Assembly (NCBI RefSeq): GCF_000383475.1 | Contig: NZ_KB911460.1 | Coordinates: forward strand, 62,001-126,000 | DNA: 64,000 bases | Direction of reading: 5' to 3' | From: Microbacterium sp. 11MF | Lineage (GTDB): Bacteria > Actinomycetota > Actinomycetes > Actinomycetales > Microbacteriaceae | Position numbers and translations under genes: made by a program | Shown: positions 1 to 64,000 of the stretch, piece after piece | Layout of the letters: every line of letters starts with the position of its first letter | Position numbering within the stretch: position 1 is the first letter of the stretch | The notes under the pieces: model-generated | Seen by the model: the letters and a program-made list of their open reading frames with translations, nothing else | Databases searched by the model: none | What the model was told of the DNA's origin: nothing

Positions 1-1113
1 CGCCATCTGCTCCGCGCCGGGGTAGTAGGTCGCGTGAGAGAAGGGATGCGTGTGAACGACCCGATGCGGCCGGCCTGCCGCGACGAGTCGGCGTTCGCTC
101 CAGCCGACGAGCCCGACGGTGAGACCGAGCACCCCGACGATGGTCGTGCCGAGGGCGGGAGTCACGGCCGGGGTGGGTGCGCCGGCGATGTCGTCGGCTG
201 CGGCGCGCCCGTGGCGGTTCGCGAGACCCGCCATCGTGACGAGGGTCGCCTGCCCGTCGAGGTGATCGGTCTTCTCGACCGCGTCGCCGACGGCCCACAC
301 CCCGGGGACGCTCGTGCGATGTCGGTCGTCGACGGCGATGCCGCCCGTCGCCCCGAGCGCGATTCCGGCGGCCTCGGCGATTCGCACGTCGGGACGGACG
401 CCGCGAGCGTCGACGACCAGATCGGCGGGCACCCGGGTGCCGTCGGAGAGCGTGACGGCCTCCGTGTCGACGCTCGATACCGTGACACCGGTGCGGAGGT
501 CGACGCCGGCGTCGGCGAGTGCGCGATGGACGGGCGACACCATCTCGGGGTCGAGAGGGCTGAGCACCTGCCGTCCTCGCTGGACGAGCGTCACGTGCGC
601 GCCGCGGGCGACGAGGTTCTCGACCGCCTCGATGCCGATGAACCCGGCCCCCGCGACGACCGCTCGAGGCGACGCGACATCGGCGAGGGCGTCGGTGATC
701 GCGTCGACGTCTTCGACGCTGCGCAGGGTGACCACCGGCATCCCGTCACCGGGAAGGCGATCGACTGCCGTCGCACCCATCGCGAGGACGAGGTCGTCGA
801 ACGGTTCGATCCGCTCGTCGCCGGCGTCGAGGTCGCGAACGGTGACGGTCCGCGCGGCCACATCGATCGCGACGACCTCGTGGCGGACGTGGACCTGCAG
901 CGCGGAGCGCGCGGCGAGGGATGCCGGTGTCTGCAGCAGCAGCGAGGAGCGATCCTCGATCACTCCGCCCACGTAATAGGGGAGTCCGCAGTTCGCGAAA
1001 GAGACGTAGGAGCCGCGCTCGAATACCACGATCTCGCGGTGTTCGTCGAGCCGGCGGAGTCGGGTCGCCGCGGACATGCCGGCGGCGACGCCACCGATGA
1101 TGATGGTGCGCAT
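1..1113 (-). CDS. CoA-disulfide reductase-like FAD/NAD(P)H oxidoreductase (partial, C-terminus off window)
   Basis: Pyridine nucleotide-disulfide oxidoreductase of the CoA-disulfide reductase/NADH oxidase group, which uses one redox Cys and NAD(P)H to reduce CoA disulfides or per/polysulfides in the cytosol. Seen: N-terminal FAD dinucleotide fold IIIGGVAAG (residues 4-12), the hallmark active-site segment SFANCGLPYY with Cys42, a second Rossmann GAGFIGIE segment for NAD(P)H near residue 155, and a flavin-binding VWAVGDA motif. 371 codons are present. The dimerisation domain and any fused rhodanese domain lie beyond base 1. The ATG at 1113 is 7 nt after a TATAGT box, so the mRNA is probably leaderless. 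A CsoR/CstR-type operator covers that box, which suggests control by reactive sulfur species. Exact substrate is inferred. Confidence 0.85.
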   Translation of the reverse strand, partial: MRTIIIGGVAAGMSAATRLRRLDEHREIVVFERGSYVSFANCGLPYYVGGVIEDRSSLLLQTPASLAARSALQVHVRHEVVAIDVAARTVTVRDLDAGDERIEPFDDLVLAMGATAVDRLPGDGMPVVTLRSVEDVDAITDALADVASPRAVVAGAGFIGIEAVENLVARGAHVTLVQRGRQVLSPLDPEMVSPVHRALADAGVDLRTGVTVSSVDTEAVTLSDGTRVPADLVVDARGVRPDVRIAEAAGIALGATGGIAVDDRHRTSVPGVWAVGDAVEKTDHLDGQATLVTMAGLANRHGRAAADDIAGAPTPAVTPALGTTIVGVLGLTVGLVGWSERRLVAAGRPHRVVHTHPFSHATYYPGAEQMA

Positions 1114-1120
1114 ACCTCTG

Positions 1121-1139
1121 ACTATACCCCGGGGGGTAT
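1121..1139 (-). promoter_or_regulatory. CsoR/CstR-type operator over the -10 box of the flavoprotein gene
   Basis: The 16-bp element ATACCCCGGGGGGTAT (1124-1139) is the G-tract palindrome typical of CsoR/CstR family operators. On the minus strand it runs straight into a TATAGT -10 box (1126-1121), with the ATG at 1113 seven nt further on. The same arrangement is found in front of the CstR-like gene at 53797-53815 in this window. Binding itself is inferred. Confidence 0.75.
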
Positions 1140-1298
1140 TACGACATGTCGCGGGCTTGTCATATTGGTCACCGATCGGTGTCCGGCGGGCAACGTTTGT
1201 GTCACCTTCCTACGGAGGGGGTGACTGTACAGGTTGCGGGGGCTAGGTTGGGGAAGGACCGGCGGACGTGTCGCCGGCAACAATCAGTAAGGCAGTTC

Positions 1299-1505
1299 AT
1301 GAGCGTCAGCGGTACCGTCAAGTGGTTCAACTCGGAAAAGGGCTTCGGGTTCATCGCCCCCGATGAAGGCGGCGCCGACGTCTTCGCCCACTACTCAGCC
1401 ATCGAATCTTCGGGCTACCGCTCGCTGGAAGAGAACCAGCGAGTCGAGTTCGACATCGCCCAGGGCCCCAAGGGCCTGCAGGCGGAGAACATTCGCCCCG
1501 TCTGA
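1299..1505 (+). CDS. Cold shock protein (CspA family)
   Basis: 68-residue single cold-shock domain, an OB-fold RNA chaperone that binds single-stranded nucleic acid. Seen: [15 protein letters not shown] at residues 5-19 (RNP1 is KGFGFI), RNP2-like DVFAHYSAI near residue 28, and the typical C-terminal GLQAENI. The RNP2 position that is usually Val or Ile is Ala, a mild variation. The ATG at 1299 gives the normal family length. About 185 bp separate it from the divergent flavoprotein gene, leaving room for a 5' untranslated region as in other csp genes. It converges with the HAD phosphatase gene across a short palindrome. Confidence 0.95.
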
Positions 1506-1520
1506 GGTTTTACACCTCAG
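1502..1520. terminator. Short bidirectional hairpin between csp and HAD gene
   Basis: Perfect 7-bp arms CTGAGGT / ACCTCAG around a TTTAC loop. The palindrome contains the csp stop codon (1503-1505) and abuts or includes the stop of the convergent HAD gene (1510-1512). There is no U tract. Function as a two-way terminator is inferred. Confidence 0.5.
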
Positions 1521-2187
1521 CAGTGAGGAGCAGGCGGCGGAGTTCGGCCATCGTGTCGACCGCCGCCTGCGCCCCTTCACTCTCGTGGGGCCAACTAAAG
1601 CCCCACCGTACGAAAATGACGGGGACGCCGTTCGCGGCGGCCCCGTCGACGTCGTGATGGCGGTCTCCGATGAGGACCGGGCGGCTCGTGTCCGCCCCCG
1701 CCGCCTTCAGGCGGCGCAGTGCCTCGGCGACGATGTCCGCCTTCGTGGCGAGTGTCATCTCGTCCGGAGTCGCACCGGCCATGGCCTGCATGTGCTCTGA
1801 CAGACCGAAGTGCTCCATGAGCGCGACTACCTGCACCTCGGGCTTCGAGCTCGCGGTCGCCTGCGCGATGCCGGCTGCCGCGACATCCGCGATCAGCTCC
1901 CCGACTCCCGGGTAGAGCTCCACGTTCGCGGTGTAGCCGTCGGCCTTGCCGAGAGCCCGGTAGTAGGCGACCGCCTCGGTGGCCTGTTCCGGCGTCATCC
2001 CGACGTTCTTCTGGAACGAGTCGTACATCGGCGGACCGATCCAGTGGACCAGTTCCGCGCGCGTCGGCGCCGCGTACCCGAAGTGGGTGAGGCAGCGATC
2101 GAGGCGGCTCAGGATGCCGACGGACGCGTCGACGATCGTGCCGTCCACGTCCCAGAGGATGCAGGACCAGGGGGAGCTCGTCGTCAT
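1510..2187 (-). CDS. HAD-superfamily phosphatase (Gph/PGP-like)
   Basis: Cytosolic phosphoglycolate phosphatase-like hydrolase of 225 aa. Seen: motif I DVDGTIVD (about residues 13-20) with the nucleophile and general acid Asp pair, a helical cap insertion between motifs I and II as in subfamily IA, motif II TASSKP, and motif [16 protein letters not shown] in place of the usual GD(x)3-4D. The small-molecule substrate cannot be told from the sequence. The ATG at 2187 lies 6 nt after a minus-strand TAGGCT box (2199-2194), so the mRNA is probably leaderless. The gene is divergent from nucS. Confidence 0.9.
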
Positions 2188-2193
2188 GCGTCC

Positions 2194-2224
2194 AGCCTAC
2201 GGGGACGGATGCCGCGGGTAGGCT
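2194..2224. promoter_or_regulatory. Divergent -10 boxes for nucS and the HAD gene, both leaderless
   Basis: Two TAGGCT boxes face away from each other: minus strand 2199-2194 (HAD ATG follows after 6 nt) and plus strand 2219-2224 (nucS GTG follows after 7 nt). At these spacings transcription would start at or next to the start codon. No clear -35 is visible for either. Confidence 0.5.
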
Positions 2225-2231
2225 CGTCGCC

Positions 2232-2918
2232 GTGCGTCTCGTCATCGCCCGCTGCTCCGTCGACTACACCGGTCGCCTGAACACGCATCTGCCCCCCGCC
2301 ACCCGTCTCATCATGGTGAAGGCGGACGGTACGGTCGCGTTCCACCGCGACATCCAGCACCAACCGCTGAACTGGATGAGCCCGCCGTGCACCCTGACGG
2401 TGATCGAGCCCGGCGAGGACGACGTCGACGTCGTCGAGAAGTGGCGCGTCACCCACGCCAAGACCGGCGACGAGCTCACCATCCGCATCTACGAGGTGCT
2501 CCACGACTCGTCGCACGAACTCGGCGTCGATCCCGGTCTCGTGAAGGACGGGGTCGAGGCCGATCTGCAGCGGCTGCTCGCCGAGCAGGTCGGCGTGATC
2601 GGCGAGAACCTGACGCTCGTGCGACGCGAGTTCCCCACGGCGATCGGTCCGGTCGACCTCCTGCTGCGCAACCCCGAAGGCGGCACGATCGCGGTCGAGG
2701 TCAAGCGCCGCGGCGACATCGACGGTGTCGAGCAGCTGACGCGCTACCTCGAACTTCTCGGGCGCGACCCGCACCTCGCCCCTGTCACAGGGGTGTTCGC
2801 TGCGCAGGAGATCAAGCCGCAGGCGAAGGTCCTGGCGACCGATCGCGGCATCCGCTGCGTCACCCTGGACTACGACGAGATGAAGGGCATCGAGTCAGGC
2901 GCGCCCCGCCTCTTCTGA
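2232..2918 (+). CDS. nucS: Mismatch-specific endonuclease NucS
   Basis: NucS/EndoMS, the nuclease of the non-canonical mismatch repair pathway that replaces MutS/MutL in most actinobacteria. It cuts both strands at mismatches and works with the beta clamp. Seen: N-terminal [16 protein letters not shown], then a C-terminal RecB-like nuclease core with GPVDLLLRN and AVEVKRRG, carrying the D...ExK catalytic set (about residues 138-155). Length 228 aa is normal for the family, and the protein ends in PRLF, where a clamp-binding tail is expected. Start is GTG at 2232, seven nt after a TAGGCT box, so apparently leaderless. Confidence 0.95.
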
Positions 2919-2924
2919 TCCCCG

Positions 2925-4139
2925 TCAGTGGCTGGTGCCGCGCGTGCCCGGCAGCGGCTTCGCCGCACCGGAGGCGAACCCTGACGCGGCCACCAGCGCC
3001 GCAATGATGAACAGCGTGTTCAGCAGACCGATGTGCGTGCTGATCAGGCCGAGGACCGGCGGCCCGCACAGGAACGCGACGTAGCCGATCGTCGCCGCCG
3101 CGCTCACTCGTGCCGCCGCGCGGGCCGGATCGTCGGCCGCCGCCGACATCCCGAGCGGGAAGCCGAGCGAGGCGCCGATGCCCCACAGGGCCGCGCCGAC
3201 GAAGACGAGCGGCAGGTTCGGCGCCAGGATGAACAGCAGGATGCCGGCCACCGCCGTCACGGCGAGGACGCGAAGCGTCGCGACCCGGCCGAAGCGGTCG
3301 ACGAGCGGGCCGCCGAAGACGCGCACGACCGTCATGGCGATCGAGAACACGGTCAGGGCTGCCGCGCCGAGCGCGAAACCGCCCTCGTGATCCTCGCTCA
3401 CACCGAGGGCCAGCCAGTCGTTCGCGCCGCCTTCGGCGAACGCCATGCCGAGCATGACGACACCGAGGACGTAGGTGCGCGGCTCGCGCCACGCCGACAG
3501 TGCGGTCGCGAGTCGGTTGCGCCACCCCGTGGGTGCGTCCTCAGGCGAACCGAACTCCCGGTGCGGCACGTAGCGGAAGGCGACGAATGCGAGGACCACG
3601 ATCGAGATCGCGATCACGGCGGTGTGGGGGAACACCGCGAGCCGCGCACTCGCGGCCAAGGCGCCGATGCCGGCACCGATCACGGTGCCGAGGCTGAAGA
3701 ACGCATGGAACAGCGGCAGGATCGTCTTCTTCACCTCGACCTCGATCGCGGCACCGTCGACGTTCATGAGGACGTCGAGGGTGCCGTTGCCGAAACCGAA
3801 CAGGGCGAGCCCGATGAGGACGAGGGGGAGCGACGGGATGACGTCGGTGCCGACGCCGATGAGGAAGAGCCCTACCGACAGGACGAGCATGACCGCGAGC
3901 ATGCCGCGTCGGGTACCGATGCGTGCCGCGATCATCGAGGAGACCGAGAGGCCGATGATCGAGGCCGCTCCCATGCCGAGCAGCAGGAGCCCGATCGTGG
4001 CGTTGTCGATGTCGAGCGCCGCCTTGATGGACGGAACCCGTGACGCCCACGTGGCGATGCTCAGACCGCTCGCGGTGAAGATCGCGAACACGGCGAGACG
4101 CCAGGTCCACAGGCGTGCAGAGGTGAGCTCGAGGGTCAT
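2925..4139 (-). CDS. MFS transporter
   Basis: Twelve-helix major facilitator superfamily protein of 404 aa, probably a proton-driven exporter or sugar-type permease in the cytoplasmic membrane. Seen: hydrophobic segments along the whole length, ASRVPSIKAALDI in the first loop (as in the YbjJ-like branch), and a loop-2 motif GTRRGMLA. The ATG at 4139 is chosen because a minus-strand TAGAGT box (4152-4147) sits 7 nt upstream, giving a leaderless start, and because the first helix begins shortly after. It is divergent from a LacI-family gene, with a 12-bp palindrome between them. Substrate unknown. Confidence 0.85.
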   Translation of the reverse strand: MTLELTSARLWTWRLAVFAIFTASGLSIATWASRVPSIKAALDIDNATIGLLLLGMGAASIIGLSVSSMIAARIGTRRGMLAVMLVLSVGLFLIGVGTDVIPSLPLVLIGLALFGFGNGTLDVLMNVDGAAIEVEVKKTILPLFHAFFSLGTVIGAGIGALAASARLAVFPHTAVIAISIVVLAFVAFRYVPHREFGSPEDAPTGWRNRLATALSAWREPRTYVLGVVMLGMAFAEGGANDWLALGVSEDHEGGFALGAAALTVFSIAMTVVRVFGGPLVDRFGRVATLRVLAVTAVAGILLFILAPNLPLVFVGAALWGIGASLGFPLGMSAAADDPARAAARVSAAATIGYVAFLCGPPVLGLISTHIGLLNTLFIIAALVAASGFASGAAKPLPGTRGTSH

Positions 4140-4162
4140 GACGGTCACTCTAGCGGGATCTC

Positions 4163-4174
4163 CGAATCGATTCG
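4163..4174. promoter_or_regulatory. Palindromic LacI-type operator between MFS and lacI-family genes
   Basis: Perfect 12-bp palindrome CGAATCGATTCG in the 67-bp divergent intergenic region. It has the central CG and half-site length typical of LacI-family operators. Its position, just upstream of the MFS -10 box and 20 bp before the lacI -10 box (TACGAT, 4194-4199), suggests that the adjacent regulator controls both genes. Confidence 0.6.
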
Positions 4175-4206
4175 ACAAACGGATTCCGGCGGCTACGATC
4201 GAAAAC

Positions 4207-5247
4207 ATGAGCAGCCGCCGAGCGACGATCTCGGATGTCGCGCGCGAAGCCGGAGTGTCGGCCTCGACGGCATCCGTCGTCTTCAGCGGCAAGGTCGCCG
4301 TCTCGGACACGACCCGCGCGAAGGTGATGCAGGCCGCGGACGCGCTCGGTTACACGGGCCCCGATCCTCGCGCCGCCTCCCTGCGCACCGGCCGGGCCGG
4401 CGTCGTCGCGGTGCTGTTCCGCGAACGTCTCGGCGTCGCGTTCCGCGACCCCGTGACGACCGCCATGATGGACGGCCTCACCGACGCGCTCGGTCCGATC
4501 GGCGCCGGCATCCTGCTCCTCACCGACGAGGGGCCCGCCGAGTCCGGCCCTACGCTCACGACCGCCCCGCTCGACGCGGCGATCCTGCTCGGCTGCAACG
4601 AGATCCTGCAGTCCTCGGTCGACGTGCTCCGTCGCCGGGGCATCCCGGTCGTCGTGATCGAGGGGGATGCCGGATCCGACGTCCCCCGCGTCCTACTCGA
4701 CAACGTGGACGCGCAGCGCGCCGCGGCCGAGCACGTGCGCTCCTTGGGCCACGACGACGTCGCGCTCGTGACGCTGTCCACCGACGCCGCGCGGGCTCGT
4801 GGCTTCATCGACGATTCCGCCCCGATCACCGTCGAGGTCACCCGCGACCGCCTGCGCGGCGCGCGAGAGGTCTTTCCCGACGCGCCGGCGTACGCGGTCA
4901 GTGAGAGCTCGATCGACGAGGGCCTCGCCGCGGGCCGGGTCCTGCTCGCCGGTGATCGACCGACCGCCATCATGGCGCAGAGCGACCTGCTCGCAGCCGG
5001 AGTCATCCGCGCAGCCGAAGAGGCCGGCCTGCGTGTGCCCGAGGACCTCAGCGTGACCGGTTTCGACGGCATCACGGTCGACGGTCTCGCGCCGTACGCC
5101 CTCACGACCCTCGAGCAGGATTCCCTCGCGAAGGGTCGCGCTGCGGGCGAGGCGGTTGTGGCGATGCTCGACGGGCGGGATCCGGCATCCGTCACCCTGA
5201 CGTGCACATTCCGCCGGGGGAACACAACCGGTCCGTTAACGGTCTGA
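4207..5247 (+). CDS. LacI-family transcriptional regulator
   Basis: 346-aa repressor. Seen: N-terminal helix-turn-helix TISDVAREAGVSASTASVVFSG (residues 7-28), hinge helix ending GYTGPDPRAASLRTGR, and a periplasmic-binding-protein-like effector domain ending in the usual DLSVTGFDG...TTLEQD segment. The ATG at 4207 is 7 nt after TACGAT (4194-4199), so leaderless. It most likely regulates itself and the divergent MFS gene through the palindrome at 4163-4174. The effector sugar is not evident. It ends 81 bp before the Mrp operon and is probably not part of it. Confidence 0.92.
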   Translation: MSSRRATISDVAREAGVSASTASVVFSGKVAVSDTTRAKVMQAADALGYTGPDPRAASLRTGRAGVVAVLFRERLGVAFRDPVTTAMMDGLTDALGPIGAGILLLTDEGPAESGPTLTTAPLDAAILLGCNEILQSSVDVLRRRGIPVVVIEGDAGSDVPRVLLDNVDAQRAAAEHVRSLGHDDVALVTLSTDAARARGFIDDSAPITVEVTRDRLRGAREVFPDAPAYAVSESSIDEGLAAGRVLLAGDRPTAIMAQSDLLAAGVIRAAEEAGLRVPEDLSVTGFDGITVDGLAPYALTTLEQDSLAKGRAAGEAVVAMLDGRDPASVTLTCTFRRGNTTGPLTV

Positions 5248-5328
5248 CCTGAGAGGCAACCGGGCGCCGCCTTTGCCTCAGCCGGTAGACTGAAATCCTC
5301 GACCCCCGATTGCGCAGAGGAGGCCAGG

Positions 5329-8244
5329 TTGCTGATCCTCCTCGCGGCGTTCGCGCTCGTCCCCCTGGTTCTGCCGACGCTCGTCGCCCGGTTGGGATCG
5401 CGCACCTTCCTCGTCGCCGCTCTCGTGCCGATCGCGGCGTTCCTCCACACGGCGATGCAGGCGCCGCAGGTCCTCTCGGGTGATATCCCGTTCGAGACAT
5501 ACGTCTGGATCCCCGATCTCGACGTCCAGCTCTCGATGCGGATGGACGTTCTCTCGTGGGTCATGGCGCTCATCGTCACCGGCGTCGGTGCGCTCGTGAT
5601 GATCTACTGCCGCTGGTACTTCGCCGGCAAGCGCGAGGGCCTCGCGACGTTCTCCGCGGTCCTCCTGGCCTTCGCCGGCGCGATGTACGGACTCGTGCTC
5701 ACCGACGACATCGTCGTGCTCATCATGCTGTGGGAGGTCACGAGCGTCCTCTCGTACCTGCTCATCGGCTTCTATCACCGCCGCGGCGCGAGCCGGCGCG
5801 CCGCCCTGCAAGCGCTGCTCGTGACGACCCTCGGCGGACTCGTCATGCTGATCGGCGTCGTCATGCTCGTCGTCCTCTACGGCACGACCAGCATCACCAC
5901 GATGATCGAGACCGGACCCGTCTTCCAGGGCGGCGAAGCGGTCGCGCTGGATGCAGCGATCGTCATGCTCCTGGTGGGCGCCCTCAGCAAATCGGCCATC
6001 TTCCCGTTCCACTTCTGGCTGCCCGGCGCCATGGCCGCGCCGACACCGGTCAGCGCCTACCTGCACGCGGCGGCCATGGTGAAGGCCGGCATCTATCTCA
6101 TCGCCCGGTTCGCGCCCGCGTTCGCCGACACCGACCCCTGGCGCCCGATCGTCATCGGCCTCGGGGTCTTCACGATGGTGCTCGGTGGCTTCCAGGCTCT
6201 CCGCGAATCCGACCTCAAGCGCATCCTCGCCTTCGGCACCGTCAGCCAGCTCGGCATGCTGACGGTCGTCCTCGGCTACGGCGAACGCAACAGCGCGCTC
6301 GCCGGCCTCGCTCTGCTCGTGGGCCACGCCCTCTTCAAGTCCGCGCTGTTCCTCATCGTCGGCGTGATCGACCGGCAGCTCAGCACCCGAGACATCACGG
6401 AGTTGTCGGGGGTGGGGCGGCAGGCCCCGACCCTCGCCACGTTCTCGATCATCGCGATCGCGTCGATGGCCGGCGTCGCCCCGACGGTCGGCTTCGTCGC
6501 GAAGGAGGCGGCTCTCACGTCCTTCCTCGAGGGTGGCGCGTCTCCCGCGGCCCTCATCCCGCTGATCGGCATCCTCGGCGGGTCGGCGCTCACGGCGGCG
6601 TACGGCATCCGTTTCGTATGGGGCGCCTTCTGGACGAAGAAGGATGCCTCGGGCTCGCCGCGCGAGCGCACCGAGTGGCCCGACCCGCCCATCGGCTTCC
6701 TCGTGGCCCCGGTCGTCCTCAGCGGTCTGACGATGGTCGCCGGCCTTGCGGCGCCCGTGCTCGATTCGGCCCTCGCCGGTTATGCCGACGGCATCCCGCT
6801 CGACGACGCCGGCACGGCATACCACCTCGCCCTCTGGCATGGGTGGGAACCGGCGCTCTTCCTGTCGCTGGGGTCGATCGCGCTGGGTGCAGTCTTCTTC
6901 TGGGCGACGCAGCGGCGTCCGCTCTCGGCGCGCATGCTGCCGTTCACCGCGAACGACATCTACAACCTGGCGCTGCGCGGTATCGCGAAGCTCTCGGTCT
7001 GGACGACGTCGCTGACCCAGCGCGGATCGCTGCCCTTCTACGTCGGCACGATCTTCGTCGTCTTCATCGCTGCCGAGGCCACCGCGCTGGCGGCGACGAC
7101 CGAATGGCGCATCGCGGTCGACGCCTGGCAGAGCCCGGCGCAGCTGCTCGCCGCTCCCGTCATGATCCTGGCGGGCATCGTGGCGATCCGGGCGCGCAAG
7201 CGGTACACGGGCGTGGTGCTCGTCTCGGTGACCGGTCTCGGCATGGTGCTGCTGTTCGCGACGAGCGGCGCACCGGACCTCGCGCTCACGCAGATCCTCG
7301 TCGAGACGGTGACGCTCATCGCGTTCGCGCTCGTCCTCCGCCGCATCCCGGCTCGCCTGGGAGACCACAACGCCTCGGTGCTCCCGGTCGTCCGCGCCGT
7401 CATCGGCATCGGCGTCGGCGTCACGATGGCGGCGGTCGCCCTCATCGCGACGGGAGCACGCGTCGCCGACCCGGTCTCGGGCCCGTTCCCCGACCTCGCC
7501 TACGAGATCGGGCACGGCAAGAACGTCGTCAACGTGACCCTCGTGGACCTCCGCGGGTGGGACACGATGGGCGAGCTGTCGGTGCTCATCCTCGCGGCGA
7601 CGGGCGTGGCATCCCTCGTGTTCGTCACCAACCGCTCCGACAGCCGGGTCCTGCCGTCGCTCCCGTCGAGCACGGGTCGCAGCCGTCGCCCGCTCGTCGA
7701 GACGGCCGACGGTCCTCGCCCCCGCTCGACCGCACCGGGTTCGACCCGGCAGGCGTGGCTCGTGGGCGGGCTCAAGGTGAAGCCCGAGAATCGGTCGCTG
7801 CTGCTCGAGGTGATCGTCCGCGTCCTCTTCCACTCGATCATCGTCGTGTCGGTCTATCTGCTCTTCGCCGGGCACAACCTGCCCGGCGGAGGATTCGCCG
7901 GCGGTCTGGTCGCCGGTATGGCCCTCGTCATGCGCTACGTCGCGGGAGGGCGGTGGGAGCTGGGTGCGGCCGCGCCGACGGATGCCGGTCGGCTGCTGGG
8001 AGCGGGCATGGTCCTCGCGCTGTCGTGCGCGATCGTGCCGCTCTTCTTCGGCGCCGCACCCCTCACGAGTACGTTCTGGGAGGCGAACATCCCGGTCATC
8101 GGTCACGTCGAGTTCGTCACGTCGACGATCTTCGACGTCGGCGTGTACCTGGTCGTCATCGGTCTCGTGCTCGATGTGCTGCGCTCGCTGGGCGCCGAGG
8201 TCGACCGCCAGACGCAGGCGCAGCGGGATCGGGTGAGCGCATGA
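5329..8244 (+). CDS. mrpA: Mrp Na+/H+ antiporter subunit A (MrpA with MrpB domain)
   Basis: Largest subunit of the multisubunit cation/proton antiporter in the cytoplasmic membrane, related to respiratory complex I subunit NuoL. 971 aa with about 20 membrane segments. Seen: the NuoL-like core with LLVGALSKSAIFPFHFWLPGAMAAPTPVSAYLHAA around residues 216-250, including the conserved Lys and His. After it comes a linker, then a C-terminal MnhB/MrpB-like domain starting near LKVKPENRSLLLEVIVRVLFHS (about residue 812). A separate mrpB is absent, so A and B are fused. TTG start at 5329 is chosen from the AGAGGAGG Shine-Dalgarno at 5316-5323. First gene of a six-gene operon with 4-bp or longer overlaps. 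Confidence 0.95.
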   Translation: MLILLAAFALVPLVLPTLVARLGSRTFLVAALVPIAAFLHTAMQAPQVLSGDIPFETYVWIPDLDVQLSMRMDVLSWVMALIVTGVGALVMIYCRWYFAGKREGLATFSAVLLAFAGAMYGLVLTDDIVVLIMLWEVTSVLSYLLIGFYHRRGASRRAALQALLVTTLGGLVMLIGVVMLVVLYGTTSITTMIETGPVFQGGEAVALDAAIVMLLVGALSKSAIFPFHFWLPGAMAAPTPVSAYLHAAAMVKAGIYLIARFAPAFADTDPWRPIVIGLGVFTMVLGGFQALRESDLKRILAFGTVSQLGMLTVVLGYGERNSALAGLALLVGHALFKSALFLIVGVIDRQLSTRDITELSGVGRQAPTLATFSIIAIASMAGVAPTVGFVAKEAALTSFLEGGASPAALIPLIGILGGSALTAAYGIRFVWGAFWTKKDASGSPRERTEWPDPPIGFLVAPVVLSGLTMVAGLAAPVLDSALAGYADGIPLDDAGTAYHLALWHGWEPALFLSLGSIALGAVFFWATQRRPLSARMLPFTANDIYNLALRGIAKLSVWTTSLTQRGSLPFYVGTIFVVFIAAEATALAATTEWRIAVDAWQSPAQLLAAPVMILAGIVAIRARKRYTGVVLVSVTGLGMVLLFATSGAPDLALTQILVETVTLIAFALVLRRIPARLGDHNASVLPVVRAVIGIGVGVTMAAVALIATGARVADPVSGPFPDLAYEIGHGKNVVNVTLVDLRGWDTMGELSVLILAATGVASLVFVTNRSDSRVLPSLPSSTGRSRRPLVETADGPRPRSTAPGSTRQAWLVGGLKVKPENRSLLLEVIVRVLFHSIIVVSVYLLFAGHNLPGGGFAGGLVAGMALVMRYVAGGRWELGAAAPTDAGRLLGAGMVLALSCAIVPLFFGAAPLTSTFWEANIPVIGHVEFVTSTIFDVGVYLVVIGLVLDVLRSLGAEVDRQTQAQRDRVSA

Positions 8245-8762
8245 CCGTCTCGCTCGTCCTCGTCATCATCATGGGTGCGCTGTTCGCCGCCGGGGTCTAC
8301 GCGATGCTCGAGCGCAGCCTCACGCGCGTCCTCATCGGCTTCCTGCTGCTGGGCAACGCGGCCAATCTCTTCCTCCTGATCGTCATGGGCGCGCCGGGCG
8401 TCGCCCCCTTCTTCGGCAGCGCCAGCGAGGGCGAGACCTTCAGCGATCCGCTTCCGCAGGCCCTCTCACTGACGGCCATCGTCATCACGTTCGCGATCTC
8501 GTCCTTCCTGCTCGCCCTGATCTACCGGTCGTGGCAGCTCGGGCAGGCCGACACGGTCGCCGATGACGAGGCCGACCGCGAGGTGCGCGAGCGCGGCGCC
8601 CGCGACGAGGAGACGATGGACGACGAGATCACCGAAGAGGATGACGACGCCACGACCGACTTCATCGGGACGGAGACCTCCCCCATCCTGATCCTCCATG
8701 CGCAGGACATCGCCGAACTTCGCGACGACGCGGGCCTCGACAAGCCGGGAGGCCACCGGTGA
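8241..8762 (+). CDS. mrpC: Mrp antiporter subunit C with acidic C-terminal extension
   Basis: NuoK-like small membrane subunit of the Mrp complex. Seen: three hydrophobic helices in residues 1-105, with LIGFLLLGNAANLFLL and the LPQALSLTAIVITFAISSFLLAL segment. The normal subunit is about 115 aa. This one has 173 aa because of a cytoplasmic tail after residue 110 that is very rich in Asp and Glu (8550-8680) and ends in a segment with ILILHAQDIAEL. The start ATG overlaps the mrpA stop (ATGA). The role of the tail is unknown. Confidence 0.93.
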   Translation: MTVSLVLVIIMGALFAAGVYAMLERSLTRVLIGFLLLGNAANLFLLIVMGAPGVAPFFGSASEGETFSDPLPQALSLTAIVITFAISSFLLALIYRSWQLGQADTVADDEADREVRERGARDEETMDDEITEEDDDATTDFIGTETSPILILHAQDIAELRDDAGLDKPGGHR

Positions 8763-10330
8763 GCGCGCTCGTCCCCCTCCTCGTCACCCTGCCGCTGCTC
8801 GGCGCGGGCATCGCGCTGATCTTCGGTCGCCGTCGGCGCGTGCAGGTGGGCGTCTCGATCGTGACCCTCACCGTGGCCGCCGCCATCGCCGCCGTGCTGC
8901 TCTACTACGTCGACGTGAGCGGGATGCCGCTGGCCGTCTCGGTCGGCGGGTGGCCGATCCCGTTCGGCATCGTCCTCTACGTCGACCGACTGGCCGCCCT
9001 GCTCGTGCTCGTCTCGAGCATCGTGCTCCTCGCGGTGCTGCTCTTCTCCGTCGGACAGGGTGCCGCCGACGGCGACGAGGAGACGCCGGTCTCGATCTTC
9101 CACCCGTCGTACCTGATCCTCGCCGCGGGCATCTTCAACGCGTTCATCGCCGGTGATCTCTTCAACCTCTACGTCGGCTTCGAGATCCTGCTCGTCGCCT
9201 CGTACGTGCTGATCACGCTGGGGTCGACGGAGTCCCGCATCCGCACCGGCGTCGTCTACATCGTCGTCTCGCTGGTCTCGTCGATCCTGTTCCTCGCCGC
9301 GATCGCGGCAATCTACGGCGCCCTCGGCACGGTAAACATGGCGCAGCTGGCCGACCGGATGGGGGAGCTCCCCGATGAGGTGCAGCTCGTCCTGCACCTG
9401 ATGCTGCTGCTGGCCTTCAGCATCAAGGCCGCTGTCTTCCCGCTGTCGTTCTGGCTGCCCGACTCGTACCCGACCGCGCCGGCTCCCGTGACCGCGGTGT
9501 TCGCGGGATTGCTGACCAAGGTCGGCGTCTACGCGATGATCCGCACCGAGACGCAGATCTTCCGGGACAACGACGTGAATCAGCTGCTGCTGATCGTCGC
9601 GCTCGCCACCATGATCGTCGGCATCCTCGGCGCCGTCGCCCAGGCCGAACTCAAGCGCATCCTGTCGTTCACGCTCGTGAGCCACATCGGATACATGGTC
9701 TTCGGGCTCGCGATTGCGACGCCCGAATCGCTCGGCGCGACGGTCTACTACATGGTCCACCACATCGTCGTGCAGACGACGCTCTTCCTCGCGGTGGGGC
9801 TCGTCGAGCGGCGCGCGGGATCGACCTCGATCCTCAAGGTGAAGGGCCTCATGCGGGCCGCGCCCTTGTTGGCGGTGCTCTACTTCATCCCGGCGATCAA
9901 CCTCGGCGGCCTGCCGCCCTTCTCGGGCTTCATCGGCAAATACGCGCTGTTCGACGCGGCCGCCGCGGTGGGCACGCCGATCATGTACGCCCTGATCGTC
10001 GCGGGGATCGTGACGTCCCTCCTCACCCTGTACGCCCTCATGCGCGCGTGGAACCTGTCGTTCTGGCGCGAGGAGGAGGACGCGAACGAGGAGTCCGGCG
10101 TCATCGACCGGATCTCGTACCTCGACGACGCTCCCGCCGCCGGTGTGCAGACCGAGCGTCGCGTCATCCCGAAGATCATGACGGCCTCCACGACGGGCAT
10201 GGTCGCGGTCACGATCGCCCTCACCGTCTTCGCCGGGCCTCTCTACCACCTGTGCGCGAGCATGGGAGCATCGCTGCTGAACCCCGTGAGCCTCACGCAG
10301 CTGCAGGACGAGGTGAACGGTGGGAACTGA
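8759..10330 (+). CDS. mrpD: Mrp antiporter subunit D
   Basis: NuoM/NuoN-like antiporter subunit, 523 aa, about 14 membrane helices. Seen: LLLAFSIKAAVFPLSFWLPDSYPTAPAPVTAVFAGLLTKVGVYAM around residues 217-262, with the conserved Lys residues of the proton channel and the broken-helix region, and an AQAELKRILSFTLVSHIGYM segment near residue 295. GTG start at 8759 overlaps the mrpC stop (GTGA). It works with MrpA in cation and proton translocation within one membrane complex. Confidence 0.95.
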   Translation: MSALVPLLVTLPLLGAGIALIFGRRRRVQVGVSIVTLTVAAAIAAVLLYYVDVSGMPLAVSVGGWPIPFGIVLYVDRLAALLVLVSSIVLLAVLLFSVGQGAADGDEETPVSIFHPSYLILAAGIFNAFIAGDLFNLYVGFEILLVASYVLITLGSTESRIRTGVVYIVVSLVSSILFLAAIAAIYGALGTVNMAQLADRMGELPDEVQLVLHLMLLLAFSIKAAVFPLSFWLPDSYPTAPAPVTAVFAGLLTKVGVYAMIRTETQIFRDNDVNQLLLIVALATMIVGILGAVAQAELKRILSFTLVSHIGYMVFGLAIATPESLGATVYYMVHHIVVQTTLFLAVGLVERRAGSTSILKVKGLMRAAPLLAVLYFIPAINLGGLPPFSGFIGKYALFDAAAAVGTPIMYALIVAGIVTSLLTLYALMRAWNLSFWREEEDANEESGVIDRISYLDDAPAAGVQTERRVIPKIMTASTTGMVAVTIALTVFAGPLYHLCASMGASLLNPVSLTQLQDEVNGGN

Positions 10331-10910
10331 CATCCGACGGAGTGCGCTGACCGGCATCTGGCGGCAGCTGCCGTTCTTCCTGTGGCTCATCGCCCTCTGG
10401 ATGCTGCTGTGGGGGCAGTTCACGGTGCTCGCCTTCCTCACCGGCGTCGTCGTGGCCGTCTTCGTCACGAGCGTCTTCCGTCTGCCCCCCGTCGAACTGT
10501 CGGGACGCCTCAACCCGTGGTGGCTGCTCGTCTTCCTGCTCCAGTTCCTGGGCGCGGTCGTGAAGGGCTCCCTCGTCGTCGCGTGGCAGGTCGTCTCGCC
10601 GCGCAGTCAGCCCGGCGTCTCCGTCGTCGCCGTCCCGCTCGTGACCGACGACGACCTGATCATGGCGCACGTCGGGGTCACGGCATCCCTCATCCCGGGC
10701 TCGCTCGTCCTCGAGACCGACCGCGACCGCCGGATCCTGTACCTGCACGTCCTCGGAGCGTCGACGGATGCCGAGGTCGAGGCGCAGCGTCGCCTGGTGC
10801 AGCGGTGGGAGGCCCGGCTCGTTCGGGCCGTCGGGTCGCGGGCCCAGCTCGGCGCCATCCGCGCATCCCAGGCGGACGTCCGGACCTCCGTGAAGGGAGA
10901 GCGCTCGTGA
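10320..10910 (+). CDS. mrpE: Mrp antiporter subunit E
   Basis: 196-aa MnhE-type subunit. Seen: two or three membrane segments in the first 80 residues (FFLWLIALWMLLWGQFTVLAF and VVVAVFVTSVF, then WWLLVFLLQFLGAVVKGSLVVAWQV), followed by a soluble domain with the family's TASLIPGSLVLETDRDRRILYLHVL. GTG start at 10320 overlaps the 3' end of mrpD by 11 bp, indicating translational coupling. This subunit is not related to complex I and is thought to help assembly of the antiporter. Confidence 0.94.
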   Translation: MGTDIRRSALTGIWRQLPFFLWLIALWMLLWGQFTVLAFLTGVVVAVFVTSVFRLPPVELSGRLNPWWLLVFLLQFLGAVVKGSLVVAWQVVSPRSQPGVSVVAVPLVTDDDLIMAHVGVTASLIPGSLVLETDRDRRILYLHVLGASTDAEVEAQRRLVQRWEARLVRAVGSRAQLGAIRASQADVRTSVKGERS

Positions 10911-11182
10911 CCGCCGTCCTCATCGTCGTGATCAGCGCCGTCTTCGGCGTGGCCGCGCTGCTCACGGTCTGGCGCATCATCGTCGGCCCGTCGATCCTCG
11001 ACCGCGCCGTCGCCTCGGACGTCCTGCTGACGCTGCTCATCTGCGCCCTCGGGGCCGAGATGGCGATCAACCACCACACCCGCACGCTGCCGGTGCTCCT
11101 CATCGTCGCCGCGGTCGGCGTCTTCGGGTCGGTCTCGATCGCCCGCTTCGTCGCTCGTCGCGACTCGGAGGTCGACCGATGA
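10907..11182 (+). CDS. mrpF: Mrp antiporter subunit F
   Basis: 91-aa, three-helix MnhF subunit. Seen: WRIIVGPSILDRAVASDVL in the first loop, which is the conserved RxxxGPxxxDRxxAxD signature of the family, and a final helix LLIVAAVGVFGSVSIARF. GTG start at 10907 overlaps the mrpE stop (GTGA). Confidence 0.95.
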   Translation: MTAVLIVVISAVFGVAALLTVWRIIVGPSILDRAVASDVLLTLLICALGAEMAINHHTRTLPVLLIVAAVGVFGSVSIARFVARRDSEVDR

Positions 11183-11535
11183 CCGAGATCCTCCACGTTG
11201 TGTCGCTGCTGCTGATCCTCGCCGGGGCCCTCCTCTGCCTCACTGCCGCGATCGGTCTGCTGCGGTTCCGCGACGTCCCGACCCGTCTGCACGCCGCGAC
11301 CAAGCCGCAGGTGCTCGGCCTGTTGCTCATCGCGATCGCCGTCGGGCTCGAGCTGCAGTCCTGGCCGGTCGTCGCCTTCCTCGTCCCGGTGCTGCTCATC
11401 CAGTTCGCGACCGCACCGCTGTCGGCGCACATGGTCGGCCGGCAGGCGTACCGCAACGGCACGATCGACCGCCGGAACCTGCACGTCGACGAACTCGCCG
11501 ACGCGAAGGAGACCCCGCCGGGAGCGGGCGGCTGA
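11179..11535 (+). CDS. mrpG: Mrp antiporter subunit G
   Basis: 118-aa MnhG/PhaG subunit with three membrane helices. Seen: AAIGLLRFRDVPTRLHAATKPQVLG (about residues 25-48), which is the family hallmark GLLRFPDxYTRLHAATK with Val in place of the Tyr position. The ATG at 11179 overlaps the mrpF stop (ATGA). Last gene of the operon. Its stop is inside a palindrome shared with the convergent YhgE gene. Confidence 0.95.
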   Translation: MTEILHVVSLLLILAGALLCLTAAIGLLRFRDVPTRLHAATKPQVLGLLLIAIAVGLELQSWPVVAFLVPVLLIQFATAPLSAHMVGRQAYRNGTIDRRNLHVDELADAKETPPGAGG

Positions 11536-11545
11536 CCCTCAGCCG
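11529..11545. terminator. Bidirectional palindrome between mrpG and the YhgE/Pip gene
   Basis: Perfect 7-bp arms CGGCTGA / TCAGCCG with a CCC loop. The TGA in the left arm is the mrpG stop. The TCA at 11539-11541 in the right arm is the stop of the convergent membrane protein gene. Hairpin formation on either transcript is expected, and terminator function is inferred. Confidence 0.5.
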
Positions 11546-13434
11546 ATGAGGCTCGGCTGCAGGTCGCGCATGGTGCGCCGGAACGTCATCCGGGTCACGC
11601 CGGCCATGGCGACCAGCAGCGCGCCGACCAGCCACGTCGCGAGGACCGCGGCATCCGTCCATGCCCTGCCGGCGACACCGCCGTACATCACCTGCCGCAT
11701 CGCGTCGACGACGAACCCCATCGGCAGCACGTGGTGGAGCGCCGCGAGCGGTGCCGGCAGCGTCTGCCACGGGAACGTGCCGCCGGCCGTGACGAGCTGC
11801 AGCACCATGAGGACGAGTCCGACGAACTGGCCCACCGATCCCAGCCAGACGTTGAGCGCCAGGATGATCGCCGCGAACGTCGCCGAGGCGAGCAGCAGGA
11901 TGCCGAGGGTCGGCAGCGGATGCGTGAAAGAGAACCCCAGGGCGATCGAGAGCACGCCGAACAGCGACACCATCTGCACCGCGCCGAGGGCGGCCGGCGT
12001 CAGCCAGCCGGCGAGGGTGACGCGGATGGGGGAGCGGAGCGCCGTGACGGCCCGCTTCGAGATCGGCTTCACGATGAGGAAGAGCGCGTAGATGCCGATC
12101 CAGCCGGCGAGGGCGGCGAAGAAGGGCGCGAGACCGGCGCCGTAATTCTGCGCCTGGGTGAGGGAGTCCTCGGCGATCCCGACCGGGTCGGAGAGCGTCG
12201 CGGCCTGCGCCTTGCGGGTGTCGGCGCTGTCGTCGGGGAGCTTCTCGGCACCCGCGCGGAGGGCGTCACGCAGCGTGGCGGCGCCGTCGTCGAGCTTGTG
12301 GATGCCGGTCGCCAGGGTGTGCGCCCCGTCGTCGAGCTTGTGGGCACCGCTGTCGGCGCTCGCGACGCCGTCGGCGAGCGTGTGCGCTCCGGTCGCCGCG
12401 GTGGCGGCACCGGCGGCGAGCTTCGCGCTTCCTCGGGCGACCTGGGCGGCGCCGTTGTCGAGCGCGTCGATCTGGGCGACGGCCTGCTGGACGCGGGAGT
12501 CGAGTTCACCCACCCGCGTGCCGATCGGATCGACGACCTCGAGGACGTCCGCGATCTGCGCGTCGTCGAGCCCGCGCTTCTTCAGGGCGGCCGTGAGGTC
12601 CTTGCGCACGGTCGGCACGGCGGACGAGACGCGGTCGGCGGCCGATCCCACGCGGTCGGCGACACTGCGCAGCTTCGCCGTGCCTCCGGAGACCTGCTCG
12701 GCGCCCGACGTGAGCGAGGAGAGGCCGCTCGAGAGCGTGTCGACGCCCGACGCGAGCGACGCGGCGCCCGTGCGGAGCTTCGACGTCCCGGCGGCGAGGG
12801 TCCCGGCGCCGTCGGCGAGGGTGTCGGCGCCGTCGCCGGCGCTTCCGAGCCCGTCGGTGAGCTTTCCGGCGCCGTCGGCGGCGTCGATGAGCTTGACGCG
12901 GACGGTGTTCAGGGCGTCGAGCATGGTCAGGCCGGCTTCGCGGACCACCTTCTCCGTGACGGTGGTCCGGATCCGCTGGACCGCCTGCGACCCGATGGTC
13001 GAGGCGAGGTAGTTGTTGGCGTCGTTCGTCGTCAGGTCGATCTCCGCCTGACGCGGGTCCTTCGACGAGATGGAGGCGACGGCGGAGGTGAAGTCGGCGG
13101 GGAGCGTGACGGCGAAGTCGAACGTACCGTCGTCGAGGCCCCGGTGGGCACCGGCGGCATCCACCTCATGCCAGTCGAAGCTGCCGTCCTCGATCAACGA
13201 GTCGGCGACCTCGTCGCCGAGGTTGCGGTCGGCGCCGTTGAGCGAGGCGCCGTCGTCCTGCACGACGAGGGCGACCGGCACCTCCGACAGGTTTCCGTAC
13301 GGGTCCTGGTTCGCCCACAGGTACAGGCCGCCGTAGAGGACGGGCACGAGGATGAGCGCGATCAGTGCGATGACCCGCATGCGGGTCGAGGTGAGGCGGC
13401 GTAGCTCGGCCGCGAACAGAGCGGGGATCTTCAC
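11539..13434 (-). CDS. YhgE/Pip-type membrane protein (ABC-2 permease-like)
   Basis: 631-aa protein of the YhgE/phage infection protein family. Seen: one N-terminal membrane helix (about residues 20-40), then a large extracellular region with repeated ADGAxTLAxGxxxLxxG units between residues about 190 and 420, then a C-terminal block of five or six helices with the ABC-2 type permease look (AFFAALAGWIGIYALF to LLVAMAGVTRM). The family is linked to export, phage adsorption and type VII-associated loci, but has no settled activity. GTG start at 13434 overlaps the upstream gene's stop (GTGA). It is encoded after a TetR regulator and a degenerate ABC-like gene. Confidence 0.88.
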   Translation of the reverse strand: MKIPALFAAELRRLTSTRMRVIALIALILVPVLYGGLYLWANQDPYGNLSEVPVALVVQDDGASLNGADRNLGDEVADSLIEDGSFDWHEVDAAGAHRGLDDGTFDFAVTLPADFTSAVASISSKDPRQAEIDLTTNDANNYLASTIGSQAVQRIRTTVTEKVVREAGLTMLDALNTVRVKLIDAADGAGKLTDGLGSAGDGADTLADGAGTLAAGTSKLRTGAASLASGVDTLSSGLSSLTSGAEQVSGGTAKLRSVADRVGSAADRVSSAVPTVRKDLTAALKKRGLDDAQIADVLEVVDPIGTRVGELDSRVQQAVAQIDALDNGAAQVARGSAKLAAGAATAATGAHTLADGVASADSGAHKLDDGAHTLATGIHKLDDGAATLRDALRAGAEKLPDDSADTRKAQAATLSDPVGIAEDSLTQAQNYGAGLAPFFAALAGWIGIYALFLIVKPISKRAVTALRSPIRVTLAGWLTPAALGAVQMVSLFGVLSIALGFSFTHPLPTLGILLLASATFAAIILALNVWLGSVGQFVGLVLMVLQLVTAGGTFPWQTLPAPLAALHHVLPMGFVVDAMRQVMYGGVAGRAWTDAAVLATWLVGALLVAMAGVTRMTFRRTMRDLQPSLIG

Positions 13435-14129
13435 GAGAGGATGCCTTCGGTAGACGTGCGAGTGAGCAGGCGTCGCCGGCGGCGCAGCGACGATGTGGGC
13501 CGGATGCGCGGCCTGCCGACGCGGCCGCGTGGGGCCGGCGGTTCTGCGTCGAGCGCGGTCGCCGCGGCGGTGCCGGCGATGACCAGGACCGCGAAGCCGC
13601 GCGCGGCGAAGTCCTCGGCGATGCGCTGCCAGTGCCGCGGGTCGCCGCCGTGACGGTCGGGCGAGACGAGGACGAGCGCCTCGATCCCGCGGCGCAGGGC
13701 GGCGAGTTCGAGCAGCATCCGGATGCGGTCGTCCGCCTCTAGCTGTCCGATCGGGGTGCGGGCGAGCGTCCGCCAGCCGTGGTCGTCGAGCCACCGGCGC
13801 GCCGAGAGCGGATCGGCACGGCGCCCGGCGAACATCAGCTCTTCCTCCACCACGCCGACGACGGCGATGTCGGGAGCCGGGTCGTTGACGTCGGGGGCGT
13901 CGACAAGTGCCACGACCTTCCGCATCCTGCGAGGGCTGCGGCGGCCGTCGATCGTGACGGTACCGGTGGCGGGGCGCATGCGGCCGCTCGCGATGAGACC
14001 GAGCACGGAGGGGCGCTGCTCGGTCTCGGCGGTGGTGAGGGTGACGCGACCGGAGGCGAAGGCGAGCCGGGTCGCCGGCAGGACGCCGCCGTTGCGTCCC
14101 TTCGAGACGTCGTCGAGCACGATCTTCAT
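13431..14129 (-). CDS. ABC-ATPase-like protein lacking nucleotide-binding motifs
   Basis: 232-aa protein that follows the layout of an ABC ATPase (FxxGxVTL, a loop, then GLIASGRMRPATGTVTIDGR as in the segment after Walker A), but with the catalytic motifs lost. Where Walker A should be there is TTAETEQRPSVLGLIASG with no GxxGxGKS. The Walker B equivalent EALVLVSPDRHGG has Ser and no Glu. The LSGGQ signature is replaced by QLEADDRIRMLLELA. The C-terminus is a basic Arg-rich tail. The ATG at 14129 overlaps the tetR stop. It is probably a non-hydrolysing partner or regulator of the downstream YhgE protein. A true ATPase elsewhere cannot be excluded. Confidence 0.7.
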   Translation of the reverse strand: MKIVLDDVSKGRNGGVLPATRLAFASGRVTLTTAETEQRPSVLGLIASGRMRPATGTVTIDGRRSPRRMRKVVALVDAPDVNDPAPDIAVVGVVEEELMFAGRRADPLSARRWLDDHGWRTLARTPIGQLEADDRIRMLLELAALRRGIEALVLVSPDRHGGDPRHWQRIAEDFAARGFAVLVIAGTAAATALDAEPPAPRGRVGRPRIRPTSSLRRRRRLLTRTSTEGILS

Positions 14130-14737
14130 GCGCGGGCTCCTTCCAGCACCTCGTCGGCTTCGCGCCAACCGAGACCGGCGACCCCGAGGATCGTCCGCAC
14201 CGCGACCGAGGCGGCTTCGGGGCGACCGGTGTCGAGCCGGGTGATGACGGTGCGGGCCGCCTCCTCGACGAGCCGGGCGACCGTTGCCGCGGGCATGTCG
14301 GTGCGGATCGTGCCTTCGTCGCGCCCCCGCGTGACGATCGCGAGCACCCGGCGGCGGACGGGGGTCAGCACCGCGGCGGTCTCCTCGATGTGCGAATCGT
14401 CGAGGGCGACGGTCGCGGCGAACTGCACGTCGGCTGCGCCGTCCCAGAGCGCCAGGGCGAGGCGGGCGAGGGCGAGAGGGGCGGGACCGCTGTCGTCGAC
14501 GCCGTCGGCGAGGGCGTTGAACCGCTCCGCGCCGCCGAGGATCATGGCGCGCAGAAGCGCGTCACGGTCGTCGAAGTGCCCGTAGAGCGCGCGTCGGCTG
14601 AGCCCTGCGGCGCGCGCGATGGCGTCGATCGGGGCGTGGGGGTCGCGGGCGATGGTGGCCGCCGCCGCTGCGAGGATGTCGGCGCGGTTCGACGCGGCAT
14701 CCTTTCGCGGACGACGCGGCGATGCGGTCGTGGTCAC
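14126..14737 (-). CDS. TetR/AcrR-family repressor
   Basis: 203 aa. Seen: N-terminal TetR DNA-binding domain with ILAAAAATIARDPHAPIDAIARAAGLSRRALYGHFDDRDALLRA (residues 20-63), and a helical ligand-binding domain after it. GTG start at 14737 is 6 nt after the -10 box TACGAT, so leaderless. A 24-bp inverted repeat covers its promoter, so it almost certainly represses itself and the ABC-like and YhgE genes downstream in the same operon. The ligand is unknown. Confidence 0.92.
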   Translation of the reverse strand: MTTTASPRRPRKDAASNRADILAAAAATIARDPHAPIDAIARAAGLSRRALYGHFDDRDALLRAMILGGAERFNALADGVDDSGPAPLALARLALALWDGAADVQFAATVALDDSHIEETAAVLTPVRRRVLAIVTRGRDEGTIRTDMPAATVARLVEEAARTVITRLDTGRPEAASVAVRTILGVAGLGWREADEVLEGARA

Positions 14738-14744
14738 CCCACGA

Positions 14745-14776
14745 TCGTACGAAGTTGCACAGTCGTGTGCAACTTA
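14745..14776 (-). promoter_or_regulatory. tetR promoter with a perfect 24-bp operator
   Basis: Inverted repeat with 10-bp arms AAGTTGCACA / TGTGCAACTT and a 4-nt spacer at 14753-14776. On the minus strand the promoter reads TTGCAC, a 17-nt spacer and TACGAT (14750-14745), with GTG six nt later. The operator therefore overlaps the -35 and nearly all of the spacer, the classic geometry for repression by a TetR protein. Confidence 0.8.
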
Positions 14777-14789
14777 ATTCAGCGACCTC

Positions 14790-16262
<1,473 letters not shown>

Positions 16263-16362
16263 TTACGCGGGGGACCGTGTGGCGGAGATCCGCCCGACGC
16301 GCCGTGGGGCGGATGCCGGGGCCCGGCGCGGCGGCCGGGATCTCCGCCGTTCGCTCGATGGC

Positions 16363-16382
16363 GGATGTGAGTGCTCACATCC
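16363..16382. promoter_or_regulatory. LacI-type operator upstream of the sugar importer
   Basis: Arms GGATGTGAG / CTCACATCC (9 bp, perfect) around TG. The TGTGAG...CTCACA core is the classic LacI-family half-site pair. It lies about 200 bp before the substrate-binding protein gene and is probably bound by the LacI regulator encoded at 22873-23880. Confidence 0.65.
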
Positions 16383-16442
16383 ATGGAGGCGGGCGACGGA
16401 GGGGGACGTGGATGTCCTTCGGTGGCGGCACCCGCGTTACGC

Positions 16443-16494
16443 AAATGTTATCGCTCACAATCTAGCGCCGCGAGAAATGTGAAGGCTAACATTC
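16443..16494 (+). promoter_or_regulatory. Two further imperfect LacI-like operators before the sugar importer
   Basis: At 16444-16462 AATGTTA and CTCACAAT form a weak inverted pair. At 16476-16493 AATGTGA and TAACATT form arms matching at six of seven positions around a 4-nt spacer. Both share the TGTGA/TGTTA half-site with the stronger palindrome at 16363-16382. Together with it they make a multi-operator promoter region in the 330-bp gap between argG and the binding-protein gene. Nothing else is evident in that gap. Confidence 0.5.
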
Positions 16495-16562
16495 GAGCAA
16501 CCGGAGGCCACGGCGGCCCGGAACACCGGCGGTCAGCCGGACCCGAACAAGGAGGTTTTGGG

Positions 16563-17546
16563 ATGAAGAAGACTGCTTTCGCAGCAGCGGCCATGCTGGG
16601 GGCACTGGCACTCGTCGTCACCGGATGCGCGGGCAACGGCGCACCCGGCGCAGGGGGCAACGGGGGTGGCGGCGACCTGATCACGGTCGGGTTCGCACAG
16701 ACCGGTTCCGAGTCCGGATGGCGCGCAGCCAACACCGAGTCGATGAAGAAGGCGTTCTCGGAGGAGAACGGGTTCAAGCTGACGTTCAACGCGGCGGACA
16801 ACAAGCAGGAGGCGCAGATCTCCGCCGTCCGCAACTTCATCAACCAGGGCGTCGACGCCATCGTCATCGCGCCCATCACGGTCGACGGCTGGGACGACGT
16901 CCTGAAGGAAGCGAAGGATGCCGGCATCCCGGTGATCCTCGAAGACCGCACGGTCTCGGCGAGTGACGACCTCTACGCCTCGTGGGTCGGTCTCGACTTC
17001 GAGCAGGAGGGTCGCACCGCGGGCGAGTGGGTCAAGGAGAACTTCGACGGCAAGGGCGCGAACCTGGTCGTCCTCGAGGGCACGACGGGTTCGTCCGCCG
17101 CGCTCGACCGTGCCACCGGCTTCGACGAGGCCATCAAGGGCACGGACGTGAAGGTGCTCGACTCGCAGACGGGTGACTTCACCCGTGACGGCGGCAAGAA
17201 GGTCATGGAGGGCTACCTCCAGAAGTACGGCAAGGACATCAACGTCCTCTTCGCGCACAACGACGACATGGGCCTGGGTGCTCTCGACGCCATCAAGGCG
17301 GCAGGTCTGACCCCCGGCAAGGACATCCAGATCGTCACCATCGACGCGGTGAAGGACGGCATGACCGCCCTGGCGAACGGCGAGTTCAACTTCATCGTCG
17401 AGTGCAACCCCCTCCTGGGAGAGAAGGCCGCCGACCTCGTCAAGTCCGTCGTCGACGGCAAGTCGGTCGAGAAGCGCACGATCGTCGAAGACCAGTCGTT
17501 CACGCAGGAGCAGGCCGCCGAGGTCCTCGACTCCCGCCCCTACTGA
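16563..17546 (+). CDS. Sugar ABC transporter substrate-binding lipoprotein (YtfQ-like)
   Basis: Extracellular binding component of a CUT2-type importer. 327 aa. Seen: signal peptide MKKTAFAAAAMLGALALVV with lipobox VTGC (Cys near residue 21), a Gly-rich linker, then a periplasmic-binding fold with GFAQTGSESGWRAANTESMK, VDAIVIAPITVDGWDDVLKEAK and FAHNDDMGLGALDAIKAAG, all close to the E. coli galactofuranose-binding protein YtfQ. A strong AAGGAGG Shine-Dalgarno precedes the ATG. Galactofuranose or arabinofuranose is the likely ligand by family, not proven here. First gene of the importer operon, downstream of LacI-type operators. Confidence 0.92.
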   Translation: MKKTAFAAAAMLGALALVVTGCAGNGAPGAGGNGGGGDLITVGFAQTGSESGWRAANTESMKKAFSEENGFKLTFNAADNKQEAQISAVRNFINQGVDAIVIAPITVDGWDDVLKEAKDAGIPVILEDRTVSASDDLYASWVGLDFEQEGRTAGEWVKENFDGKGANLVVLEGTTGSSAALDRATGFDEAIKGTDVKVLDSQTGDFTRDGGKKVMEGYLQKYGKDINVLFAHNDDMGLGALDAIKAAGLTPGKDIQIVTIDAVKDGMTALANGEFNFIVECNPLLGEKAADLVKSVVDGKSVEKRTIVEDQSFTQEQAAEVLDSRPY

Positions 17547-17639
17547 TCGATCGCCACCCTCACGATCCTCAACGATCACCGAACCACCGCCGGGGACCGG
17601 ATTCCGGTCCCCGGCGGTCATCACGGAAAGGCGCGCCTC

Positions 17640-19232
17640 ATGGTCGATGTCGCAGCCACGCCGGCCTCGCCGGCCACCGCCCCGCAGCACGACGAGGTCG
17701 TGCGGATGCGGGACGTCACCATCCGGTTCCCCGGGGTCCTCGCGCTGGACCGGGTCGATCTGACGCTCCGCGCCGGCGAGGTCCACACCCTCATGGGCGA
17801 GAACGGCGCCGGCAAATCGACGCTCATCAAAGCGCTCACGGGCGTCTACGCCATCAACGGCGGGACGATCGAGGTCGCCGGCGAGCAGCGCGTCTTCCGC
17901 TCGACCGCCGACGCAGAGGCATCCGGGATCTCCACGGTCTACCAGGAGGTCAACCTCTGCACGAACCTGTCGGTCGGTGAGAACGTCATGCTGGGCCGCG
18001 AGGTGCGGCGGGCCGGCTTCATCGACTGGCGCGCGACCCACCGCGAGGCGACGCGCTACCTCGCGGCCCTCGGGCTCGACATCGACCCGCGCTCGGCCCT
18101 GTCGTCGCACTCCATCGCGGTGCAGCAGCTCGTCGCCATCAGCCGCGCGACGGTCGCCGACGCCCGCGTGCTCGTCCTCGACGAGCCGACCTCGAGCCTC
18201 GACCGCAGCGAGGTCGAGCAGCTCTTCACCGTCGTCCGGGGTCTCCGTGACCGCGGCGTCGCCATCCTCTTCGTCACGCACTTCCTCGACCAGGTCTACG
18301 AGATCTCCGACCGCCTCACGGTCCTCCGCAACGGGCAGCTGGTGGGGGAGTACCTGCCGGCCGAGCTGCCGCGCGGCGAACTCATCGCCAAGATGATCGG
18401 CCGCCAGCTCGACGAACTCGAGGCTCTCTCGCGCGCGTCCGAGCGCGAGATCGACCGCACCGCGACACCGGTCCTGCGGGTGGCGGGCCTCGGCCGCAAG
18501 AACGTCATCGAACCCGTCGACATGGAGGTGTACGAGGGCGAGGTCGTCGGCATCGCGGGTCTGCTGGGCTCCGGCCGCAGCGAACTCGTCCGCCTCGTCT
18601 ACGGCGCCGACCGCGCCGACGCCGGTACGCACGAAGTGCGGGGGGATGCCGCGCGCATCACGAACCCGCGGAACGCGATCGACAAGCGCATCGCCTTCTC
18701 GAGCGAGGACCGTCGCGCCGAGGGGATCATCGCCGACCTCACCGTGGCCGAGAACATCGTGCTCGGCATCCAGGCCAAGCGGGGCGCCATGCGTCCCATC
18801 GGCCGCACCGAGCGGGACGCCATCGTCGCCGAGTACATCTCGGCGCTCGGCGTCCGCCCCGCCGACCCGAACGCGCTCGTGCGCAACCTCTCGGGCGGCA
18901 ACCAGCAGAAGGTGCTGCTCGCCCGGTGGCTCGCCACCGCGCCGCAGCTGATCATCCTCGACGAGCCGACGCGCGGCATCGACGTCGGCGCGAAGGCCGA
19001 CATCCAGCGCAAGGTCGCCGAGCTCTCGGCGGAGGGGCTGTCGGTCGTCTTCATCTCCTCGGAGCTCGAGGAGGTGGTCCGCATCGCCCAGCGCATCGTG
19101 GTGCTGCGCGACCGTTCTAAGATCGGCGAACTGGACGCCACCGACGTGACGGTCGACGATCTGGTCGCCCTCATCGCGCAAGAGTCCGGCGAGACGACGT
19201 CGTCTCGCCTCAACCCGGAGACAGCGGCATGA
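17640..19232 (+). CDS. Sugar ABC transporter ATPase with tandem domains (YtfR-like)
   Basis: 530-aa cytoplasmic ATPase with two ABC domains in one chain, as in all CUT2 importers. Seen: domain 1 Walker A GENGAGKST (about residues 53-61), the QEVNLCTNLSVGENVMLGRE segment typical of YtfR, and Walker B VLVLDEPTSSLD. Domain 2 has the degenerate GLLGSGRSEL Walker A, then LSGGNQQKVLLARWL and IILDEPTRGIDVGAK. It lies 94 bp after the binding-protein gene and overlaps the next permease (ATGA). Confidence 0.93.
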   Translation: MVDVAATPASPATAPQHDEVVRMRDVTIRFPGVLALDRVDLTLRAGEVHTLMGENGAGKSTLIKALTGVYAINGGTIEVAGEQRVFRSTADAEASGISTVYQEVNLCTNLSVGENVMLGREVRRAGFIDWRATHREATRYLAALGLDIDPRSALSSHSIAVQQLVAISRATVADARVLVLDEPTSSLDRSEVEQLFTVVRGLRDRGVAILFVTHFLDQVYEISDRLTVLRNGQLVGEYLPAELPRGELIAKMIGRQLDELEALSRASEREIDRTATPVLRVAGLGRKNVIEPVDMEVYEGEVVGIAGLLGSGRSELVRLVYGADRADAGTHEVRGDAARITNPRNAIDKRIAFSSEDRRAEGIIADLTVAENIVLGIQAKRGAMRPIGRTERDAIVAEYISALGVRPADPNALVRNLSGGNQQKVLLARWLATAPQLIILDEPTRGIDVGAKADIQRKVAELSAEGLSVVFISSELEEVVRIAQRIVVLRDRSKIGELDATDVTVDDLVALIAQESGETTSSRLNPETAA

Positions 19233-20278
19233 CCCCGACCCTCAAGCGCTTCCTGGCGCACCGCCTCGTCTGGCCGATCGCGGCACTGCTCGTGCTCGTC
19301 ATCGTCAACACGATCGCGCGGCCGTCCTTCATCTCGATCACGGTGCAGAACGGTCAGCTGTACGGCCCGCTGCTCGACATCCTGCGCAACAGCGCACCGC
19401 TCATGCTCGTCGCGCTCGGCATGACGCTCGTGATCGCGACGCGCGGCATCGACCTCTCGGTGGGCGCCATCATGGCGGTCTCGGGGGCGGTGGCCCTGAC
19501 CGTCATCTCGAACTCCTCGTCGCCGGGGGACCTGTCGACCGTGCTCATCGCGATCGCGCTCGCCGTCTTCGTGGCGCTGTTGCTGGGGGCGTGGAACGGC
19601 TTCCTCGTCGCGGTCGTCGGCGTCCAGCCGATCATCGCGACCCTCGTGCTCATGCTCGCCGGTCGCGGTGTCGCCCTCCTCATCACGGGCGGCTTCATCA
19701 CGACCATCACGAGCGCGCCGTACCGCTTCATGGCGCAGGGCTACCTGGTGGGCCTGCCGTTCGCCTTCTACGTCTCGGTCGTCGCGATCGTCATCGTCGC
19801 AGTGCTGCAGCGTCGCACCGCGCTCGGCGTCCTCACCGAGGCCGTCGGCATCAACCCCGAGGCCAGCCGACTCGCGGGCGTGCGGTCGCGCGGCATCATC
19901 TGGGGCGCCTACGCGGCGAGCGGCCTGCTCGCCGGATTCGCCGGCATCCTCTATTCGTCGAACATCATGGCGGCCGACGCCAACGCGGCCGGCCTCTACA
20001 TCGAGCTCGACGCGATCCTCGCCGTCGTCCTCGGCGGGACGAGCCTCATGGGCGGCAAGTTCACGATCGCGGGCACCGTCGTCGGCGTCTTCACGATCCA
20101 GACGCTGAAGTCGACGATCACCTTCCTCGGCGTCCCGCCGGCGGTCAGCCCGCTGTTCCTCGCGATCGTCGTCGTCATCGTCGTGCTCGTCCAGTCCCCG
20201 CGAACGCGGTCGCTGGTCGCGAAGGGGGTCGATGCCGTCCGAGGCGGCGGCCGTCGCACCGTGGAGGTGGCCTCGTGA
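19229..20278 (+). CDS. Sugar ABC transporter permease (YtfT-like)
   Basis: 349-aa CUT2/RbsC-family permease with about 10 membrane helices. Seen: LVALGMTLVIATRGIDLSVGAIMAVSGAVA (residues about 60-90), the family hallmark, and GINPEASRLAGV in the cytoplasmic loop that contacts the ATPase. The ATG at 19229 overlaps the ATPase stop. It forms the membrane channel together with the next gene product. Confidence 0.93.
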   Translation: MTPTLKRFLAHRLVWPIAALLVLVIVNTIARPSFISITVQNGQLYGPLLDILRNSAPLMLVALGMTLVIATRGIDLSVGAIMAVSGAVALTVISNSSSPGDLSTVLIAIALAVFVALLLGAWNGFLVAVVGVQPIIATLVLMLAGRGVALLITGGFITTITSAPYRFMAQGYLVGLPFAFYVSVVAIVIVAVLQRRTALGVLTEAVGINPEASRLAGVRSRGIIWGAYAASGLLAGFAGILYSSNIMAADANAAGLYIELDAILAVVLGGTSLMGGKFTIAGTVVGVFTIQTLKSTITFLGVPPAVSPLFLAIVVVIVVLVQSPRTRSLVAKGVDAVRGGGRRTVEVAS

Positions 20279-21303
20279 GCGCCGTCACCGCAGACCTCGG
20301 TCGCACCGGCGGGTTCGCCGACACGATCCAGCGCTTCCGCAGCCGGCACGCCTCGTGGGTGCCCGTGTTCGCCGCCGTCGTCATCCTCGTCGCGATGCTC
20401 ATCGGGGCGCAGGCCTACTTCGGCAACTTCGTCACGCCGCGTGTGCTGTCGGCGCTCCTGCTCGACAACGCGTACCTGCTGATCCTCGCGGTCGGCATGA
20501 CCTTCGTCATCCTCACCGGCGGCATCGACCTGTCGGTCGGCGCGGTCATGGCGTTCACCGGGATGCTGGGGGCGAGCATGCTGAGCCAGGGCACACCGGT
20601 CGCGATCGTCATCCCGGTCATGCTCGTCCTCGGTGCGCTGATGGGACTGTTCGTCGGGGTGCTCGTGCAGTACTTCGGGGTGCAGCCGTTCATCGCCTCG
20701 CTCGCGGCGATGTTCGCGGCGCGGGGGCTCGCGTTCATGGTGAGCCTCTCGTCGATCCGCGTCGAGGAGCCCGCGATCCTGTGGCTCCAGTCGACCCGCA
20801 TGCAGGGCGGCCCCGGCAGCTTCTACCTCACCCCGACGGGCATCCTCGCGCTCGTCGTGGTGGTCGTCGGCATCCTGATCCTGCAGTTCACGAGGTTCGG
20901 GCGCACGATCTACGCGATCGGCGGCAACGAGCAGTCGGCGCGCCTCATGGGCCTCCCGGTCGTGCGGACGAAGCTGCTGGCATACGTCATCAGCGGGGTG
21001 TGCGCGGGGCTCGCGGGTGTCGTCTTCACGGCGTACACCGGGGCGTCCTACCCGCTGAACGGCATCGGGACCGAGCTCGACACCATCGCCGCGGTGGTGA
21101 TCGGCGGCACGCTGCTCACGGGCGGCAGCGGGTTCGTGCTCGGCTCGATGATCGGCGTGTTCGTCTACGGCACCATCAAGACGGCGATCTCGTTCCTCGG
21201 CGTCGACCAGTCCTGGACGCGCATCACGATCGGCGCGCTGCTGCTCGTCTTCGTGGTCGTGCAGCGCCTGCTGGTCGCGCGGACGGCGCGAACGTCACGG
21301 TGA
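20275..21303 (+). CDS. yjfF: Sugar ABC transporter permease (YjfF-like)
   Basis: 342-aa second CUT2 permease. Seen: ILAVGMTFVILTGGIDLSVGAVMAFTGM (residues about 70-97), GGNEQSARLMGLPVVRTKL, and LNGIGTELDTIAAVVIGGTLLTGG, the latter very like E. coli YjfF. GTG start at 20275 overlaps the preceding permease stop (GTGA). Two different permease subunits in one importer are the rule for the YtfQRT-YjfF system. Confidence 0.92.
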   Translation: MSAVTADLGRTGGFADTIQRFRSRHASWVPVFAAVVILVAMLIGAQAYFGNFVTPRVLSALLLDNAYLLILAVGMTFVILTGGIDLSVGAVMAFTGMLGASMLSQGTPVAIVIPVMLVLGALMGLFVGVLVQYFGVQPFIASLAAMFAARGLAFMVSLSSIRVEEPAILWLQSTRMQGGPGSFYLTPTGILALVVVVVGILILQFTRFGRTIYAIGGNEQSARLMGLPVVRTKLLAYVISGVCAGLAGVVFTAYTGASYPLNGIGTELDTIAAVVIGGTLLTGGSGFVLGSMIGVFVYGTIKTAISFLGVDQSWTRITIGALLLVFVVVQRLLVARTARTSR

Positions 21304-21340
21304 TGTCAGGCGTGAACCTCGGGGGAGGCTCACCGCGGGC

Positions 21341-22876
21341 ATGATGGTCCGTATGGATGCGCGCGAAGCAGCGGTCGCGCCGGTCGTGGAAGTGACCGGC
21401 GCGACCGTTCGCTTCGGCGCCGAGACGGTGCTCGACGCCGTCGACTTCCGGCTGCTGCCGGGCGAGGTCCACTCGCTCATGGGCGAGAACGGGGCGGGCA
21501 AGTCGACGCTCATCAAGGCGATCACGGGGGCGCTCCGCCCGGATGCCGGGACGATCCGCGTCGGCGGAGAGCCGGTGCACTTCGCCTCGCCCGCCGATGC
21601 CCTCGCGGCCGGGATCAGCGCGGTCTACCAGGAGATCGATCTGCTCCCGAACCTGTCGGTCGGCGAGAACGTGCTGCTGGGGCGCGAGAGTCGACGCTTC
21701 GGAGCGATCGACTGGCGTGAGACCCATCGCCGAGCGGGGGCGATCCTCGAGGGCCTCGGACTCGACATCGACCCGCGGACGCGCCTGTCAGGTCATTCGC
21801 TCGCCGTGCAGCAGCTCGTCGCGATCGCCCGCGCGATCTCGGTCGACGCGCGTGTCGTCGTGCTCGACGAACCGACCTCGAGCCTCGACCTCGATGAGGT
21901 CGCCGAGCTCTTCCGCGTCATCCGCGAGCTGACCGCGCGCGGGGTCGCGGTGCTGTTCGTCTCGCACTTCCTCGACCAGGTCTACGAGATCTGCGACCGC
22001 ATCACGGTCCTCCGCGGCGGGCGCCTCATCGGCGAGTACGTCCCCGCCGAGCTCCTGCGCATCGACCTCGTCGAGAAGATGCTGGGCCGCGGTGCCGACG
22101 AGATGGACGTCCACCAGAGGGAGGATGCCGCGGCATCCGTCCCCGTCGCGCTCGCCGGACGGGGACTCGCCTCGGGTACCGGGCTCACCGACGCGACCGT
22201 GTCGATCGGCGAGGGCGAGGTCGTCGGGCTCGCGGGGCTGCTCGGGTCGGGCCGCAGCGAACTGGCGCGTGCCCTCACGGGCGTGGACCGACCGGATGCC
22301 GGTGTCCTCGAGGTCCGTGGTGCTCCCGCCCACCTGCCGACCCCGCGCCGGGCGATCGGTCAGGGCATCGTCTACTCGTCCGAGAACCGCCGGACCGAGG
22401 GGATCATCGGCGAGCTCAGCGTGCAGGACAACATCACCCTCGCGCTGCAGGCCGATCGCGGCATCCTGCACCGGCTCGGCAACGCGCGCCGCCGGGAGCT
22501 CGCGATGAGCTGGATCGAGGCTCTCGACATCCGCCCCGCCGACCCCGACCGGCCGGCCGGCACGCTGTCGGGCGGCAACCAGCAGAAGGTGCTGCTCGCT
22601 CGGCTGCTCGCCCTGTCACCGCGCGTCCTGGTGCTCGACGAGCCGACCCGCGGCATCGACGTCGGAGCGAAGGTCGAGATCCAGCGGCTCGTCGCCGACC
22701 TCGCCGACAACGGACTGTCGGTGCTGTTCATCTCGGCCGAGCTCGAAGAGGTGCTGCGCGTCTCGAACCGCATCGCCGTCATGCGCGCGGGCCGCCTCGT
22801 CGACACGATCCCGGCCGACTCGTTGACCGTGGACTCGCTGCTCGCGCTCGTCGCCCGCCCCGAGGACGAGTCGTGA
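21341..22876 (+). CDS. Second tandem-domain sugar ABC ATPase, paralogue of the first
   Basis: 511-aa CUT2 ATPase very similar along its whole length to the product of 17640-19232. Seen: Walker A GENGAGKST, ...YQEIDLLPNLSVGENVLLGRE, VVLDEPTSSLD, second-domain GLLGSGRSEL, LSGGNQQKVLLARLL and LVLDEPTRGIDVGAK. A second ATPase in an otherwise complete one-importer operon is odd. It may be a duplication, or may serve a second binding-protein and permease set encoded elsewhere. The ATG at 21341 is used. ATG at 21353 (MDAREAAV) is equally likely. It overlaps the lacI gene downstream (GTGA). Confidence 0.9.
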   Translation: MMVRMDAREAAVAPVVEVTGATVRFGAETVLDAVDFRLLPGEVHSLMGENGAGKSTLIKAITGALRPDAGTIRVGGEPVHFASPADALAAGISAVYQEIDLLPNLSVGENVLLGRESRRFGAIDWRETHRRAGAILEGLGLDIDPRTRLSGHSLAVQQLVAIARAISVDARVVVLDEPTSSLDLDEVAELFRVIRELTARGVAVLFVSHFLDQVYEICDRITVLRGGRLIGEYVPAELLRIDLVEKMLGRGADEMDVHQREDAAASVPVALAGRGLASGTGLTDATVSIGEGEVVGLAGLLGSGRSELARALTGVDRPDAGVLEVRGAPAHLPTPRRAIGQGIVYSSENRRTEGIIGELSVQDNITLALQADRGILHRLGNARRRELAMSWIEALDIRPADPDRPAGTLSGGNQQKVLLARLLALSPRVLVLDEPTRGIDVGAKVEIQRLVADLADNGLSVLFISAELEEVLRVSNRIAVMRAGRLVDTIPADSLTVDSLLALVARPEDES

Positions 22877-23880
22877 GCGACGAGCGCGGCGCGAAGTCCG
22901 CGAACATCTTCGACGTCGCGCGCCTGGCGGGGGTCTCGCACCAGACGGTGTCGCGGGTCCTCAACGACCTGCCGAACGTGCGGCCCGCGACGCGGGCCCG
23001 GGTCGAGCAGGCGATGGCGCAACTGCGCTACAGCCCGTCGCCGGCCGCCCGCGCGCTCGTCACCAAGCGCACGCGGACGATCGGCCTCGTCACCCCCGGC
23101 ACGGCGGACTTCGGGCCGACGTCCATCGCCATGCACTTCAACGTCGCCGCCCGCGTGGAGCGGTACTCCGTCGACTCGGTGACCGCGCCCGACACGGATG
23201 CCGCCAGCATCCGCTCGGTCGTCGAGGGACTGCTCCGCCAGCGCGTCGACGCGATCGTCCTGGTCGTGACGGACCTGGGCGTCCTCGAGGTCGTGCGCGG
23301 GCTCGACCTCGGTGTGCCGATGGTCGCCGCGGCGGCGACCCAGCGGCGTCACCCGCAGCTCGTGTCCATCGACCAGTACCGGGGGGCGCGGGCGGCCGTC
23401 CGGCACCTCGCGGAGCTGGGGCACCGTCGCATCCTCCACATCGCGGGCCCGCCCCGCAATCCCGACGCGATCGAACGCATCCGAGGCTGGCGCGACGAGC
23501 TTGCGGCGCGTCAGCTCACGGTCGCGGAGCCGCCGCACGGCGACTGGACGGCGGCCAGCGGTGCCGAGATCGGCCGGACCCTCGACGTCGCCCGAGGGGA
23601 TGCGGTCTTCGCGGGCAACGACCACATGGCGATCGGCCTGCTCTCCGCCCTTCGCGCGCGAGGGCTGCAGGTGCCGGAGGACGTCGCCGTCGTGGGCTTC
23701 GACGACGTGCCCGAGGCGGCCTACCTCTCGCCGCCGCTGACGACGGTGCGGCAGGATTTCCGCGCCCTCGGCGAGCTGATGATGCAGAAGGTGCTCCTCG
23801 CCGTCGAAGAGCCCGACGGCCTCACCGAGGACACTCCGCTCCCGACCCACCTGATCGTGCGGGAGTCGTCCCGCCGCTGA
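22873..23880 (+). CDS. LacI-family regulator of the sugar importer
   Basis: 335 aa. Seen: HTH ANIFDVARLAGVSHQTVSRVLNDLPNVRPATRARV (residues 10-44), YSPSPAARALVTKRTRTIGL hinge region, and a ligand-binding domain ending VAVVGFDDVPEAAYLSPPLTTVRQD. GTG start at 22873 overlaps the preceding ATPase stop, so it is the last gene of the importer operon and is probably co-transcribed with the genes it controls through the operators at 16363-16494. Convergent with the Pr6Pr-like gene. Confidence 0.92.
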   Translation: MSDERGAKSANIFDVARLAGVSHQTVSRVLNDLPNVRPATRARVEQAMAQLRYSPSPAARALVTKRTRTIGLVTPGTADFGPTSIAMHFNVAARVERYSVDSVTAPDTDAASIRSVVEGLLRQRVDAIVLVVTDLGVLEVVRGLDLGVPMVAAAATQRRHPQLVSIDQYRGARAAVRHLAELGHRRILHIAGPPRNPDAIERIRGWRDELAARQLTVAEPPHGDWTAASGAEIGRTLDVARGDAVFAGNDHMAIGLLSALRARGLQVPEDVAVVGFDDVPEAAYLSPPLTTVRQDFRALGELMMQKVLLAVEEPDGLTEDTPLPTHLIVRESSRR

Positions 23881-23892
23881 GCGTCGGCTCAG
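23877..23892. terminator. Bidirectional hairpin between lacI and Pr6Pr-like gene
   Basis: Perfect 6-bp arms CTGAGC / GCTCAG around a GTCG tetraloop. The left arm holds the lacI stop. The right arm holds the stop of the convergent gene. Termination in both directions is inferred. Confidence 0.5.
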
Positions 23893-24596
23893 ACCGGGGC
23901 GGGGACACGAGCCGCGCGGGTGCGCAGGCGCCCGACCCAGACGACGAGCGAACCGACGACGACGAACGCGGTCGCGATCCCGACGACGTACGCGCCGACC
24001 CCGCCCCACCCGTTGATCCCGTTCGGGTCGAGGAAGGGATAGGGGTACCAGAACGCCACCCCGTCGGTCGGGTCGACCACAAGGGGTCCGCGCACGAGCG
24101 TGTACCCGATCCAGGCGATCGGGACGGCGAGGATCACGATCACCGCGCGCCATGGAAGGGCCCGACGGGTGGGGGCGAGGAACAGGTCGAGCAGCAGGAA
24201 CAGCGGCGCGACGACGTGCACGATCTCGTTCGCCCAGGCGACGTGATCATCCGACGTGGGATAGCCGCGCAGCAGCAGGTTGTAGACGACGCCCGTGATG
24301 AACAGGTAGCTCGTCGCGGCGGCGAGTCCGAGCGCGACCCCCGCCGGCTCGCGCTGCTCGTGGTGCGGCCGCATCCAGAACCAGACGACAGCGGCCAACA
24401 GGGCGAGGGCCCCGACGATGTTCGACAGGATCGTGAAGAAGCTGAAGAAGTTGGCGATCGTCGTCGCGACGTCGCGGTCCTGCGAGATCGCGGTGCGGAC
24501 GGTCGTGATGAATTGGGCCACGACGGCGACCGTGATGGTGGCCGCCGCGACGAGCCTCAGTGCCGACCACACCGTCGGCCACGTTCGGGTACGCAT
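23889..24596 (-). CDS. Pr6Pr-family membrane protein
   Basis: 235-aa protein with six membrane helices, resembling the Pr6Pr (FAR-17a/AIG1-like) group common in actinobacteria. Seen: helix 1 LRLVAAATITVAVVAQF, FFSFFTILSNIVGALALL, TGVVYNLLLRG, an intramembrane VAWANEIVHVVAPLFLLLDL with conserved His, and YPYPFLDPNGINGWGGV before the last helix. The conserved Thr and His could be catalytic as in the related human hydrolases, but this is inference. The ATG at 24596 follows a minus-strand TAGGGT box by 6 nt, so leaderless. Confidence 0.8.
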   Translation of the reverse strand: MRTRTWPTVWSALRLVAAATITVAVVAQFITTVRTAISQDRDVATTIANFFSFFTILSNIVGALALLAAVVWFWMRPHHEQREPAGVALGLAAATSYLFITGVVYNLLLRGYPTSDDHVAWANEIVHVVAPLFLLLDLFLAPTRRALPWRAVIVILAVPIAWIGYTLVRGPLVVDPTDGVAFWYPYPFLDPNGINGWGGVGAYVVGIATAFVVVGSLVVWVGRLRTRAARVPAPV

Positions 24597-24625
24597 GACC
24601 GAACCCTAGCGCGCGCCGCGCCGCC

Positions 24626-25567
24626 TCAGGCGGCGCCTTCCCGCGGGTGCGTTCCGCGTCCCCATCGGGCTCCCGCGCGGAAGATCCCGGCCCCGATCGC
24701 GACGACGGCGAGGACAGCGGCGAGGCCCAGCATCCCGGTGACGACGTCCCACATCGTCAGCCGGATCAGCCACACGATCGTCCACACCGTCGCGGCGGCG
24801 CCGATGCAGCGGGCGACGGCGCGAGCACGCACGATCGCCGCCAGGAGCGCGAGCACCCAGACGGCACCTGCCAGGAAGCCGGTGAACTCCTCCGTCAGGA
24901 CCCGCAGCCAGATCGCGTCCGACGGGCTGCCGGGCGGGACCTCGAAGAAGAGGGGGAAGAAGACGAGGATGCCGGTCGTCACCGCCGCCGTCGCAGCCGC
25001 CGCGAGACGGGCGCGCACCGGGGCGAGGAGGGCGAGGAGGGCGAAGACCGTCATCGTCACCGTCGTGATCGCGCGGGGACCGGCGAGCGGGTCGAGCTGG
25101 GCGTAGACGAACGCCCCGACGCCGGCCACGGCCGTGGCCGCGAGGGCGATGCGCGCCGCCCGCGCGGCGCCGCCCAGGATCAGGACGAACGCGATCACCC
25201 ACAGCCCGGCGGGCACGAGTCCCGGGCTCGCCTGCAGGTCGAGGTTCTGTCCCTCGGCGGGGAGGCGCCAATCCACGCGTTCGCCGAACCCGCTGAACAC
25301 GGCGAACATCACGGCGAGGGCGAACCCGGTGGCCGCGGATGCCGTGGCGAGGGCTTCGCGGGCGGGGTGCGGTATCCACCCCAGGATGCGAACGGCGAGG
25401 CCGCTCCGCATCAGCGCGATGCGCTCGCCGCGGGAGGGTTCGTCTCGTCCCTGCGCCTCGGCTTCGTCGAGCAGCGTGCCGAGCATGGCCTCGCCGTGCC
25501 GTTCGCGCCACGAGGAGGGGTACGCGCGGAGCGCGCGGCGCCAGGGGGTGTCATCGATCGTGGTCAC
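24626..25567 (-). CDS. Multi-pass membrane protein of unknown function, paired with PadR
   Basis: 313 aa. Seen: a soluble N-terminal segment WRRALRAYPSSWRERHGEAMLGTLLDEAEAQGR (residues 8-40), which is the amphipathic HAAS-like signalling module common on proteins controlled by PadR regulators, then about eight membrane helices. GTG start at 25567 overlaps the padR stop (GTGA), so the two are co-translated. No enzymatic motif is visible. The likely role is a membrane stress or signalling protein under PadR control. Confidence 0.75.
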   Translation of the reverse strand: MTTIDDTPWRRALRAYPSSWRERHGEAMLGTLLDEAEAQGRDEPSRGERIALMRSGLAVRILGWIPHPAREALATASAATGFALAVMFAVFSGFGERVDWRLPAEGQNLDLQASPGLVPAGLWVIAFVLILGGAARAARIALAATAVAGVGAFVYAQLDPLAGPRAITTVTMTVFALLALLAPVRARLAAAATAAVTTGILVFFPLFFEVPPGSPSDAIWLRVLTEEFTGFLAGAVWVLALLAAIVRARAVARCIGAAATVWTIVWLIRLTMWDVVTGMLGLAAVLAVVAIGAGIFRAGARWGRGTHPREGAA

Positions 25568-25902
25568 AGGGCGCCTCCGAACGCCGGGCGCAGCGCGAGG
25601 CGGCGTCGGGCTTCGGCCACGGTCACCTCGCGTCGGGCGACCTCCTCGGCGAGCAGATCGACCCCGTCGGGGGTGAGTTCCACGTACCGGCGGACGCGCC
25701 CCTGCACCCGCTCCTCTCGGGCGATGCGGATCGTGCCCTCCTTCTCGAGGCGGTCGAGGGCCGCGTAGAGGGTCGCGACCTTCAGGCGGACGTGGCCGCG
25801 GGAGACGCGGTCGACCTCTTCGATCAGCGCGTAGCCGTGCTTGGGGCCGTCGGCCAGAGCCGTCAGCATGAGGAACGTCGGTTCCCGCATCTCCTGCGTC
25901 AT
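25564..25902 (-). CDS. PadR-family transcriptional regulator
   Basis: 112 aa, the short PadR subtype. Seen: winged helix with [44 protein letters not shown] and [10 protein letters not shown]. The ATG at 25902 is 6 nt after a TATGGT box, so perhaps leaderless. A 21-bp inverted repeat overlaps that box, so it probably represses itself and the membrane protein with which it overlaps. Confidence 0.9.
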
Positions 25903-25911
25903 GGGGCGACC

Positions 25912-25932
25912 ATACTCTGACAGACAGAGTAT
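25912..25932. promoter_or_regulatory. Palindromic operator at the padR promoter
   Basis: Perfect 8-bp arms ATACTCTG / CAGAGTAT with a 5-nt spacer, ten bp before the padR start codon and overlapping its presumed -10 (minus-strand TATGGT, 25914-25909). It is most likely the PadR autoregulatory site. Confidence 0.7.
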
Positions 25933-25968
25933 CCGCCACCCTCCGTCGGCTCCCGACACCCGGCCCGA

Positions 25969-25974
25969 TAGGAT
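25969..25974 (+). promoter_or_regulatory. TAGGAT -10 box of purA
   Basis: TAGGAT in CCCGATAGGATGGGG, 34 nt before the purA ATG, so a leader of about 28 nt with a GGGGGAGAG Shine-Dalgarno. The same core and flanks occur at argG and purL. Confidence 0.45.
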
Positions 25975-26008
25975 GGGGTGTAACCGTCCGATAAACGGGG
26001 GAGAGCCC

Positions 26009-27295
26009 ATGCCAGGCATCGTGATCGTCGGAGTTCAATGGGGAGACGAGGGCAAGGGCAAAGCCACCGACCTCCTGGGTGAGCGCACCGACTGGGTCGT
26101 CAAGTTCAACGGCGGCAACAACGCCGGCCACACCGTGGTGATCGGCGACGAGAAGTACGCCCTGCACCTGCTGCCCAGCGGCATCCTGTCGCCCGGCGTC
26201 AACGCCGTCATCGGCAACGGCGTCGTCATCGACCTCGAGGTGCTCTTCGCCGAGCTCGGCGCCCTGCAGGCCCGCGGCCTCGACGTCTCGCGGCTCAAGG
26301 TCAGCGCGAGTGCGCACATCATCACGCAGTACCACCGCACCCTCGACAAGGTGACCGAGCGATTCCTCGGCAAGAAGATGATCGGCACGACCGGTCGCGG
26401 CATCGGCCCGACCTACGCCGACAAGATCAACCGCACCGGCATCCGCGTGCAGGACCTCTTCGACGAGAACATCCTGCGCCAGAAGGTCGAAGGCGCGCTC
26501 GATCAGAAGAACCACCTGCTGGTGAAGGTCTTCAACCGTCGCGCCATCACGGTCGACGAGGTCGTCGAGGATCTGCTCTCGTACGCCGAGCGCCTGCGCC
26601 CGATGGTCGCCGACACCGGGCTGATGCTCAGCAAGGCGCTGGATGCCGGTGACGTCGTCGTCTTCGAGGGCGGCCAGGCCACGATGCTCGACATCGATCA
26701 CGGCACGTACCCGTTCGTCACGTCGTCGTCCGCCACGGCCGGCGGCGCCTCGACCGGCTCGGGTGTCGGTCCGAACCGCCTCGACCGCATCGTCGGCATC
26801 GTGAAGGCGTACACGACCCGTGTCGGCTCCGGTCCCTTCCCGACCGAGCTCTTCGACGAGAACGGCGACTTCCTGCGCTCACGCGGCTTCGAGTTCGGCA
26901 CGACGACCGGCCGTCCGCGCCGCGTCGGCTGGTACGACGCCCCGATCACGCGGTACGCGACGCGGATCAACGGCATCACCGACCTCGTGCTCACCAAGCT
27001 CGACATCCTCACCGGGCTGAAGGAGATCCCCGTCTGCGTCGCCTACGACGTCGACGGCGAGCGGTTCGACGAGGTGCCGGTCAACCAGACCGACTTCCAC
27101 CACGCGACGCCGATCCTCGAGAACTTCCCCGGCTGGGACGAGGACATCTCGACGGCCCGCACCTTCGAGGACCTGCCGCAGACCGCGCAGGACTACGTGC
27201 TCGCGCTCGAGAAGATGAGCGGCACGCGCATCTCGGTGATCGGCGTCGGCGCCGCGCGCGACGCGGTCATCGTGCGCCACGACCTGCTCGACTGA
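26009..27295 (+). CDS. purA: Adenylosuccinate synthetase
   Basis: GTP-dependent joining of IMP and aspartate, first committed step to AMP. 428 aa, normal length. Seen: [12 protein letters not shown] phosphate loop (residues 7-18) with the catalytic Asp13, [10 protein letters not shown] with the catalytic His, [24 protein letters not shown] for IMP binding, and [14 protein letters not shown]. The ATG at 26009 follows a GGGGGAGAG Shine-Dalgarno. Three bp after its stop begins a lactonase-like gene, probably read through from the purA promoter. Confidence 0.98.
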
Positions 27296-27298
27296 CCC

Positions 27299-28420
27299 GT
27301 GCGGTTCCTGCTCGGCGGGTACTCCGCCGACATGGGCGGGTCGGCGACGGGCATCGGACTGCTGGATGCCGGTGGCCCCGACTCCCCGCTCGCGAGCGGT
27401 CCGCTCGGGGTGGGCCCTGACGTCGTCGCGGCGGACTCGCCGTCGTGGATCGCGCGGCATCCGTCCCTCGACGTCGTGTACGCGGCGCTCGAGGGCCGGG
27501 GCACCGTGCGCGCCTACCGGCGCACGGGTGACACCGCCTACGCTCCGCTCGGTGCCGAGGTCGCCGTCGGCGAGAGTCCCTGCCACGTCCTCGCGCTCGA
27601 GGACGCGCTGATCGTCTCCTGCTACGGCGACGGCGGTGTCGTCCGGGTTGCGCTGGCGGCCGACGGGCGACCCGGCGCCGCGCGACGGTGGACGGATGCC
27701 GCCGCGGGCGACCCGGCATCCGATCTCGCCGCGGCGGCTCGGGCCCTGCGTGCAGCCGTCGGCGCGGAGTACGCGAACGTCGTGCCCTACGCCGACGAGA
27801 CCGAGCCCGAGCCCGACGCTGCACCCGACTCGTCGGCGCGACCCTCGCACGCGCACCAGGCGGCATCCCTCCCCGGCGGACTGGTCGCGACGACCGACAC
27901 CGGCCTCGACCTCGTGCGCTTCTGGCGCGGCGGCCGCGAGATACAGCGCCTCGACCTGCCGGCAGGGACGGGGCCTCGGCACCTGCGCCCGCACCCGAGC
28001 GGGCACCTCTACGTCGTGACCGAGCACTCCGGCGAGGTCTTCGCCCTGGCCCCCGACGCATCCGGATCCTGGCGGCTCGTCGGCGGCGCGCAGCTCGGCG
28101 CCTACCCGGGGGATGCCGGGGCCGAGCTCGCGATGTCGCGGGACGGCGTGTTCCTCTATGCGGGGCTGCGCGGGAGCGACACCATCGCGACCGTCCGGGT
28201 GCGCGGCGGCGGCGAGATGCTGCAGCCCGTCGCGCTCGCCGAGTGCGGCACAGTCTGGCCCCGCCACCACGTCGTCGCCCGTGACACCGTGCTGGTCGCG
28301 GGTCAGCGTGCCGACGAGATCGTCTCGCTCGCGATCGACGAGCGGACGGGTGTCCCGGGCCGCGTGCGGCACCGGACAATAGCACCGGCACCGACGGCCC
28401 TCCTAGCCTTTCCGGCGTGA
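27299..28420 (+). CDS. Lactonase/6-phosphogluconolactonase-like beta-propeller protein
   Basis: 373 aa related to the seven-bladed lactonase family. Seen: FLLGGYSADMGGSATGIGLL at the start (the family's VGTYT...GI strand), PSWIARHPSLDVVYAALEG, GTGPRHLRPHPSGHLYVVTEHSGEV with the GPRH signature at about residue 224, and SRDGVFLYAGLRGSDTIAT. GTG start at 27299 is 3 bp after the purA stop. Whether it hydrolyses 6-phosphogluconolactone or another lactone is not clear. Confidence 0.8.
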   Translation: MRFLLGGYSADMGGSATGIGLLDAGGPDSPLASGPLGVGPDVVAADSPSWIARHPSLDVVYAALEGRGTVRAYRRTGDTAYAPLGAEVAVGESPCHVLALEDALIVSCYGDGGVVRVALAADGRPGAARRWTDAAAGDPASDLAAAARALRAAVGAEYANVVPYADETEPEPDAAPDSSARPSHAHQAASLPGGLVATTDTGLDLVRFWRGGREIQRLDLPAGTGPRHLRPHPSGHLYVVTEHSGEVFALAPDASGSWRLVGGAQLGAYPGDAGAELAMSRDGVFLYAGLRGSDTIATVRVRGGGEMLQPVALAECGTVWPRHHVVARDTVLVAGQRADEIVSLAIDERTGVPGRVRHRTIAPAPTALLAFPA

Positions 28421-28457
28421 TCCGGCGGCCCGGTAACGTGTCGGCTCGGAGGGGTTC

Positions 28458-29267
28458 ATGAGCGCGGGCGGACGGACGAGGGCGGGCAGGTCCGTGGGCC
28501 CGAACCTCGACGGCTTCACCGTGCTCGTCTCGACCCTCGGCCTCGTGGTCGCCGCCATCATCGGTCTCGCGTACGCGGATGCCGGCGATTTCGAGCTCGA
28601 TCGGATCGGGGCCGGCGGGGGTGGCGGCGGCTACGCCCTCTCGCCCTGGACGAACCCCGATCCCGTCGTCGCGGACGAGAGCGACGTCGACACGTACCGC
28701 GGCCCGGACGGCGCCGTCATCCGGCTTACGGGTCTCGACGTCGACACCCCGATCGTCCTCACCCCCGCGGAAGACACCCGCGTCAGCGCCGTCTGGGTCA
28801 CGGGTGCCGACGGCCGCATCGTCACGGAGGGCGAGGGTGGTGAGCCGCCCCGTTTCTCGACGCTGTGGGACGGTCAGATCGTCATCCTCGTCGAGCAGCC
28901 CGACGTCGAACTGTGGATCGACGGCTCCGGCGACGAGCCGTGGGAGGCGTCGCTGCGCTTCGACCGGGGACTGCGGGCCGACGACGTCCTCTCGAGTTCG
29001 CAGACCCTCATGTTCACCCACGACGGCGGCGCGACGACGGCGCGCGTGAGCGCACGCGGCGGTGACAACCTCTCGATCCAGGCCGTGACCGCCCACGGCA
29101 GCGAACGACCGCTCACCGAGGATTCGCCGTTCGACCGGTCGATCGCCTGGCGCGACGCGCCGCTCGTCCTCTTCTACATCGAGTCCTGGCACGACACGGC
29201 CTGGCGGATCGAGTTCCCGACCGACGCCGGATCCACGCCGACCCCGACCCCGGAGGGGACGCCATGA
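28458..29267 (+). CDS. Membrane-anchored extracytoplasmic protein, unknown
   Basis: 269-aa unrecognised protein. Seen: a basic N-terminus, one membrane helix FTVLVSTLGLVVAAIIGLAYA (about residues 20-40), a Gly-rich linker, then a beta-rich soluble domain expected outside the cell, ending in a Thr/Pro tail (TPTPTPEGTP). The domain repeats short DxPIVL and DVELWI strands, suggesting a beta-sandwich. The ATG follows a GGAGGGG Shine-Dalgarno. First of seven closely packed genes. It overlaps the similar gene at 29264 (ATGA). No catalytic motif is visible. Confidence 0.75.
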   Translation: MSAGGRTRAGRSVGPNLDGFTVLVSTLGLVVAAIIGLAYADAGDFELDRIGAGGGGGGYALSPWTNPDPVVADESDVDTYRGPDGAVIRLTGLDVDTPIVLTPAEDTRVSAVWVTGADGRIVTEGEGGEPPRFSTLWDGQIVILVEQPDVELWIDGSGDEPWEASLRFDRGLRADDVLSSSQTLMFTHDGGATTARVSARGGDNLSIQAVTAHGSERPLTEDSPFDRSIAWRDAPLVLFYIESWHDTAWRIEFPTDAGSTPTPTPEGTP

Positions 29268-30025
29268 CGACCGCGGATGCCCGGATCCGGCGCTTCTCGA
29301 CGATCACGTTCCTCGCGGGGTCGGTCGTCGCGGTCGTCCTGGCGTTCATCGTCGTGCCGTTCGTGGGCATCAACCCCGCCACGGGGGAGTTGCTGCTCGA
29401 CGATCCGAACGAGTACGAGTACCGCCCGTGGGCGGACCCCGCCGCGCAGGAGGTCGGTCGCGACGGCGACACGCTGATCGGGGCCGCGGGCACCCGCTAT
29501 CTGGACATCCCCGCGGGGGACGACGTCTGGGTCATCGGCCCGCTCACCGAGGGTCAGCAGGACTACCTCAGCATCCATCAGCAGATCGACGCCGACGCGA
29601 GTACCGCCGACGATCGTCCGGCCTACATCGGCCTCGTGAGCGGGTCGCGGTCGCTCACGTTCGTGGCCGGCGACCACGCGAGCCGTCTCTGGTTCGCCCC
29701 TCGGCTGACGGACTGGCGTGCGACGGTCACCCGCGAGACTCCCACGCCCGTGGACGGCGCGACGGTGTCGGGCGAGGGATCTGCCCTCCTCGTCTACGAC
29801 GGCGAGGCCCTCAGCGCGCGGTTCGTCTACGCGGGCGACGGTTTCTTCGGCGTCGAGGCCGTCTACCCCGGCGAGGCCGCCCTCGACGTCGTGCAGGGGT
29901 TTGACGCCGTCGACACGAGATCGTCCTGGCCGCCGAGCGACCGGGTCGTCCTCCGCGTCGACTCCGACGAGGGATCGGGGAAGTGGACGATCCGCTTCGA
30001 CGAACCGGCATCCGACTCACCATGA
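29264..30025 (+). CDS. Second membrane-anchored protein, similar layout to the preceding gene
   Basis: 253 aa. Seen: one N-terminal helix STITFLAGSVVAVVLAFIVVPFVG (residues 12-35) and a beta-rich outer domain with DVWVIGPL, SLTFVAGDHASRLWFAPRLTDWRATVTRE and GKWTIRF. The last segment parallels AWRIEF at the end of the previous protein, so the two are likely distant paralogues or partners. ATG at 29264 overlaps the upstream stop, and its own stop overlaps the AAA ATPase ATG at 30022. Function unknown. Confidence 0.72.
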   Translation: MTTADARIRRFSTITFLAGSVVAVVLAFIVVPFVGINPATGELLLDDPNEYEYRPWADPAAQEVGRDGDTLIGAAGTRYLDIPAGDDVWVIGPLTEGQQDYLSIHQQIDADASTADDRPAYIGLVSGSRSLTFVAGDHASRLWFAPRLTDWRATVTRETPTPVDGATVSGEGSALLVYDGEALSARFVYAGDGFFGVEAVYPGEAALDVVQGFDAVDTRSSWPPSDRVVLRVDSDEGSGKWTIRFDEPASDSP

Positions 30026-31668
30026 CCACCACACGAAAAGGAACCGACGTGACCTTCGACGCCACGCTGGATGCGGCCTTCAAGGCCCGCCTGCCCCTGC
30101 TGTACCTCGAGACGGCCGAGGAGGTCCGGGCGGTGGCCGCGATCACGGATGCCGCGCACGCCCAGCGCAACCGTCGCCGCGTCTGGACGTGGACGTCGGC
30201 GCTCGGGCTCATCGACCCCGACGGCAAGAGCGTCTCGAACACGACGAACCCCGCGCGGGCGTTGCAGCACGCGGCGGGGGTGACCGACCCGAGCGTCTTC
30301 ATCTTCTGCGACCTGCACGCCTACTTCGGCGGCGAGCACCGGCAGGGCGACCCTGCGATCGTGCGGACGGTGCGCGAGACCGCACTCGAGTTCCGCCACG
30401 GCGACGTGTCGCGGACGCTCGTCGTCACGGCGCCGGTGCGGGTGATCCCGCCCGAGCTCGACGAGCTGACCCACCTGTTCGACTTCCCGTTGCCGACCGC
30501 CGCGGAGATCCGCGATCTCCTCGACACGATGATCGAGAACAACGCGGGTGACATCCGTGTCGACGCCGACGACGCAGCGCGGGAATCGCTCGTCCAGGCC
30601 GCGCTCGGCCTCACGATGGCCGAAGCCGAGAACGCCTTCGCGCAGGCGATGGTGAACGACGGCAAGCTGACGGGCGACGACATCCGCGTCGTACTGCACG
30701 AGAAGCGCCAGGTGGTGCGCAAGTCCGGCGTGCTCGAGTTCGTCACGGGCGACCTCGACCTCGACGATGTCGGCGGCCTCAACAACCTGAAGCGCTGGCT
30801 CGAGCGTCGCAACGGGTCGTGGCTGCCGAGCGCACACGAGTACGGGCTGCCCTCGCCGAAGGGCGTGCTGATCACGGGCGTCCCCGGCTGCGGCAAGTCG
30901 ATGACCGCGAAGGCGACGGCGGCCTCGTGGGGGCTGCCGCTGCTGCGGCTCGACATCGGCCGGATCTTCTCGGGCCTCGTCGGCTCGAGCGAGCAGAACC
31001 TGCGGACGGCCATCGCGACCGCCGAGGCGGTGGCCCCCTGCATCCTGTGGGTCGACGAGATCGAGAAGGGCTTCTCGAACACCACGGGGCAGGGAGATTC
31101 GGGCACGACGGCGCGCGTGTTCGGCACGTTCCTGACCTGGATGCAGGAGAAGAAGCACCCCGTCTTCGTCGTCGCGACCGCGAACAACATCGACGCCCTA
31201 CCGCCCGAGTTCATGCGCAAGGGGCGCTTCGATGAGATCTTCTTCGTCGACCTGCCCACGACCGTCGAGCGCGAGGTCATCTGGTCGCTGCAGCTCGCCG
31301 CGCACGCCACCCCGGCCAACGGGCTCGACGCGATCGCGAAGGATGAGGCGGCCGTCGCCGCCCTCGTCGCCGCGACCGAGAACCACTCGGGCGCCGAGAT
31401 CGAGCAGGCCGTGGTCGCCGCCCTGTACGAGGGCTTCAGCGGCCGGAAGACGATCACCACCGATGTCGTCACCCGTGTCGTCGAGACGATGATCCCTCTC
31501 GCGGTCACGCAGGCCGAGGAGGTCCAGCGCATCCGCGCCTGGGCCGCCCAGCGCGCCGTCGGTGCGACCGGGACCGAAGACCTCGACGCCCACGACGTCA
31601 CCGCGAACGGCACGGAGACCCACGGGGCCCTGTCGTCGCGTCGCGGCGGTCGTACCGTGGACTACTGA
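30022..31668 (+). CDS. Ycf46-type AAA+ ATPase
   Basis: 548-aa AAA ATPase whose core closely matches cyanobacterial and plastid Ycf46. Seen: an N-terminal degenerate domain (residues 10-180, LPLLYLETAEEVRAV, VFIFCDLHAYFGG), then a full AAA module with Walker A GVPGCGKS (286-293), DIGRIFSGLVGSSEQNLRTAIATAEAVAPCILWVDEIEKG with Walker B Asp345-Glu346, FGTFLTWMQEK, VVATANNID and MRKGRFDEIFF carrying the Arg finger near 402. All catalytic residues are present. ATG at 30022 overlaps the preceding stop. GTG at 30049 with AAAAGGA six nt upstream is a good alternative. Probably a cytosolic remodelling ATPase. Its target is not known. Confidence 0.9.
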   Translation: MTTTRKGTDVTFDATLDAAFKARLPLLYLETAEEVRAVAAITDAAHAQRNRRRVWTWTSALGLIDPDGKSVSNTTNPARALQHAAGVTDPSVFIFCDLHAYFGGEHRQGDPAIVRTVRETALEFRHGDVSRTLVVTAPVRVIPPELDELTHLFDFPLPTAAEIRDLLDTMIENNAGDIRVDADDAARESLVQAALGLTMAEAENAFAQAMVNDGKLTGDDIRVVLHEKRQVVRKSGVLEFVTGDLDLDDVGGLNNLKRWLERRNGSWLPSAHEYGLPSPKGVLITGVPGCGKSMTAKATAASWGLPLLRLDIGRIFSGLVGSSEQNLRTAIATAEAVAPCILWVDEIEKGFSNTTGQGDSGTTARVFGTFLTWMQEKKHPVFVVATANNIDALPPEFMRKGRFDEIFFVDLPTTVEREVIWSLQLAAHATPANGLDAIAKDEAAVAALVAATENHSGAEIEQAVVAALYEGFSGRKTITTDVVTRVVETMIPLAVTQAEEVQRIRAWAAQRAVGATGTEDLDAHDVTANGTETHGALSSRRGGRTVDY

Positions 31669-31700
31669 CCGGTCGAGACACGCAGGAACGGGAGTCGGAC

Positions 31701-31907
31701 ATGAAGAAGCTCGTGGTGCAGTTGCGCTCCGACGGGTCGGTCGCGGCCGAGACCTTCGGGATGACGGGGGCCGAGTGCCTCGATTACATCGAGCAGCTCG
31801 AGGCGCTGCTCGATGCGGAGGCGACGTCGTCGCAGTTCACCGAGGACTACACGCGCGTCGCGTCGGCGGCATCCGATTCCCTCGTGCAGGAGGAACGGGA
31901 CCGGTGA
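31701..31907 (+). CDS. DUF2997-like small protein
   Basis: 68 aa. Seen: KKLVVQLRSDGSVAAETFGMTGAECLDYIEQLEALLDAE, the pattern of the DUF2997 family (an I/V-strand with SDG, then GxxC near residue 28, then an acidic helix). This family is found next to Ycf46 and DUF1257 genes in cyanobacteria. One Cys (about residue 28) is retained. It lies 33 bp after the AAA ATPase gene and overlaps the radical SAM gene (GTGA). Probably a partner or substrate carrying a conserved Cys. Function unknown. Confidence 0.75.
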   Translation: MKKLVVQLRSDGSVAAETFGMTGAECLDYIEQLEALLDAEATSSQFTEDYTRVASAASDSLVQEERDR

Positions 31908-32641
31908 TCGTCACCCAGTCGCTCGGCGTCGGCGGGGAGGGCAGCCTCCTCGGGACGACGCCGCCCCCGCGGGGCGGTGCAGCGCTGCAGTGGTCGCGTT
32001 TCGTGCCGGCCACCGCGGCCGAGGGCCCGGGGCTGCGGGCGGCGGTGTGGGTGCAGGGGTGTTCGGTCCGCTGCCCCGGATGCTTCAACCCGCACATGTG
32101 GGCCGAACGGGGGGCGCTGCTCGATGACCCCGCCGATCTCGCGTCGCGGTGGGTCGAGGACGCACGGGCCGCCGGCGCCGAGGGTGTGACACTCCTCGGC
32201 GGCGAGCCGTTCGATCAGGCCGACGCGCTCGCCACGGTCGCCGAGGCGTTCCGCGATGCGGGACTCGGCGTCATGGCGTTCTCGGGGTACACGCTGGACC
32301 GTCTGCAGGCCTGGGCCGCGGAGCGCGACGGCGTCGCGCGCCTGCTCGCCGCGACCGACCTGCTGTGCGACGGACCGTACCTCGCCGACCTCCCCGACAC
32401 GCGTCGGCCGTGGATTGGGTCGCAGAACCAGTCGATCCGCGCCCTCACGCCCCGGTACGCCGCGGAGGTCGACCGCATCGCGCGCGACGGCGGCCGGGAC
32501 GCCCTCGAAGTGCGCATCTCCGCCGACGGCGCCGTCGCCGTCAACGGGTGGGCGACGGATGCCGCGCTCGCCGACCTGCTGGACGATCTGGGCGTGCGCG
32601 GTGACCGCGTGGCATCCATCAGAAAGGGAACCTCCCGATGA
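31904..32641 (+). CDS. NrdG/PflA-like radical SAM protein
   Basis: 245-aa radical S-adenosylmethionine protein. Seen: RFVPATAAEGPGLRAAVWVQGCSVRCPGCFNPHMW with Cys53, Cys57 and Cys60 as the CxxxCxxC motif for the 4Fe-4S cluster, then GVTLLGGEPFDQADAL (the GGEP motif) and GVMAFSGYTLDRLQ. It resembles glycyl-radical activating enzymes such as NrdG but is longer, with an extra C-terminal region (ALTPRYAAEVDRI to the end). No glycyl-radical enzyme gene is nearby. GTG start at 31904 overlaps DUF2997, and the stop overlaps the next gene. Its radical target is unknown. DUF2997 or DUF1257 are candidates by context. Confidence 0.88.
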   Translation: MIVTQSLGVGGEGSLLGTTPPPRGGAALQWSRFVPATAAEGPGLRAAVWVQGCSVRCPGCFNPHMWAERGALLDDPADLASRWVEDARAAGAEGVTLLGGEPFDQADALATVAEAFRDAGLGVMAFSGYTLDRLQAWAAERDGVARLLAATDLLCDGPYLADLPDTRRPWIGSQNQSIRALTPRYAAEVDRIARDGGRDALEVRISADGAVAVNGWATDAALADLLDDLGVRGDRVASIRKGTSR

Positions 32642-33144
32642 GCATCTCGCTGATCCTCCTCCCCGCCGCCCTCGCCGCCGCCGCGGCCGTCGGCGGTACG
32701 GGCGCCCTTGGCGCGATCGCCCTGAACTCGCGGGCGACGTCCGGCCCCCGCGGCGAGTCGGAGGCCGTCCCGATCGCCGTGCAGACCCGGATGAAGGACC
32801 CCGACCTGCTCGCGGCCGCGCTCGCCGACCTGGGCGGGGCGGATGCCGTGCTCGTCGACGGGGTGCTGACGGCGACGATCGACGGCGTCGAGATCGTCAT
32901 GTCGCGGACCGACGACGGGGTCTGGGGCGCCCACCTGTCGCGGCTCGACGGCCACGAGGTGACCGAGGCCGAGGCGACCGCCCTCATGACGCGAGTGGAT
33001 GCCGCCTACGCGCGTCACGTGCAGCGTGCGGTCGCCGAGCGCATCCGCTCCCGCGCCGATCAGGCGGGGTTCGAGCTCGTCTCCGAGACGCGCGACGAGG
33101 ATGACACCGTCACGATGGTGCTGAACGTGCGGGACTACGCGTGA
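32638..33144 (+). CDS. DUF1257/Ycf35-like protein with N-terminal membrane helix
   Basis: 168 aa. Seen: an N-terminal hydrophobic stretch SLILLPAALAAAAAVGGTGALGAIAL (residues 4-29), then a domain with TRMKDPDLLAAALADLGGADA and, near the C-terminus, DAAYARHVQRAVAERIRSRADQAGFELVSETRDEDDTVTMVLNVRDY. This follows the Ycf35/DUF1257 pattern (KDxxxLxxALxDLG ... YAxxxVxxxAxxxGF ... I.L.V..). The membrane helix is an addition to the usual soluble Ycf35. ATG at 32638 overlaps the radical SAM stop. Remote match, so moderate confidence in the family. Confidence 0.72.
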   Translation: MSISLILLPAALAAAAAVGGTGALGAIALNSRATSGPRGESEAVPIAVQTRMKDPDLLAAALADLGGADAVLVDGVLTATIDGVEIVMSRTDDGVWGAHLSRLDGHEVTEAEATALMTRVDAAYARHVQRAVAERIRSRADQAGFELVSETRDEDDTVTMVLNVRDYA

Positions 33145-33905
33145 GCACTCCCGCCCGAGACAGCGCGGTGCCGAGTTGGGGCTGGCTGCTCGGCGTCAGT
33201 TCGTGGCTCCTCCTCGTCTTCTTCGGGCCGGGCTCGGCGTGGATCGGCTTCCTCATCGTGGGGCTGGTCTCTCGTCGACGTGCCGCGTTCGTGGCGACCG
33301 CCGTGAGCGGGCTGTTGTACATCTCCGTGATCACCGAGCTCTGGGGCGGGCTGACCAGCATGGTCAACGCGGTCGCCCACCTCGGGGGCATCGTCTTCGC
33401 ACTCATCCTGAACCCCGGGTGGCTGCGGTCGCGGTGGGAGGCCCGCACGTCGCGGGGAGCGGCGCGGACGTCGACCCACGGCTCGCGCGGACGGCGATCC
33501 ACCCAGCGGTCCACGAAGCGCCCCACGACCGCGGCATCCTCCGGCTCGGCCCGATCTGCGGCCTCGACCCGCTCCGCGGCTCCGACGCGCTCGACCGAGG
33601 CGACGCGCCTGGCCGCCTCCGTCGGCGCGTCGTCCGCCGACCTGCTGCAGACGGCGGAGCCGGCCGAACCCGTCGACGTGCAGAACGCGACGGCGGACGA
33701 ACTGGCCGAGCTGCCGGGCCTCACCCGCACCAAGGCACGCCGCGCCGTGCGGACGCGCGGCAAGAACGGCGGATTCACCTCGCTCGAGGACTTCGGCGAG
33801 GCCGCCGGCTTGCAGCCGCACGAGATCGTCCGACTGCGATCGGTGGCGACCTGCTCGCCCCGGCCCCGCGGCGAACGCCGGTTCGGCCGACGGGTGGATC
33901 TCTGA
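33141..33905 (+). CDS. Membrane protein with C-terminal ComEA-like helix-hairpin-helix
   Basis: 254 aa. Seen: three membrane helices in residues 12-95 (WLLGVSSWLLLVFFGPG, WIGFLIVGLVS, SGLLYISVITELW), a Ser/Thr/Ala/Arg-rich low-complexity linker (about 105-165), and a C-terminal HhH motif DVQNATADELAELPGLTRTKARRAVRTR (about 183-210) as in ComEA and DNA-binding HhH proteins, followed by a basic tail. GTG start at 33141 overlaps the preceding stop. It ends the cluster that begins at 28458. It could bring nucleic acid or a partner protein to the membrane. Confidence 0.78.
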   Translation: MSTPARDSAVPSWGWLLGVSSWLLLVFFGPGSAWIGFLIVGLVSRRRAAFVATAVSGLLYISVITELWGGLTSMVNAVAHLGGIVFALILNPGWLRSRWEARTSRGAARTSTHGSRGRRSTQRSTKRPTTAASSGSARSAASTRSAAPTRSTEATRLAASVGASSADLLQTAEPAEPVDVQNATADELAELPGLTRTKARRAVRTRGKNGGFTSLEDFGEAAGLQPHEIVRLRSVATCSPRPRGERRFGRRVDL

Positions 33906-33914
33906 CCGACGCTT

Positions 33915-33928
33915 TTCCAACGTTGCAA
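33915..33928 (+). promoter_or_regulatory. LacI-like operator before the fucosidase gene
   Basis: Imperfect palindrome TTCCAACGTTGCAA (12 of 14 positions symmetric, centre CG), 31 bp before the fucosidase ATG. It has the form of a LacI-family carbohydrate operator. The cognate regulator is not obvious. A LacI gene continues past the right end of the window. Confidence 0.5.
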
Positions 33929-33958
33929 TTCGGTCGCGCGGGGTCCAGGATCGGGGGC

Positions 33959-35500
33959 ATGGCCGACTCCCCTCTCGAGCCCCTCGACCCGGCATCCCTC
34001 CCCCCTCGGGTCGACGTCCGCGACAGTTCGGCGGCGATCGCCGCGGTGCAGGACGTCATAGACGACGGCCCGTACGACGCGACGTGGGAATCGCTGCGGG
34101 CGTACGAACCGCCGCTCTGGTACCGCGATGCGAAGTTCGGGATCTTCATCCACTGGGGCATCCCGTCGGTCCCCGCCCAGGGCGAGTGGTACTCGCGCAC
34201 GATGTACCTCGAAGCCGATCGCGCGTTCGAGCACCACCGCGTCACCTACGGGTCGCACGATCAGTTCGGGTATAAGGACTTCATCCCCTCGTTCACGATG
34301 GACCGCTTCGACCCGGCCGAGTGGGCCGAGGTGTTCCGCCGCGCGGGTGCCCAGTTCGTCGTGCCCGTCGCCGAGCACCACGACGGGTTCGCGATGTACG
34401 ACACCGACCGGTCGCGGTGGAGCGCGGCCAAGATGGGGCCTCGACGCGACGTGTTCGGCGACCTCATGACGGCCGTCGACGACGCGTGGATGGTGCGCGG
34501 GGCCTCCTCGCACCGTGCCGAGCACTGGTTCTTCCAGAACGGCGGGATGCGGTTCGACTCCGACGTCCGCGATGCGCGCTTCTTCGACCTGTACGGCCCC
34601 GCCCAGCGCGAGGAGACCGCGCCGAACGAGCTCTTCCTCGAGGATTGGCTGCTGCGCACCGTCGAGATCATCGACAAATACCGGCCGCAGGTGCTGTGGT
34701 TCGACTGGTGGCTCGAGCAGCCCGCCTTCGAGCCCTACATCCGCGTGCTCGCGGCGTACTACTACAACCGTGCGGCCGAGTGGGGCCGCGGCGTCGTCAT
34801 CAACTACAAGTGGACGGCGTTCGCCGAGGGGAGCGCGGTCTACGACATCGAACGCGGGGCGATGCCCGGCATCCGTCCCGACGTGTGGCAGAACGACAGC
34901 TCGGTCGGCAAGACGTCGTGGGGCTGGATCGAGGACCACGACTACAAGAGCGTCGACGACCTGATCGGCGAACTCGTCGACGTCGTCGCGAAGAACGGCA
35001 ACCTGCTGCTGAACATCGGGCCGAAGGCCGACGGCACGATCGCCCCGGCCGAGCGTGAGATGCTCGAGGGGATCGGCGACTGGCTCACCGTCAACGGCGA
35101 GGCGATCTTCGGGACCCGGCCCTGGCTCATCCCCGGCGAGGGACCCACCGAGGTCGTCGCGGGGTCGATGATCGACGACGCGTTCGCGCCGTACACGTCC
35201 GAGGACGTCCGCTTCACGACCCGCACGGACGTCACCGGCGACTACGTCTACGCGACGGTGCTCCGCTGGCCCGAGGACGGCGTCGCGTCGATCCGCTCGT
35301 GGGGACGCTCGAGCGGTCTGCTCGGACGCCGCATCGCGGAGCTCACGGTGCTCGGCGCGGGCTCGGCCGAATGGACCCAGGATGCCGACGCCCTCCGCGT
35401 CACGCTGCCCGAGACACCGCCGTCCGCCGTCGGGGTCGTCGTGAAGCTCTGGCTCGAGCCCGTGCACGAGCCGGCGCGCAAGGACTTCCTGCACGGCTGA
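33959..35500 (+). CDS. Alpha-L-fucosidase (GH29)
   Basis: 513-aa glycoside hydrolase without a signal peptide, so probably cytoplasmic. Seen: PLWYRDAKFGIFIHWGIPSVPAQGEWYSRTMY (about residues 57-88), VAEHHDGFAMYDTDRSRWSAAKMGPRRD, SSHRAEHWFF, the nucleophile Asp in QVLWFDWW, and NGNLLLNIGPKADGTI, all standard GH29 blocks. It releases terminal L-fucose from oligosaccharides or glycans. ATG at 33959 is supported by the short GGGGGC spacing and the start of homology. No fucose catabolic gene is adjacent. Control by a LacI repressor is suggested by the operator upstream. Confidence 0.95.
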   Translation: MADSPLEPLDPASLPPRVDVRDSSAAIAAVQDVIDDGPYDATWESLRAYEPPLWYRDAKFGIFIHWGIPSVPAQGEWYSRTMYLEADRAFEHHRVTYGSHDQFGYKDFIPSFTMDRFDPAEWAEVFRRAGAQFVVPVAEHHDGFAMYDTDRSRWSAAKMGPRRDVFGDLMTAVDDAWMVRGASSHRAEHWFFQNGGMRFDSDVRDARFFDLYGPAQREETAPNELFLEDWLLRTVEIIDKYRPQVLWFDWWLEQPAFEPYIRVLAAYYYNRAAEWGRGVVINYKWTAFAEGSAVYDIERGAMPGIRPDVWQNDSSVGKTSWGWIEDHDYKSVDDLIGELVDVVAKNGNLLLNIGPKADGTIAPAEREMLEGIGDWLTVNGEAIFGTRPWLIPGEGPTEVVAGSMIDDAFAPYTSEDVRFTTRTDVTGDYVYATVLRWPEDGVASIRSWGRSSGLLGRRIAELTVLGAGSAEWTQDADALRVTLPETPPSAVGVVVKLWLEPVHEPARKDFLHG

Positions 35501-35541
35501 GTCTCATCATCGACCGCGGTACTCTCGTCGCCGGAGGAATC

Positions 35542-35832
35542 ATGACCGACCCGAACGTCCAGCTGCAGACCCTGCGATCCAGCATCGACAACATCGACGC
35601 CGCCCTCGTGTTCATGCTCGCCGAGCGATTCCGCTGCACGAAGCAGGTCGGCGTCCTCAAGGCGGAGCACGGGATGCCGCCATCCGACCCCTCCCGCGAG
35701 GAGCAGCAGACCGCGCGCCTGCGACGCCTCGCCGAAGAGGCGGACCTCGATCCCGAGTTCGCCGAGAAGTGGTTCAACTTCGTCGTCGCGGAGGTCATCC
35801 GACACCACACCGAGGCCGCCGAAGAGCGCTGA
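35542..35832 (+). CDS. Chorismate mutase (AroQ type)
   Basis: 96-aa all-helical AroQ domain that rearranges chorismate to prephenate for Phe and Tyr synthesis. Seen: LQTLRSSIDNIDAALVFMLAERFRCTKQVGVLKAEHGMPPSDPSREEQQTARLRRLAEE, with the Arg, Arg, Lys, Arg-Glu residues of the active site. It ends WFNFVVAEVIRHH, as usual in actinobacterial stand-alone mutases. ATG at 35542 follows a GGAGGA Shine-Dalgarno. Confidence 0.93.
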   Translation: MTDPNVQLQTLRSSIDNIDAALVFMLAERFRCTKQVGVLKAEHGMPPSDPSREEQQTARLRRLAEEADLDPEFAEKWFNFVVAEVIRHHTEAAEER

Positions 35833-35834
35833 CG

Positions 35835-35858
35835 GACGGGTCCTCGACGCGACCCGTC
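35835..35858 (+). terminator. Hairpin terminator after chorismate mutase gene
   Basis: Perfect 8-bp arms GACGGGTC / GACCCGTC with an 8-nt loop, beginning 3 nt after the stop codon. There is no U tract. It leads into a larger inverted repeat at 35855-35944. Confidence 0.55.
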
Positions 35859-35944
35859 AGCGGATGCAACAGTTCGGCGGCGACACGCCGATCAGGCGAG
35901 GGATGCCGCGGCGCGCCGCGCGGAATCTATTGCATCCGCTGACG
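35855..35944. repeat. 15-bp inverted repeat spanning the intergenic region into the amylosucrase 3' end
   Basis: Perfect arms CGTCAGCGGATGCAA (35855-35869) and TTGCATCCGCTGACG (35930-35944), 60 nt apart. The right arm contains the last codons of the amylosucrase gene. Between them lies a second G/C-only palindrome, CGCGGCGCGCCGCG. The element would fold into a long nested stem in either transcript of the convergent gene pair. Confidence 0.7.
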
Positions 35945-37828
35945 CTGTACCCGCAGCCAGCGGACGCCGTGCGGCGCGAGCTCGAGGCCGTCGGTCAGAT
36001 CCACGGCGGCATCCGTGACGACGTCGATCGCTGTCGCCTCGAACCCCGAGAGCGTCTCTCGGCCGACCGTCACCGCGTCGTCCCCCACGTTCGCGAGCAC
36101 GAGCACGACGCCGGCGCCGACGCGTTGGAACCCGACCACCGACGGATGCAGCGTGTGGAACGGCGTCAGTGGATTGCCCGCGAACTCGGGCGTCCGCCGG
36201 CGGGCCGCGATGAGCGCGGCGAGCCGGGCGTGGATGCGCCCCGCGACCGTGGCGGTGTCGTGCCGCGCGGCGAACGCCGCGGCATCCGCTGCCGGACGGT
36301 GCACCCAGCGGCTGTCGCCGACGTGCGCGGGGTCGTCGAGGTACGAGTGATCGTTGAGCTGCCCGAGCTCGTCACCGAGATAGAGCAGAGGGATGCCGCC
36401 GGTCGACAGCGCGAGCGCATGCGCCAGGATGACGCGGTCCTCGCCGCCCGGGTCGCCCGCCTCAACGCCGGCGAGGGACGCCGTGGTCCCCGCGACGCGG
36501 GCGTCGCCCGTCTTCGGGTTCTCCTGGAACGGCACGCCGCGCGAGAACGTGCCCTCGAAGCGCCCCACGTAGAAGTCGTTGAGGAACCGGCGGTGCGAGT
36601 AACCGTCGATGCCGAGGGTCGCGGCATCCTCATCGGCGAAGGTCCAGCCGATGTCGTCGTGGCTGCGGACGTAGTTCACCCACGCGGTGCCCGCGGGCAG
36701 GGCGTGGCGTTCGTCGAGCGCCTTCTGCAGGAGGCGTCCGTCGCGGGTCGCCAGCGCCTCCCAGCCGAGCGCCATCTGCAACGGGTTGTAGGAGAGCTGG
36801 CACTCGTCGGGCGAGATGTAGGTGATGACCTCGTCCGGGTGCACGATGGCCTCGGATTTGAAGAGCACCGACGGGGCACCGAGGGCGAGGACCTGGTTGA
36901 ACGCCTGCAGCAGCAGGTGCGCCTCGGGAAGCGATTCGCAGGTGGTGCCGAGCCGCTTCCAGATGAACGCGACGGCGTCCATGCGGAGCACCTCGACGCC
37001 CTGGTTCGCGAGGAACAGCATCTCGCCCGCCATGGCGCGGAAGACCGCCGGGTTCGCATAGTTGAGGTCCCACTGGAAGTGGTAAAACGTCGCCCAGATC
37101 CAGCGGCCGTCGGGCAGCTGCACGAACGCGCCGGGGTGGTCGTCGGGGAAGATCTCGCGGACCGTCTGCTCGTAGAGATCGGGCATCGTGCGGTCGGGGA
37201 AGATCAGGTAGAAGTCCTCGTACCCGGGGACGCCGGCGATCGCCTTCTGCGCCCACTCGTGCTCGTTGCTCGTGTGGTTGAAGATGAAGTCCACGACGAG
37301 CGAGATCCCCGCCTCGCGCAGCTCCGCCGACAGGGCGGCGAGGTCTGCCATCGTGCCGAGGCGGTCGTCGACCGCGCGGTAGCTCGACACCGCGTAGCCG
37401 CCGTCGTTGTTGCCCTCGGGGGAGTCGAACAGCGGCATCAGGTGCAGGTAGGTGAGACCCAGCTCCTGGAAGTACGGGATGCGATCCCGGATGCCGCGGA
37501 GGGACCCCGCGTAGCGGTCGACGTAGCAGACGCCGCCGAGCATCTTCTCCGACAGGAACCAGTCCGGGTCGGCGAGGCGTCGCCGGTCGAGGGCCTTGAG
37601 ATCGGCGGGGCGGTCGCGCCAGCTCGCGGCGGCGGCGGCGATGACGTCGGCGAGGGCCTCCTGGCCGTCCTCGCGCTCGCCGTAGAGCTGCAGGAACAGG
37701 CCGTGCAGGACGGGGAACACGTCGTCGAGGCGAGCCTCGAACTCCGGATCGGGTCGGCCTGAGGCAGCGGATGCGGCGGCGACGGCGGCATCCCTGTCAT
37801 TCTGCGTACCCGGTGTCAGACGTGCCAT
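35927..37828 (-). CDS. Amylosucrase-like GH13 enzyme
   Basis: 633-aa alpha-amylase family protein of the amylosucrase subfamily, which uses sucrose to make alpha-1,4-glucan, or in related members makes or hydrolyses sucrose or trehalose. Seen: all-helical N-domain with FPVLHGLFLQLYGER, DRYAGSLRGIRDRIPYFQELGLTYLHLMPLF, VDFIFNHTSNEHEWA, QWDLNYANPAVF, nucleophile Asp in EVLRMDAVAFIWKRLGT, acid/base Glu in LFKSEAIVHPDE, and RSHDDIGW. No signal peptide, so cytosolic. The ATG at 37828 (MARLTPG) is chosen over the one 12 nt upstream. Confidence 0.9.
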   Translation of the reverse strand: MARLTPGTQNDRDAAVAAASAASGRPDPEFEARLDDVFPVLHGLFLQLYGEREDGQEALADVIAAAAASWRDRPADLKALDRRRLADPDWFLSEKMLGGVCYVDRYAGSLRGIRDRIPYFQELGLTYLHLMPLFDSPEGNNDGGYAVSSYRAVDDRLGTMADLAALSAELREAGISLVVDFIFNHTSNEHEWAQKAIAGVPGYEDFYLIFPDRTMPDLYEQTVREIFPDDHPGAFVQLPDGRWIWATFYHFQWDLNYANPAVFRAMAGEMLFLANQGVEVLRMDAVAFIWKRLGTTCESLPEAHLLLQAFNQVLALGAPSVLFKSEAIVHPDEVITYISPDECQLSYNPLQMALGWEALATRDGRLLQKALDERHALPAGTAWVNYVRSHDDIGWTFADEDAATLGIDGYSHRRFLNDFYVGRFEGTFSRGVPFQENPKTGDARVAGTTASLAGVEAGDPGGEDRVILAHALALSTGGIPLLYLGDELGQLNDHSYLDDPAHVGDSRWVHRPAADAAAFAARHDTATVAGRIHARLAALIAARRRTPEFAGNPLTPFHTLHPSVVGFQRVGAGVVLVLANVGDDAVTVGRETLSGFEATAIDVVTDAAVDLTDGLELAPHGVRWLRVQRQRMQ

Positions 37829-37924
37829 CGTGCTCCCCACCGCCCTGTCGAGTGGATCGAATCGTATCGCGGCCGGGGACCGCGCCAGGCGATCCCCGGC
37901 CGCGGCCGTCGGAGGGTGTCGTCC

Positions 37925-38623
37925 TCAGGCGATGGCTCGTCGGAGCGTCCCGTACGAGACGGCCGACAGCGCGGCGATGACGAGGACGAGTGCACCCGTC
38001 AGAGCGATCGGGGTCAGCGAGCCGAACCAGGCGAACACCGGTCCCCAGGCATCCATCCGTCCGACGACCCAGAGGCCGCCGACGAGGATCAGCCCGAGTC
38101 CGATCAGCAGGACGGTGAGGATGAGGTTGCCCCAGCGCTTGTAGACGGTCGCGAAGAAGAAGCCGACGACGAAGAACAGCATCGCGACGACGGCGAAGAA
38201 CAGTCCCGCCACGAGCGGCCCCTGCGACCAGATCCAGGTGAGGCGGAACATGTAGGCGTTCATGCCCCACCCGCGCGTGGCCTGCTCGATGAGTCCGCCG
38301 ATGACGAAGATCACCGCGAGACCGACGGACGTCAGCGAGGCGGTCAGGAGCGTGCCGAGGTAGAACTCGCGCCGCGTCACGCTCATGGCCTGCGAGAACG
38401 GGAAGCTCAGGGTCAGCGCCTGGACGCCGACGGCCAGGAAGTACCACAGCGGAGCCTGCGCTCCGCCGCCGAACATCGTCGTGGTGTCGATGGCGCTCGT
38501 CGAGAGCATGCCGAAGATGAGGAGACTGATGGCGAGCGTGCCGCCCAGCACGATCAGCGGCACCCAGATGAAGGTGGCGCGGTTGACGAGCTGCATGCGC
38601 ACGACGTTGAGGGTGCGGTTCAT
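37925..38623 (-). CDS. ABC transporter permease of a YtrA-regulated system
   Basis: 232-aa membrane protein with six helices. Seen: ATFIWVPLIVLGGTLAISLLIFGM, ALTLSFPFSQAMSVTRREFYLGTLL (the cytoplasmic loop typical of ABC-2 permeases in GntR/YtrA operons) and ILTVLLIGLGLILVGGLWVVG. The ATG at 38623 overlaps the stop of the ATPase gene (ATGA). Substrate unknown. Such systems often respond to cell-envelope stress or antibiotics. Confidence 0.85.
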   Translation of the reverse strand: MNRTLNVVRMQLVNRATFIWVPLIVLGGTLAISLLIFGMLSTSAIDTTTMFGGGAQAPLWYFLAVGVQALTLSFPFSQAMSVTRREFYLGTLLTASLTSVGLAVIFVIGGLIEQATRGWGMNAYMFRLTWIWSQGPLVAGLFFAVVAMLFFVVGFFFATVYKRWGNLILTVLLIGLGLILVGGLWVVGRMDAWGPVFAWFGSLTPIALTGALVLVIAALSAVSYGTLRRAIA

Positions 38624-39516
38624 CGGAGTGCTCCTTCGTCGGTGTGGACGGCGTTCTGCGTCTGCCGCACGATGAGCTGCTGCAGCGAGACCGGCAGGAT
38701 GTCGAGGCCCGCCAGCGAGAGCTCGGTGCGGTCCTCGGCGCTCAGCGCGCCGAGGAGGGTGGCGCTCGTGGTGCGTCCGAGGCTCTCGCGGTGGATGACC
38801 TCGCGACCCGCGACGAACTCCTCGACCACGGAGGTCTCGCCGACGATCGTCGACGCGCGTCCCCGGATGGACTCGGTGTCCTCGTCCATGATGATGCGGC
38901 CGGCGTCGATGACGAGGACCTTCTCGAGGAGGTTGGCGACCTCGTCGATCAAGTGGCTGGAGAGGATGATCGTGCGCGGGTGCTCGGCGTAGTCCTCGAG
39001 GAGGCGGTCGTAGAAGATCTGGCGGGCGACGGCATCCAACCCCAGGTACGGCTCGTCGAAGAAGGTGACCTCGGCGCGGGCGGCGATGCCGATGATGACG
39101 CCGACGGCCGAGAGCTGGCCGCGCGAGAGCTTCTTGATGCGCGTCTTCATCGGCAGGCGGAACTCGCGGATCAGCCGGTCGGCGACCCCCTGGTCCCAAT
39201 TCGGGTAGAACAGCCGGGCGATGCGGAAGGCGTGCGTCGGCGTCGCGTCGTCGGGGTACTTCTGGCTCTCTCGGACGAAGCACATCCGGCTGAGGACGGC
39301 GGCGTTCTCGTAGGGAGCCTCGCCGAAGACGCGGACATCGCCCGCGGTGGCGAAGTTCTGCGCCGTGAGGATCGACATCACGGTCGTCTTGCCGGCGCCG
39401 TTGCGGCCGAGGAGGCCGTAGATGGCGTCGCGCTCGATCGTGAACGAGATGTCGTCCACGGCGGTGGTGTCGCGGTAACGCTTGGTGAGGTTCTTCACGT
39501 CGATGACGGCGGTCAT
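38620..39516 (-). CDS. ABC transporter ATP-binding protein of the same operon
   Basis: 298 aa, DrrA/YtrB-like. Seen: Walker A LLGRNGAGKTT (about residues 36-46), the signature LSRGQLSAVGVIIGIAA in place of LSGGQ, Walker B EVTFFDEPYLGLD and switch His in IILSSHLIDE. The unusual signature LSRGQ is common in this YtrB branch. ATG at 39516 overlaps the GntR gene stop (ATGA). Works with the permease at 37925-38623. Confidence 0.92.
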   Translation of the reverse strand: MTAVIDVKNLTKRYRDTTAVDDISFTIERDAIYGLLGRNGAGKTTVMSILTAQNFATAGDVRVFGEAPYENAAVLSRMCFVRESQKYPDDATPTHAFRIARLFYPNWDQGVADRLIREFRLPMKTRIKKLSRGQLSAVGVIIGIAARAEVTFFDEPYLGLDAVARQIFYDRLLEDYAEHPRTIILSSHLIDEVANLLEKVLVIDAGRIIMDEDTESIRGRASTIVGETSVVEEFVAGREVIHRESLGRTTSATLLGALSAEDRTELSLAGLDILPVSLQQLIVRQTQNAVHTDEGALR

Positions 39517-39890
39517 CGTGACGTTCCTTTCGTGGTCGTGGCGCGCTCGGTCAGCAGGCGCGCGAGGTCGTCGGGTCCGAGGCCGAGCTTGTGTGCCTCG
39601 GCGATCAGAGGATCGAGATAGCGGTCGGCGAAGGCCGATCGCCGTTCGGTGAGGAGCAGCTCGCGAGCGCCGTCGGCGACGAACATGCCGATGCCGCGGC
39701 GCTTCACGAGGACGCCTTTGTCGGTGAGCATCGCGATTCCCTTCGCCGCGGTGGCCGGATTGATGCGGTGGAAGGCCGCCAGCTCATTCGTCGACGGAGC
39801 CTGCTCCTGCTCGGACAGGCTGCCGTCGATGATCGAGTCCTCGACGCTCTCGGCGATCTGCAGGAAGAGCGGGCGTCCTTCGTCGACCAT
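39513..39890 (-). CDS. GntR-family regulator (YtrA subfamily)
   Basis: 125 aa, the short GntR form with one winged helix and a helical tail. Seen: PLFLQIAESVEDSIIDGSLSEQEQAPSTNELAAFHRINPATAAKGIAMLTDKGVLVKRRGIGMFV (residues 6-72). ATG at 39890 follows GGAG at 5 nt. First gene of a gntR-ATPase-permease operon, with an inverted repeat upstream that is probably its operator. Confidence 0.92.
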   Translation of the reverse strand: MVDEGRPLFLQIAESVEDSIIDGSLSEQEQAPSTNELAAFHRINPATAAKGIAMLTDKGVLVKRRGIGMFVADGARELLLTERRSAFADRYLDPLIAEAHKLGLGPDDLARLLTERATTTKGTSR

Positions 39891-39919
39891 TCCGACTCCG
39901 CGTTCTCGTTCGTTGGTTA

Positions 39920-39937
39920 GTTACATGAGTAGGTAAC
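39920..39937. promoter_or_regulatory. Probable YtrA-type operator
   Basis: Arms GTTAC / GTAAC around 8 nt (ATGAGTAG, with TAC/GTA symmetry inside when read across the centre), 30 bp before the gntR start. The region reads GTTAC-CTACTCAT-GTAAC on the coding strand and stands out as AT-richer than its surroundings. Confidence 0.5.
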
Positions 39938-39968
39938 CACCGAACCCCAACGGTGTCAACAGCCGGAT

Positions 39969-40013
39969 ACGACGAATCCCGCGACCCCTGAGGGATGCCG
40001 CGGGATTCGTCGT
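39969..40013 (-). terminator. Strong hairpin terminator after the PatB/MalY-like gene
   Basis: Perfect 15-bp stem ACGACGAATCCCGCG / CGCGGGATTCGTCGT with a 15-nt loop, 20 nt past the stop codon of the minus-strand C-S lyase gene. No U tract follows. It also insulates the gntR operon promoter. Confidence 0.75.
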
Positions 40014-40032
40014 CAGTGAGGTCAGCTTCGGA

Positions 40033-41199
40033 TCAGCCCCGGACGGCGGCGCCGACCCGGCGCACGATCTGTTCCAGGATCGGTCGCGGCGTCGCGAAGA
40101 TCAGCCGGGTGAAACCCGTGCCGGCGACGCCGCACATCGACCCCTCGGTCAGCGTCACGCCGGCTTCGCGGGTGAGGAACTCGGCGGGGTGATCGCCGAG
40201 CCCGACCGCGCGGAGGTCGATCCACCCGACGTACGTCCCCTCGGGCTTCGGCATCCATGCGTCGGGGATCTCCTCGGCGACAAGGTCGAGCAGGGTGTCG
40301 CGGTTGTGCTGGAGGTAGGGCACGAGGTCGGCGAGCCAGGGGTCGCCTTCGCGGTAAGCCGTCGCGTTCGCGATCGCGCCCAGGTTGCTCGTGCCGTGGC
40401 CGGCGAAGGGGCCGAGCCGTTCCCAGGTCGCGCGGTCCGTGTCGCTCGTGAGGACGAGCTGGGCGCACTTGAGCCCGGGCAGGTTCCACGCTTTGGACGC
40501 GCTCATCGCGGTGATCGTGTGCTGGGCGGCGGCGGGCGAGACCGTGGCGTAGGGCACGTGGGTCGATCCGCTGTAGACGAGGGGCGCCCAGATCTCGTCG
40601 GAGAAGACGCGCCCGCCGTTGCGTTCCACAACCTCCGAGATCGCGATCAGCTCGTCCCGCGAGAACACGCGGCCGACGGGGTTGTAGGGGTTGCAGAGCA
40701 GCAGGAGGTTCCCGCCGTCGTCGAAGGCGCGCTGCAGGGCATCGAGATCGAACTCGTACCGCCCGTCGCGGACGGCGAGCGGCACCTCGATGACGTCGCG
40801 TCCGCGCATCGGGGGCACGAAGAGGAACGGCATGTACGACGGCGTGGGCACGATGATCTTCGAGCCCGGCGCGGAGCAGTGCTCCATGGCCAGCTCGAGT
40901 CCCATGATCACGTCGGGAACCGGCTGGACGTCGGATGCCGCGACCTGCCAGCCGTATCGCCTCGCCAAGAACTCTGCGGTCGCCTCGGACAGATCGGCGC
41001 TGATCCCCCGGGGCATGTACCCGAAGGACCCGGCGTCGACCGCGCGGTGGAGAGCCGCCGTGATCGCGGGATCGATCCCGAAGTCCATCTCGGCGACGAA
41101 GGCACCCAGTGACCCGTCGTCGGCCGACCACTTCGTGGCGCCCGTCGACCTCAGGTGGTCGATCGTCGTGGCGTCGATGCGTCGGGCGAAATCGCTCAT
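40033..41199 (-). CDS. PatB/MalY-type PLP-dependent C-S lyase
   Basis: 388-aa fold-type I aminotransferase-like enzyme (cystathionine beta-lyase PatB/MalY group). Seen: WSADDGSLGAFVAEMDFGIDPAI at the N-terminus, GYMPRG in the substrate region, PTPSYMPF, LLLCNPYNPVGRVFSRDEL, SDEIWAPLVY and the PLP-Lys segment SASKAWNLPGLKCA. It cleaves cystathionine or other cysteine S-conjugates, yielding pyruvate, ammonia and a thiol. ATG at 41199 follows GAGGAG at 8 nt. It ends at a strong terminator. Confidence 0.92.
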   Translation of the reverse strand: MSDFARRIDATTIDHLRSTGATKWSADDGSLGAFVAEMDFGIDPAITAALHRAVDAGSFGYMPRGISADLSEATAEFLARRYGWQVAASDVQPVPDVIMGLELAMEHCSAPGSKIIVPTPSYMPFLFVPPMRGRDVIEVPLAVRDGRYEFDLDALQRAFDDGGNLLLLCNPYNPVGRVFSRDELIAISEVVERNGGRVFSDEIWAPLVYSGSTHVPYATVSPAAAQHTITAMSASKAWNLPGLKCAQLVLTSDTDRATWERLGPFAGHGTSNLGAIANATAYREGDPWLADLVPYLQHNRDTLLDLVAEEIPDAWMPKPEGTYVGWIDLRAVGLGDHPAEFLTREAGVTLTEGSMCGVAGTGFTRLIFATPRPILEQIVRRVGAAVRG

Positions 41200-41579
41200 G
41201 CGTGGTGCTCCTCATTCCGGGTGGACTCCCTCCACTCTGCACCCCCGCGGGCGTGGACGGGTTGCTCTCGCGGCGGGTGCGCGCGCGTGATATCCGCGCT
41301 TCGGGAGGAGGTCAAGGGGGTGGCTCGATTTGATCCACGTCAACCGACTTCGTTACCGTCGAACGTGGGCCTCGTGCCCTCGACGACCAGTCCGCGGCCG
41401 TTCGAGCCGGCGCCTCAGGGCGTGGTGACGAGCGGACGTATGGTCGGCGGTCTGGGCGATGGACCCGATGTTCGTCGCCGAAGCTCTGCACTCGAGTGAG
41501 GTTTCGCTCGTGCGGATGCCGGTGATCGCCACCCGGGCGCTACCGATGCGGACGCGTGCGCGCCCGCCGAGGGAAGCAC
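41200..41579 (+). promoter_or_regulatory. 380-bp gap before the betaine importer, possible promoter only
   Basis: No gene with normal codon use is visible here. A weak promoter candidate is TTGATC (41330-41335), 17 nt, TTACCG (41353-41358). That would leave a leader of about 220 nt. A 10-bp palindrome CACTCGAGTG lies near 41490. I compared the leader with the c-di-AMP (ydaO) and glycine riboswitch cores from memory and saw no match. Confidence 0.3.
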
Positions 41580-42878
41580 GTGACAACTGCCGCTGTCGAA
41601 GCGAAGAATCTGTTCAAAGTCTTCGGACGCAATCCCGGCCAGGCGGTCAAGCGCCTGAAGGCCGGGGAACCCCGAGACCAGGTCCGCGATGCCGGGACCG
41701 CCGCCGTCATCGACGCGAGCTTCCGCGTCGAGCGGGGCGAGATCTTCGTGATCATGGGCCTGTCGGGCTCGGGGAAGTCCACCATCATCCGCATGCTCAA
41801 CGGGCTGCACGACGCGACCGGCGGAGAGGTGCTCGTGCACGGCGAGCCGATCACCGGCATCCCGGCCGCGAAGCTCCGCGGCATCCGTCGTGAGCGCATC
41901 GCCATGGTGTTCCAGCACTTCGCGCTGCTGCCGCACCGCACGGTGGCGGCGAACGTCGCCTACCCGCTCGAACTGCAGGGCGTCGGCAAGGCGGAGCGGC
42001 TCGCGAAGGCCGAGGAGATCCTCGGGCTCGTCGGCCTCGACGGCTGGGGCGACAAGCTGCCGTCGGCCCTGTCGGGAGGTATGCAGCAGCGCGTCGGCAT
42101 CGCCCGTGCGCTCGCCGCCGACACCGACATCCTGCTCATGGACGAGGCGTTCAGCGCGCTCGACCCGCTCATCCGTCGCGAGATGCAGGAGCAGCTGCTC
42201 GAGCTGCAGCACAAGCTGCAGAAGACGATCATCTTCATCACGCACGACCTCAACGAGGCGATGTTCCTCGGCGACCGGATCGCGGTCATGCGCGACGGCC
42301 GCATCGTGCAGATCGGCACGCCGGAGGACATCCTCACCGACCCCGCCAACGACTACGTCGAGCAGTTCGTGCAGGACGTCGACCGCGCTCGCGTCCTCAC
42401 CGCCGCGAACGTCATGGAGCGTCCCGGGTCGGTCTCGGTGACGGATGCCGCCGGCCCCCGCCGCGCCCTGCGCACCATGCGCGACGCCCGCATGGCCGCC
42501 GTCTACGTGACGGACCGCAGCCGCAAGCTCATCGGCATGGTGAGCGACCGCGACGCGCTCAAGCTGGTCCGCCGCGGCGAGAGCTCGCTGGCCTCCGCGC
42601 TCCGGCCGGTGCCGCAGGCCGTCGGCCAGGACGACGTCCTCATGGACCTCTTCGTCCCCGCTGCCGAGTCGCCGCTGCCGCTCGCGGTGACGGATGCCGA
42701 GGGTCGCCTCGTCGGCGTCATCCCGCGCATCACGCTGCTCACCGCGCTCGGCCCGTCGACGACCGAGACGACGGAGATCCCCGTGATCCTCGACCCGGTG
42801 CCCGGCTCCGTGATCGATGAGGCACTGGCCGGCGGCGCGGTCGACGGACCGGCCACCGAGAAGGAGGAGGTGCGCTGA
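41580..42878 (+). CDS. Glycine betaine/proline-type ABC importer ATPase (ProV/OpuAA)
   Basis: 432 aa. Seen: KNLFKVFGRNPGQAVKRLKAG at the start (typical ProV), Walker A GLSGSGKST, QHFALLPHRTVAANVAYPLELQGV, LSGGMQQRVGIARALA, LLMDEAFSALDPLIRREMQ, then a C-terminal pair of CBS domains (about 285-400) with VYVTDRSRKLIGMVSDRDAL and LAVTDAEGRLVGVIPRITLL, which sense ionic strength or nucleotides in this family. GTG at 41580 follows GAGGGAAG. The stop overlaps the permease ATG. Confidence 0.95.
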   Translation: MTTAAVEAKNLFKVFGRNPGQAVKRLKAGEPRDQVRDAGTAAVIDASFRVERGEIFVIMGLSGSGKSTIIRMLNGLHDATGGEVLVHGEPITGIPAAKLRGIRRERIAMVFQHFALLPHRTVAANVAYPLELQGVGKAERLAKAEEILGLVGLDGWGDKLPSALSGGMQQRVGIARALAADTDILLMDEAFSALDPLIRREMQEQLLELQHKLQKTIIFITHDLNEAMFLGDRIAVMRDGRIVQIGTPEDILTDPANDYVEQFVQDVDRARVLTAANVMERPGSVSVTDAAGPRRALRTMRDARMAAVYVTDRSRKLIGMVSDRDALKLVRRGESSLASALRPVPQAVGQDDVLMDLFVPAAESPLPLAVTDAEGRLVGVIPRITLLTALGPSTTETTEIPVILDPVPGSVIDEALAGGAVDGPATEKEEVR

Positions 42879-43804
42879 TGGGTGGTTTCCGCATCCCTAT
42901 CGGTGAGTGGGCCGAAGCAGGCGTGGCGTGGATCCGCGACACGCTCGGCTGGCTGCTGTCCGGTGTCTCGGCCGTCGTCGGCTGGTTCGTCGACGCGCTC
43001 GCGAACGGTCTCCTGTCGTTGCCCATCGTCACCGTGATCGTGATCTTCGCGGCGCTCGCCTGGGTGCTCCGTTCGTGGCGCTTCGCGATCGGCACGGTCG
43101 TCGGCTTCGTCCTCATCCTCGGGGTCGGTCAGTGGGTGACCTCGATGCAGACGCTCGCGCTCGTCCTGGTCGCGGCGATCATCGCCGTCGTCATCGCCGT
43201 GCCCCTCGGCATCGCCGCGGCCCGCAACGACACGTTCAGTGCGATCCTCCGCCCCGTGCTCGACCTCATGCAGAGCATGCCGGCTTTCGTCTACCTGATC
43301 CCCGCCATCGTGTTCTTCAGCATCGGCGTCGTGCCCGGTGTCGTCGCGACCGTCATCTTCGCGCTGCCCCCGGGCGTGCGTCTGACCGAGCTCGGCGTCC
43401 GCGGCGTCGACAGCGAGACGGTCGAGGCCGGCCACGCGTTCGGCGCCACCCCGGGCCAGATCCTCCGCGGCGTGCAGCTGCCGCTCGCGATGCCGAGCAT
43501 CATGGCCGGCGTCAACCAGCTGATCATGCTGGCCCTGTCGATGGCGGTCATCGCCGGTATCGCCGGCGCCGACGGCCTCGGCAAGGAGATCGTCCAGGCC
43601 ATGTCGACCGTCGACATCGCCAAGGGCGTCGAGGCCGGGCTCAGCGTCGTCATCCTCGCCGTCTACCTCGACCGCCTGACGGGAGCCCTCGGCGCTCTGA
43701 AGACGCAGCGCGGCTCGCTGCTCGGTGCGATCGCGCGTCGTCGCGCGCCGAAGGACGCTCGCGTCTCGACCCCGACTCCCGCCCCGGAGCCCGTGGGCGT
43801 CTGA
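42878..43804 (+). CDS. Glycine betaine-type ABC importer permease (ProW/OpuAB)
   Basis: 308 aa, about seven helices. Seen: VAAIIAVVIAVPLGIAAARND, LDLMQSMPAFVYLIPAIVFFSIGVVPGVVATVIFALPPGVRLTELGVRGV and the EAA loop EAGHAFGATPGQILRGVQLPLAMPSIMAGVNQ (about 190-220). Its ATG shares one base with the ATPase stop. Forms the membrane channel. Confidence 0.95.
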   Translation: MGGFRIPIGEWAEAGVAWIRDTLGWLLSGVSAVVGWFVDALANGLLSLPIVTVIVIFAALAWVLRSWRFAIGTVVGFVLILGVGQWVTSMQTLALVLVAAIIAVVIAVPLGIAAARNDTFSAILRPVLDLMQSMPAFVYLIPAIVFFSIGVVPGVVATVIFALPPGVRLTELGVRGVDSETVEAGHAFGATPGQILRGVQLPLAMPSIMAGVNQLIMLALSMAVIAGIAGADGLGKEIVQAMSTVDIAKGVEAGLSVVILAVYLDRLTGALGALKTQRGSLLGAIARRRAPKDARVSTPTPAPEPVGV

Positions 43805-43855
43805 CCCACCTGACCTGCTCGATACGGAACCAGCAATCACATACGGAAGGCACAC

Positions 43856-44776
43856 ATGAACAAGCGACACCTGACCGGCATCCTCGCGATCGGCGCTGCG
43901 GCATCCCTCGCCCTCGCCGGCTGCGCGACCGGCAACGACGTCGAGAACGGCGGCGGATCCAACGGGGGCGGCGAGGGCGACCTCGGTACCATCACGCTCG
44001 GCTACCTGCCGTCGTGGACCGACGGCCTCAGCACCGCGTACCTGCTCCAGGACCAGCTCGAGAAGGTCGGCTACACGGTCAAGATGCAGGAGCTCACCGA
44101 GGCGGGACCGCTCTACGCCGGTCTCGCGCAGGGCGACGTCGACATCTACCCCTCGGCCTGGCCCGAGCTGACCCACAAGTCCTACATGGACCAGTACAAG
44201 GACCAGATCGAGGACCTCGGTGCGTACTACGAGGGCGCGAAGCTGACCATCGCGGTGCCCGACTACGTCGACATCGACTCGATCGACGAGCTGAAGGCGA
44301 ACGCGAGCCGCTTCGGCGGCAAGATCTACGGCATCGAGCCCGGGGCTGGTCTGACGAAGCAGACGCAGGAGTCGATGCTGCCCGAGTACGGGCTGGAGGA
44401 CACCTACCAGCTCGTCACGTCGTCGACGGCGGCGATGCTCACCGAGCTCGACAGCGCCGAGGCCGCGCAGCGCGACATCGTCGTGACGTCGTGGCGTCCG
44501 TTCTGGGCCAACGACAAGTACAACCTGAAGGACCTCGAGGACCCGAAGGGAGCGATGGGCGAGGCTGAGGCCCTGCACTTCCTCGCGACCGACGGCTTCA
44601 AGGAGGAGAACCCCGAGGCGGCGAAGCTCATCGCCGGCATCAAGCTGGACGACGAGGAGTACGCGAGCCTCGAGGACACCGTCGTCAACAAGTACGGCGA
44701 AGGCAAGTACGCCGACGCCATCGACGAGTGGCTGACGAAGAACCCCGACGCCTACGACACGATCGTCACCGACTGA
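43856..44776 (+). CDS. Glycine betaine-type substrate-binding lipoprotein (OpuAC/ProX)
   Basis: 306 aa. Seen: signal peptide MNKRHLTGILAIGAAASLAL with lipobox LAGC (Cys22), an Asn/Gly-rich linker, then the OpuAC domain: LGYLPSWTDGLSTAYLLQDQLEKVGYTVKMQEL, LAQGDVDIYPSAWPELTHK and VTSWRPFWANDKYNLKDLEDPK with the Trp residues that form the aromatic cage for quaternary ammonium groups. 51 bp after the permease, with GGAAGG before the ATG. Ends at a terminator hairpin. Confidence 0.95.
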   Translation: MNKRHLTGILAIGAAASLALAGCATGNDVENGGGSNGGGEGDLGTITLGYLPSWTDGLSTAYLLQDQLEKVGYTVKMQELTEAGPLYAGLAQGDVDIYPSAWPELTHKSYMDQYKDQIEDLGAYYEGAKLTIAVPDYVDIDSIDELKANASRFGGKIYGIEPGAGLTKQTQESMLPEYGLEDTYQLVTSSTAAMLTELDSAEAAQRDIVVTSWRPFWANDKYNLKDLEDPKGAMGEAEALHFLATDGFKEENPEAAKLIAGIKLDDEEYASLEDTVVNKYGEGKYADAIDEWLTKNPDAYDTIVTD

Positions 44777-44789
44777 TCGGTCCGTGAGG

Positions 44790-45542
44790 TCACGGGGATC
44801 CGGCTTCGGCCGGGTCCCCGTTGTCGTTCGGGCGCTCGGTCAGCGGCTGGGCCACCTTCTTCTCGAGCACCTCGACCGCCTCGTCCGAGAGGGCGATGAG
44901 CCCGTCGATCTCCTCGCGGACGCGCTGGTAGGCGAGGTGGCGTTCCGCCGGCGTCGCGGCGTCGTCGGTGGCGACGGCGAGCATGCGGGATGCCGTCGCG
45001 AGCCGTTTGCGCTCGGCGTCCGTCAGTCCCGAGTCACGGGTGCGACGCGCTTCGCGCTCGGCGAGGTCGAAGGCGACCTCGAAGTCGGTGACGGCCCGGC
45101 GGTACTCGGCGACCTGCTCGGCCGTGGGCTTCGAGCCGTCGGCGGGGCGGGCGCGGTCGGCGATCTTCTTGGCGCGGAGGAACCCGGCGGTGAGGGGGTC
45201 GCGCCCGTTGCTCATCGACGGGAACGCGATGAGCTTGGCGACGTCGAGCTCGTAGTCGAGCCAGCGGTGCGTGACCTCGTCGTGGACGGCGCGCAGGTCG
45301 TCGGCCTGGTCCGCGACGGACTGCGAGGGGGCGTCGATCTCGGCGGCGGAGGCCGACCCGATGCCGCGCTTGGCCGCCGCACGCGCCGCCGTGAGTTCGG
45401 CCTTCGCCTTCATGATCTCGAGGCGCTGCTTGTGTCGGCGCTTCGACGACGCGGCGAACGATCCGCTCGCCGCGGAGGCGAGCCCGAACAGCGGGAACAC
45501 GAGCCACCAGTAGTGGCCCGCGAATTGCCAGAAATCGGTCAC
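44790..45542 (-). CDS. Membrane-anchored coiled-coil protein, unknown (paralogue of 45553-46419)
   Basis: 250-aa unrecognised protein. Seen: one N-terminal membrane helix WWLVFPLFGLASAASGSF (residues 11-28), basic stop-transfer SKRRHKQRLEIMKAKAEL running into an Ala/Lys/Glu-rich helix, then HDEVTHRWLDYELDVAKLIAFPSMSNGRDPLTAGFLRAKKIADRARPADG and AEYRRAVTDFEVAFDLAEREARR. The same core, HDxxxxRWxxYExDxAxxxAFPxxSxxxxPxTAxFLR, occurs in the neighbouring gene, so they are tandem paralogues. GTG start at 45542 follows TAAGGT by 7 nt (leaderless). Confidence 0.75.
   Translation of the reverse strand: MTDFWQFAGHYWWLVFPLFGLASAASGSFAASSKRRHKQRLEIMKAKAELTAARAAAKRGIGSASAAEIDAPSQSVADQADDLRAVHDEVTHRWLDYELDVAKLIAFPSMSNGRDPLTAGFLRAKKIADRARPADGSKPTAEQVAEYRRAVTDFEVAFDLAEREARRTRDSGLTDAERKRLATASRMLAVATDDAATPAERHLAYQRVREEIDGLIALSDEAVEVLEKKVAQPLTERPNDNGDPAEAGSP
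44793..44820 (+). terminator. Terminator after the betaine importer operon
   Basis: 12-bp stem CGGGGATCCGGC / GCCGGGTCCCCG (one G-U pair) capped by a stable TTCG tetraloop, followed by TTGTCGTT. It lies 17 nt after the stop codon and overlaps the 3' coding end of the convergent gene. Confidence 0.75.
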
Positions 45543-45552
45543 TCGCTACACC

Positions 45553-46419
45553 TTACGGGCGGTGCTGGTCGCGGTCGCGACCGTCCCGCCGTGAGCGGTA
45601 GGCGTCCAGAGCGGATGCCGCGCCCTCCGCGGCGCGCGAGATCCCGTCCACCGAGCGGGCGATCGCCTCGGTCGCGACGATCGTCCAGCGTGCAGCGGTC
45701 GAGTGGTCCGCGGGGGCGTCGTCGGGTCGGTGTCCGGCGAGGCGCCAGGCCTCCTGCTCCGCAGCGGCGAACGCGCGCCCGGTGTCGTCGACGGCAGCCC
45801 GGTAGGTCGAGAACTGCTCGGGCGTCAGGGTGGCGGTGGCGGATGCCGGGCGGTGCTCGCGGGCGATGCCCTCGAGGCGCAGGAACTCGGCCGTGGCGGG
45901 GACGCGCACGTCGCTGAGCGCGGGGAAAGCGAGGCGGCGGGCGGCATCCGTCTCGTACTCCATCCAGCGTGCGGCGATCGCGTCGTGCGCGGCCATGAGA
46001 CGCGCGAGGGGGAGGTGCTTCGGGTCGGTGCCGCGGGCGGGGACGGCGGCGCGCTCCGCGCCGACGCGGGCGCGAGCGACGCGGATGGTCGCGGTCGCCG
46101 CGGCTTTGGCGCGCTGCGCCGTCTCGAGTGCGCGCCGCGCGGTGCGGACGTCGTCGGGGTGGGCGCGGCCGACGGCGCGTTCGGCCTCGGCGCGGGTGAG
46201 TTCCGCCTGCGCGACGCGCGCTGCGGCGCGCGCGCTGACCGCGTCGGATCGGGCCTGCTGCAGCTCATGCTGGGCCGCCGTGAGCCCGAGGCGGCGGGCG
46301 CGGGTGGTCCGGCCGCGGCGGACGCCGACGAACCCGACCGCGCCGGCACCTGCGGCGGCGGGTGCGACCCACCAGAACTCCGCCAGCGCGGCTCCGACCC
46401 CCACGATCCAGAGCTGCAT
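45553..46419 (-). CDS. Membrane-anchored coiled-coil protein, unknown (paralogue of 44790-45542)
   Basis: 288 aa. Seen: an N-terminal hydrophobic segment EFWWVAPAAAGAGAVGFVGV (residues 14-33), an Arg-rich border, a long Ala/Arg/Glu coiled coil (40-125), then HDAIAARWMEYETDAARRLAFPALSDVRVPATAEFLRLEGIAREHRPAS and YRAAVDDTGRAFAAAEQEAWRLAG, the same core as its neighbour. Ten bp separate the two genes, yet each has its own leaderless-type -10 (here TAGCAT, six nt before ATG 46419). Function unknown. The layout suggests a membrane-tethered scaffold. Confidence 0.75.
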   Translation of the reverse strand: MQLWIVGVGAALAEFWWVAPAAAGAGAVGFVGVRRGRTTRARRLGLTAAQHELQQARSDAVSARAAARVAQAELTRAEAERAVGRAHPDDVRTARRALETAQRAKAAATATIRVARARVGAERAAVPARGTDPKHLPLARLMAAHDAIAARWMEYETDAARRLAFPALSDVRVPATAEFLRLEGIAREHRPASATATLTPEQFSTYRAAVDDTGRAFAAAEQEAWRLAGHRPDDAPADHSTAARWTIVATEAIARSVDGISRAAEGAASALDAYRSRRDGRDRDQHRP

Positions 46420-46502
46420 GCCGCCATGCTAGCCGCGACGGATGGTCGCGTTCCCAGGGATCGGACGTCGGGATGTCGCTCGGGCTCGCTACGCTCTGCC
46501 GC

Positions 46503-46901
46503 ATGGGCACATGGAGCGAGGAACCGTTCGGCAACGACACCGCAGCGGACTGGGCGTGGGAACTCGACGAAGCGGACTCGTGGGCTTTCGTCACCGACGT
46601 CCTGCAGGGCTACGCGGCGGGTGATGAAGAGGACACGGACCGCGACGCCATCGCCGTCGCGGCGGCCGCCGTGGTCGCACACGGTTCCGGTCTTCCGCTC
46701 TCGGAGGAGGAGGACGCCGAGTCGGTCGAGGGCTTCCTCGCGCGGGTCGGCGCGCCGCCGGCATCCGTCGTGGCACTGGCGCGCGCCGCCCTCGACAAGG
46801 TCGGCGGCGACTCCGAGCTCGCCGAACTCTGGGATGAGTCCGACGAGATCGACGACTGGCGGGCGACCCTCACCCGGCTGCGGGACGCGCTCCCCGCCTG
46901 A
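46503..46901 (+). CDS. DUF4259 protein
   Basis: 132-aa acidic protein. Seen: MGTWSEEPFGNDTAADWAWEL, the family opening (MGTWGxGPFxNDxAxDWxxEL), then two helical repeats with Asp/Glu-rich loops. DUF4259 proteins have no known activity and often lie near toxin-immunity or regulatory genes. The ATG at 46503 is 7 nt after TACGCT (46490-46495), so probably leaderless. Convergent with a DUF2071 gene. Confidence 0.85.
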   Translation: MGTWSEEPFGNDTAADWAWELDEADSWAFVTDVLQGYAAGDEEDTDRDAIAVAAAAVVAHGSGLPLSEEEDAESVEGFLARVGAPPASVVALARAALDKVGGDSELAELWDESDEIDDWRATLTRLRDALPA

Positions 46902-46911
46902 CGCCCGTCAG
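46898..46911. terminator. Small palindrome over the stops of DUF4259 and DUF2071 genes
   Basis: CTGACG / CGTCAG, 6-bp arms with 2 nt between. The left arm holds the DUF4259 stop and the right arm the DUF2071 stop. A weak bidirectional hairpin. Confidence 0.35.
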
Positions 46912-47639
46912 CGCACGCGGCGTGCGCTCGAGAAGCGGGTGATGACGCCGGGATGCCGGGCGGGCATCGCGAGCACGGAATCGGGCGCGCGGTCGGCGAG
47001 GCCCGGGAAACCGGCATCCGCGAGCAGGCCGTCGTCGAGACGCTCGACCTCGGCGCGCACCAGCGGCCACGGCTCGTGCTCGTTCGCGGCCCAGATCGTG
47101 CGGCCGAGGTGTCGCTCGTGGAAGCCCCAGCGTGCCGTGAGGAAGCGGCTCAGATCGTCGTCGACGACCTCGGTCCCCGGGACGACGCGGATGCGGGTGC
47201 GCGTCCGGTCGCCGAACCCCGGATGCCGCCGCGAGGCGTACTCGAGCGCGTCGCCGTCCGTTCGCATCGCGGCCTTCGCCCAGCGGTACGGCAGGCCGAA
47301 GACGGCACGCGCGCCGAGGACCGGCAGGAGGTGCTCGGCCTCGAGGGTCTGGAAGACGACGCCGCGGCGGCCGTCGGCATCCTTCGCGTAGGTGCGGACG
47401 TTGATCTCGACGAACCGGCCGACGAAGGGGACCGGGCGCAGCGGCAGGAAGCGGAACTCACTGAGGACGAACGGAATCAGCCCGACCCACGCCGACCCGT
47501 CGAAGAGGTCGGGTTCGGTTCCGGGCGGCAGGTGGGGTTCGACCCGTGCCGGATCGACCCGCCAGTGCAGGAAGCAGGCGCCGCTCCAGCGCTGCTGCAG
47601 CACCGCGCGACCCGGCAGGGCAGGCGCGGTGGCGTCCAT
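46908..47639 (-). CDS. DUF2071 (YqjF-like) protein
   Basis: 243 aa. Seen: LQQRWSGACFLHWRVDPARVEPHLPPGTEPDLFDGSAWVGLIPFVLSEFRFLPLRPVPFVGRFVEINVRTYAKDADGRRGVVFQTLEAEHLLPVLGAR, the DUF2071/YqjF pattern, a fold related to acetoacetate decarboxylase without a proven reaction. ATG at 47639 matches the family start. It lies 8 bp after the 44-aa membrane protein gene and is probably in the purL transcript. Confidence 0.88.
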   Translation of the reverse strand: MDATAPALPGRAVLQQRWSGACFLHWRVDPARVEPHLPPGTEPDLFDGSAWVGLIPFVLSEFRFLPLRPVPFVGRFVEINVRTYAKDADGRRGVVFQTLEAEHLLPVLGARAVFGLPYRWAKAAMRTDGDALEYASRRHPGFGDRTRTRIRVVPGTEVVDDDLSRFLTARWGFHERHLGRTIWAANEHEPWPLVRAEVERLDDGLLADAGFPGLADRAPDSVLAMPARHPGVITRFSSARRVR

Positions 47640-47647
47640 GGTCCGGG

Positions 47648-47782
47648 TCAGCCGAACAGGAGGGTGAGGACGGTCGCGCCGCCGCCCACGAGCACCATCG
47701 CGACGATGACGGTCCACGCGACCACCTTCGTGCGGGCGCGCTTGCGCCCGACGAAGTCGGCGTATTCCGGGTCGTCGCTCAC
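47648..47782 (-). CDS. 44-aa single-helix membrane protein coupled to purL
   Basis: Small protein with a charged N-terminus ([18 protein letters not shown]) and one membrane helix [25 protein letters not shown] reaching the C-terminus. GTG start at 47782 overlaps the purL stop (GTGA), so it is translated right after PurL. The positive-inside rule puts the acidic N-terminal part in the cytosol. Function unknown. Confidence 0.75.
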
Positions 47783-50112
47783 GCGGTGGCCTCGTCGACG
47801 ATGGCTCCGAAGGCGGCGGGAAGCGTCGCCTTCGAGACCTGACGGAGCTCGGCGACGGGGACGGTGAAGACACCCTGGATCTCGAGGGCCGCCTGCTCGC
47901 CCTCGGCGGCGTCGTCGGTCACGCCGATGCGGAGCACGGGGTAGCCGCGGCCCTCGCAGAGGCCCCGGAACTTCACGTCCTCCTCGCGCGGCACCGACAC
48001 GATGACGCGGCCGGTCGACTCGCTGAACAGGGCGGTCGCGGCATCCACACCGTCGCGCTCCATGATCTCGCGGAGCCACACGCGGGCGCCGACGCCGAAC
48101 CGGGTCGTCGCCTCGGCGAGAGCCTGACCGAGGCCGCCGGCCGACAGGTCGTGCGCGCTCGAGACGAGCATCTCGTCGCGCGCGGCCTGCAGCAGGCCCG
48201 CGAGGGTCTTCTCGCCGGCGAGGTCGACCTTCGGCGGGCGACCGCCGAGGTGGTCGTGGATCGTGTCGGCCCAGGCCGAGCCGTCGAGCTCGGTGGACGT
48301 CGTGCCGAGCAGGTAGATGTTCTCGCCGGCATCCTGCCAGCCGCTGGGGATGCGGCGCGAGACGTCGTCCATGATGCCGAGCACGCCCACGACGGGGGTC
48401 GGGAAGATGGGCTGGTCGCCGGTCTGGTTGTAGAAGCTGACGTTGCCGCCCGTGACGGGGACGCCGAGTTCGAAGCAGGCGTCGGCGAGACCGTCGACGG
48501 TCTGCCCGAACTGCCACATGACCTCGGGGTTCTCGGGGCTGCCGAAGTTGAGGCAGTCGGTGACGGCGGTGGGCTCGGCGCCCGTGACGGCGACGTTGCG
48601 GTACGCCTCGGCCAGGGCGAGCTGCGCACCCGCGTACGGGTCGAGCTGGCAGTAACGGCCGTTGCAGTCGGTTGCGATCGCGAAGCCGAGACCCGACTCC
48701 TCGTCGACGCGGATCATGCCGGCGTCGTCGGGGAAGCTGAGGGCCGTGTTGCCCATGACGTAGTAGTCGTACTGGTTGGTGACCCACGACGTGTCGGCGA
48801 GGTTCGGGCTGCCGAGGAGCTTCAGGAACTGCTTGCGCAGCACATCGGGGTCGTCGCTCCGCTCGAGGGACGCGGCGGAGTCCTCGCGGAGCGCGTCGAT
48901 CCAGGTCGGGTAGGCGACGGGACGCTCGTAGACGGGGCCGTCGACCGCGACGGTCGAGGGGTCGACGTCGACGATCTGCTCGCCGTGCCAGAAGATCTGC
49001 AGGCGGCCGTCTCCGGTGACCTCGCCGAGGACGCTCGTCTCGACATCCCACTTCTGGACGACGGCGAGGAACGCGTCGAGCTTCTCGGGAGCGACGATCG
49101 CCATCATGCGCTCCTGGCTCTCGCTCATGAGGATCTCTTCGGGCGTGAGCGACGGGTCGCGCAGCAGCACCTTCTCGAGGTCGACCTTCATGCCCGAGCC
49201 GCCGTTGGCGGCCAGCTCGCTCGTCGCGCACGAGATTCCGGCGGCACCGAGGTCCTGGATGGCCTCGACGAGCTCGCCCTGGTAGAGCTCGAGGCAGCAC
49301 TCGATGAGCACCTTCTCGGCGAACGGGTCGCCGACCTGCACGGCGGGACGCTTGGTGGGGCCGCCGTCGGCGAAGGTGTCGGACGCCAGGATCGAGGCGC
49401 CGCCGATGCCGTCGCCGCCGGTGCGGGCGCCGAACAGGACGACCTTGTTGCCGGCGCCGGTGGCGTTGGCGAGCTTGATGTCCTCGTGCCGGAGGACGCC
49501 GACCGCGAGCGCGTTGACGAGCGGGTTGCCCTGGTAGACCTTGTCGAAGACGGTCTCGCCGCCGATGTTCGGCAGGCCGAGGCAGTTCGCGTAGAAGCTG
49601 ATGCCGCTGACGACGCCGTGCACGACGCGGGCGGTGTCGGGGTCGTCGATGTCGCCGAAGCGCAGCTGGTCCATGACCGCGACGGGGCGTGCACCCATCG
49701 AGATGATGTCGCGGACGATGCCGCCGACGCCGGTCGCGGCGCCCTGGAACGGCTCGATGTAGCTCGGGTGGTTGTGGGACTCGACCTTGAAGGTGACGGC
49801 CCAGCCCTCGCCCACGTCGACGACGCCGGCGTTCTGGCCCATGCCGACCATGAGCCGTTCCTTCATCTCGTCCGAGACCTTGTCGCCGAAGCGGCGGAGG
49901 TAGATCTTCGAGGACTTGTAGGAGCAGTGCTCGCTCCACATGACGGAGTACATCGCCAGCTCGCCCGAGGTGGGGCGCCGGCCGAGGATCTCGCGGATCT
50001 TGTCGTACTCATCGGGCTTCAGGCCGAGGGCGCCGTAGGGCTGCTCCCGCTCCGGCGTGGCGATGGCGTTTTCGACGGTGTCTGCGACGGAGGGGGTGAC
50101 TGGGGTGCTCAC
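47779..50112 (-). CDS. purL: Phosphoribosylformylglycinamidine synthase, PurL subunit
   Basis: 777 aa, the small PurL form that acts with separate PurS and PurQ to convert FGAR to FGAM with ATP and ammonia from glutamine. Seen: [16 protein letters not shown], the catalytic His in [83 protein letters not shown], and [19 protein letters not shown] at 50112 with GGAG seven nt upstream is preferred to the in-frame TTG at 50127. A TAGGAT -10 lies at minus-strand 50159-50154. purS and purQ are not in this window. Confidence 0.96.
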
Positions 50113-50153
50113 GCGGCTGGGCTCCAAGACTCGGGATGCCGGGGGACGCCCTC

Positions 50154-50159
50154 ATCCTA
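50154..50159 (-). promoter_or_regulatory. TAGGAT -10 box of purL
   Basis: Minus-strand TAGGAT in CCGATAGGATGAGG, 41 nt before the GTG start. Shares its core and left flank with the argG and purA boxes. Confidence 0.45.
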
Positions 50160-50249
50160 TCGGCGGGGCACCGGCATCCCGTCGTGTCTGCGAGGGCCGC
50201 GCTCCGATACGCTGACGCCGTCAGTTCGACGCATACTCCTGGGGGATTC

Positions 50250-50792
50250 ATGTCGACACGTCGGTGGCGCTCGGGTGCGCTCGCAGCCGTGGGGTTGGTC
50301 GTTGCGGCGCCCTTGATGTCCGGCTGCTCGGAAGCCGCGCTCTACCAGCTGTCGGGCGCGGTCTACCGTGACGCCTCCGGCGTGATCACGGTCGGCGGTG
50401 AACTCGACGTGTTCGATCTCGTCGCGGGGGATTGCTTCGACGAATCGGACGCCGTGCATCCTCGGGCCACAGAGGATTCGGTGTACGTCGTGCAGGCGAT
50501 CCCGTGCGGCGACCCGCACACCTACGAGGTCTACCACGTGTTCATGCTTCCCGCCGGTGACTATCCCGGTGAGGACGGGACAGCGACAGCGGCCGATGAG
50601 GGCTGCCTACCGGCGTTCGAAGACTTCGTCGGACAACCCTGGGAGGACTCCCTACTCGAGTACTCCTTCTACACGCCGACCGAGAGCGGGTGGGACGGCA
50701 TCGATAAGGACCGCATGGTGCAGTGCTTCATCGGTGACGAGGGCGTGAGCGTGACGGGCAGCGCCGCCGACGACGGCCGTCAGTCGTCCTGA
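50250..50792 (+). CDS. Lipoprotein, septum formation-like
   Basis: 180-aa secreted lipoprotein. Seen: signal peptide STRRWRSGALAAVGLVVAAPLM with lipobox MSGC (Cys near residue 25), then VFDLVAGDCFDES and a CGDPHTYEVYHVF block. This resembles the actinobacterial septum formation family (VGDCF ... V.C..PH..EV), here with four further Cys that can pair outside the membrane. ATG at 50250 follows GGGGGA. Role inferred from the family only. Confidence 0.8.
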   Translation: MSTRRWRSGALAAVGLVVAAPLMSGCSEAALYQLSGAVYRDASGVITVGGELDVFDLVAGDCFDESDAVHPRATEDSVYVVQAIPCGDPHTYEVYHVFMLPAGDYPGEDGTATAADEGCLPAFEDFVGQPWEDSLLEYSFYTPTESGWDGIDKDRMVQCFIGDEGVSVTGSAADDGRQSS

Positions 50793-50974
50793 GAGTCGTC
50801 CGGGTCGGAGTCGATGACGCCGATGCCGACGGCGTGGTGGCTGGGCTCCTCGCCCTGGGGCTGCGGCGCCTTCGGCTCCTCGCCGGGCTCCTTCGCGACG
50901 CTGGGCTCCTCGAGTTCCTCCGTGTCGGGCATCTCTTCGGGGTCGTTGTGCTCGGTGCCGTCGTTGTCAGCCAT
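50780..50974 (-). CDS. Small acidic protein, unknown
   Basis: 64 aa with about one third Asp and Glu, plus Pro, and no hydrophobic core (MADNDGTEHNDPEEMPDTEE...). Probably disordered. ATG at 50974 is preceded by GGGAG. Its 3' end overlaps the convergent lipoprotein gene by 13 bp. Coding status rests on start signal and codon use only. Confidence 0.55.
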   Translation of the reverse strand: MADNDGTEHNDPEEMPDTEELEEPSVAKEPGEEPKAPQPQGEEPSHHAVGIGVIDSDPDDSQDD

Positions 50975-51073
50975 GAGGGCTCCCTTCCGTTGCACCCCAC
51001 TCTGGAGGGCGGATGCCGGTGCCGCGACGGTCTTGACGGTCGCCGGGTCGGTGGGTAGGCCTACGCTGACCGG

Positions 51074-51412
51074 ATGGATCCGATCGAGCGGTTGCGTGCG
51101 CGCGAGCGGGAGCTGCAGGCGCAGTTGGCCCGGCTCGATGCCGACGATGCGGCGCTGCGGGTCGATCGATCGGATGCGACGGCCGACGACGAGCACGACC
51201 CCGAGGGCTCGACGCTGTCGGGGGAGTGGCAGCGGGTCGATGCGCTGAGGGCGTCGACGCGGGACGAGTTGGCGCAGGTCGCGACGGCGCTCTCGCGAGT
51301 GGATGCCGGCACCTACGGGGTGTGCGAAAGGTGCGGCCGCCCGATCCCCGAGGCCCGGCTGGAGGTTCGGCCGCAGGCGACGATGTGCGTCGCGTGCGCG
51401 TCGCTCGGCTGA
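51074..51412 (+). CDS. DksA/TraR-type C4 zinc finger protein
   Basis: 112 aa. Seen: a coiled-coil half (RLRARERELQAQLARLDADDAALR and RVDALRASTRDELAQVATALSRVDAGTYG) and a C-terminal zinc finger CERCGRPIPEARLEVRPQATMCVAC with all four Cys. Actinobacterial members are shorter than DksA and may bind the RNA polymerase secondary channel. The tip Asp pair of DksA is not clear here. ATG at 51074 is 6 nt after TACGCT (51062-51067), so leaderless. Confidence 0.88.
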   Translation: MDPIERLRARERELQAQLARLDADDAALRVDRSDATADDEHDPEGSTLSGEWQRVDALRASTRDELAQVATALSRVDAGTYGVCERCGRPIPEARLEVRPQATMCVACASLG

Positions 51413-51428
51413 GGCGCGGCGGAGCGGT

Positions 51429-52745
51429 TCAGAACGGAGCGGGGTCTCCGGGTGAAGCTGCGGCAGGGGTGAAGGCGACGGCCGGGGTGGGTGCGTCTTC
51501 GCGGTAGATCCTGCCGAGGGGTGAGGTCCATTCGAGGACACCACCCGATAGTTGTCGGACCCGCCAGGCGGTGAACTGCTTCATCGAATGATGCCGTTGG
51601 CATAGATGCGCGAGGTTGGACAGTTCTGTCTTGCCGCCGAGGGCGTGGTCGTGGGTGTGGTCGACTTCGCACCGGATGGCGGCGACCCGGCAGCCGGGGA
51701 ACCGGCAATGCTGATCCCGGGCTTGCAGGAACCGTCGCATCCCGGCCGGGACACGGTACGAATCCGTCGACACGGTGACTCCGGTGGTCGGGTCGTGGAA
51801 CAGGCGCTCCCAGACCCCGGTCGCGCCGGCGAGCGTGCGGGCTGTTGCTGGATCGATGGGGGAACCACCGGCAAGATCGCACGGCCCGTCGTCGGCACCG
51901 GCGAGTGTGGCGGCCGGCACGAGCACCTGAACCCGCGCGCGGATCGCGCCTAGCGGCCCGGCGCTCGTGTCACGAGTGTCATCAAGCGCTGGTGTCCCCG
52001 CGAGGAGAAGGTCGGCGAGCACATCCGCGCGGACCTGATCGGTGGTGCGCGCATCGGTGGCGACGACGTCCGAGCCGGTTGCACGCTCCTCCCGGGTATC
52101 GATGATCGCCCGCGCTTGCTGGGTGAGCCGGTCGTGGATCCCTTCCGCAATCACGGTGGGGAGGGTGGCGATCAGATCCGACATCCCATCCCGCCCGGGG
52201 ATCAACCGCACGCACCGGCCCGCGGCAGCTTCCTCGTGTCGTTCGGCAAACGAACGCGGGTGCATCCGGTGCGCGAGGATCTCTAGCTCACCCCGAACTC
52301 GGTTCGGTGTCTGGCCTTCGCACCGCTCGATCGCGATCGCTTCGAACTCCGCCCACAACTCAGCCGGCAGGTTCACCCCAGCGTCGACGATCGCCTTCAC
52401 GTGCCCCTGCACGATCCGGCCGGACTCCCACGCCGCCACCGCCGCCGGGAACCCCTCGATCGTCACCCGGGCTTCGCCGATCCGGCGTTGCACCGTCCGA
52501 TCGGTTGTGCGCATCGCTCCAGCGACTTCGGCCGAGATCGACCGCAGCACCATGTCGTGCAGCGTCACCTTCGCGTTCGGGTGGGCGCCCTGTTCCTCGG
52601 CTAGCCGTCCCGCGGCGGCGAGCACACGCAACTCGCGGATCTGCACGCGAGCGACCTCACGGGCAACGTCCTCGACGTCCGCAACGATCCCCGAGATGGC
52701 GGCGAGATACGACTCGCCACCGGGGGTTTCCGCCGCATCCGTCAT
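51429..52745 (-). CDS. DUF222 and HNH endonuclease domain protein
   Basis: 438 aa. Seen: N-terminal DUF222 helical domain (LRVLAAAGRLAEEQ, TDRTVQRRIGEARVTIEGFPAAVAAWESGRIVQGHVKAIVDAG), then a C-terminal HNH nuclease motif RFPGCRVAAIRCEVDHTHDHALGGKTELSNLAHLCQRHHSMK with Cys, Asp-His and His-His residues. This is a large multi-copy family in Microbacteriaceae and mycobacteria, of unknown role, possibly mobile or defence-related. ATG at 52745 (MTDAAETPG) is chosen because the upstream frame has atypical composition. Confidence 0.92.
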   Translation of the reverse strand: MTDAAETPGGESYLAAISGIVADVEDVAREVARVQIRELRVLAAAGRLAEEQGAHPNAKVTLHDMVLRSISAEVAGAMRTTDRTVQRRIGEARVTIEGFPAAVAAWESGRIVQGHVKAIVDAGVNLPAELWAEFEAIAIERCEGQTPNRVRGELEILAHRMHPRSFAERHEEAAAGRCVRLIPGRDGMSDLIATLPTVIAEGIHDRLTQQARAIIDTREERATGSDVVATDARTTDQVRADVLADLLLAGTPALDDTRDTSAGPLGAIRARVQVLVPAATLAGADDGPCDLAGGSPIDPATARTLAGATGVWERLFHDPTTGVTVSTDSYRVPAGMRRFLQARDQHCRFPGCRVAAIRCEVDHTHDHALGGKTELSNLAHLCQRHHSMKQFTAWRVRQLSGGVLEWTSPLGRIYREDAPTPAVAFTPAAASPGDPAPF

Positions 52746-52905
52746 ACCTGCACTCTTGCACCAACCTCCGACATCCAGACCCCGAAAACCGCCGGAATCA
52801 CACGTCGCGAACAGGCCGACAGATGAGAAACGCCTCATCTGCGAGACGCCCCGGGCCCCGAAGTGCACGATGGCGGCGGATCGGCTGACGTCTCATAATG
52901 GCGGG

Positions 52906-53262
52906 GTGACGGACGAGACTGACCCATGGGGGCTCGACGACCTCGACGGCATCGCGAACACCCTCATCACGCACCGCATCGGCGAGTGGGAGGTCATGAT
53001 CGGCGGTGGGCCCGACAGGTACGTCCTCACTGCGCAGAACCCGTCGGGAACGCGCATCGTCAACGCGATCTCGCCGGCCGCCACGGCGACGGAGGACGAC
53101 GACGAGGACGATGACGACACGATCGATCTGACCGTCGGAGACCAGGCGATCGACTACCCCCGCGAGTACGTGCTCGATCGCAGCGAAGTGCTGGACGCCA
53201 TCGAGGACCTCCACACCGGGCAGTTTCCGACCGACCGATGGGGCATCACGGGCGACGCCTGA
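52906..53262 (+). CDS. Imm1-like acidic protein
   Basis: 118 aa. Seen: EWEVMIGGGPDRYVLTAQNPSG, a run of Asp and Glu (about 68-78), and the C-terminal EYVLDRSEVLDAIEDLHTGQFPTDRWGI. The last part recalls the Imm1 immunity family ending (leucine-rich helix, TGxxP, W). No toxin gene is next to it. GTG at 52906 is 6 nt after CATAAT (52894-52899), so leaderless. The family link is tentative. Confidence 0.65.
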   Translation: MTDETDPWGLDDLDGIANTLITHRIGEWEVMIGGGPDRYVLTAQNPSGTRIVNAISPAATATEDDDEDDDDTIDLTVGDQAIDYPREYVLDRSEVLDAIEDLHTGQFPTDRWGITGDA

Positions 53263-53265
53263 CCC

Positions 53266-53775
53266 TCACGGGTTGCACGCCGCGCACGTCGCGGGGTCTG
53301 CGGCCGAGACCGCCCGGGTCCGCAGCTCGCGCTCGTCGCACGCAGCGCACCCGTGGACGTCCGCGCTGATCTGAGCGGTCGGCTCACCGCACGCCGCGCA
53401 GGGGACGCCGCGCCGCACGTCCACGAGCCCGAACCCCGGGCATCCGCAGGAGTGCCGCCCTCATCCACGACAGGCGGCGGAGCGTGCGCGCCGGTAGTCC
53501 GGGTTGAGGTGCCCACAGAGGTCCGGTTCGAGGACGACGGGTCCGCGGCGCACCAGCGCGAGAACGGATGCCTCGGCTTGCAGTCCCTTCCACAGCTGAC
53601 CCTCGCTCCGCGCGAAGACAGCCTGGTGCGGAAAGCGATGCGAGCGAGATATCCGCACCAGCTGCTCACATTCGACCGTCCGCGCCGGCGCGACATTCGC
53701 GTGCGTACGGCGGCCCTGCGAGACGTGGATGCCGCGGCTGAGGTCGACGAACACGGCCACCTCTTCGTGCACCAT
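53266..53775 (-). pseudogene. Cys-rich reading frame interrupted by an in-frame TGA
   Basis: Frame starting at ATG 53775 (MVHEEVAVFVDLSRG, GGAGG ten nt upstream) runs to a TGA at 53463-53461. It continues in the same frame for 64 more codons rich in Cys (SCGCPG, PCAACGE, GCAACDE, TCAACNP) to a TGA at 53268. Three CAAC knuckles and a CGC give a zinc-ribbon look. Both halves show normal GC-rich codon use. It is divergent from the CstR-like gene, and the operator lies between them. Unrecognised family. Options are a nonsense mutation (TGG to TGA), two separate genes, or recoding. No selenocysteine genes are seen here. Confidence 0.4.
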
Positions 53776-53796
53776 CGGCCCGAAGCCTCCAAAGTA

Positions 53797-53815
53797 ATAC
53801 CCAGGGGGGTATAGT
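53797..53815 (+). promoter_or_regulatory. CsoR/CstR-type operator at the cstR-like promoter
   Basis: ATACCCAGGGGGGTAT (53797-53812) runs into TATAGT (53810-53815), the -10 of the downstream regulator gene. It also lies 22 bp before the start of the divergent Cys-rich frame. It differs from the element at 1124-1139 in one base only. Confidence 0.75.
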
Positions 53816-53850
53816 GAGTGGCACTTCGACGAGAACGAGAGGATGCCGAC

Positions 53851-54144
53851 ATGGATGAGGCTGCACAGGTCGGCGATCCGGTCACGCACGATGCCGAGGC
53901 GAAGCGCAAGGTGGTCAATCGCCTCAAGCGCGCGCAGGGCCAGCTCGCCGCAGTGATCACCGCGGTCGAGGGGGATGCCTCGTGTCGCGACGTCGTCCAG
54001 CAGCTCGCCGCCGTGTCCAAAGCGCTCGATCGAGCCGGGTTCCTTGTCATCTCGACGGCGTTGCGCGAGTGCCTGACCGACCCCGACGGATCCGCCGACC
54101 TGGACCCCGACGAGTTGGAGAAGCTCTTCCTCTCCCTGGCCTGA
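53851..54144 (+). CDS. CstR-like regulator (CsoR/RcnR family)
   Basis: 97-aa all-helical repressor of the CsoR/RcnR family. Seen: KRKVVNRLKRAQGQLAAVITAVEGDASCRDVVQQLAAVSKALDRAGFLVISTALRECL, with Cys45 and Cys74, spaced 29 apart as in CsoR and CstR. The position of the copper-binding His of CsoR (25 residues after the first Cys) is Ala70. Loss of that His with both Cys kept is the CstR pattern, so persulfide sensing is more likely than Cu(I). ATG at 53851 follows GAGAGGA. Probable targets are itself, the divergent frame, and the flavoprotein at 1-1113. Confidence 0.88.
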   Translation: MDEAAQVGDPVTHDAEAKRKVVNRLKRAQGQLAAVITAVEGDASCRDVVQQLAAVSKALDRAGFLVISTALRECLTDPDGSADLDPDELEKLFLSLA

Positions 54145-54168
54145 TCGACCCGCCGACGCCGGGACCTC

Positions 54169-54212
54169 TTGACGCCCGGCATCCGTTGCCCTAACGTACA
54201 ACCAAATGGTTG
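54169..54212 (+). promoter_or_regulatory. arsR-family promoter with operator over the start codon
   Basis: TTGACG (54169-54174), 17-nt spacer, TAACGT (54192-54197), then the palindrome CAACCA-AA-TGGTTG (54199-54212), which contains the ATG at 54206. Transcription would begin at or next to the start codon, so the mRNA is leaderless and the repressor site covers +1. Confidence 0.75.
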
Positions 54213-54547
54213 CACAAACGGAGCTCAGCGATGAACAGATCGACCGCGTCTTCCACGCCCTGGCGACGGCGACGCGGCGCGACATCCTGCGTCGCACGCT
54301 CGAACGCGAGCAGTCCGTCTCCGCGCTCGCCGCGGACTACGACATGTCGTTCGCAGCCGTCCAGAAGCACGTCGCCGTGCTGGAGGCGGCGGAACTGGTC
54401 GTCAAGCGCGCCGAGGGCCGCGAGCGTCTCGTCCGAGCGGACCCCGACATGATCGCCCGCGCCCGTGCGCTGCTCGGCCGCTACGAAGACCTCTGGCGCT
54501 CCCGCGTCGACCGACTCGACGCACTGCTGGCCGAGCCCGAGAACTGA
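54206..54547 (+). CDS. ArsR-family regulator paired with SRPBCC protein
   Basis: 113-aa winged-helix repressor. Seen: DRVFHALATATRRDILRRTLEREQSVSALAADYDMSFAAVQKHVAVLEAAELVVKRAEGRERLVRADPD (residues 13-81), the subtype that pairs with AHSA1/SRPBCC genes. No metal-binding Cys is present, so it is not a metal sensor. It lies 22 bp before the SRPBCC gene, and both are expected to be repressed at the palindrome covering its own start codon. Confidence 0.92.
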   Translation: MVAQTELSDEQIDRVFHALATATRRDILRRTLEREQSVSALAADYDMSFAAVQKHVAVLEAAELVVKRAEGRERLVRADPDMIARARALLGRYEDLWRSRVDRLDALLAEPEN

Positions 54548-54569
54548 CCGATCCACGAAGGAGTGAGAC

Positions 54570-55538
54570 ATGCCCGTCACCGACATCACCACCGACACCG
54601 AGAACCTCACCATGACGCTCACGGCCGACGTCGACGCCCCCGTCGACCGGCTGTGGCGTGCGTTCACGCAGCCGCGACAGCTCGAGCGGTTCTGGGGCCC
54701 TCCCGGGTGGCCGGCCACCTTCACCGCCTTCGACTTCACGGTCGGCGGTCACGCGCACTACGCGATGACGAGCCCGACGGGCGAGACCTCCCGCGGCACG
54801 TGGGAGTTTCTCGCGATCGACGAGGGCCGCGGCTTCGAGGTCCTCGACGCGTTCGCCGACGAGAACGGCGAGCCGCTCGCCGAGTTCCCGTCCATGCGGA
54901 TGCGCTTCTCGTTCGACGAGACCGCGACCGGTTCGCGGCTCTCGAACATCACGTACTTCACCTCGGTCGAGGCGCTCGAGCAGGTCGTCGCGATGGGCGC
55001 CGTCGAGGGGTCGCGCCTGGCGATGAGCCAGCTCGACACCGTGCTCCACGACCTGCGCGACTGGTTCCAGGGCAGGGGGACGAACGTCGAGCTGCTCGAC
55101 GACGTCCACGTCCGCATCACCCGCCTCGTCGACGGTCCGCGCGAGCTCGTGTGGCGCGCTCACAACGATCCCGACCTGATGAAGAAGTGGATGCTGGGGC
55201 CCGACGGGTGGTCGATGGTCGAGTGCGTCGTCGGCCAGCACTATCGGACGGTGTGGGAACAGGACGGTCAACCCGAGACACGCTTCGGCTTCGAGGGCGA
55301 GACCCTGCTCCTCGACGAGCCGCGCCGTTCGGTCAGCACCGAGAAGATGATCGGCATGGAGGGTCCGTCGACGACGAACGACCTGCAGTTCTACGAGGAG
55401 GACGGCGCGACGCTGCTGACGCTCCTCATCGAGTACCCCGACAAAGAGACCCGCGACATGATCCTCGCCACCGGCATGGCCGACGGCATGGAAGCGTCCT
55501 ACGCTCGACTCGAGCGCGAGGTGCTGCAGGCGGCGTGA
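54570..55538 (+). CDS. Tandem SRPBCC (AHSA1-like) domain protein
   Basis: 322 aa made of two START-like hydrophobic-pocket domains. Domain 1, residues about 12-150: LTADVDAPVDRLWRAFTQPRQLERFWGPPGWPATFTAFDFTVGGHAHYAM. Domain 2, about 170-320: VHVRITRLVDGPRELVWRAHNDPDLMKKWMLGPDGWSM. Most relatives have one domain, so this is an internal duplication or fusion. Probably binds or detoxifies a small hydrophobic compound. Ligand unknown. ATG at 54570 follows AAGGAGTGAG. Confidence 0.9.
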   Translation: MPVTDITTDTENLTMTLTADVDAPVDRLWRAFTQPRQLERFWGPPGWPATFTAFDFTVGGHAHYAMTSPTGETSRGTWEFLAIDEGRGFEVLDAFADENGEPLAEFPSMRMRFSFDETATGSRLSNITYFTSVEALEQVVAMGAVEGSRLAMSQLDTVLHDLRDWFQGRGTNVELLDDVHVRITRLVDGPRELVWRAHNDPDLMKKWMLGPDGWSMVECVVGQHYRTVWEQDGQPETRFGFEGETLLLDEPRRSVSTEKMIGMEGPSTTNDLQFYEEDGATLLTLLIEYPDKETRDMILATGMADGMEASYARLEREVLQAA

Positions 55539-55552
55539 CGCGCCTCCGAGAC

Positions 55553-55592
55553 GACGCCCTCGTCCGCCGGCTCAGGCCCGGGCGAGGGCGTC
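55553..55592. terminator. Hairpin between SRPBCC and sufU genes
   Basis: Perfect 10-bp stem GACGCCCTCG / CGAGGGCGTC with a 20-nt loop. It starts 15 nt after the SRPBCC stop and includes the last codons and stop of the convergent sufU. Could end transcription from both sides. Confidence 0.55.
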
Positions 55593-56033
55593 CTCGAGTG
55601 CGACCCACGCGAGCATCGCGCACTTGACGCGGGCCGAGAACTTCGACACCCCCGACAACGCTGCGGCGTCGGCGAAGGTCTCCTCGTCGAGCGGGATCGT
55701 GCCGCGCGAGCGCAGCGCTTCGCGGAACCCGTCGATGAGCTTCACGGCGTCCTCGCGCGGCAGGCCGGCGTCGCCGCCGTCCTCCTCGATCAGCGCGGCG
55801 AGCATCGACGCGGACGCCTGCGAGATCGAGCAGCCCGAGCCCTCCCACGACAGGTCGACGATGCGCTCACCGGCCTCGTCGACGCGCACCCGCAGGGTGA
55901 TGTCGTCGCCGCACATCGGGTTGTGCTGGTGCGAGCTCGCCGTGCGGCCCTCTTCCGGAGTCAGGCCCTGCCCGTGGGGGTGCTTCGAGTGGTCCAGGAT
56001 GAGCTCCTGGTACAGCGAGTCGAGACCGTTCAT
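55572..56033 (-). CDS. sufU: Iron-sulfur assembly protein SufU
   Basis: 153-aa zinc-dependent sulfurtransferase that accepts persulfide sulfur from SufS for Fe-S cluster assembly. Seen: LYQELILDHSKHPHGQG, then NPMCGDDITLRVRV with Cys41 and Asp43, WEGSGCSISQASASML with Cys68, the SufU-specific insertion (about residues 80-125), and VKCAMLAW near the C-terminus with the third Cys. ATG at 56033 overlaps the sufS stop (ATGA). Confidence 0.95.
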   Translation of the reverse strand: MNGLDSLYQELILDHSKHPHGQGLTPEEGRTASSHQHNPMCGDDITLRVRVDEAGERIVDLSWEGSGCSISQASASMLAALIEEDGGDAGLPREDAVKLIDGFREALRSRGTIPLDEETFADAAALSGVSKFSARVKCAMLAWVALEDALARA

Positions 56034-57325
56034 TCGTTCACTCCGAAGTAGGACCGGATGCCGCCGACGGCATCGATCAGGGCATCGACATCGGCGTCGG
56101 TGTTGTACAGGGCGGCCGAGGCGCGGACGGATGCCGTCACGCCGAACCGTCGGTGCAGGGGAGCGGCGCAGTGGTGTCCGACGCGGACGGCGATGCCCTG
56201 CGCATCGAGGAACTGGCCGGCGTCGTGCGCGTGCACGCCGTCGACGACGAAGCTCCAGAGGCCCACGCGCTCGGCGCCCTCGGCGTCTCCGAGCAGACGG
56301 ATGCCGGGGATGTCGACGAGCCCTTCGCGCATCCGGGCCGCGAGCCGGGCCTCGTGCGCGTGGACGGCGGTGATGCCGGCATCCTCCAGGTACGACACGG
56401 CGGCCGCGAGGCCGATCGCGGGACCGATCGGCTGCGTGCCCGCCTCGAACCGCTGCGGCGGCGGCAGGTAGCCGGCCTCGTCGAGCGTCACGGTCGTGAT
56501 CATCGACCCGCCGGTGAGGAACGGCGGCAGCGCCTCGAGCACGTCGCTGCGGCCGTACAGGCCGCCGACGCCGTACGGGCCGAGCATCTTGTGCCCGCTG
56601 AACACGGCGAGATCGACGCCCATGGCGGGCAGGTCGAGCCGCATGTGCGGCGCCGACTGACAGGCGTCGAGCACCGTCAGCGCTCCGACCTCCTGCGCGA
56701 GGGCGACGATCTCGGCGACCGGGTTCACGATCCCGAGCACGTTCGACACGTGCGAGAACGCGACGATCCGCGTGCGCTCGCCGATGATCTGCGCGGCGGC
56801 ATCCAGGTCGAGCCGGCCGTCGTCCTGGACGGGGATGTGTCGCAGCACGGCGCCGGTGCGCGCGGCGAGCTCCTGCCACGGGATGAGGTTCGCGTGGTGC
56901 TCGGCCTCCGTCGCGACGATCTCGTCACCGGGCTGCAGCGCGAACCGAGCGGATGCCGGTGCCCCCCGCCCGAGCGTCGCGTTGCCGATCGAGTAGGCCA
57001 CGAGGTTGAGCCCCTGCGTCGCACCGCTCGTCCAGGCGAGATGCTCCTCGCGGGCGCCGACGAAGCGCGCGACGGTGGCCCGGGCATCCTCGAACAGGTC
57101 GGTCGCCTCGGCGGCGAGCGTGTGCGCACCGCGGTGGACGGCGGCATTGCTGCGGGTGAGGAAGTCGTATTCGGCCTGCAGCACCTGACGCGGCTTCTGG
57201 CTCGTCGCAGCGGAGTCGAGGTACACGAACGGATGCCCGTTGACCTCCTGCTGGAGGATCGGGAAGTCCTCGCGCAACCGGGTGGCGTCGAGCGTGGCGG
57301 GCTCGGACAGGGCGGGAGAAGTCAC
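56030..57325 (-). CDS. sufS: Cysteine desulfurase SufS
   Basis: 431-aa PLP enzyme that takes sulfur from cysteine. Seen: YLDSAATSQKPRQVLQA, NAAVHRGAHTLAAEAT, TEAEHHANLIPWQ, PLP-Lys in FSGHKMLGPYGVGGLYG and the catalytic Cys in VRVGHHCAAPLHRRFG (about residue 375), the group II desulfurase loop. GTG at 57325 is 6 nt after minus-strand TAGCCT, with AGAGGGG in between, so it may be leaderless. Forms a two-gene sufS-sufU operon. The sufBCD genes are not in this window. Confidence 0.96.
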   Translation of the reverse strand: MTSPALSEPATLDATRLREDFPILQQEVNGHPFVYLDSAATSQKPRQVLQAEYDFLTRSNAAVHRGAHTLAAEATDLFEDARATVARFVGAREEHLAWTSGATQGLNLVAYSIGNATLGRGAPASARFALQPGDEIVATEAEHHANLIPWQELAARTGAVLRHIPVQDDGRLDLDAAAQIIGERTRIVAFSHVSNVLGIVNPVAEIVALAQEVGALTVLDACQSAPHMRLDLPAMGVDLAVFSGHKMLGPYGVGGLYGRSDVLEALPPFLTGGSMITTVTLDEAGYLPPPQRFEAGTQPIGPAIGLAAAVSYLEDAGITAVHAHEARLAARMREGLVDIPGIRLLGDAEGAERVGLWSFVVDGVHAHDAGQFLDAQGIAVRVGHHCAAPLHRRFGVTASVRASAALYNTDADVDALIDAVGGIRSYFGVNE

Positions 57326-57375
57326 CCCTCTAGGCTACGCCGGTGGCGGGTCACCGGGTCGGCCGGCCGGGTCGG

Positions 57376-58122
57376 TCAGAAGTCGTAGTACGGACGGTAG
57401 GAGATCGACACGACCGTTTCGTCCGCGGGGTCGGTGTCGACCCAGGGTGAGTACCCGTCGAGCTCTCCGTTCTCCCCCGCCCCGTCGGCGCGGTCGATGG
57501 CGAAGAAGAAGCGCGGCTCGCCGTCCGGCATCGCGAGCTCCTTGTCCGGTCCGAGGGCGCGGACCTCGTCGGCGGTCAGGCCGATCGCCAGGTCGAACTC
57601 GGGCGTCACGGTGACGCCGTCCACGGCCTGGCCCGTCATCGTCACGTACGACGGGATGGAGTACTCGTCCCGGGACTTCCCGCCCTCGGTCGGGATCATG
57701 TCGAAGTAGGTGAAGCCGTCCCACGTGTACGACGTGTAGTCGGGGAAGTGCGTGCCGTCGCCTTCGTAGACCGACTCCGACGGCTCCGAACCGAACGCGT
57801 CGGTGAGCGCGGACACCGCGCCGGCGGCATCGTCGCGCCAGCCGTAGGCGAAGAGCTCCGACCCGTCGTCGGCGACGATCGTGAAGCCGTCCTCACCCAG
57901 CGCGACGTCGCTCGCCGTCGGTTCCTCCGCCTCGGTCGGCGTCGGGCTGGGCGCGACGGACGGAGTGGATGCCTCGGGCGTCGGTGACCCGGGCGCAGGG
58001 GCGGCAGCGGGTGCCGGCATCCGATTCATCAGGAGGACGATCGCGACGACGGCGGCGATCGCGAGCGCGCCCGCCAAGGTCAGCAACGGGATGAGGTTGC
58101 GGGGGCGGCGGGACTCGGCCAT
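57376..58122 (-). CDS. Membrane-anchored protein, unknown (paralogue of 61330-62145)
   Basis: 248 aa. Seen: basic N-terminus, one helix LIPLLTLAGALAIAAVVAIVLL (residues 10-31), a Pro/Thr/Ser/Ala-rich stalk (33-70), then an outer domain with DGFTIVADDGSELFAYGWRDDAAGAVSALTDAFGSEP, SYTWDGFTYFDMIP and YVTMTGQAVDGVTVTPEFDLAIGLTADEVRALGP. The protein at 61330-62145 has the same order of elements. Function unknown. Confidence 0.78.
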   Translation of the reverse strand: MAESRRPRNLIPLLTLAGALAIAAVVAIVLLMNRMPAPAAAPAPGSPTPEASTPSVAPSPTPTEAEEPTASDVALGEDGFTIVADDGSELFAYGWRDDAAGAVSALTDAFGSEPSESVYEGDGTHFPDYTSYTWDGFTYFDMIPTEGGKSRDEYSIPSYVTMTGQAVDGVTVTPEFDLAIGLTADEVRALGPDKELAMPDGEPRFFFAIDRADGAGENGELDGYSPWVDTDPADETVVSISYRPYYDF

Positions 58123-58157
58123 GCCGTCATCGTCGCAGGGCGACCGTCATAACTCCA

Positions 58158-60209
58158 TCAGTTGTCGGAATGCTCCACCAAACCGTAATGACGCTGGTCG
58201 ATCCGGCCGCCGCGGTCGTCGCCGGGGAGCGGGCGCGAGCGCCGGCCGTAGACGATCTCGGACGAGTCGAGCAGCCACGGCACGAGGGTCACGGTCACGC
58301 CGTGGACCATCATCAGCTGCTGCGCGATGCGCCGCGCACGACGATTGTGCAGCGGCGTCTCCCACCAATGGCCCACGATGTACTGCGGCAGGTAGACGGT
58401 GACGACCGACGGCCCGTGCTTCTCGCGGTACTTCTCGATGAACCCGATCAGCGGAGACGCGTAGTGACGGTAGGGCGAGTCGACGACGACGAGGGGCACC
58501 GGCATCCGGTGATACTCCCAATCGGCCTTCAGCTCGGCGATGTCGTCGGAGGTGACCGCGACGTGGACGGCGAGCGTCTTCTCGTGCTTGGCGGCGAGGG
58601 CGTAGTCGATCGCCTTCGCGACGGGCTTCTGCAGTTTGCCGACCAGGATGATCGCGAGGTCGCCCGACGAGCCGTACTTGACCGTGTCGTCCATCTCGAT
58701 CTCGTGCTCGACGTCGCGGTAGTACCGGTTGACGCCGATCATGAGGAACGCGAGGACGGGCATGGCGAGGAAGACGAGCCAAGCTCCGTGGGTGAACTTC
58801 GTCACCGTCACGATCGCGAGGACCGCGACGGTGAACGCCGCGCCGACGGTGTTGATGACGAGGCCCGAGTACGCCGCGCGCCGCTCGGGGGTGTTCCCCT
58901 TCAGCAGCTTCAGTTCACGCCGCCAGTGGCGGACCATGCCGATCTGGCCCAGGGAGAACGACACGAACACACCGATGATGTAGAGCTGGATGAGGGTCGT
59001 CAGGTTGGCCTGGAAGACCACGAGGATCGCGATGGCCGCGCCGCCGAGGATCAGCATCCCGTTCGAGAAGACGAGACGGTCGCCGCGCGAGTTCAGCGCC
59101 TTCGGCGCGTAGCTGTCGCGGGCGAGGACCGAGCCGAGGAGGGGGAACCCGTTGAACGCCGTGTTGGCGGCGAGCAGCAGGACGCACGCCGTCGCCGCCT
59201 GGATGATGAAGAAGAAGATCGAATCGCCGCCGAACGTCGCCGCCGCGACCTGCGCCATGAGGCTCGGCTGGGGGCCCGACGCGCAGTCGAACCCGATGAG
59301 CGAGCACGGGTTCTCGGCGTAGTGGACGTTCGCGACCAGGGCGAGCGTCGTGAGTCCGGCGAAGAGCACGATCGCGATCCCGCCCATGAGCACCAGGGTC
59401 GTCTGCGCGTTCTTGACCTTCGGGGCGCGGAAGGCGGGCACGCCGTTGCTCACGGCCTCGACACCGGTGAGGGCGGAGCATCCGCTCGAGAAGGCGCGCA
59501 GCAGCAGCAGGACGAAGGCGACCTGCGACAGGCTCTCGGGCTCGACCGTGTACGCCGCGCTCGACGCGACCGGCGCGTCACCCATCAGCCAGCGGAACAG
59601 TCCGGTGCCGATCATGACGGCGACCGAGCCGATGAAGACGTACGTCGGGATCGCGAACGCCTGCGAGGCTTCGCGGACGCCGCGCAGGTTCACAATGACC
59701 AGCAGGATGACGAAGCCCACCGCGAGCTCGACGCGCCACGGGTCGAGGACGGGGAGCGCGGAGATGATGTTGTCGACACCCGACGACACCGAGACGGCGA
59801 CGGTCAGGACGTAGTCGACGAGGAGCGCCGACCCGACGACCACACCCGCCTTCTCGCCGAGGTTGGTGCGGGCGACCTCGTAGTCGCCACCGCCCGACGG
59901 ATAGGCCTTGATGAGCTGCCGGTAGCTGAGCACGACGACGATGAGGAGCACGACGACGGCCGCAGCCACCGGGGGCGCGAAGGCCATGAACGCGGTGCCG
60001 CCGATGAGCAGGATCATCAGCAGTTCCTGCGGTGCGTAGGCCACCGACGAGAGCGCGTCGGAGGCGAAGATCGGCAGCGCGCGCTTCTTCGGCAGCAGCT
60101 GCGCGTCGAGCTTCTCGGAGTCGAGCGGCTCACCGATCAGCATCCGTTTGACGGCGGGGGAGGAGGCCGCGTTCGGATCGCGGCTGTCAGTGGTCACGGC
60201 GGGCGACAT
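58158..60209 (-). CDS. KimA-like APC-family potassium importer
   Basis: 683-aa amino acid-polyamine-cation superfamily transporter closely resembling Bacillus KimA, a proton-coupled high-affinity K+ importer inhibited by c-di-AMP. Seen: MLIGEPLDSEKL, KRALPIFASDALSSVAYAPQELLMIL, LSYRQLIKAYPSGGGDYEVARTNLGEKAGVVVGSALLVDYVLTVAVSVSSG, LRAFSSGCSALTGVEAVSNGVPAF and LAANTAFNGFPLLGSVLARD, with 12 helices. A cytosolic C-terminal domain follows (about 520-680, VHVAVTSDDIAELKADWEYHRM), where KimA binds c-di-AMP. ATG at 60209 follows GGGAGG. Confidence 0.88.
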   Translation of the reverse strand: MSPAVTTDSRDPNAASSPAVKRMLIGEPLDSEKLDAQLLPKKRALPIFASDALSSVAYAPQELLMILLIGGTAFMAFAPPVAAAVVVLLIVVVLSYRQLIKAYPSGGGDYEVARTNLGEKAGVVVGSALLVDYVLTVAVSVSSGVDNIISALPVLDPWRVELAVGFVILLVIVNLRGVREASQAFAIPTYVFIGSVAVMIGTGLFRWLMGDAPVASSAAYTVEPESLSQVAFVLLLLRAFSSGCSALTGVEAVSNGVPAFRAPKVKNAQTTLVLMGGIAIVLFAGLTTLALVANVHYAENPCSLIGFDCASGPQPSLMAQVAAATFGGDSIFFFIIQAATACVLLLAANTAFNGFPLLGSVLARDSYAPKALNSRGDRLVFSNGMLILGGAAIAILVVFQANLTTLIQLYIIGVFVSFSLGQIGMVRHWRRELKLLKGNTPERRAAYSGLVINTVGAAFTVAVLAIVTVTKFTHGAWLVFLAMPVLAFLMIGVNRYYRDVEHEIEMDDTVKYGSSGDLAIILVGKLQKPVAKAIDYALAAKHEKTLAVHVAVTSDDIAELKADWEYHRMPVPLVVVDSPYRHYASPLIGFIEKYREKHGPSVVTVYLPQYIVGHWWETPLHNRRARRIAQQLMMVHGVTVTLVPWLLDSSEIVYGRRSRPLPGDDRGGRIDQRHYGLVEHSDN

Positions 60210-60271
60210 TACGCCTCCCGCGAACCCGCCGCAACGCGGGCGGGTCGCGCCGTGTTCCCTAGACTCGCGCC

Positions 60272-61336
60272 ATGAGTGGACAGGTCTTCCCCGCGGTCGT
60301 CGCGATCCTCTTCGGCGCGGTGGCGGGGCTGGTCCTCCTCGTGCCCGTCGTCGCCCTCAGCTACCGTCGCCGGGGCCGCCTCAGCGTCGGCCGTTTGGGG
60401 TTCTGGGCGGCATCCCTCGTCTACTTCCTGGCGATCTGGAGTTACACCCTCCTCCCGATCCCCGCCTCGGACGATTACCGGTGCGCGGGTGCCGTCCTGT
60501 CGCTCGCGCCGACCGTCGACGACGTCGTGGGGGCGTTCGCCGACGGGTCGCCCCTCACCGACGTCCGACTGCTGCAGGTCGTCTTCAACGTCCTCCTCTT
60601 CGTCCCCCTCGGCTTCCTCATCCGGGTCGTGGGGCGCCGCGGCATCGTCCTCGGGGTGCTGGCGGGGCTCGTGCTGTCGCTGTTCATCGAGACGACCCAG
60701 CTGACCGGCGTCTGGGGGATCTTCCCGTGCGGCTACCGCCTCTTCGACGTCGGCGACCTGCTGACCAACACGCTCGGAGCCCTCATCGGGTCGGTGCTCG
60801 GGCTCATCGTCCCGGCGCGGCTCCGCGGCGTCGAGAAGGCAGCGGATGCCGGGGCTCCCCGCCCCGTCACGCGCGGACGTCGCCTCCTCGGCGCCGTCTG
60901 CGACCTGGTGGGTACGGCCATCCTGGCCGGGGCCGCGGGCACGGTCGTGCAGTTGTTCCTGCAGTTCGCGCTCCGACGTGAGGACCTCGTGTCGGACGGG
61001 GTCATCGCCGACGTCGCGTCGGGATGGGTGCCGATCGTGGTCTGGCTCGGCGTGACCCTCGCGACGGGACGCACGGTCGGCGATCTGTGCGTCGAGCTGA
61101 GCTACGACGGCGGGCGGTTCCCCGAGCCGGTGGGCCGCCTGCTCCGCTTCGCGGGCGGGATCGGCGGCTACCTCCTGCTCGGCGAGCTCGGGGCCGTCGG
61201 CGGCATCCTCGTCGTCGCGTTCGTCGTGACGTGGCTCGTGCTGCTGTTCGCGACGCCTGCAGGGCGCGGCCTACCGGGCGTTGTCAGCGGCCGTCAGCTC
61301 GTCGACGCGCGTGCGAGCGAGCCGGTCGCTCACTGA
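60272..61336 (+). CDS. VanZ-like and RDD domain membrane protein
   Basis: 354 aa with two membrane modules. VanZ-like part, residues 1-185: LVYFLAIWSYTLLPIP, LLQVVFNVLLFVPLGFLIRVVG, LSLFIETTQLTGVWG and FDVGDLLTNTLGALIG. RDD part, about 205-345: RRLLGAVCDLVGTAILAG, with the family Asp but R/D changes elsewhere, and TVGDLCVEL. VanZ proteins give low-level glycopeptide tolerance in some hosts. The role here is unknown. ATG at 60272 is 6 nt after TAGACT (60260-60265), so leaderless. Convergent with the next gene, overlapping by 7 bp. Confidence 0.88.
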   Translation: MSGQVFPAVVAILFGAVAGLVLLVPVVALSYRRRGRLSVGRLGFWAASLVYFLAIWSYTLLPIPASDDYRCAGAVLSLAPTVDDVVGAFADGSPLTDVRLLQVVFNVLLFVPLGFLIRVVGRRGIVLGVLAGLVLSLFIETTQLTGVWGIFPCGYRLFDVGDLLTNTLGALIGSVLGLIVPARLRGVEKAADAGAPRPVTRGRRLLGAVCDLVGTAILAGAAGTVVQLFLQFALRREDLVSDGVIADVASGWVPIVVWLGVTLATGRTVGDLCVELSYDGGRFPEPVGRLLRFAGGIGGYLLLGELGAVGGILVVAFVVTWLVLLFATPAGRGLPGVVSGRQLVDARASEPVAH

Positions 61337-62145
61337 CCGCGGGCGCGGAACGTGTAGGTGATCGACGCGACCTTCTGCGTCGCGTCATCCGATTCGACGA
61401 AGGCGCTGAACTCGCGCTTTCCGTTGCTGTAGAACGTGCCGCGGCCCTCGCCGAAGGTGAGGCGCACGTGGCCGTTGGTGAGCGCGAACTCGTCGAACGG
61501 GCCCTTGCTCCGCGCCTGGTCGAGGGTGTCGCCCACGGCGACGCCGAACTCGTTCGTCACCTGGACGGACTGCGGCAGCCCCGAGGTCACGGTGACCCAC
61601 GTCGGTGCGGGGACCTCGCTGCGCGAGCGGCCGCCGTCGCCGAGGAACACGTCGTACAAGCGGAAGCCGGGCCACGCGTAGATGTCGTAGGCCCAGTTCT
61701 CTGCGTCGCCGTTGACGAAGTCCTCCTTGGGCGCCGTGCCGAAGGCCTTGGTCAACGCGGCGATCGCCGGGCCGGAGTCGTCCGCCCACGTGTGGGTGAA
61801 CGTGCCGTCCGCGGTCTTCACCGTGAAGCCCGAGCCGTTCAGGGCGATGGTGGATGCCGCGGCGGGAGGCTCCGGCGCGGGCGTCTCCGACGGCTGCGGG
61901 TCCTGCGGTGTCGAGGGTGCCGGCTGCGGTGCGGACTGCGAGCTCTGCGCCGGAGCGGGCGCCGCCGTGGTCGGCTCGGTCGCGCGCACGAGGTACACGC
62001 TGACGACGACGATGACGGCGACGAGCAGGACGCCGGCGACGGCGCCGAGGATCATCGGGACCCGGTTGGGGTTCTCGCGGCGCTCGGGCTCGCGGTGCTC
62101 CTGCGGGTCGAGGGGGGCGAAGGGCAGCCAGTCGTCGTTGCTCAT
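61330..62145 (-). CDS. Membrane-anchored protein, unknown (paralogue of 57376-58122)
   Basis: 271 aa. Seen: acidic cytosolic N-terminus, one helix VPMILGAVAGVLLVAVIVVVSVYLV (residues 29-53), a Pro/Gln/Thr-rich stalk (55-95), and an outer domain with SGFTVKTADGTFTHTWADDSGPAIAALTKAFGTAP, YDIYAWPGFRLYDVFL and TWVTVTSGLPQSVQVTNEFGVAVGDTLDQARSKGP, which aligns element by element with the protein at 57376-58122. ATG at 62145 overlaps the amidohydrolase stop (ATGA). Unknown function. Confidence 0.78.
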   Translation of the reverse strand: MSNDDWLPFAPLDPQEHREPERRENPNRVPMILGAVAGVLLVAVIVVVSVYLVRATEPTTAAPAPAQSSQSAPQPAPSTPQDPQPSETPAPEPPAAASTIALNGSGFTVKTADGTFTHTWADDSGPAIAALTKAFGTAPKEDFVNGDAENWAYDIYAWPGFRLYDVFLGDGGRSRSEVPAPTWVTVTSGLPQSVQVTNEFGVAVGDTLDQARSKGPFDEFALTNGHVRLTFGEGRGTFYSNGKREFSAFVESDDATQKVASITYTFRARGQ

Positions 62146-63356
62146 GTGAGGAACTCCCGCGCGGCGACGGTCAGGGCGTCGACGCCGCGCTCGATGGTCG
62201 GGTGGAGAACGGGGGCGAAGAACGGGGAGTGGTTCGTCGGGATGTCGCGCGAGATCGTGCCGGCAGCGGCGGCATCCGCGTACTGCTGCGGGTCGACACC
62301 GCCCCAGAACCAGTAGACGAGCGGGGCGCCGGCCTCGCGGGCGAACCACGAGACGTCCTCGCTGCCGGTGAACATGCCGGGGTCGACGACCGTCCCCTCG
62401 CCGAATGCGCGGTCCATCGCCGCCGTCAGTCGGGCGGTCGCGTCCGCGTCGTTGATGGTCGGCGGCAGGGTGTGGAGGGTCGTGATCGTCGGCTCCTGCT
62501 CGGCGCCGGATGCCGCGGCCTCGGCGCGGACGACGCGCTCGACGCGGGCGAGGATGTCGGCCCGCGCCGCGTCGTCCGGGTAGCGCAGGCTCAACTCGAG
62601 GGTCGCTTCGGCCGGGATGATGTTGTTCTTCAGGCCGGCGTGAATCGAGCCGACGGTGACGACGGCCATCTCGCGGGGGTCGACTTCGCGCGAGACGACG
62701 GTCTGCAGGCGCATGACGGTCGCCGCCGCCATGACGATCGGGTCGATCGTCGAATGCGGGCGCGAGCCGTGTCCGCCGCGGCCGTGGAGGGTGACCGTGA
62801 TGCCGTCGGATGCCGCCATCTGCGTGCCCGGGCGCACACCGATCGTGCCGGCGGGCAACGGGGTGAGGTGCTGTCCGAGCACGATGTCGGGCTTCGGGTA
62901 CCGGTCGAGCACGCCGTCGGCGATCATCGCCTGCGCGCCGGCGCCGTACTCCTCGGCGGGCTGGAAGACGGCGACGACCGTGCCGGACCACTCGCCGCGG
63001 GTCGCCTGCAGCTTCTCGAGCGCGCCCAGCATCGCCGTCACGTGCATGTCGTGGCCGCACGCGTGCATGACCGGGACGTCCTGCCCGGCGGGGTCGACGC
63101 CTCGGGCCGTGCTCGCGTAGGGGAGCCCGGTCTGCTCGGGGACGGGGAGGCCGTCCATGTCGGCGCGCAGCCAGACGACGGGGCCGTCGCCGCTGCGGAT
63201 CACGGTGACGACGCCGGTGCGGCCGACGCCCTCCTCGTAGTCGAGGCCGAGCGCTGCGAGCTCGCGCGTGATGACGCCGGCCGTGCGGGTCTCCTGGAAC
63301 GAGAGTTCCGGGTGCCGGTGCAGATCGGTGTAGATCGCTTCGAGATCGAGGGGCAT
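62142..63356 (-). CDS. M20D-family metal-dependent amidohydrolase
   Basis: 404 aa, hippurate hydrolase/N-acyl-amino-acid deacylase group, acting on N-acyl or indole-acetyl-type amides. Seen: LHRHPELSFQETRT, WLRADMDGLPVPE, VPVMHACGHDMHVTAMLGAL with the metal-binding CGHDxH, FQPAEEYGAGAQAMI with the catalytic and metal Glu pair, a lid domain around GRGGHGSRPHSTIDPI, and SEDVSWF. ATG at 63356 is 7 nt after minus-strand TAGGCT, so leaderless. Substrate not evident. Confidence 0.93.
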   Translation of the reverse strand: MPLDLEAIYTDLHRHPELSFQETRTAGVITRELAALGLDYEEGVGRTGVVTVIRSGDGPVVWLRADMDGLPVPEQTGLPYASTARGVDPAGQDVPVMHACGHDMHVTAMLGALEKLQATRGEWSGTVVAVFQPAEEYGAGAQAMIADGVLDRYPKPDIVLGQHLTPLPAGTIGVRPGTQMAASDGITVTLHGRGGHGSRPHSTIDPIVMAAATVMRLQTVVSREVDPREMAVVTVGSIHAGLKNNIIPAEATLELSLRYPDDAARADILARVERVVRAEAAASGAEQEPTITTLHTLPPTINDADATARLTAAMDRAFGEGTVVDPGMFTGSEDVSWFAREAGAPLVYWFWGGVDPQQYADAAAAGTISRDIPTNHSPFFAPVLHPTIERGVDALTVAAREFLT

Positions 63357-63366
63357 GACTTCGAGC

Positions 63367-64000
63367 CTACGGCGAGGGAAGGCCTGCTACCTCAGCGAGT
63401 CCTCCACGGGGAGCGCTCGTCGAGGTGCGCTCGACCAGCCGGAAGGCCAGATCGCCGATCTCCTCGCGGCCGTCGATGGCCGCGAGGACGGCATCCGCTG
63501 CGCGCTCACCCTGCTCGTGCGGGAACTGCGCGACCGTCGTCAGACCGAAGAAGTCGCCCATCTCATGCCCGTCGACGCCGACGACCGACAGGTCCCCCGG
63601 CACGTCGAGGCCGCGGTCGCGCGCGGCGAAGAGGGCGCCGAAGGCGATCTCGTCGGATGCCGCGAAGATCGCCGTCGGCGGATCGTCGCGCTCCAGCAGG
63701 GCGAGCGCTGCGCGATGGCCGCCCTCGATCGTGAAGTCCGCGGCGGCGAAGGGGGCGTCGGGGATGCCGGCATCCGCCATCGCCGAGGCGAACCCGTGAC
63801 GACGCAGCGACGGGATGTCGAGTCCCGGATCGCCCGCGTACCCCGCACCGATGTGGGCGATGCGCCGGTGGCCGAGGCCCAGCAGGTGCTCGGTCGCGGC
63901 GCGGGCGACGGCGAGCTCGTCGACACGCAGGGCGGGGAACCGCGAGGTCGTCGCGCTGAGACCGACCACGGGCAGCTCGAGCGCCAGCATCCGGTCGACC
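63367..64000 (-). CDS. LacI-family regulator (partial, N-terminus off window)
   Basis: C-terminal 210 codons of a LacI-type repressor, with no start inside the window. Seen: RVDELAVARAATEHLLGLGHRRIAHIGAG, FTIEGGHRAALALLERDDPPTAIFAASDEIAFGALFAARDRGLDVPGDLSVVGVDGHEMGDFFGLTTVAQFPHEQGERAADAV, the standard effector domain. The DNA-binding domain lies beyond base 64000. Ends 10 bp upstream of the start of the amidohydrolase gene, which has its own -10 box. Confidence 0.9.
   Translation of the reverse strand, partial: VDRMLALELPVVGLSATTSRFPALRVDELAVARAATEHLLGLGHRRIAHIGAGYAGDPGLDIPSLRRHGFASAMADAGIPDAPFAAADFTIEGGHRAALALLERDDPPTAIFAASDEIAFGALFAARDRGLDVPGDLSVVGVDGHEMGDFFGLTTVAQFPHEQGERAADAVLAAIDGREEIGDLAFRLVERTSTSAPRGGLAEVAGLPSP

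Follow-up and report, generated by a model that had tools for sequence, protein, structure and literature searches.

Cyanobacteria keep Ycf46, Ycf35 and DUF2997, and many algal plastids keep ycf46 and ycf35. In cyanobacteria, DUF2997, Ycf35 and fed7 form a conserved cluster in which Fed7 is a [4Fe-4S] ferredoxin, as described in the available part of the source (PMC4284462). No function for the whole Ycf46/Ycf35/DUF2997 set was found in the literature searched, insofar as its texts were available, nor was any link of a radical SAM protein with an AAA ATPase and DUF1257, or with ycf46; most subscription journals, and bioRxiv beyond its PMC copies, lay outside the scope of both searches.

The cassette described here lies in the window, by which we mean the whole 64,000-nucleotide stretch of Microbacterium sp. 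11MF DNA that was analysed. It resembles the cyanobacterial and plastid set with Fed7 in having a DUF2997 protein, a DUF1257-like protein and an Fe-S partner, and it has an AAA ATPase similar to that of cyanobacterial plasmids carrying DUF1257 and DUF2997. Unlike in the Ycf46/Ycf35/DUF2997 set, a radical SAM enzyme takes the part of the Fe-S partner, and there is no ferredoxin in the cassette. What is new here is that the AAA ATPase and a membrane protein with a helix-hairpin-helix (HhH) domain share an extreme C-terminal motif.

Layout, recurrence and products of the cassette

The sequence-only reading described seven genes on one strand with overlaps at five of the six junctions and a gap of 33 bp at the other. 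The gene count and the overlaps stood (Table 1), each overlap being 4 bp, but the gap between the AAA and DUF2997 genes measured 32 bp.

Table 1. Cassette genes and tail-encoding segments at window positions 28458-33905.
Feature	Position	Strand	Evidence and remarks
P1	28458-29267	+	N-terminal membrane helix and exported part; paralogue of P2
P2	29264-30025	+	N-terminal membrane helix and tandem beta-rich ectodomain
AAA+ ATPase	30022-31668	+	PF00004 E 6.8e-31; phrog_8638 E 7.1e-137
Codons for AAA C-terminal tail GGRTVDY and stop	31645-31668	+	
DUF2997 protein	31701-31907	+	PF11211 E 2.8e-12; near-invariant Cys
NrdG/PFL-activase-like radical SAM protein	31904-32641	+	PF13353 E 7e-30, PF04055 E 4.2e-7; GTG start
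DUF1257 (Ycf35)-like protein	32638-33144	+	Pfam E 0.18, hhalign E 3e-5; hydrophobic N-terminus
HhH protein, three hydrophobic helices and C-terminal HhH domain	33141-33905	+	PF12836 E 2.5e-12
Codons for HhH-protein C-terminal tail GRRVDL and stop	33885-33905	+	

Orthologues of the radical SAM protein (E<1e-80) were present in 15 of 149 Microbacterium genomes, that of the window included, and tblastn found all seven genes in the same order in 14 of these 15 and six of the seven in the remaining one. The core five (AAA, DUF2997, radical SAM, DUF1257-like and HhH membrane protein) were complete in 37 of 80 genome loci seeded with the radical SAM protein, and also on four actinobacterial plasmids and one viral contig. 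Because the whole unit recurs, the cassette is more than a chance grouping, and the earlier description of the Ycf46/DUF2997/radical SAM/Ycf35-like genes as a real unit was confirmed. A survey of gene neighbourhoods showed the core families together in other actinobacteria, and profiles placed the DUF2997 protein firmly and the DUF1257-like protein weakly; neither result goes against the sequence-only reading. Overall, that first interpretation was partly supported, the supported part being a conserved, membrane-associated gene group that has AAA, DUF2997 and DUF1257 as its basis and regularly includes the radical SAM gene.

The interval between purA-lactonase and chorismate mutase holds 9 of the 14 other Microbacterium cassettes; one further cassette had the chorismate mutase flank alone in reach and four had neither flank. 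Both flanks, and no cassette gene, were seen in four of six cassette-free genomes. By Pfam, DUF2997 was found in 3 of 296 genomes of the window's phylum at E<=0.001 (two above the cut-off, own genome included). Relatives of the AAA ATPase are common on phages and plasmids. These mobile relatives, the shared C-terminal tail and the paralogy of P1 and P2 were absent from the sequence-only reading.

The AAA protein has a single complete AAA domain after a diverged N-terminal region. The Walker A and Walker B motifs and the candidate Arg finger are complete, as had been noted, and their residues were invariant in all 15 aligned sequences, and the phrog_8638 profile matched the protein over its full length (residues 15-523). 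We tentatively call it Ycf46-like; the comparison was with the AAA from a cyanobacterial plasmid on which DUF1257 and DUF2997 are found too (L040; 40% identity).

The assignment of the DUF2997-like protein with its Cys was upheld (46.7 bits against a cut-off of 24.1), and the Cys was near-invariant (71/72), the sole protein lacking it (Nocardia L080) adjoining an AAA gene interrupted by a stop. The DUF1257-like protein scored 12.5 bits against the Pfam cut-off of 22.2. A profile-profile alignment by hhalign with seven proteins, five annotated as DUF1257 and two picked by position in their cassettes, covered 108 columns (probability 73%). That alignment and its kept place in the cassette support its being a divergent DUF1257, though below the Pfam cut-off. 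Pfam DUF1257 found nothing in any of 38 genomes, own included, and therefore Pfam alone misses the actinobacterial form. The added membrane helix proposed for this protein is doubtful: residues 1-24 are hydrophobic, but the model has a low-confidence strand (3-9) and helix (10-18). Foldseek returned no match to the fold at E<=0.001. A VIA-align match to the SNF1 heterotrimer core (Z 8.0, rmsd 2.6, 80 residues) falls in the range of common arrangements, and no conclusion was drawn from it.

P1 and P2 cross-matched and are paralogues. Loci in which the two could be detected together numbered 17, all of them from Microbacterium, whereas 16 others had one of the two; P1 was undetected in many relatives. 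The model of P2 (pLDDT 91) has a membrane helix at residues 3-33 and a second domain resembling the collagen-binding domain of ColG (VIA-align Z 9.2, rmsd 2.6, 85 residues to 1nqj_A), which alone stood out among many weak beta-sandwich matches; Foldseek TM-scores were only 0.2-0.4. P1 and P2 were the fastest-diverging cassette proteins (43% mean identity to the window, compared with 81% for the AAA), as expected for an outward-facing sensor. For the last gene, described previously as encoding a three-helix protein with a ComEA-like HhH, the three hydrophobic helices and the HHH_3 domain held, but the comE family model reached only 28.9 of 152.35 bits and the likeness to ComEA was confined to the HhH domain. 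Positive charge suggests a cytosolic location for its C-terminal half.

The shared C-terminal tail

The common motif at the extreme C-termini of the AAA and HhH proteins is R-x-[VILMF]-[DE]-hydrophobic (R-x-phi-[DE]-phi-COOH). Across 42 cassette loci it was present in 38 of 39 AAA proteins and 44 of 46 HhH proteins; a search of 11,495 pooled ORFs gave six matches outside these families. Searching for the Phe/Tyr-ending tail as a DNA pattern gave 27 matches in 15 cassette genomes, 25 of them within the cassette and with varying codons; selection therefore acts on the protein, and a DNA-level element was ruled out. For this Phe/Tyr-ending form a genome-wide client tag was also rejected, as only 2 of the 27 matches in the 15 genomes lay outside the cassette.

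We also studied a viral set seeded with the AAA protein and made up of the best 80 of 419 relatives. The tail, with one extra residue allowed, was found in 26 of the 51 AAA loci of these best 80 whose stretch showed neither DUF2997/DUF1257 nor a radical SAM gene, nine of the 51 loci without DUF2997 ending within 3 kb of the AAA gene. Within its final 90 residues, the next frame had the motif for 14 of 27 tailed viral AAAs versus 9 of 52 untailed ones (p 0.003; best 80 of 419, not dereplicated), the choice of next frame being automatic and crude and 2 of the 27 having no usable frame. As phage AAAs can have the tail with none of the DUF2997, DUF1257 and radical SAM genes nearby, and about half of the proteins adjoining tailed AAAs carry the motif, these data suggest that the tail may be a docking motif rather than a target of the radical SAM protein.

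Among viral AAAs accompanied by DUF2997/DUF1257 the tail was present in only 1 of 29 (best 80 of 419), and because it is nearly absent there, the tail and the DUF2997/DUF1257 adaptors need not act together. The strict tail was also mostly missing from the AAAs of the plasmid cassettes read that lack a radical SAM gene (IncC, Geminocystis, Manganitrophus, Pseudanabaena and Thermovibrio), and it was missing from the Paenibacillus polymyxa AAA, where the radical SAM gene is present.

The radical SAM protein, a proposed mechanism and its rivals

The NrdG-like radical SAM protein with CxxxCxxC was recognised correctly in the sequence-only reading: C53, C57 and C60 were invariant in 12 of 12 aligned sequences, and both PF13353 (Fer4_12; 104.5 bits, cut-off 22) and PF04055 (Radical_SAM; 30.7 bits, cut-off 29.5) scored above their cut-offs. 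The suggestion that it acts on either DUF2997 or the DUF1257-like protein met with mixed evidence. It is favoured by the link, in the viral set, of the radical SAM gene with DUF2997/DUF1257, which were present at all 14 viral loci with a radical SAM gene versus 15 of 66 without one (p 5e-8; best 80 of 419), and, with one locus per 70% AAA cluster of the same best 80, at 8 of 8 versus 12 of 40 (p 3e-4). Against it, 38 of the 80 loci seeded with the radical SAM protein had neither DUF2997 nor DUF1257, and the Treponema plasmid pTRESU01 has this kind of AAA and a radical SAM gene with neither of the two in about 15 kb; the radical SAM subfamily is thus not bound to DUF2997. In addition, the DUF2997 Cys is also kept where no radical SAM gene was seen nearby, so it need not be the radical SAM target.

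We tentatively propose, at somewhat below even confidence, that the cassette encodes a membrane-tethered AAA+ remodelling machine with a docking tail, adaptors and a radical SAM protein acting on DUF2997. The AAA ring, or a subunit bound to it, would have a pocket for the AAA's own tail, and the HhH protein, by mimicking that tail, would keep the ring at the membrane or switch it there. The ring would have DUF2997 and the DUF1257-like protein as adaptor subunits, and these would have the radical SAM protein as their Fe-S partner, in the place of the Fed7 ferredoxin. That enzyme would most likely act on DUF2997, within or close to the near-invariant G..C segment of this protein. P1 and P2 may sense or hold an envelope ligand, and ATP hydrolysis would remodel a client at the membrane. 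A more specific form, in which the HhH copy competes for the pocket and so controls the ring, and the radical SAM protein modifies the G..C segment (e.g., by a Cys-Calpha thioether) to give a covalently altered adaptor, we consider unlikely.

The two tails might instead be the substrates of the radical SAM protein, through C-terminal decarboxylation, crosslinking or the like, which would fit their strong conservation and their place in radical SAM cassettes; mycofactocin MftC is an example of a radical SAM enzyme acting on a C-terminal residue. This explanation is disfavoured and in our estimate very unlikely, given the tailed viral AAA loci without a radical SAM gene, the occurrence of the motif inside a neighbouring protein, and the tail itself, in which Arg is the best-kept residue and the preceding Gly gives way to Ala or Ser in HhH proteins. 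That the radical SAM protein simply serves as a normal NrdG for a glycyl radical enzyme encoded elsewhere, its position being incidental, is nearly refuted and would be most surprising. NrdG is its best equivalog, PFL activase its closest solved relative (E 2.5e-12), and it has the EGPG, CxxxCxxC and GGEP motifs of both as well as a sequence match to PFL activase structures. Unlike them, however, it falls below the NrdG cut-off (86.7 of 126.1 bits), keeps its place in the cassette, and had no glycyl radical enzyme found with it in 14 cassette genomes: Gly_radical (PF01228) and NRDD (PF13597) were each found in 0 of 14, whereas the controls matched in 3 and 6 of 14 control genomes, respectively. 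A glycyl radical enzyme was rejected as the target on the same counts, in agreement with the sequence-only reading, which had seen none nearby to explain an NrdG-like activase.

An anti-phage or plasmid-conflict system, in which the ectodomains sense and the ATPase and radical SAM protein execute, would account for the patchy spread (15/149 genomes), the relatives on plasmids and viral contigs and the fast evolution of P1/P2. We regard it as quite unlikely, since PADLOC gave weak or general matches only (IetA, TRIP13 and mad8 for the AAA; pVip, E 0.003, for the radical SAM protein), the AAA reached 68 of the 510 bits of the curated equivalog for the anti-phage ATPase IetA/IteA, one chromosomal site is common to 9 of 14 Microbacterium cassettes, and phages themselves bear the AAA with DUF2997 and DUF1257-like genes. 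Rather unlikely, too, is an envelope or chaperone stress machine in which the ATPase and chaperones fold or quality-control exported proteins with no radical SAM modification of a cassette protein. A Pseudanabaena plasmid has the order GrpE-Hsp70-DUF1257-...-DUF2997-AAA, and in two-hybrid assays Fed7, whose gene lies with those for DUF2997 and Ycf35, binds a DnaJ-like protein according to the available part of the source (PMC4284462), but the window cassette has no chaperone gene and these chaperone links come from distant cassettes.

Comparison with known systems

Compared with the cyanobacterial set, the cassette adds the three-helix HhH protein and exported beta-rich proteins, its DUF1257-like protein has a hydrophobic N-terminus, and its HhH protein copies the ATPase tail. 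A radical SAM enzyme replacing a ferredoxin predicts a measurable modification.

C-terminal docking tails are known from proteasomal ATPases (HbYX), p97 and Hsp70/90 (EEVD). The tail of the cassette ATPase is likewise a short conserved C-terminal peptide, but it has another consensus, and in the cassette a membrane partner bears the same peptide. The shared tail predicts a binding pocket. Because phages and plasmids often carry AAAs of this kind, understanding the cassette would help to explain many unknown phage genes.

Among phages, the module formed by phrog_8638 and its partner phrog_11021, found on viral contig L237 and as gp95 and gp93 of mycobacteriophage Bora (identities of 51% and 41% with the L237 pair), has an AAA with full-length homology to that of the window (E 7e-137). 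Bora is like the cassette in the tail RVLDL of gp95 and the motif RAIDF near the end of gp93. It is unlike the cassette in that the 6-kb stretch read had no DUF2997, DUF1257 or radical SAM match and the partner had no HhH match. Aeromonas phage HJ05, Agrobacterium phage JP1 and Rhodobacter phage RcTiptonus, in turn, share with the cassette the AAA (354-429 bits) and DUF2997 (31-41 bits), with a DUF1257-like protein recognised by profile in HJ05 (25 bits) and by eye in JP1. These three differ from the cassette in that the stretches read gave no match to radical SAM and in that the protein adjoining the AAA has a basic tail at its end, for example RKLKL or RKITI.

Organization and conservation of the cassette

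As described in the sequence-only reading, the seven cassette genes lie on one strand (the forward) and overlap at five junctions (by 4 bp each); the single intergenic gap is 32 bp long rather than 33 bp. Pfam searches identified gene 3 as AAA (6.8e-31) and confirmed gene 4 as DUF2997 (2.8e-12), and gene 5 as radical SAM (Fer4_12, 7e-30; radical SAM, 4.2e-7), and they detected a helix-hairpin-helix (HhH) domain at the C-terminal end of the gene 7 product (2.5e-12). The assignment of gene 6 to DUF1257 was borne out in part: its Pfam match (E 0.18) fell short of the curated cut-off, but profile-profile comparison supported it (E 3e-5, probability 73%, 108 columns). Gene 6 could also be aligned with DUF1257-position proteins from plasmid and genome cassettes, with T-x3-D-x3-L-x2-A-L-x3-G near the start. 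Walker A, Walker B and the candidate Arg-finger residues of the AAA protein, reported earlier as intact, were kept in 15 of 15 aligned sequences. Genes 1 and 2 (P1 and P2) had no Pfam match and were treated as paralogues because each matches the other's orthologues.

The high-confidence P2 model (pLDDT 91) predicted a membrane helix and a beta-rich ectodomain, within which residues 160-247 are similar to the collagen-binding domain of ColG (85 residues, Z 9.2, rmsd 2.6). Mean identity of the window proteins to their Microbacterium orthologues was 43% for P1 and P2 (13 and 14 compared) and 81% for the AAA protein (14 compared). The N-terminus of the DUF1257-like protein, for which a membrane helix had been claimed, is hydrophobic and at most a candidate membrane segment. 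Three hydrophobic helices are present in the HhH protein. Based on positive charge, the C-terminal half of the HhH protein would be cytosolic, a position from which its tail could contact the ATPase.

The company of its relatives suggests that the host is a Microbacterium. Of 149 genus genomes, a set that includes the genome under study, 15 encode a close orthologue of the radical SAM protein (E<1e-80). In 14 of these tblastn detected the complete set of seven genes with gene order conserved; P1 was not found by tblastn in the fifteenth (G104, locus L032). In nine of the 14 cassettes beyond that of the window, purA and lactonase genes form one flank and chorismate mutase the second; one other had just the second flank in reach, and four had neither flank. 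The purA region of four of six orthologue-free genomes had purA, lactonase and chorismate mutase and no cassette gene; in the other two the second flank was absent from the stretch examined. Together, the shared flanks and empty sites indicated that in Microbacterium the cassette is, for the most part, gained and lost as a complete unit at a single site.

When a species-genome collection was scanned with the radical SAM protein as seed and the best 80 of 99 relatives were kept, 42 of the loci had DUF2997 or DUF1257. The core five (AAA, DUF2997, radical SAM, DUF1257-like and HhH) were present in 37 of them, a P1/P2-type gene in 33 and both P1 and P2 in 17. Carriers included Microbacterium, Cryobacterium, Mycetocola, Glaciihabitans, Labedella, Georgenia and Arthrobacter, showing that the families co-occur in other actinobacteria. 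In the phylum of the window, Pfam detected DUF2997 in few genomes (3/296). The order AAA-1257-2997-HhH-rSAM was found in Blastococcus and Nocardia and on four plasmids, two from Paenarthrobacter and one each from Arthrobacter and Rhodococcus. Rearranged cassettes occurred on MAG contigs from Ruminococcus (DUF2997 not found there) and Selenomonas (AAA not found there) and on one viral contig with, by eye, a terminase-like gene.

Coordinates of relatives' loci (L-numbers)
Locus	Source	Observation
L039:1-15140	Treponema succinifaciens pTRESU01	AAA ends RKLEM
L154:1442-12963	Calothrix pCAL6303.02	Plasmid cluster: Hsp70, TPR, radical SAM, hypothetical, another AAA
L080:5727-8063	Nocardia crassostreae	Cassette in decay; stop codon interrupts AAA, DUF2997 lacks its Cys
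L084:8761-10566	Arthrobacter sp. 11W110_air	DUF1257-like gene on opposite strand, radical SAM frame ends early; a local inversion or an assembly fault
L077:8506-9707	Cryobacterium MAG	Radical SAM frame broken; no AAA match
L033:8593-17966		PIN-type radical SAM cassette
L037:1-8606		PIN-type radical SAM cassette
L043:1-8558		PIN-type radical SAM cassette
L237:5915-6781		Phage protein adjoining phrog_8638 AAA (phrog_11021 here); at least one R-x-phi-[DE]-phi near C-terminus
L201:7555-8406		As L237
L246:4322-5122		As L237

A shared C-terminal tail and its putative role in docking

The window AAA protein ends in RGGRTVDY and the HhH protein in FGRRVDL. The pattern was scored as R-x-[VILMF]-[DE]-[FYLMIVW] at the extreme C-terminus. 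Of the 39 AAAs and 46 HhH matches in the 42 cassette loci, 38 and 44, respectively, had it; the exceptions were the stop-split Nocardia AAA, an HhH protein truncated at the edge of its contig and, in L084, a low-scoring frame on the antisense strand. Among 11,495 closed frames of a wider pool the pattern occurred 94 times (46 HhH, 42 AAA and six others), the loci of that pool having 48 HhH and 56 AAA matches >25 bits, of which the AAA count takes in other AAA kinds. Distant pairs also carried it, for instance in the Ruminococcus MAG (AAA GGRMLDY, HhH GRVLDL), the Rhodococcus plasmid (GGRTFEF, GRRLEF) and viral contig L159 (AAA GGRTLDF; two HhH proteins, RNIDI and RNIDL). A looser version was seen on Paenibacillus polymyxa pPPM1a, where two hydrophobic-helix proteins ending RVIHF and RVIRL adjoin an AAA ending RRISH. 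At the DNA level, a pattern for the Tyr/Phe-ending tail had 27 matches in 15 cassette genomes, 25 of them in the cassette, with differing synonymous codons.

Viral contigs were scanned with the AAA as seed and the best 80 of 419 relatives were kept, a selection made without regard to the radical SAM gene. In 51 of these loci neither DUF2997 nor DUF1257 was found; none had a radical SAM gene and 26 had a tailed AAA, one extra residue being allowed. In the 29 with DUF2997 or DUF1257, a radical SAM gene was present in 14 and the tail in one. The 26 tailed AAAs indicated that radical SAM is not required for the tail. The motif recurred, sometimes twice, in the last 90 residues of the next frame in 14 of 27 tailed loci (two without a usable frame) and 9 of 52 untailed loci (p 0.003, related contigs being uncorrected and the next-frame choice automatic and crude). 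A named phage, Bora, provides an example: its AAA, gp95, terminates in RVLDL, and RAIDF occurs in gp93. Other viral AAAs had tails of acidic residues and Leu, such as DEDDL (listed loci L170, L174, L176, L182, L184, L189 and L197), or RRRIMS, RRRIMN and RRRVMN adjoining DUF2997 and radical SAM (listed loci L172, L175, L180 and L190).

As the peptide is common to the ATPase and whichever partner it has, with Arg and an acidic residue fixed between hydrophobics, the tail is best interpreted as a putative docking motif. The simplest reader would be the AAA ring itself, since the AAA was the sole homologous part observed in both the phage and radical SAM versions.

DUF2997 as a candidate partner of the radical SAM enzyme

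DUF2997 or DUF1257 was present in 14/14 viral loci with radical SAM and 15/66 without it among the best 80 of 419 (p 5e-8), and in 8/8 and 12/40, respectively, with one locus per 70%-identity AAA cluster (p 3e-4). In 72 distinct DUF2997 sequences (matches >=30 bits) the Cys was kept in 71, the exception belonging to the decayed Nocardia cassette, and Gly at two positions in 71/71 and 71/72. According to PMC4284462, cyanobacterial DUF2997 and Ycf35 cluster with fed7, the gene for a [4Fe-4S] ferredoxin. DUF2997, one of two targets raised in the sequence-only reading, would most likely be the radical SAM target or redox partner. However, its Cys was also kept in cassettes with no visible radical SAM gene, neither small gene was present in 38 of the best 80 radical-SAM-seeded loci (of 99), and on pTRESU01, where neither of the two small genes was detected, an AAA of the cassette kind (717 bits) adjoins a radical SAM gene. 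No glycyl radical enzyme that would explain an NrdG-like activase was found in 14 cassette genomes, in agreement with the earlier view.

The radical SAM subfamily also occurs in another cassette (PIN-type in the table), consisting of a large AAA-domain protein, a PIN-domain protein, a hypothetical protein, a second AAA and radical SAM. Among the 38 radical-SAM-seeded loci without DUF2997 or DUF1257, a second AAA was present in 29, and PIN, hypothetical and second AAA together in 23; many were from Proteobacteria. We would guess that this may be a conflict cassette.

Clues to function and relation to the Ycf46 set

Clues to a role point two ways. A chaperone or envelope role is suggested by GrpE-Hsp70 near DUF1257, DUF2997 and AAA in Pseudanabaena, by the binding of a DnaJ-like protein by Fed7 (PMC4284462), and by work cited in PMC7496141, which placed the Ycf46 gene in an operon that responds to stress and found EcaB activity lowered when the gene is lost. 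A link to mobile elements is likewise suggested by an IncC plasmid that carries a related set close to transfer genes, by pTRESU01, where AAA and radical SAM lie amid VgrG-like and phage baseplate V-like genes, and by related AAAs in phages, of which family phrog_8638 matches the window AAA over nearly its full length (7.1e-137). Literature searches, which covered a minority of subscription journals and those bioRxiv preprints with copies in PMC, found no description of such a cassette. The cassette is genuine and conserved and appears to be a variant of the Ycf46/Ycf35/DUF2997 set that includes a radical SAM enzyme, membrane partners and a tail common to the AAA and HhH proteins.
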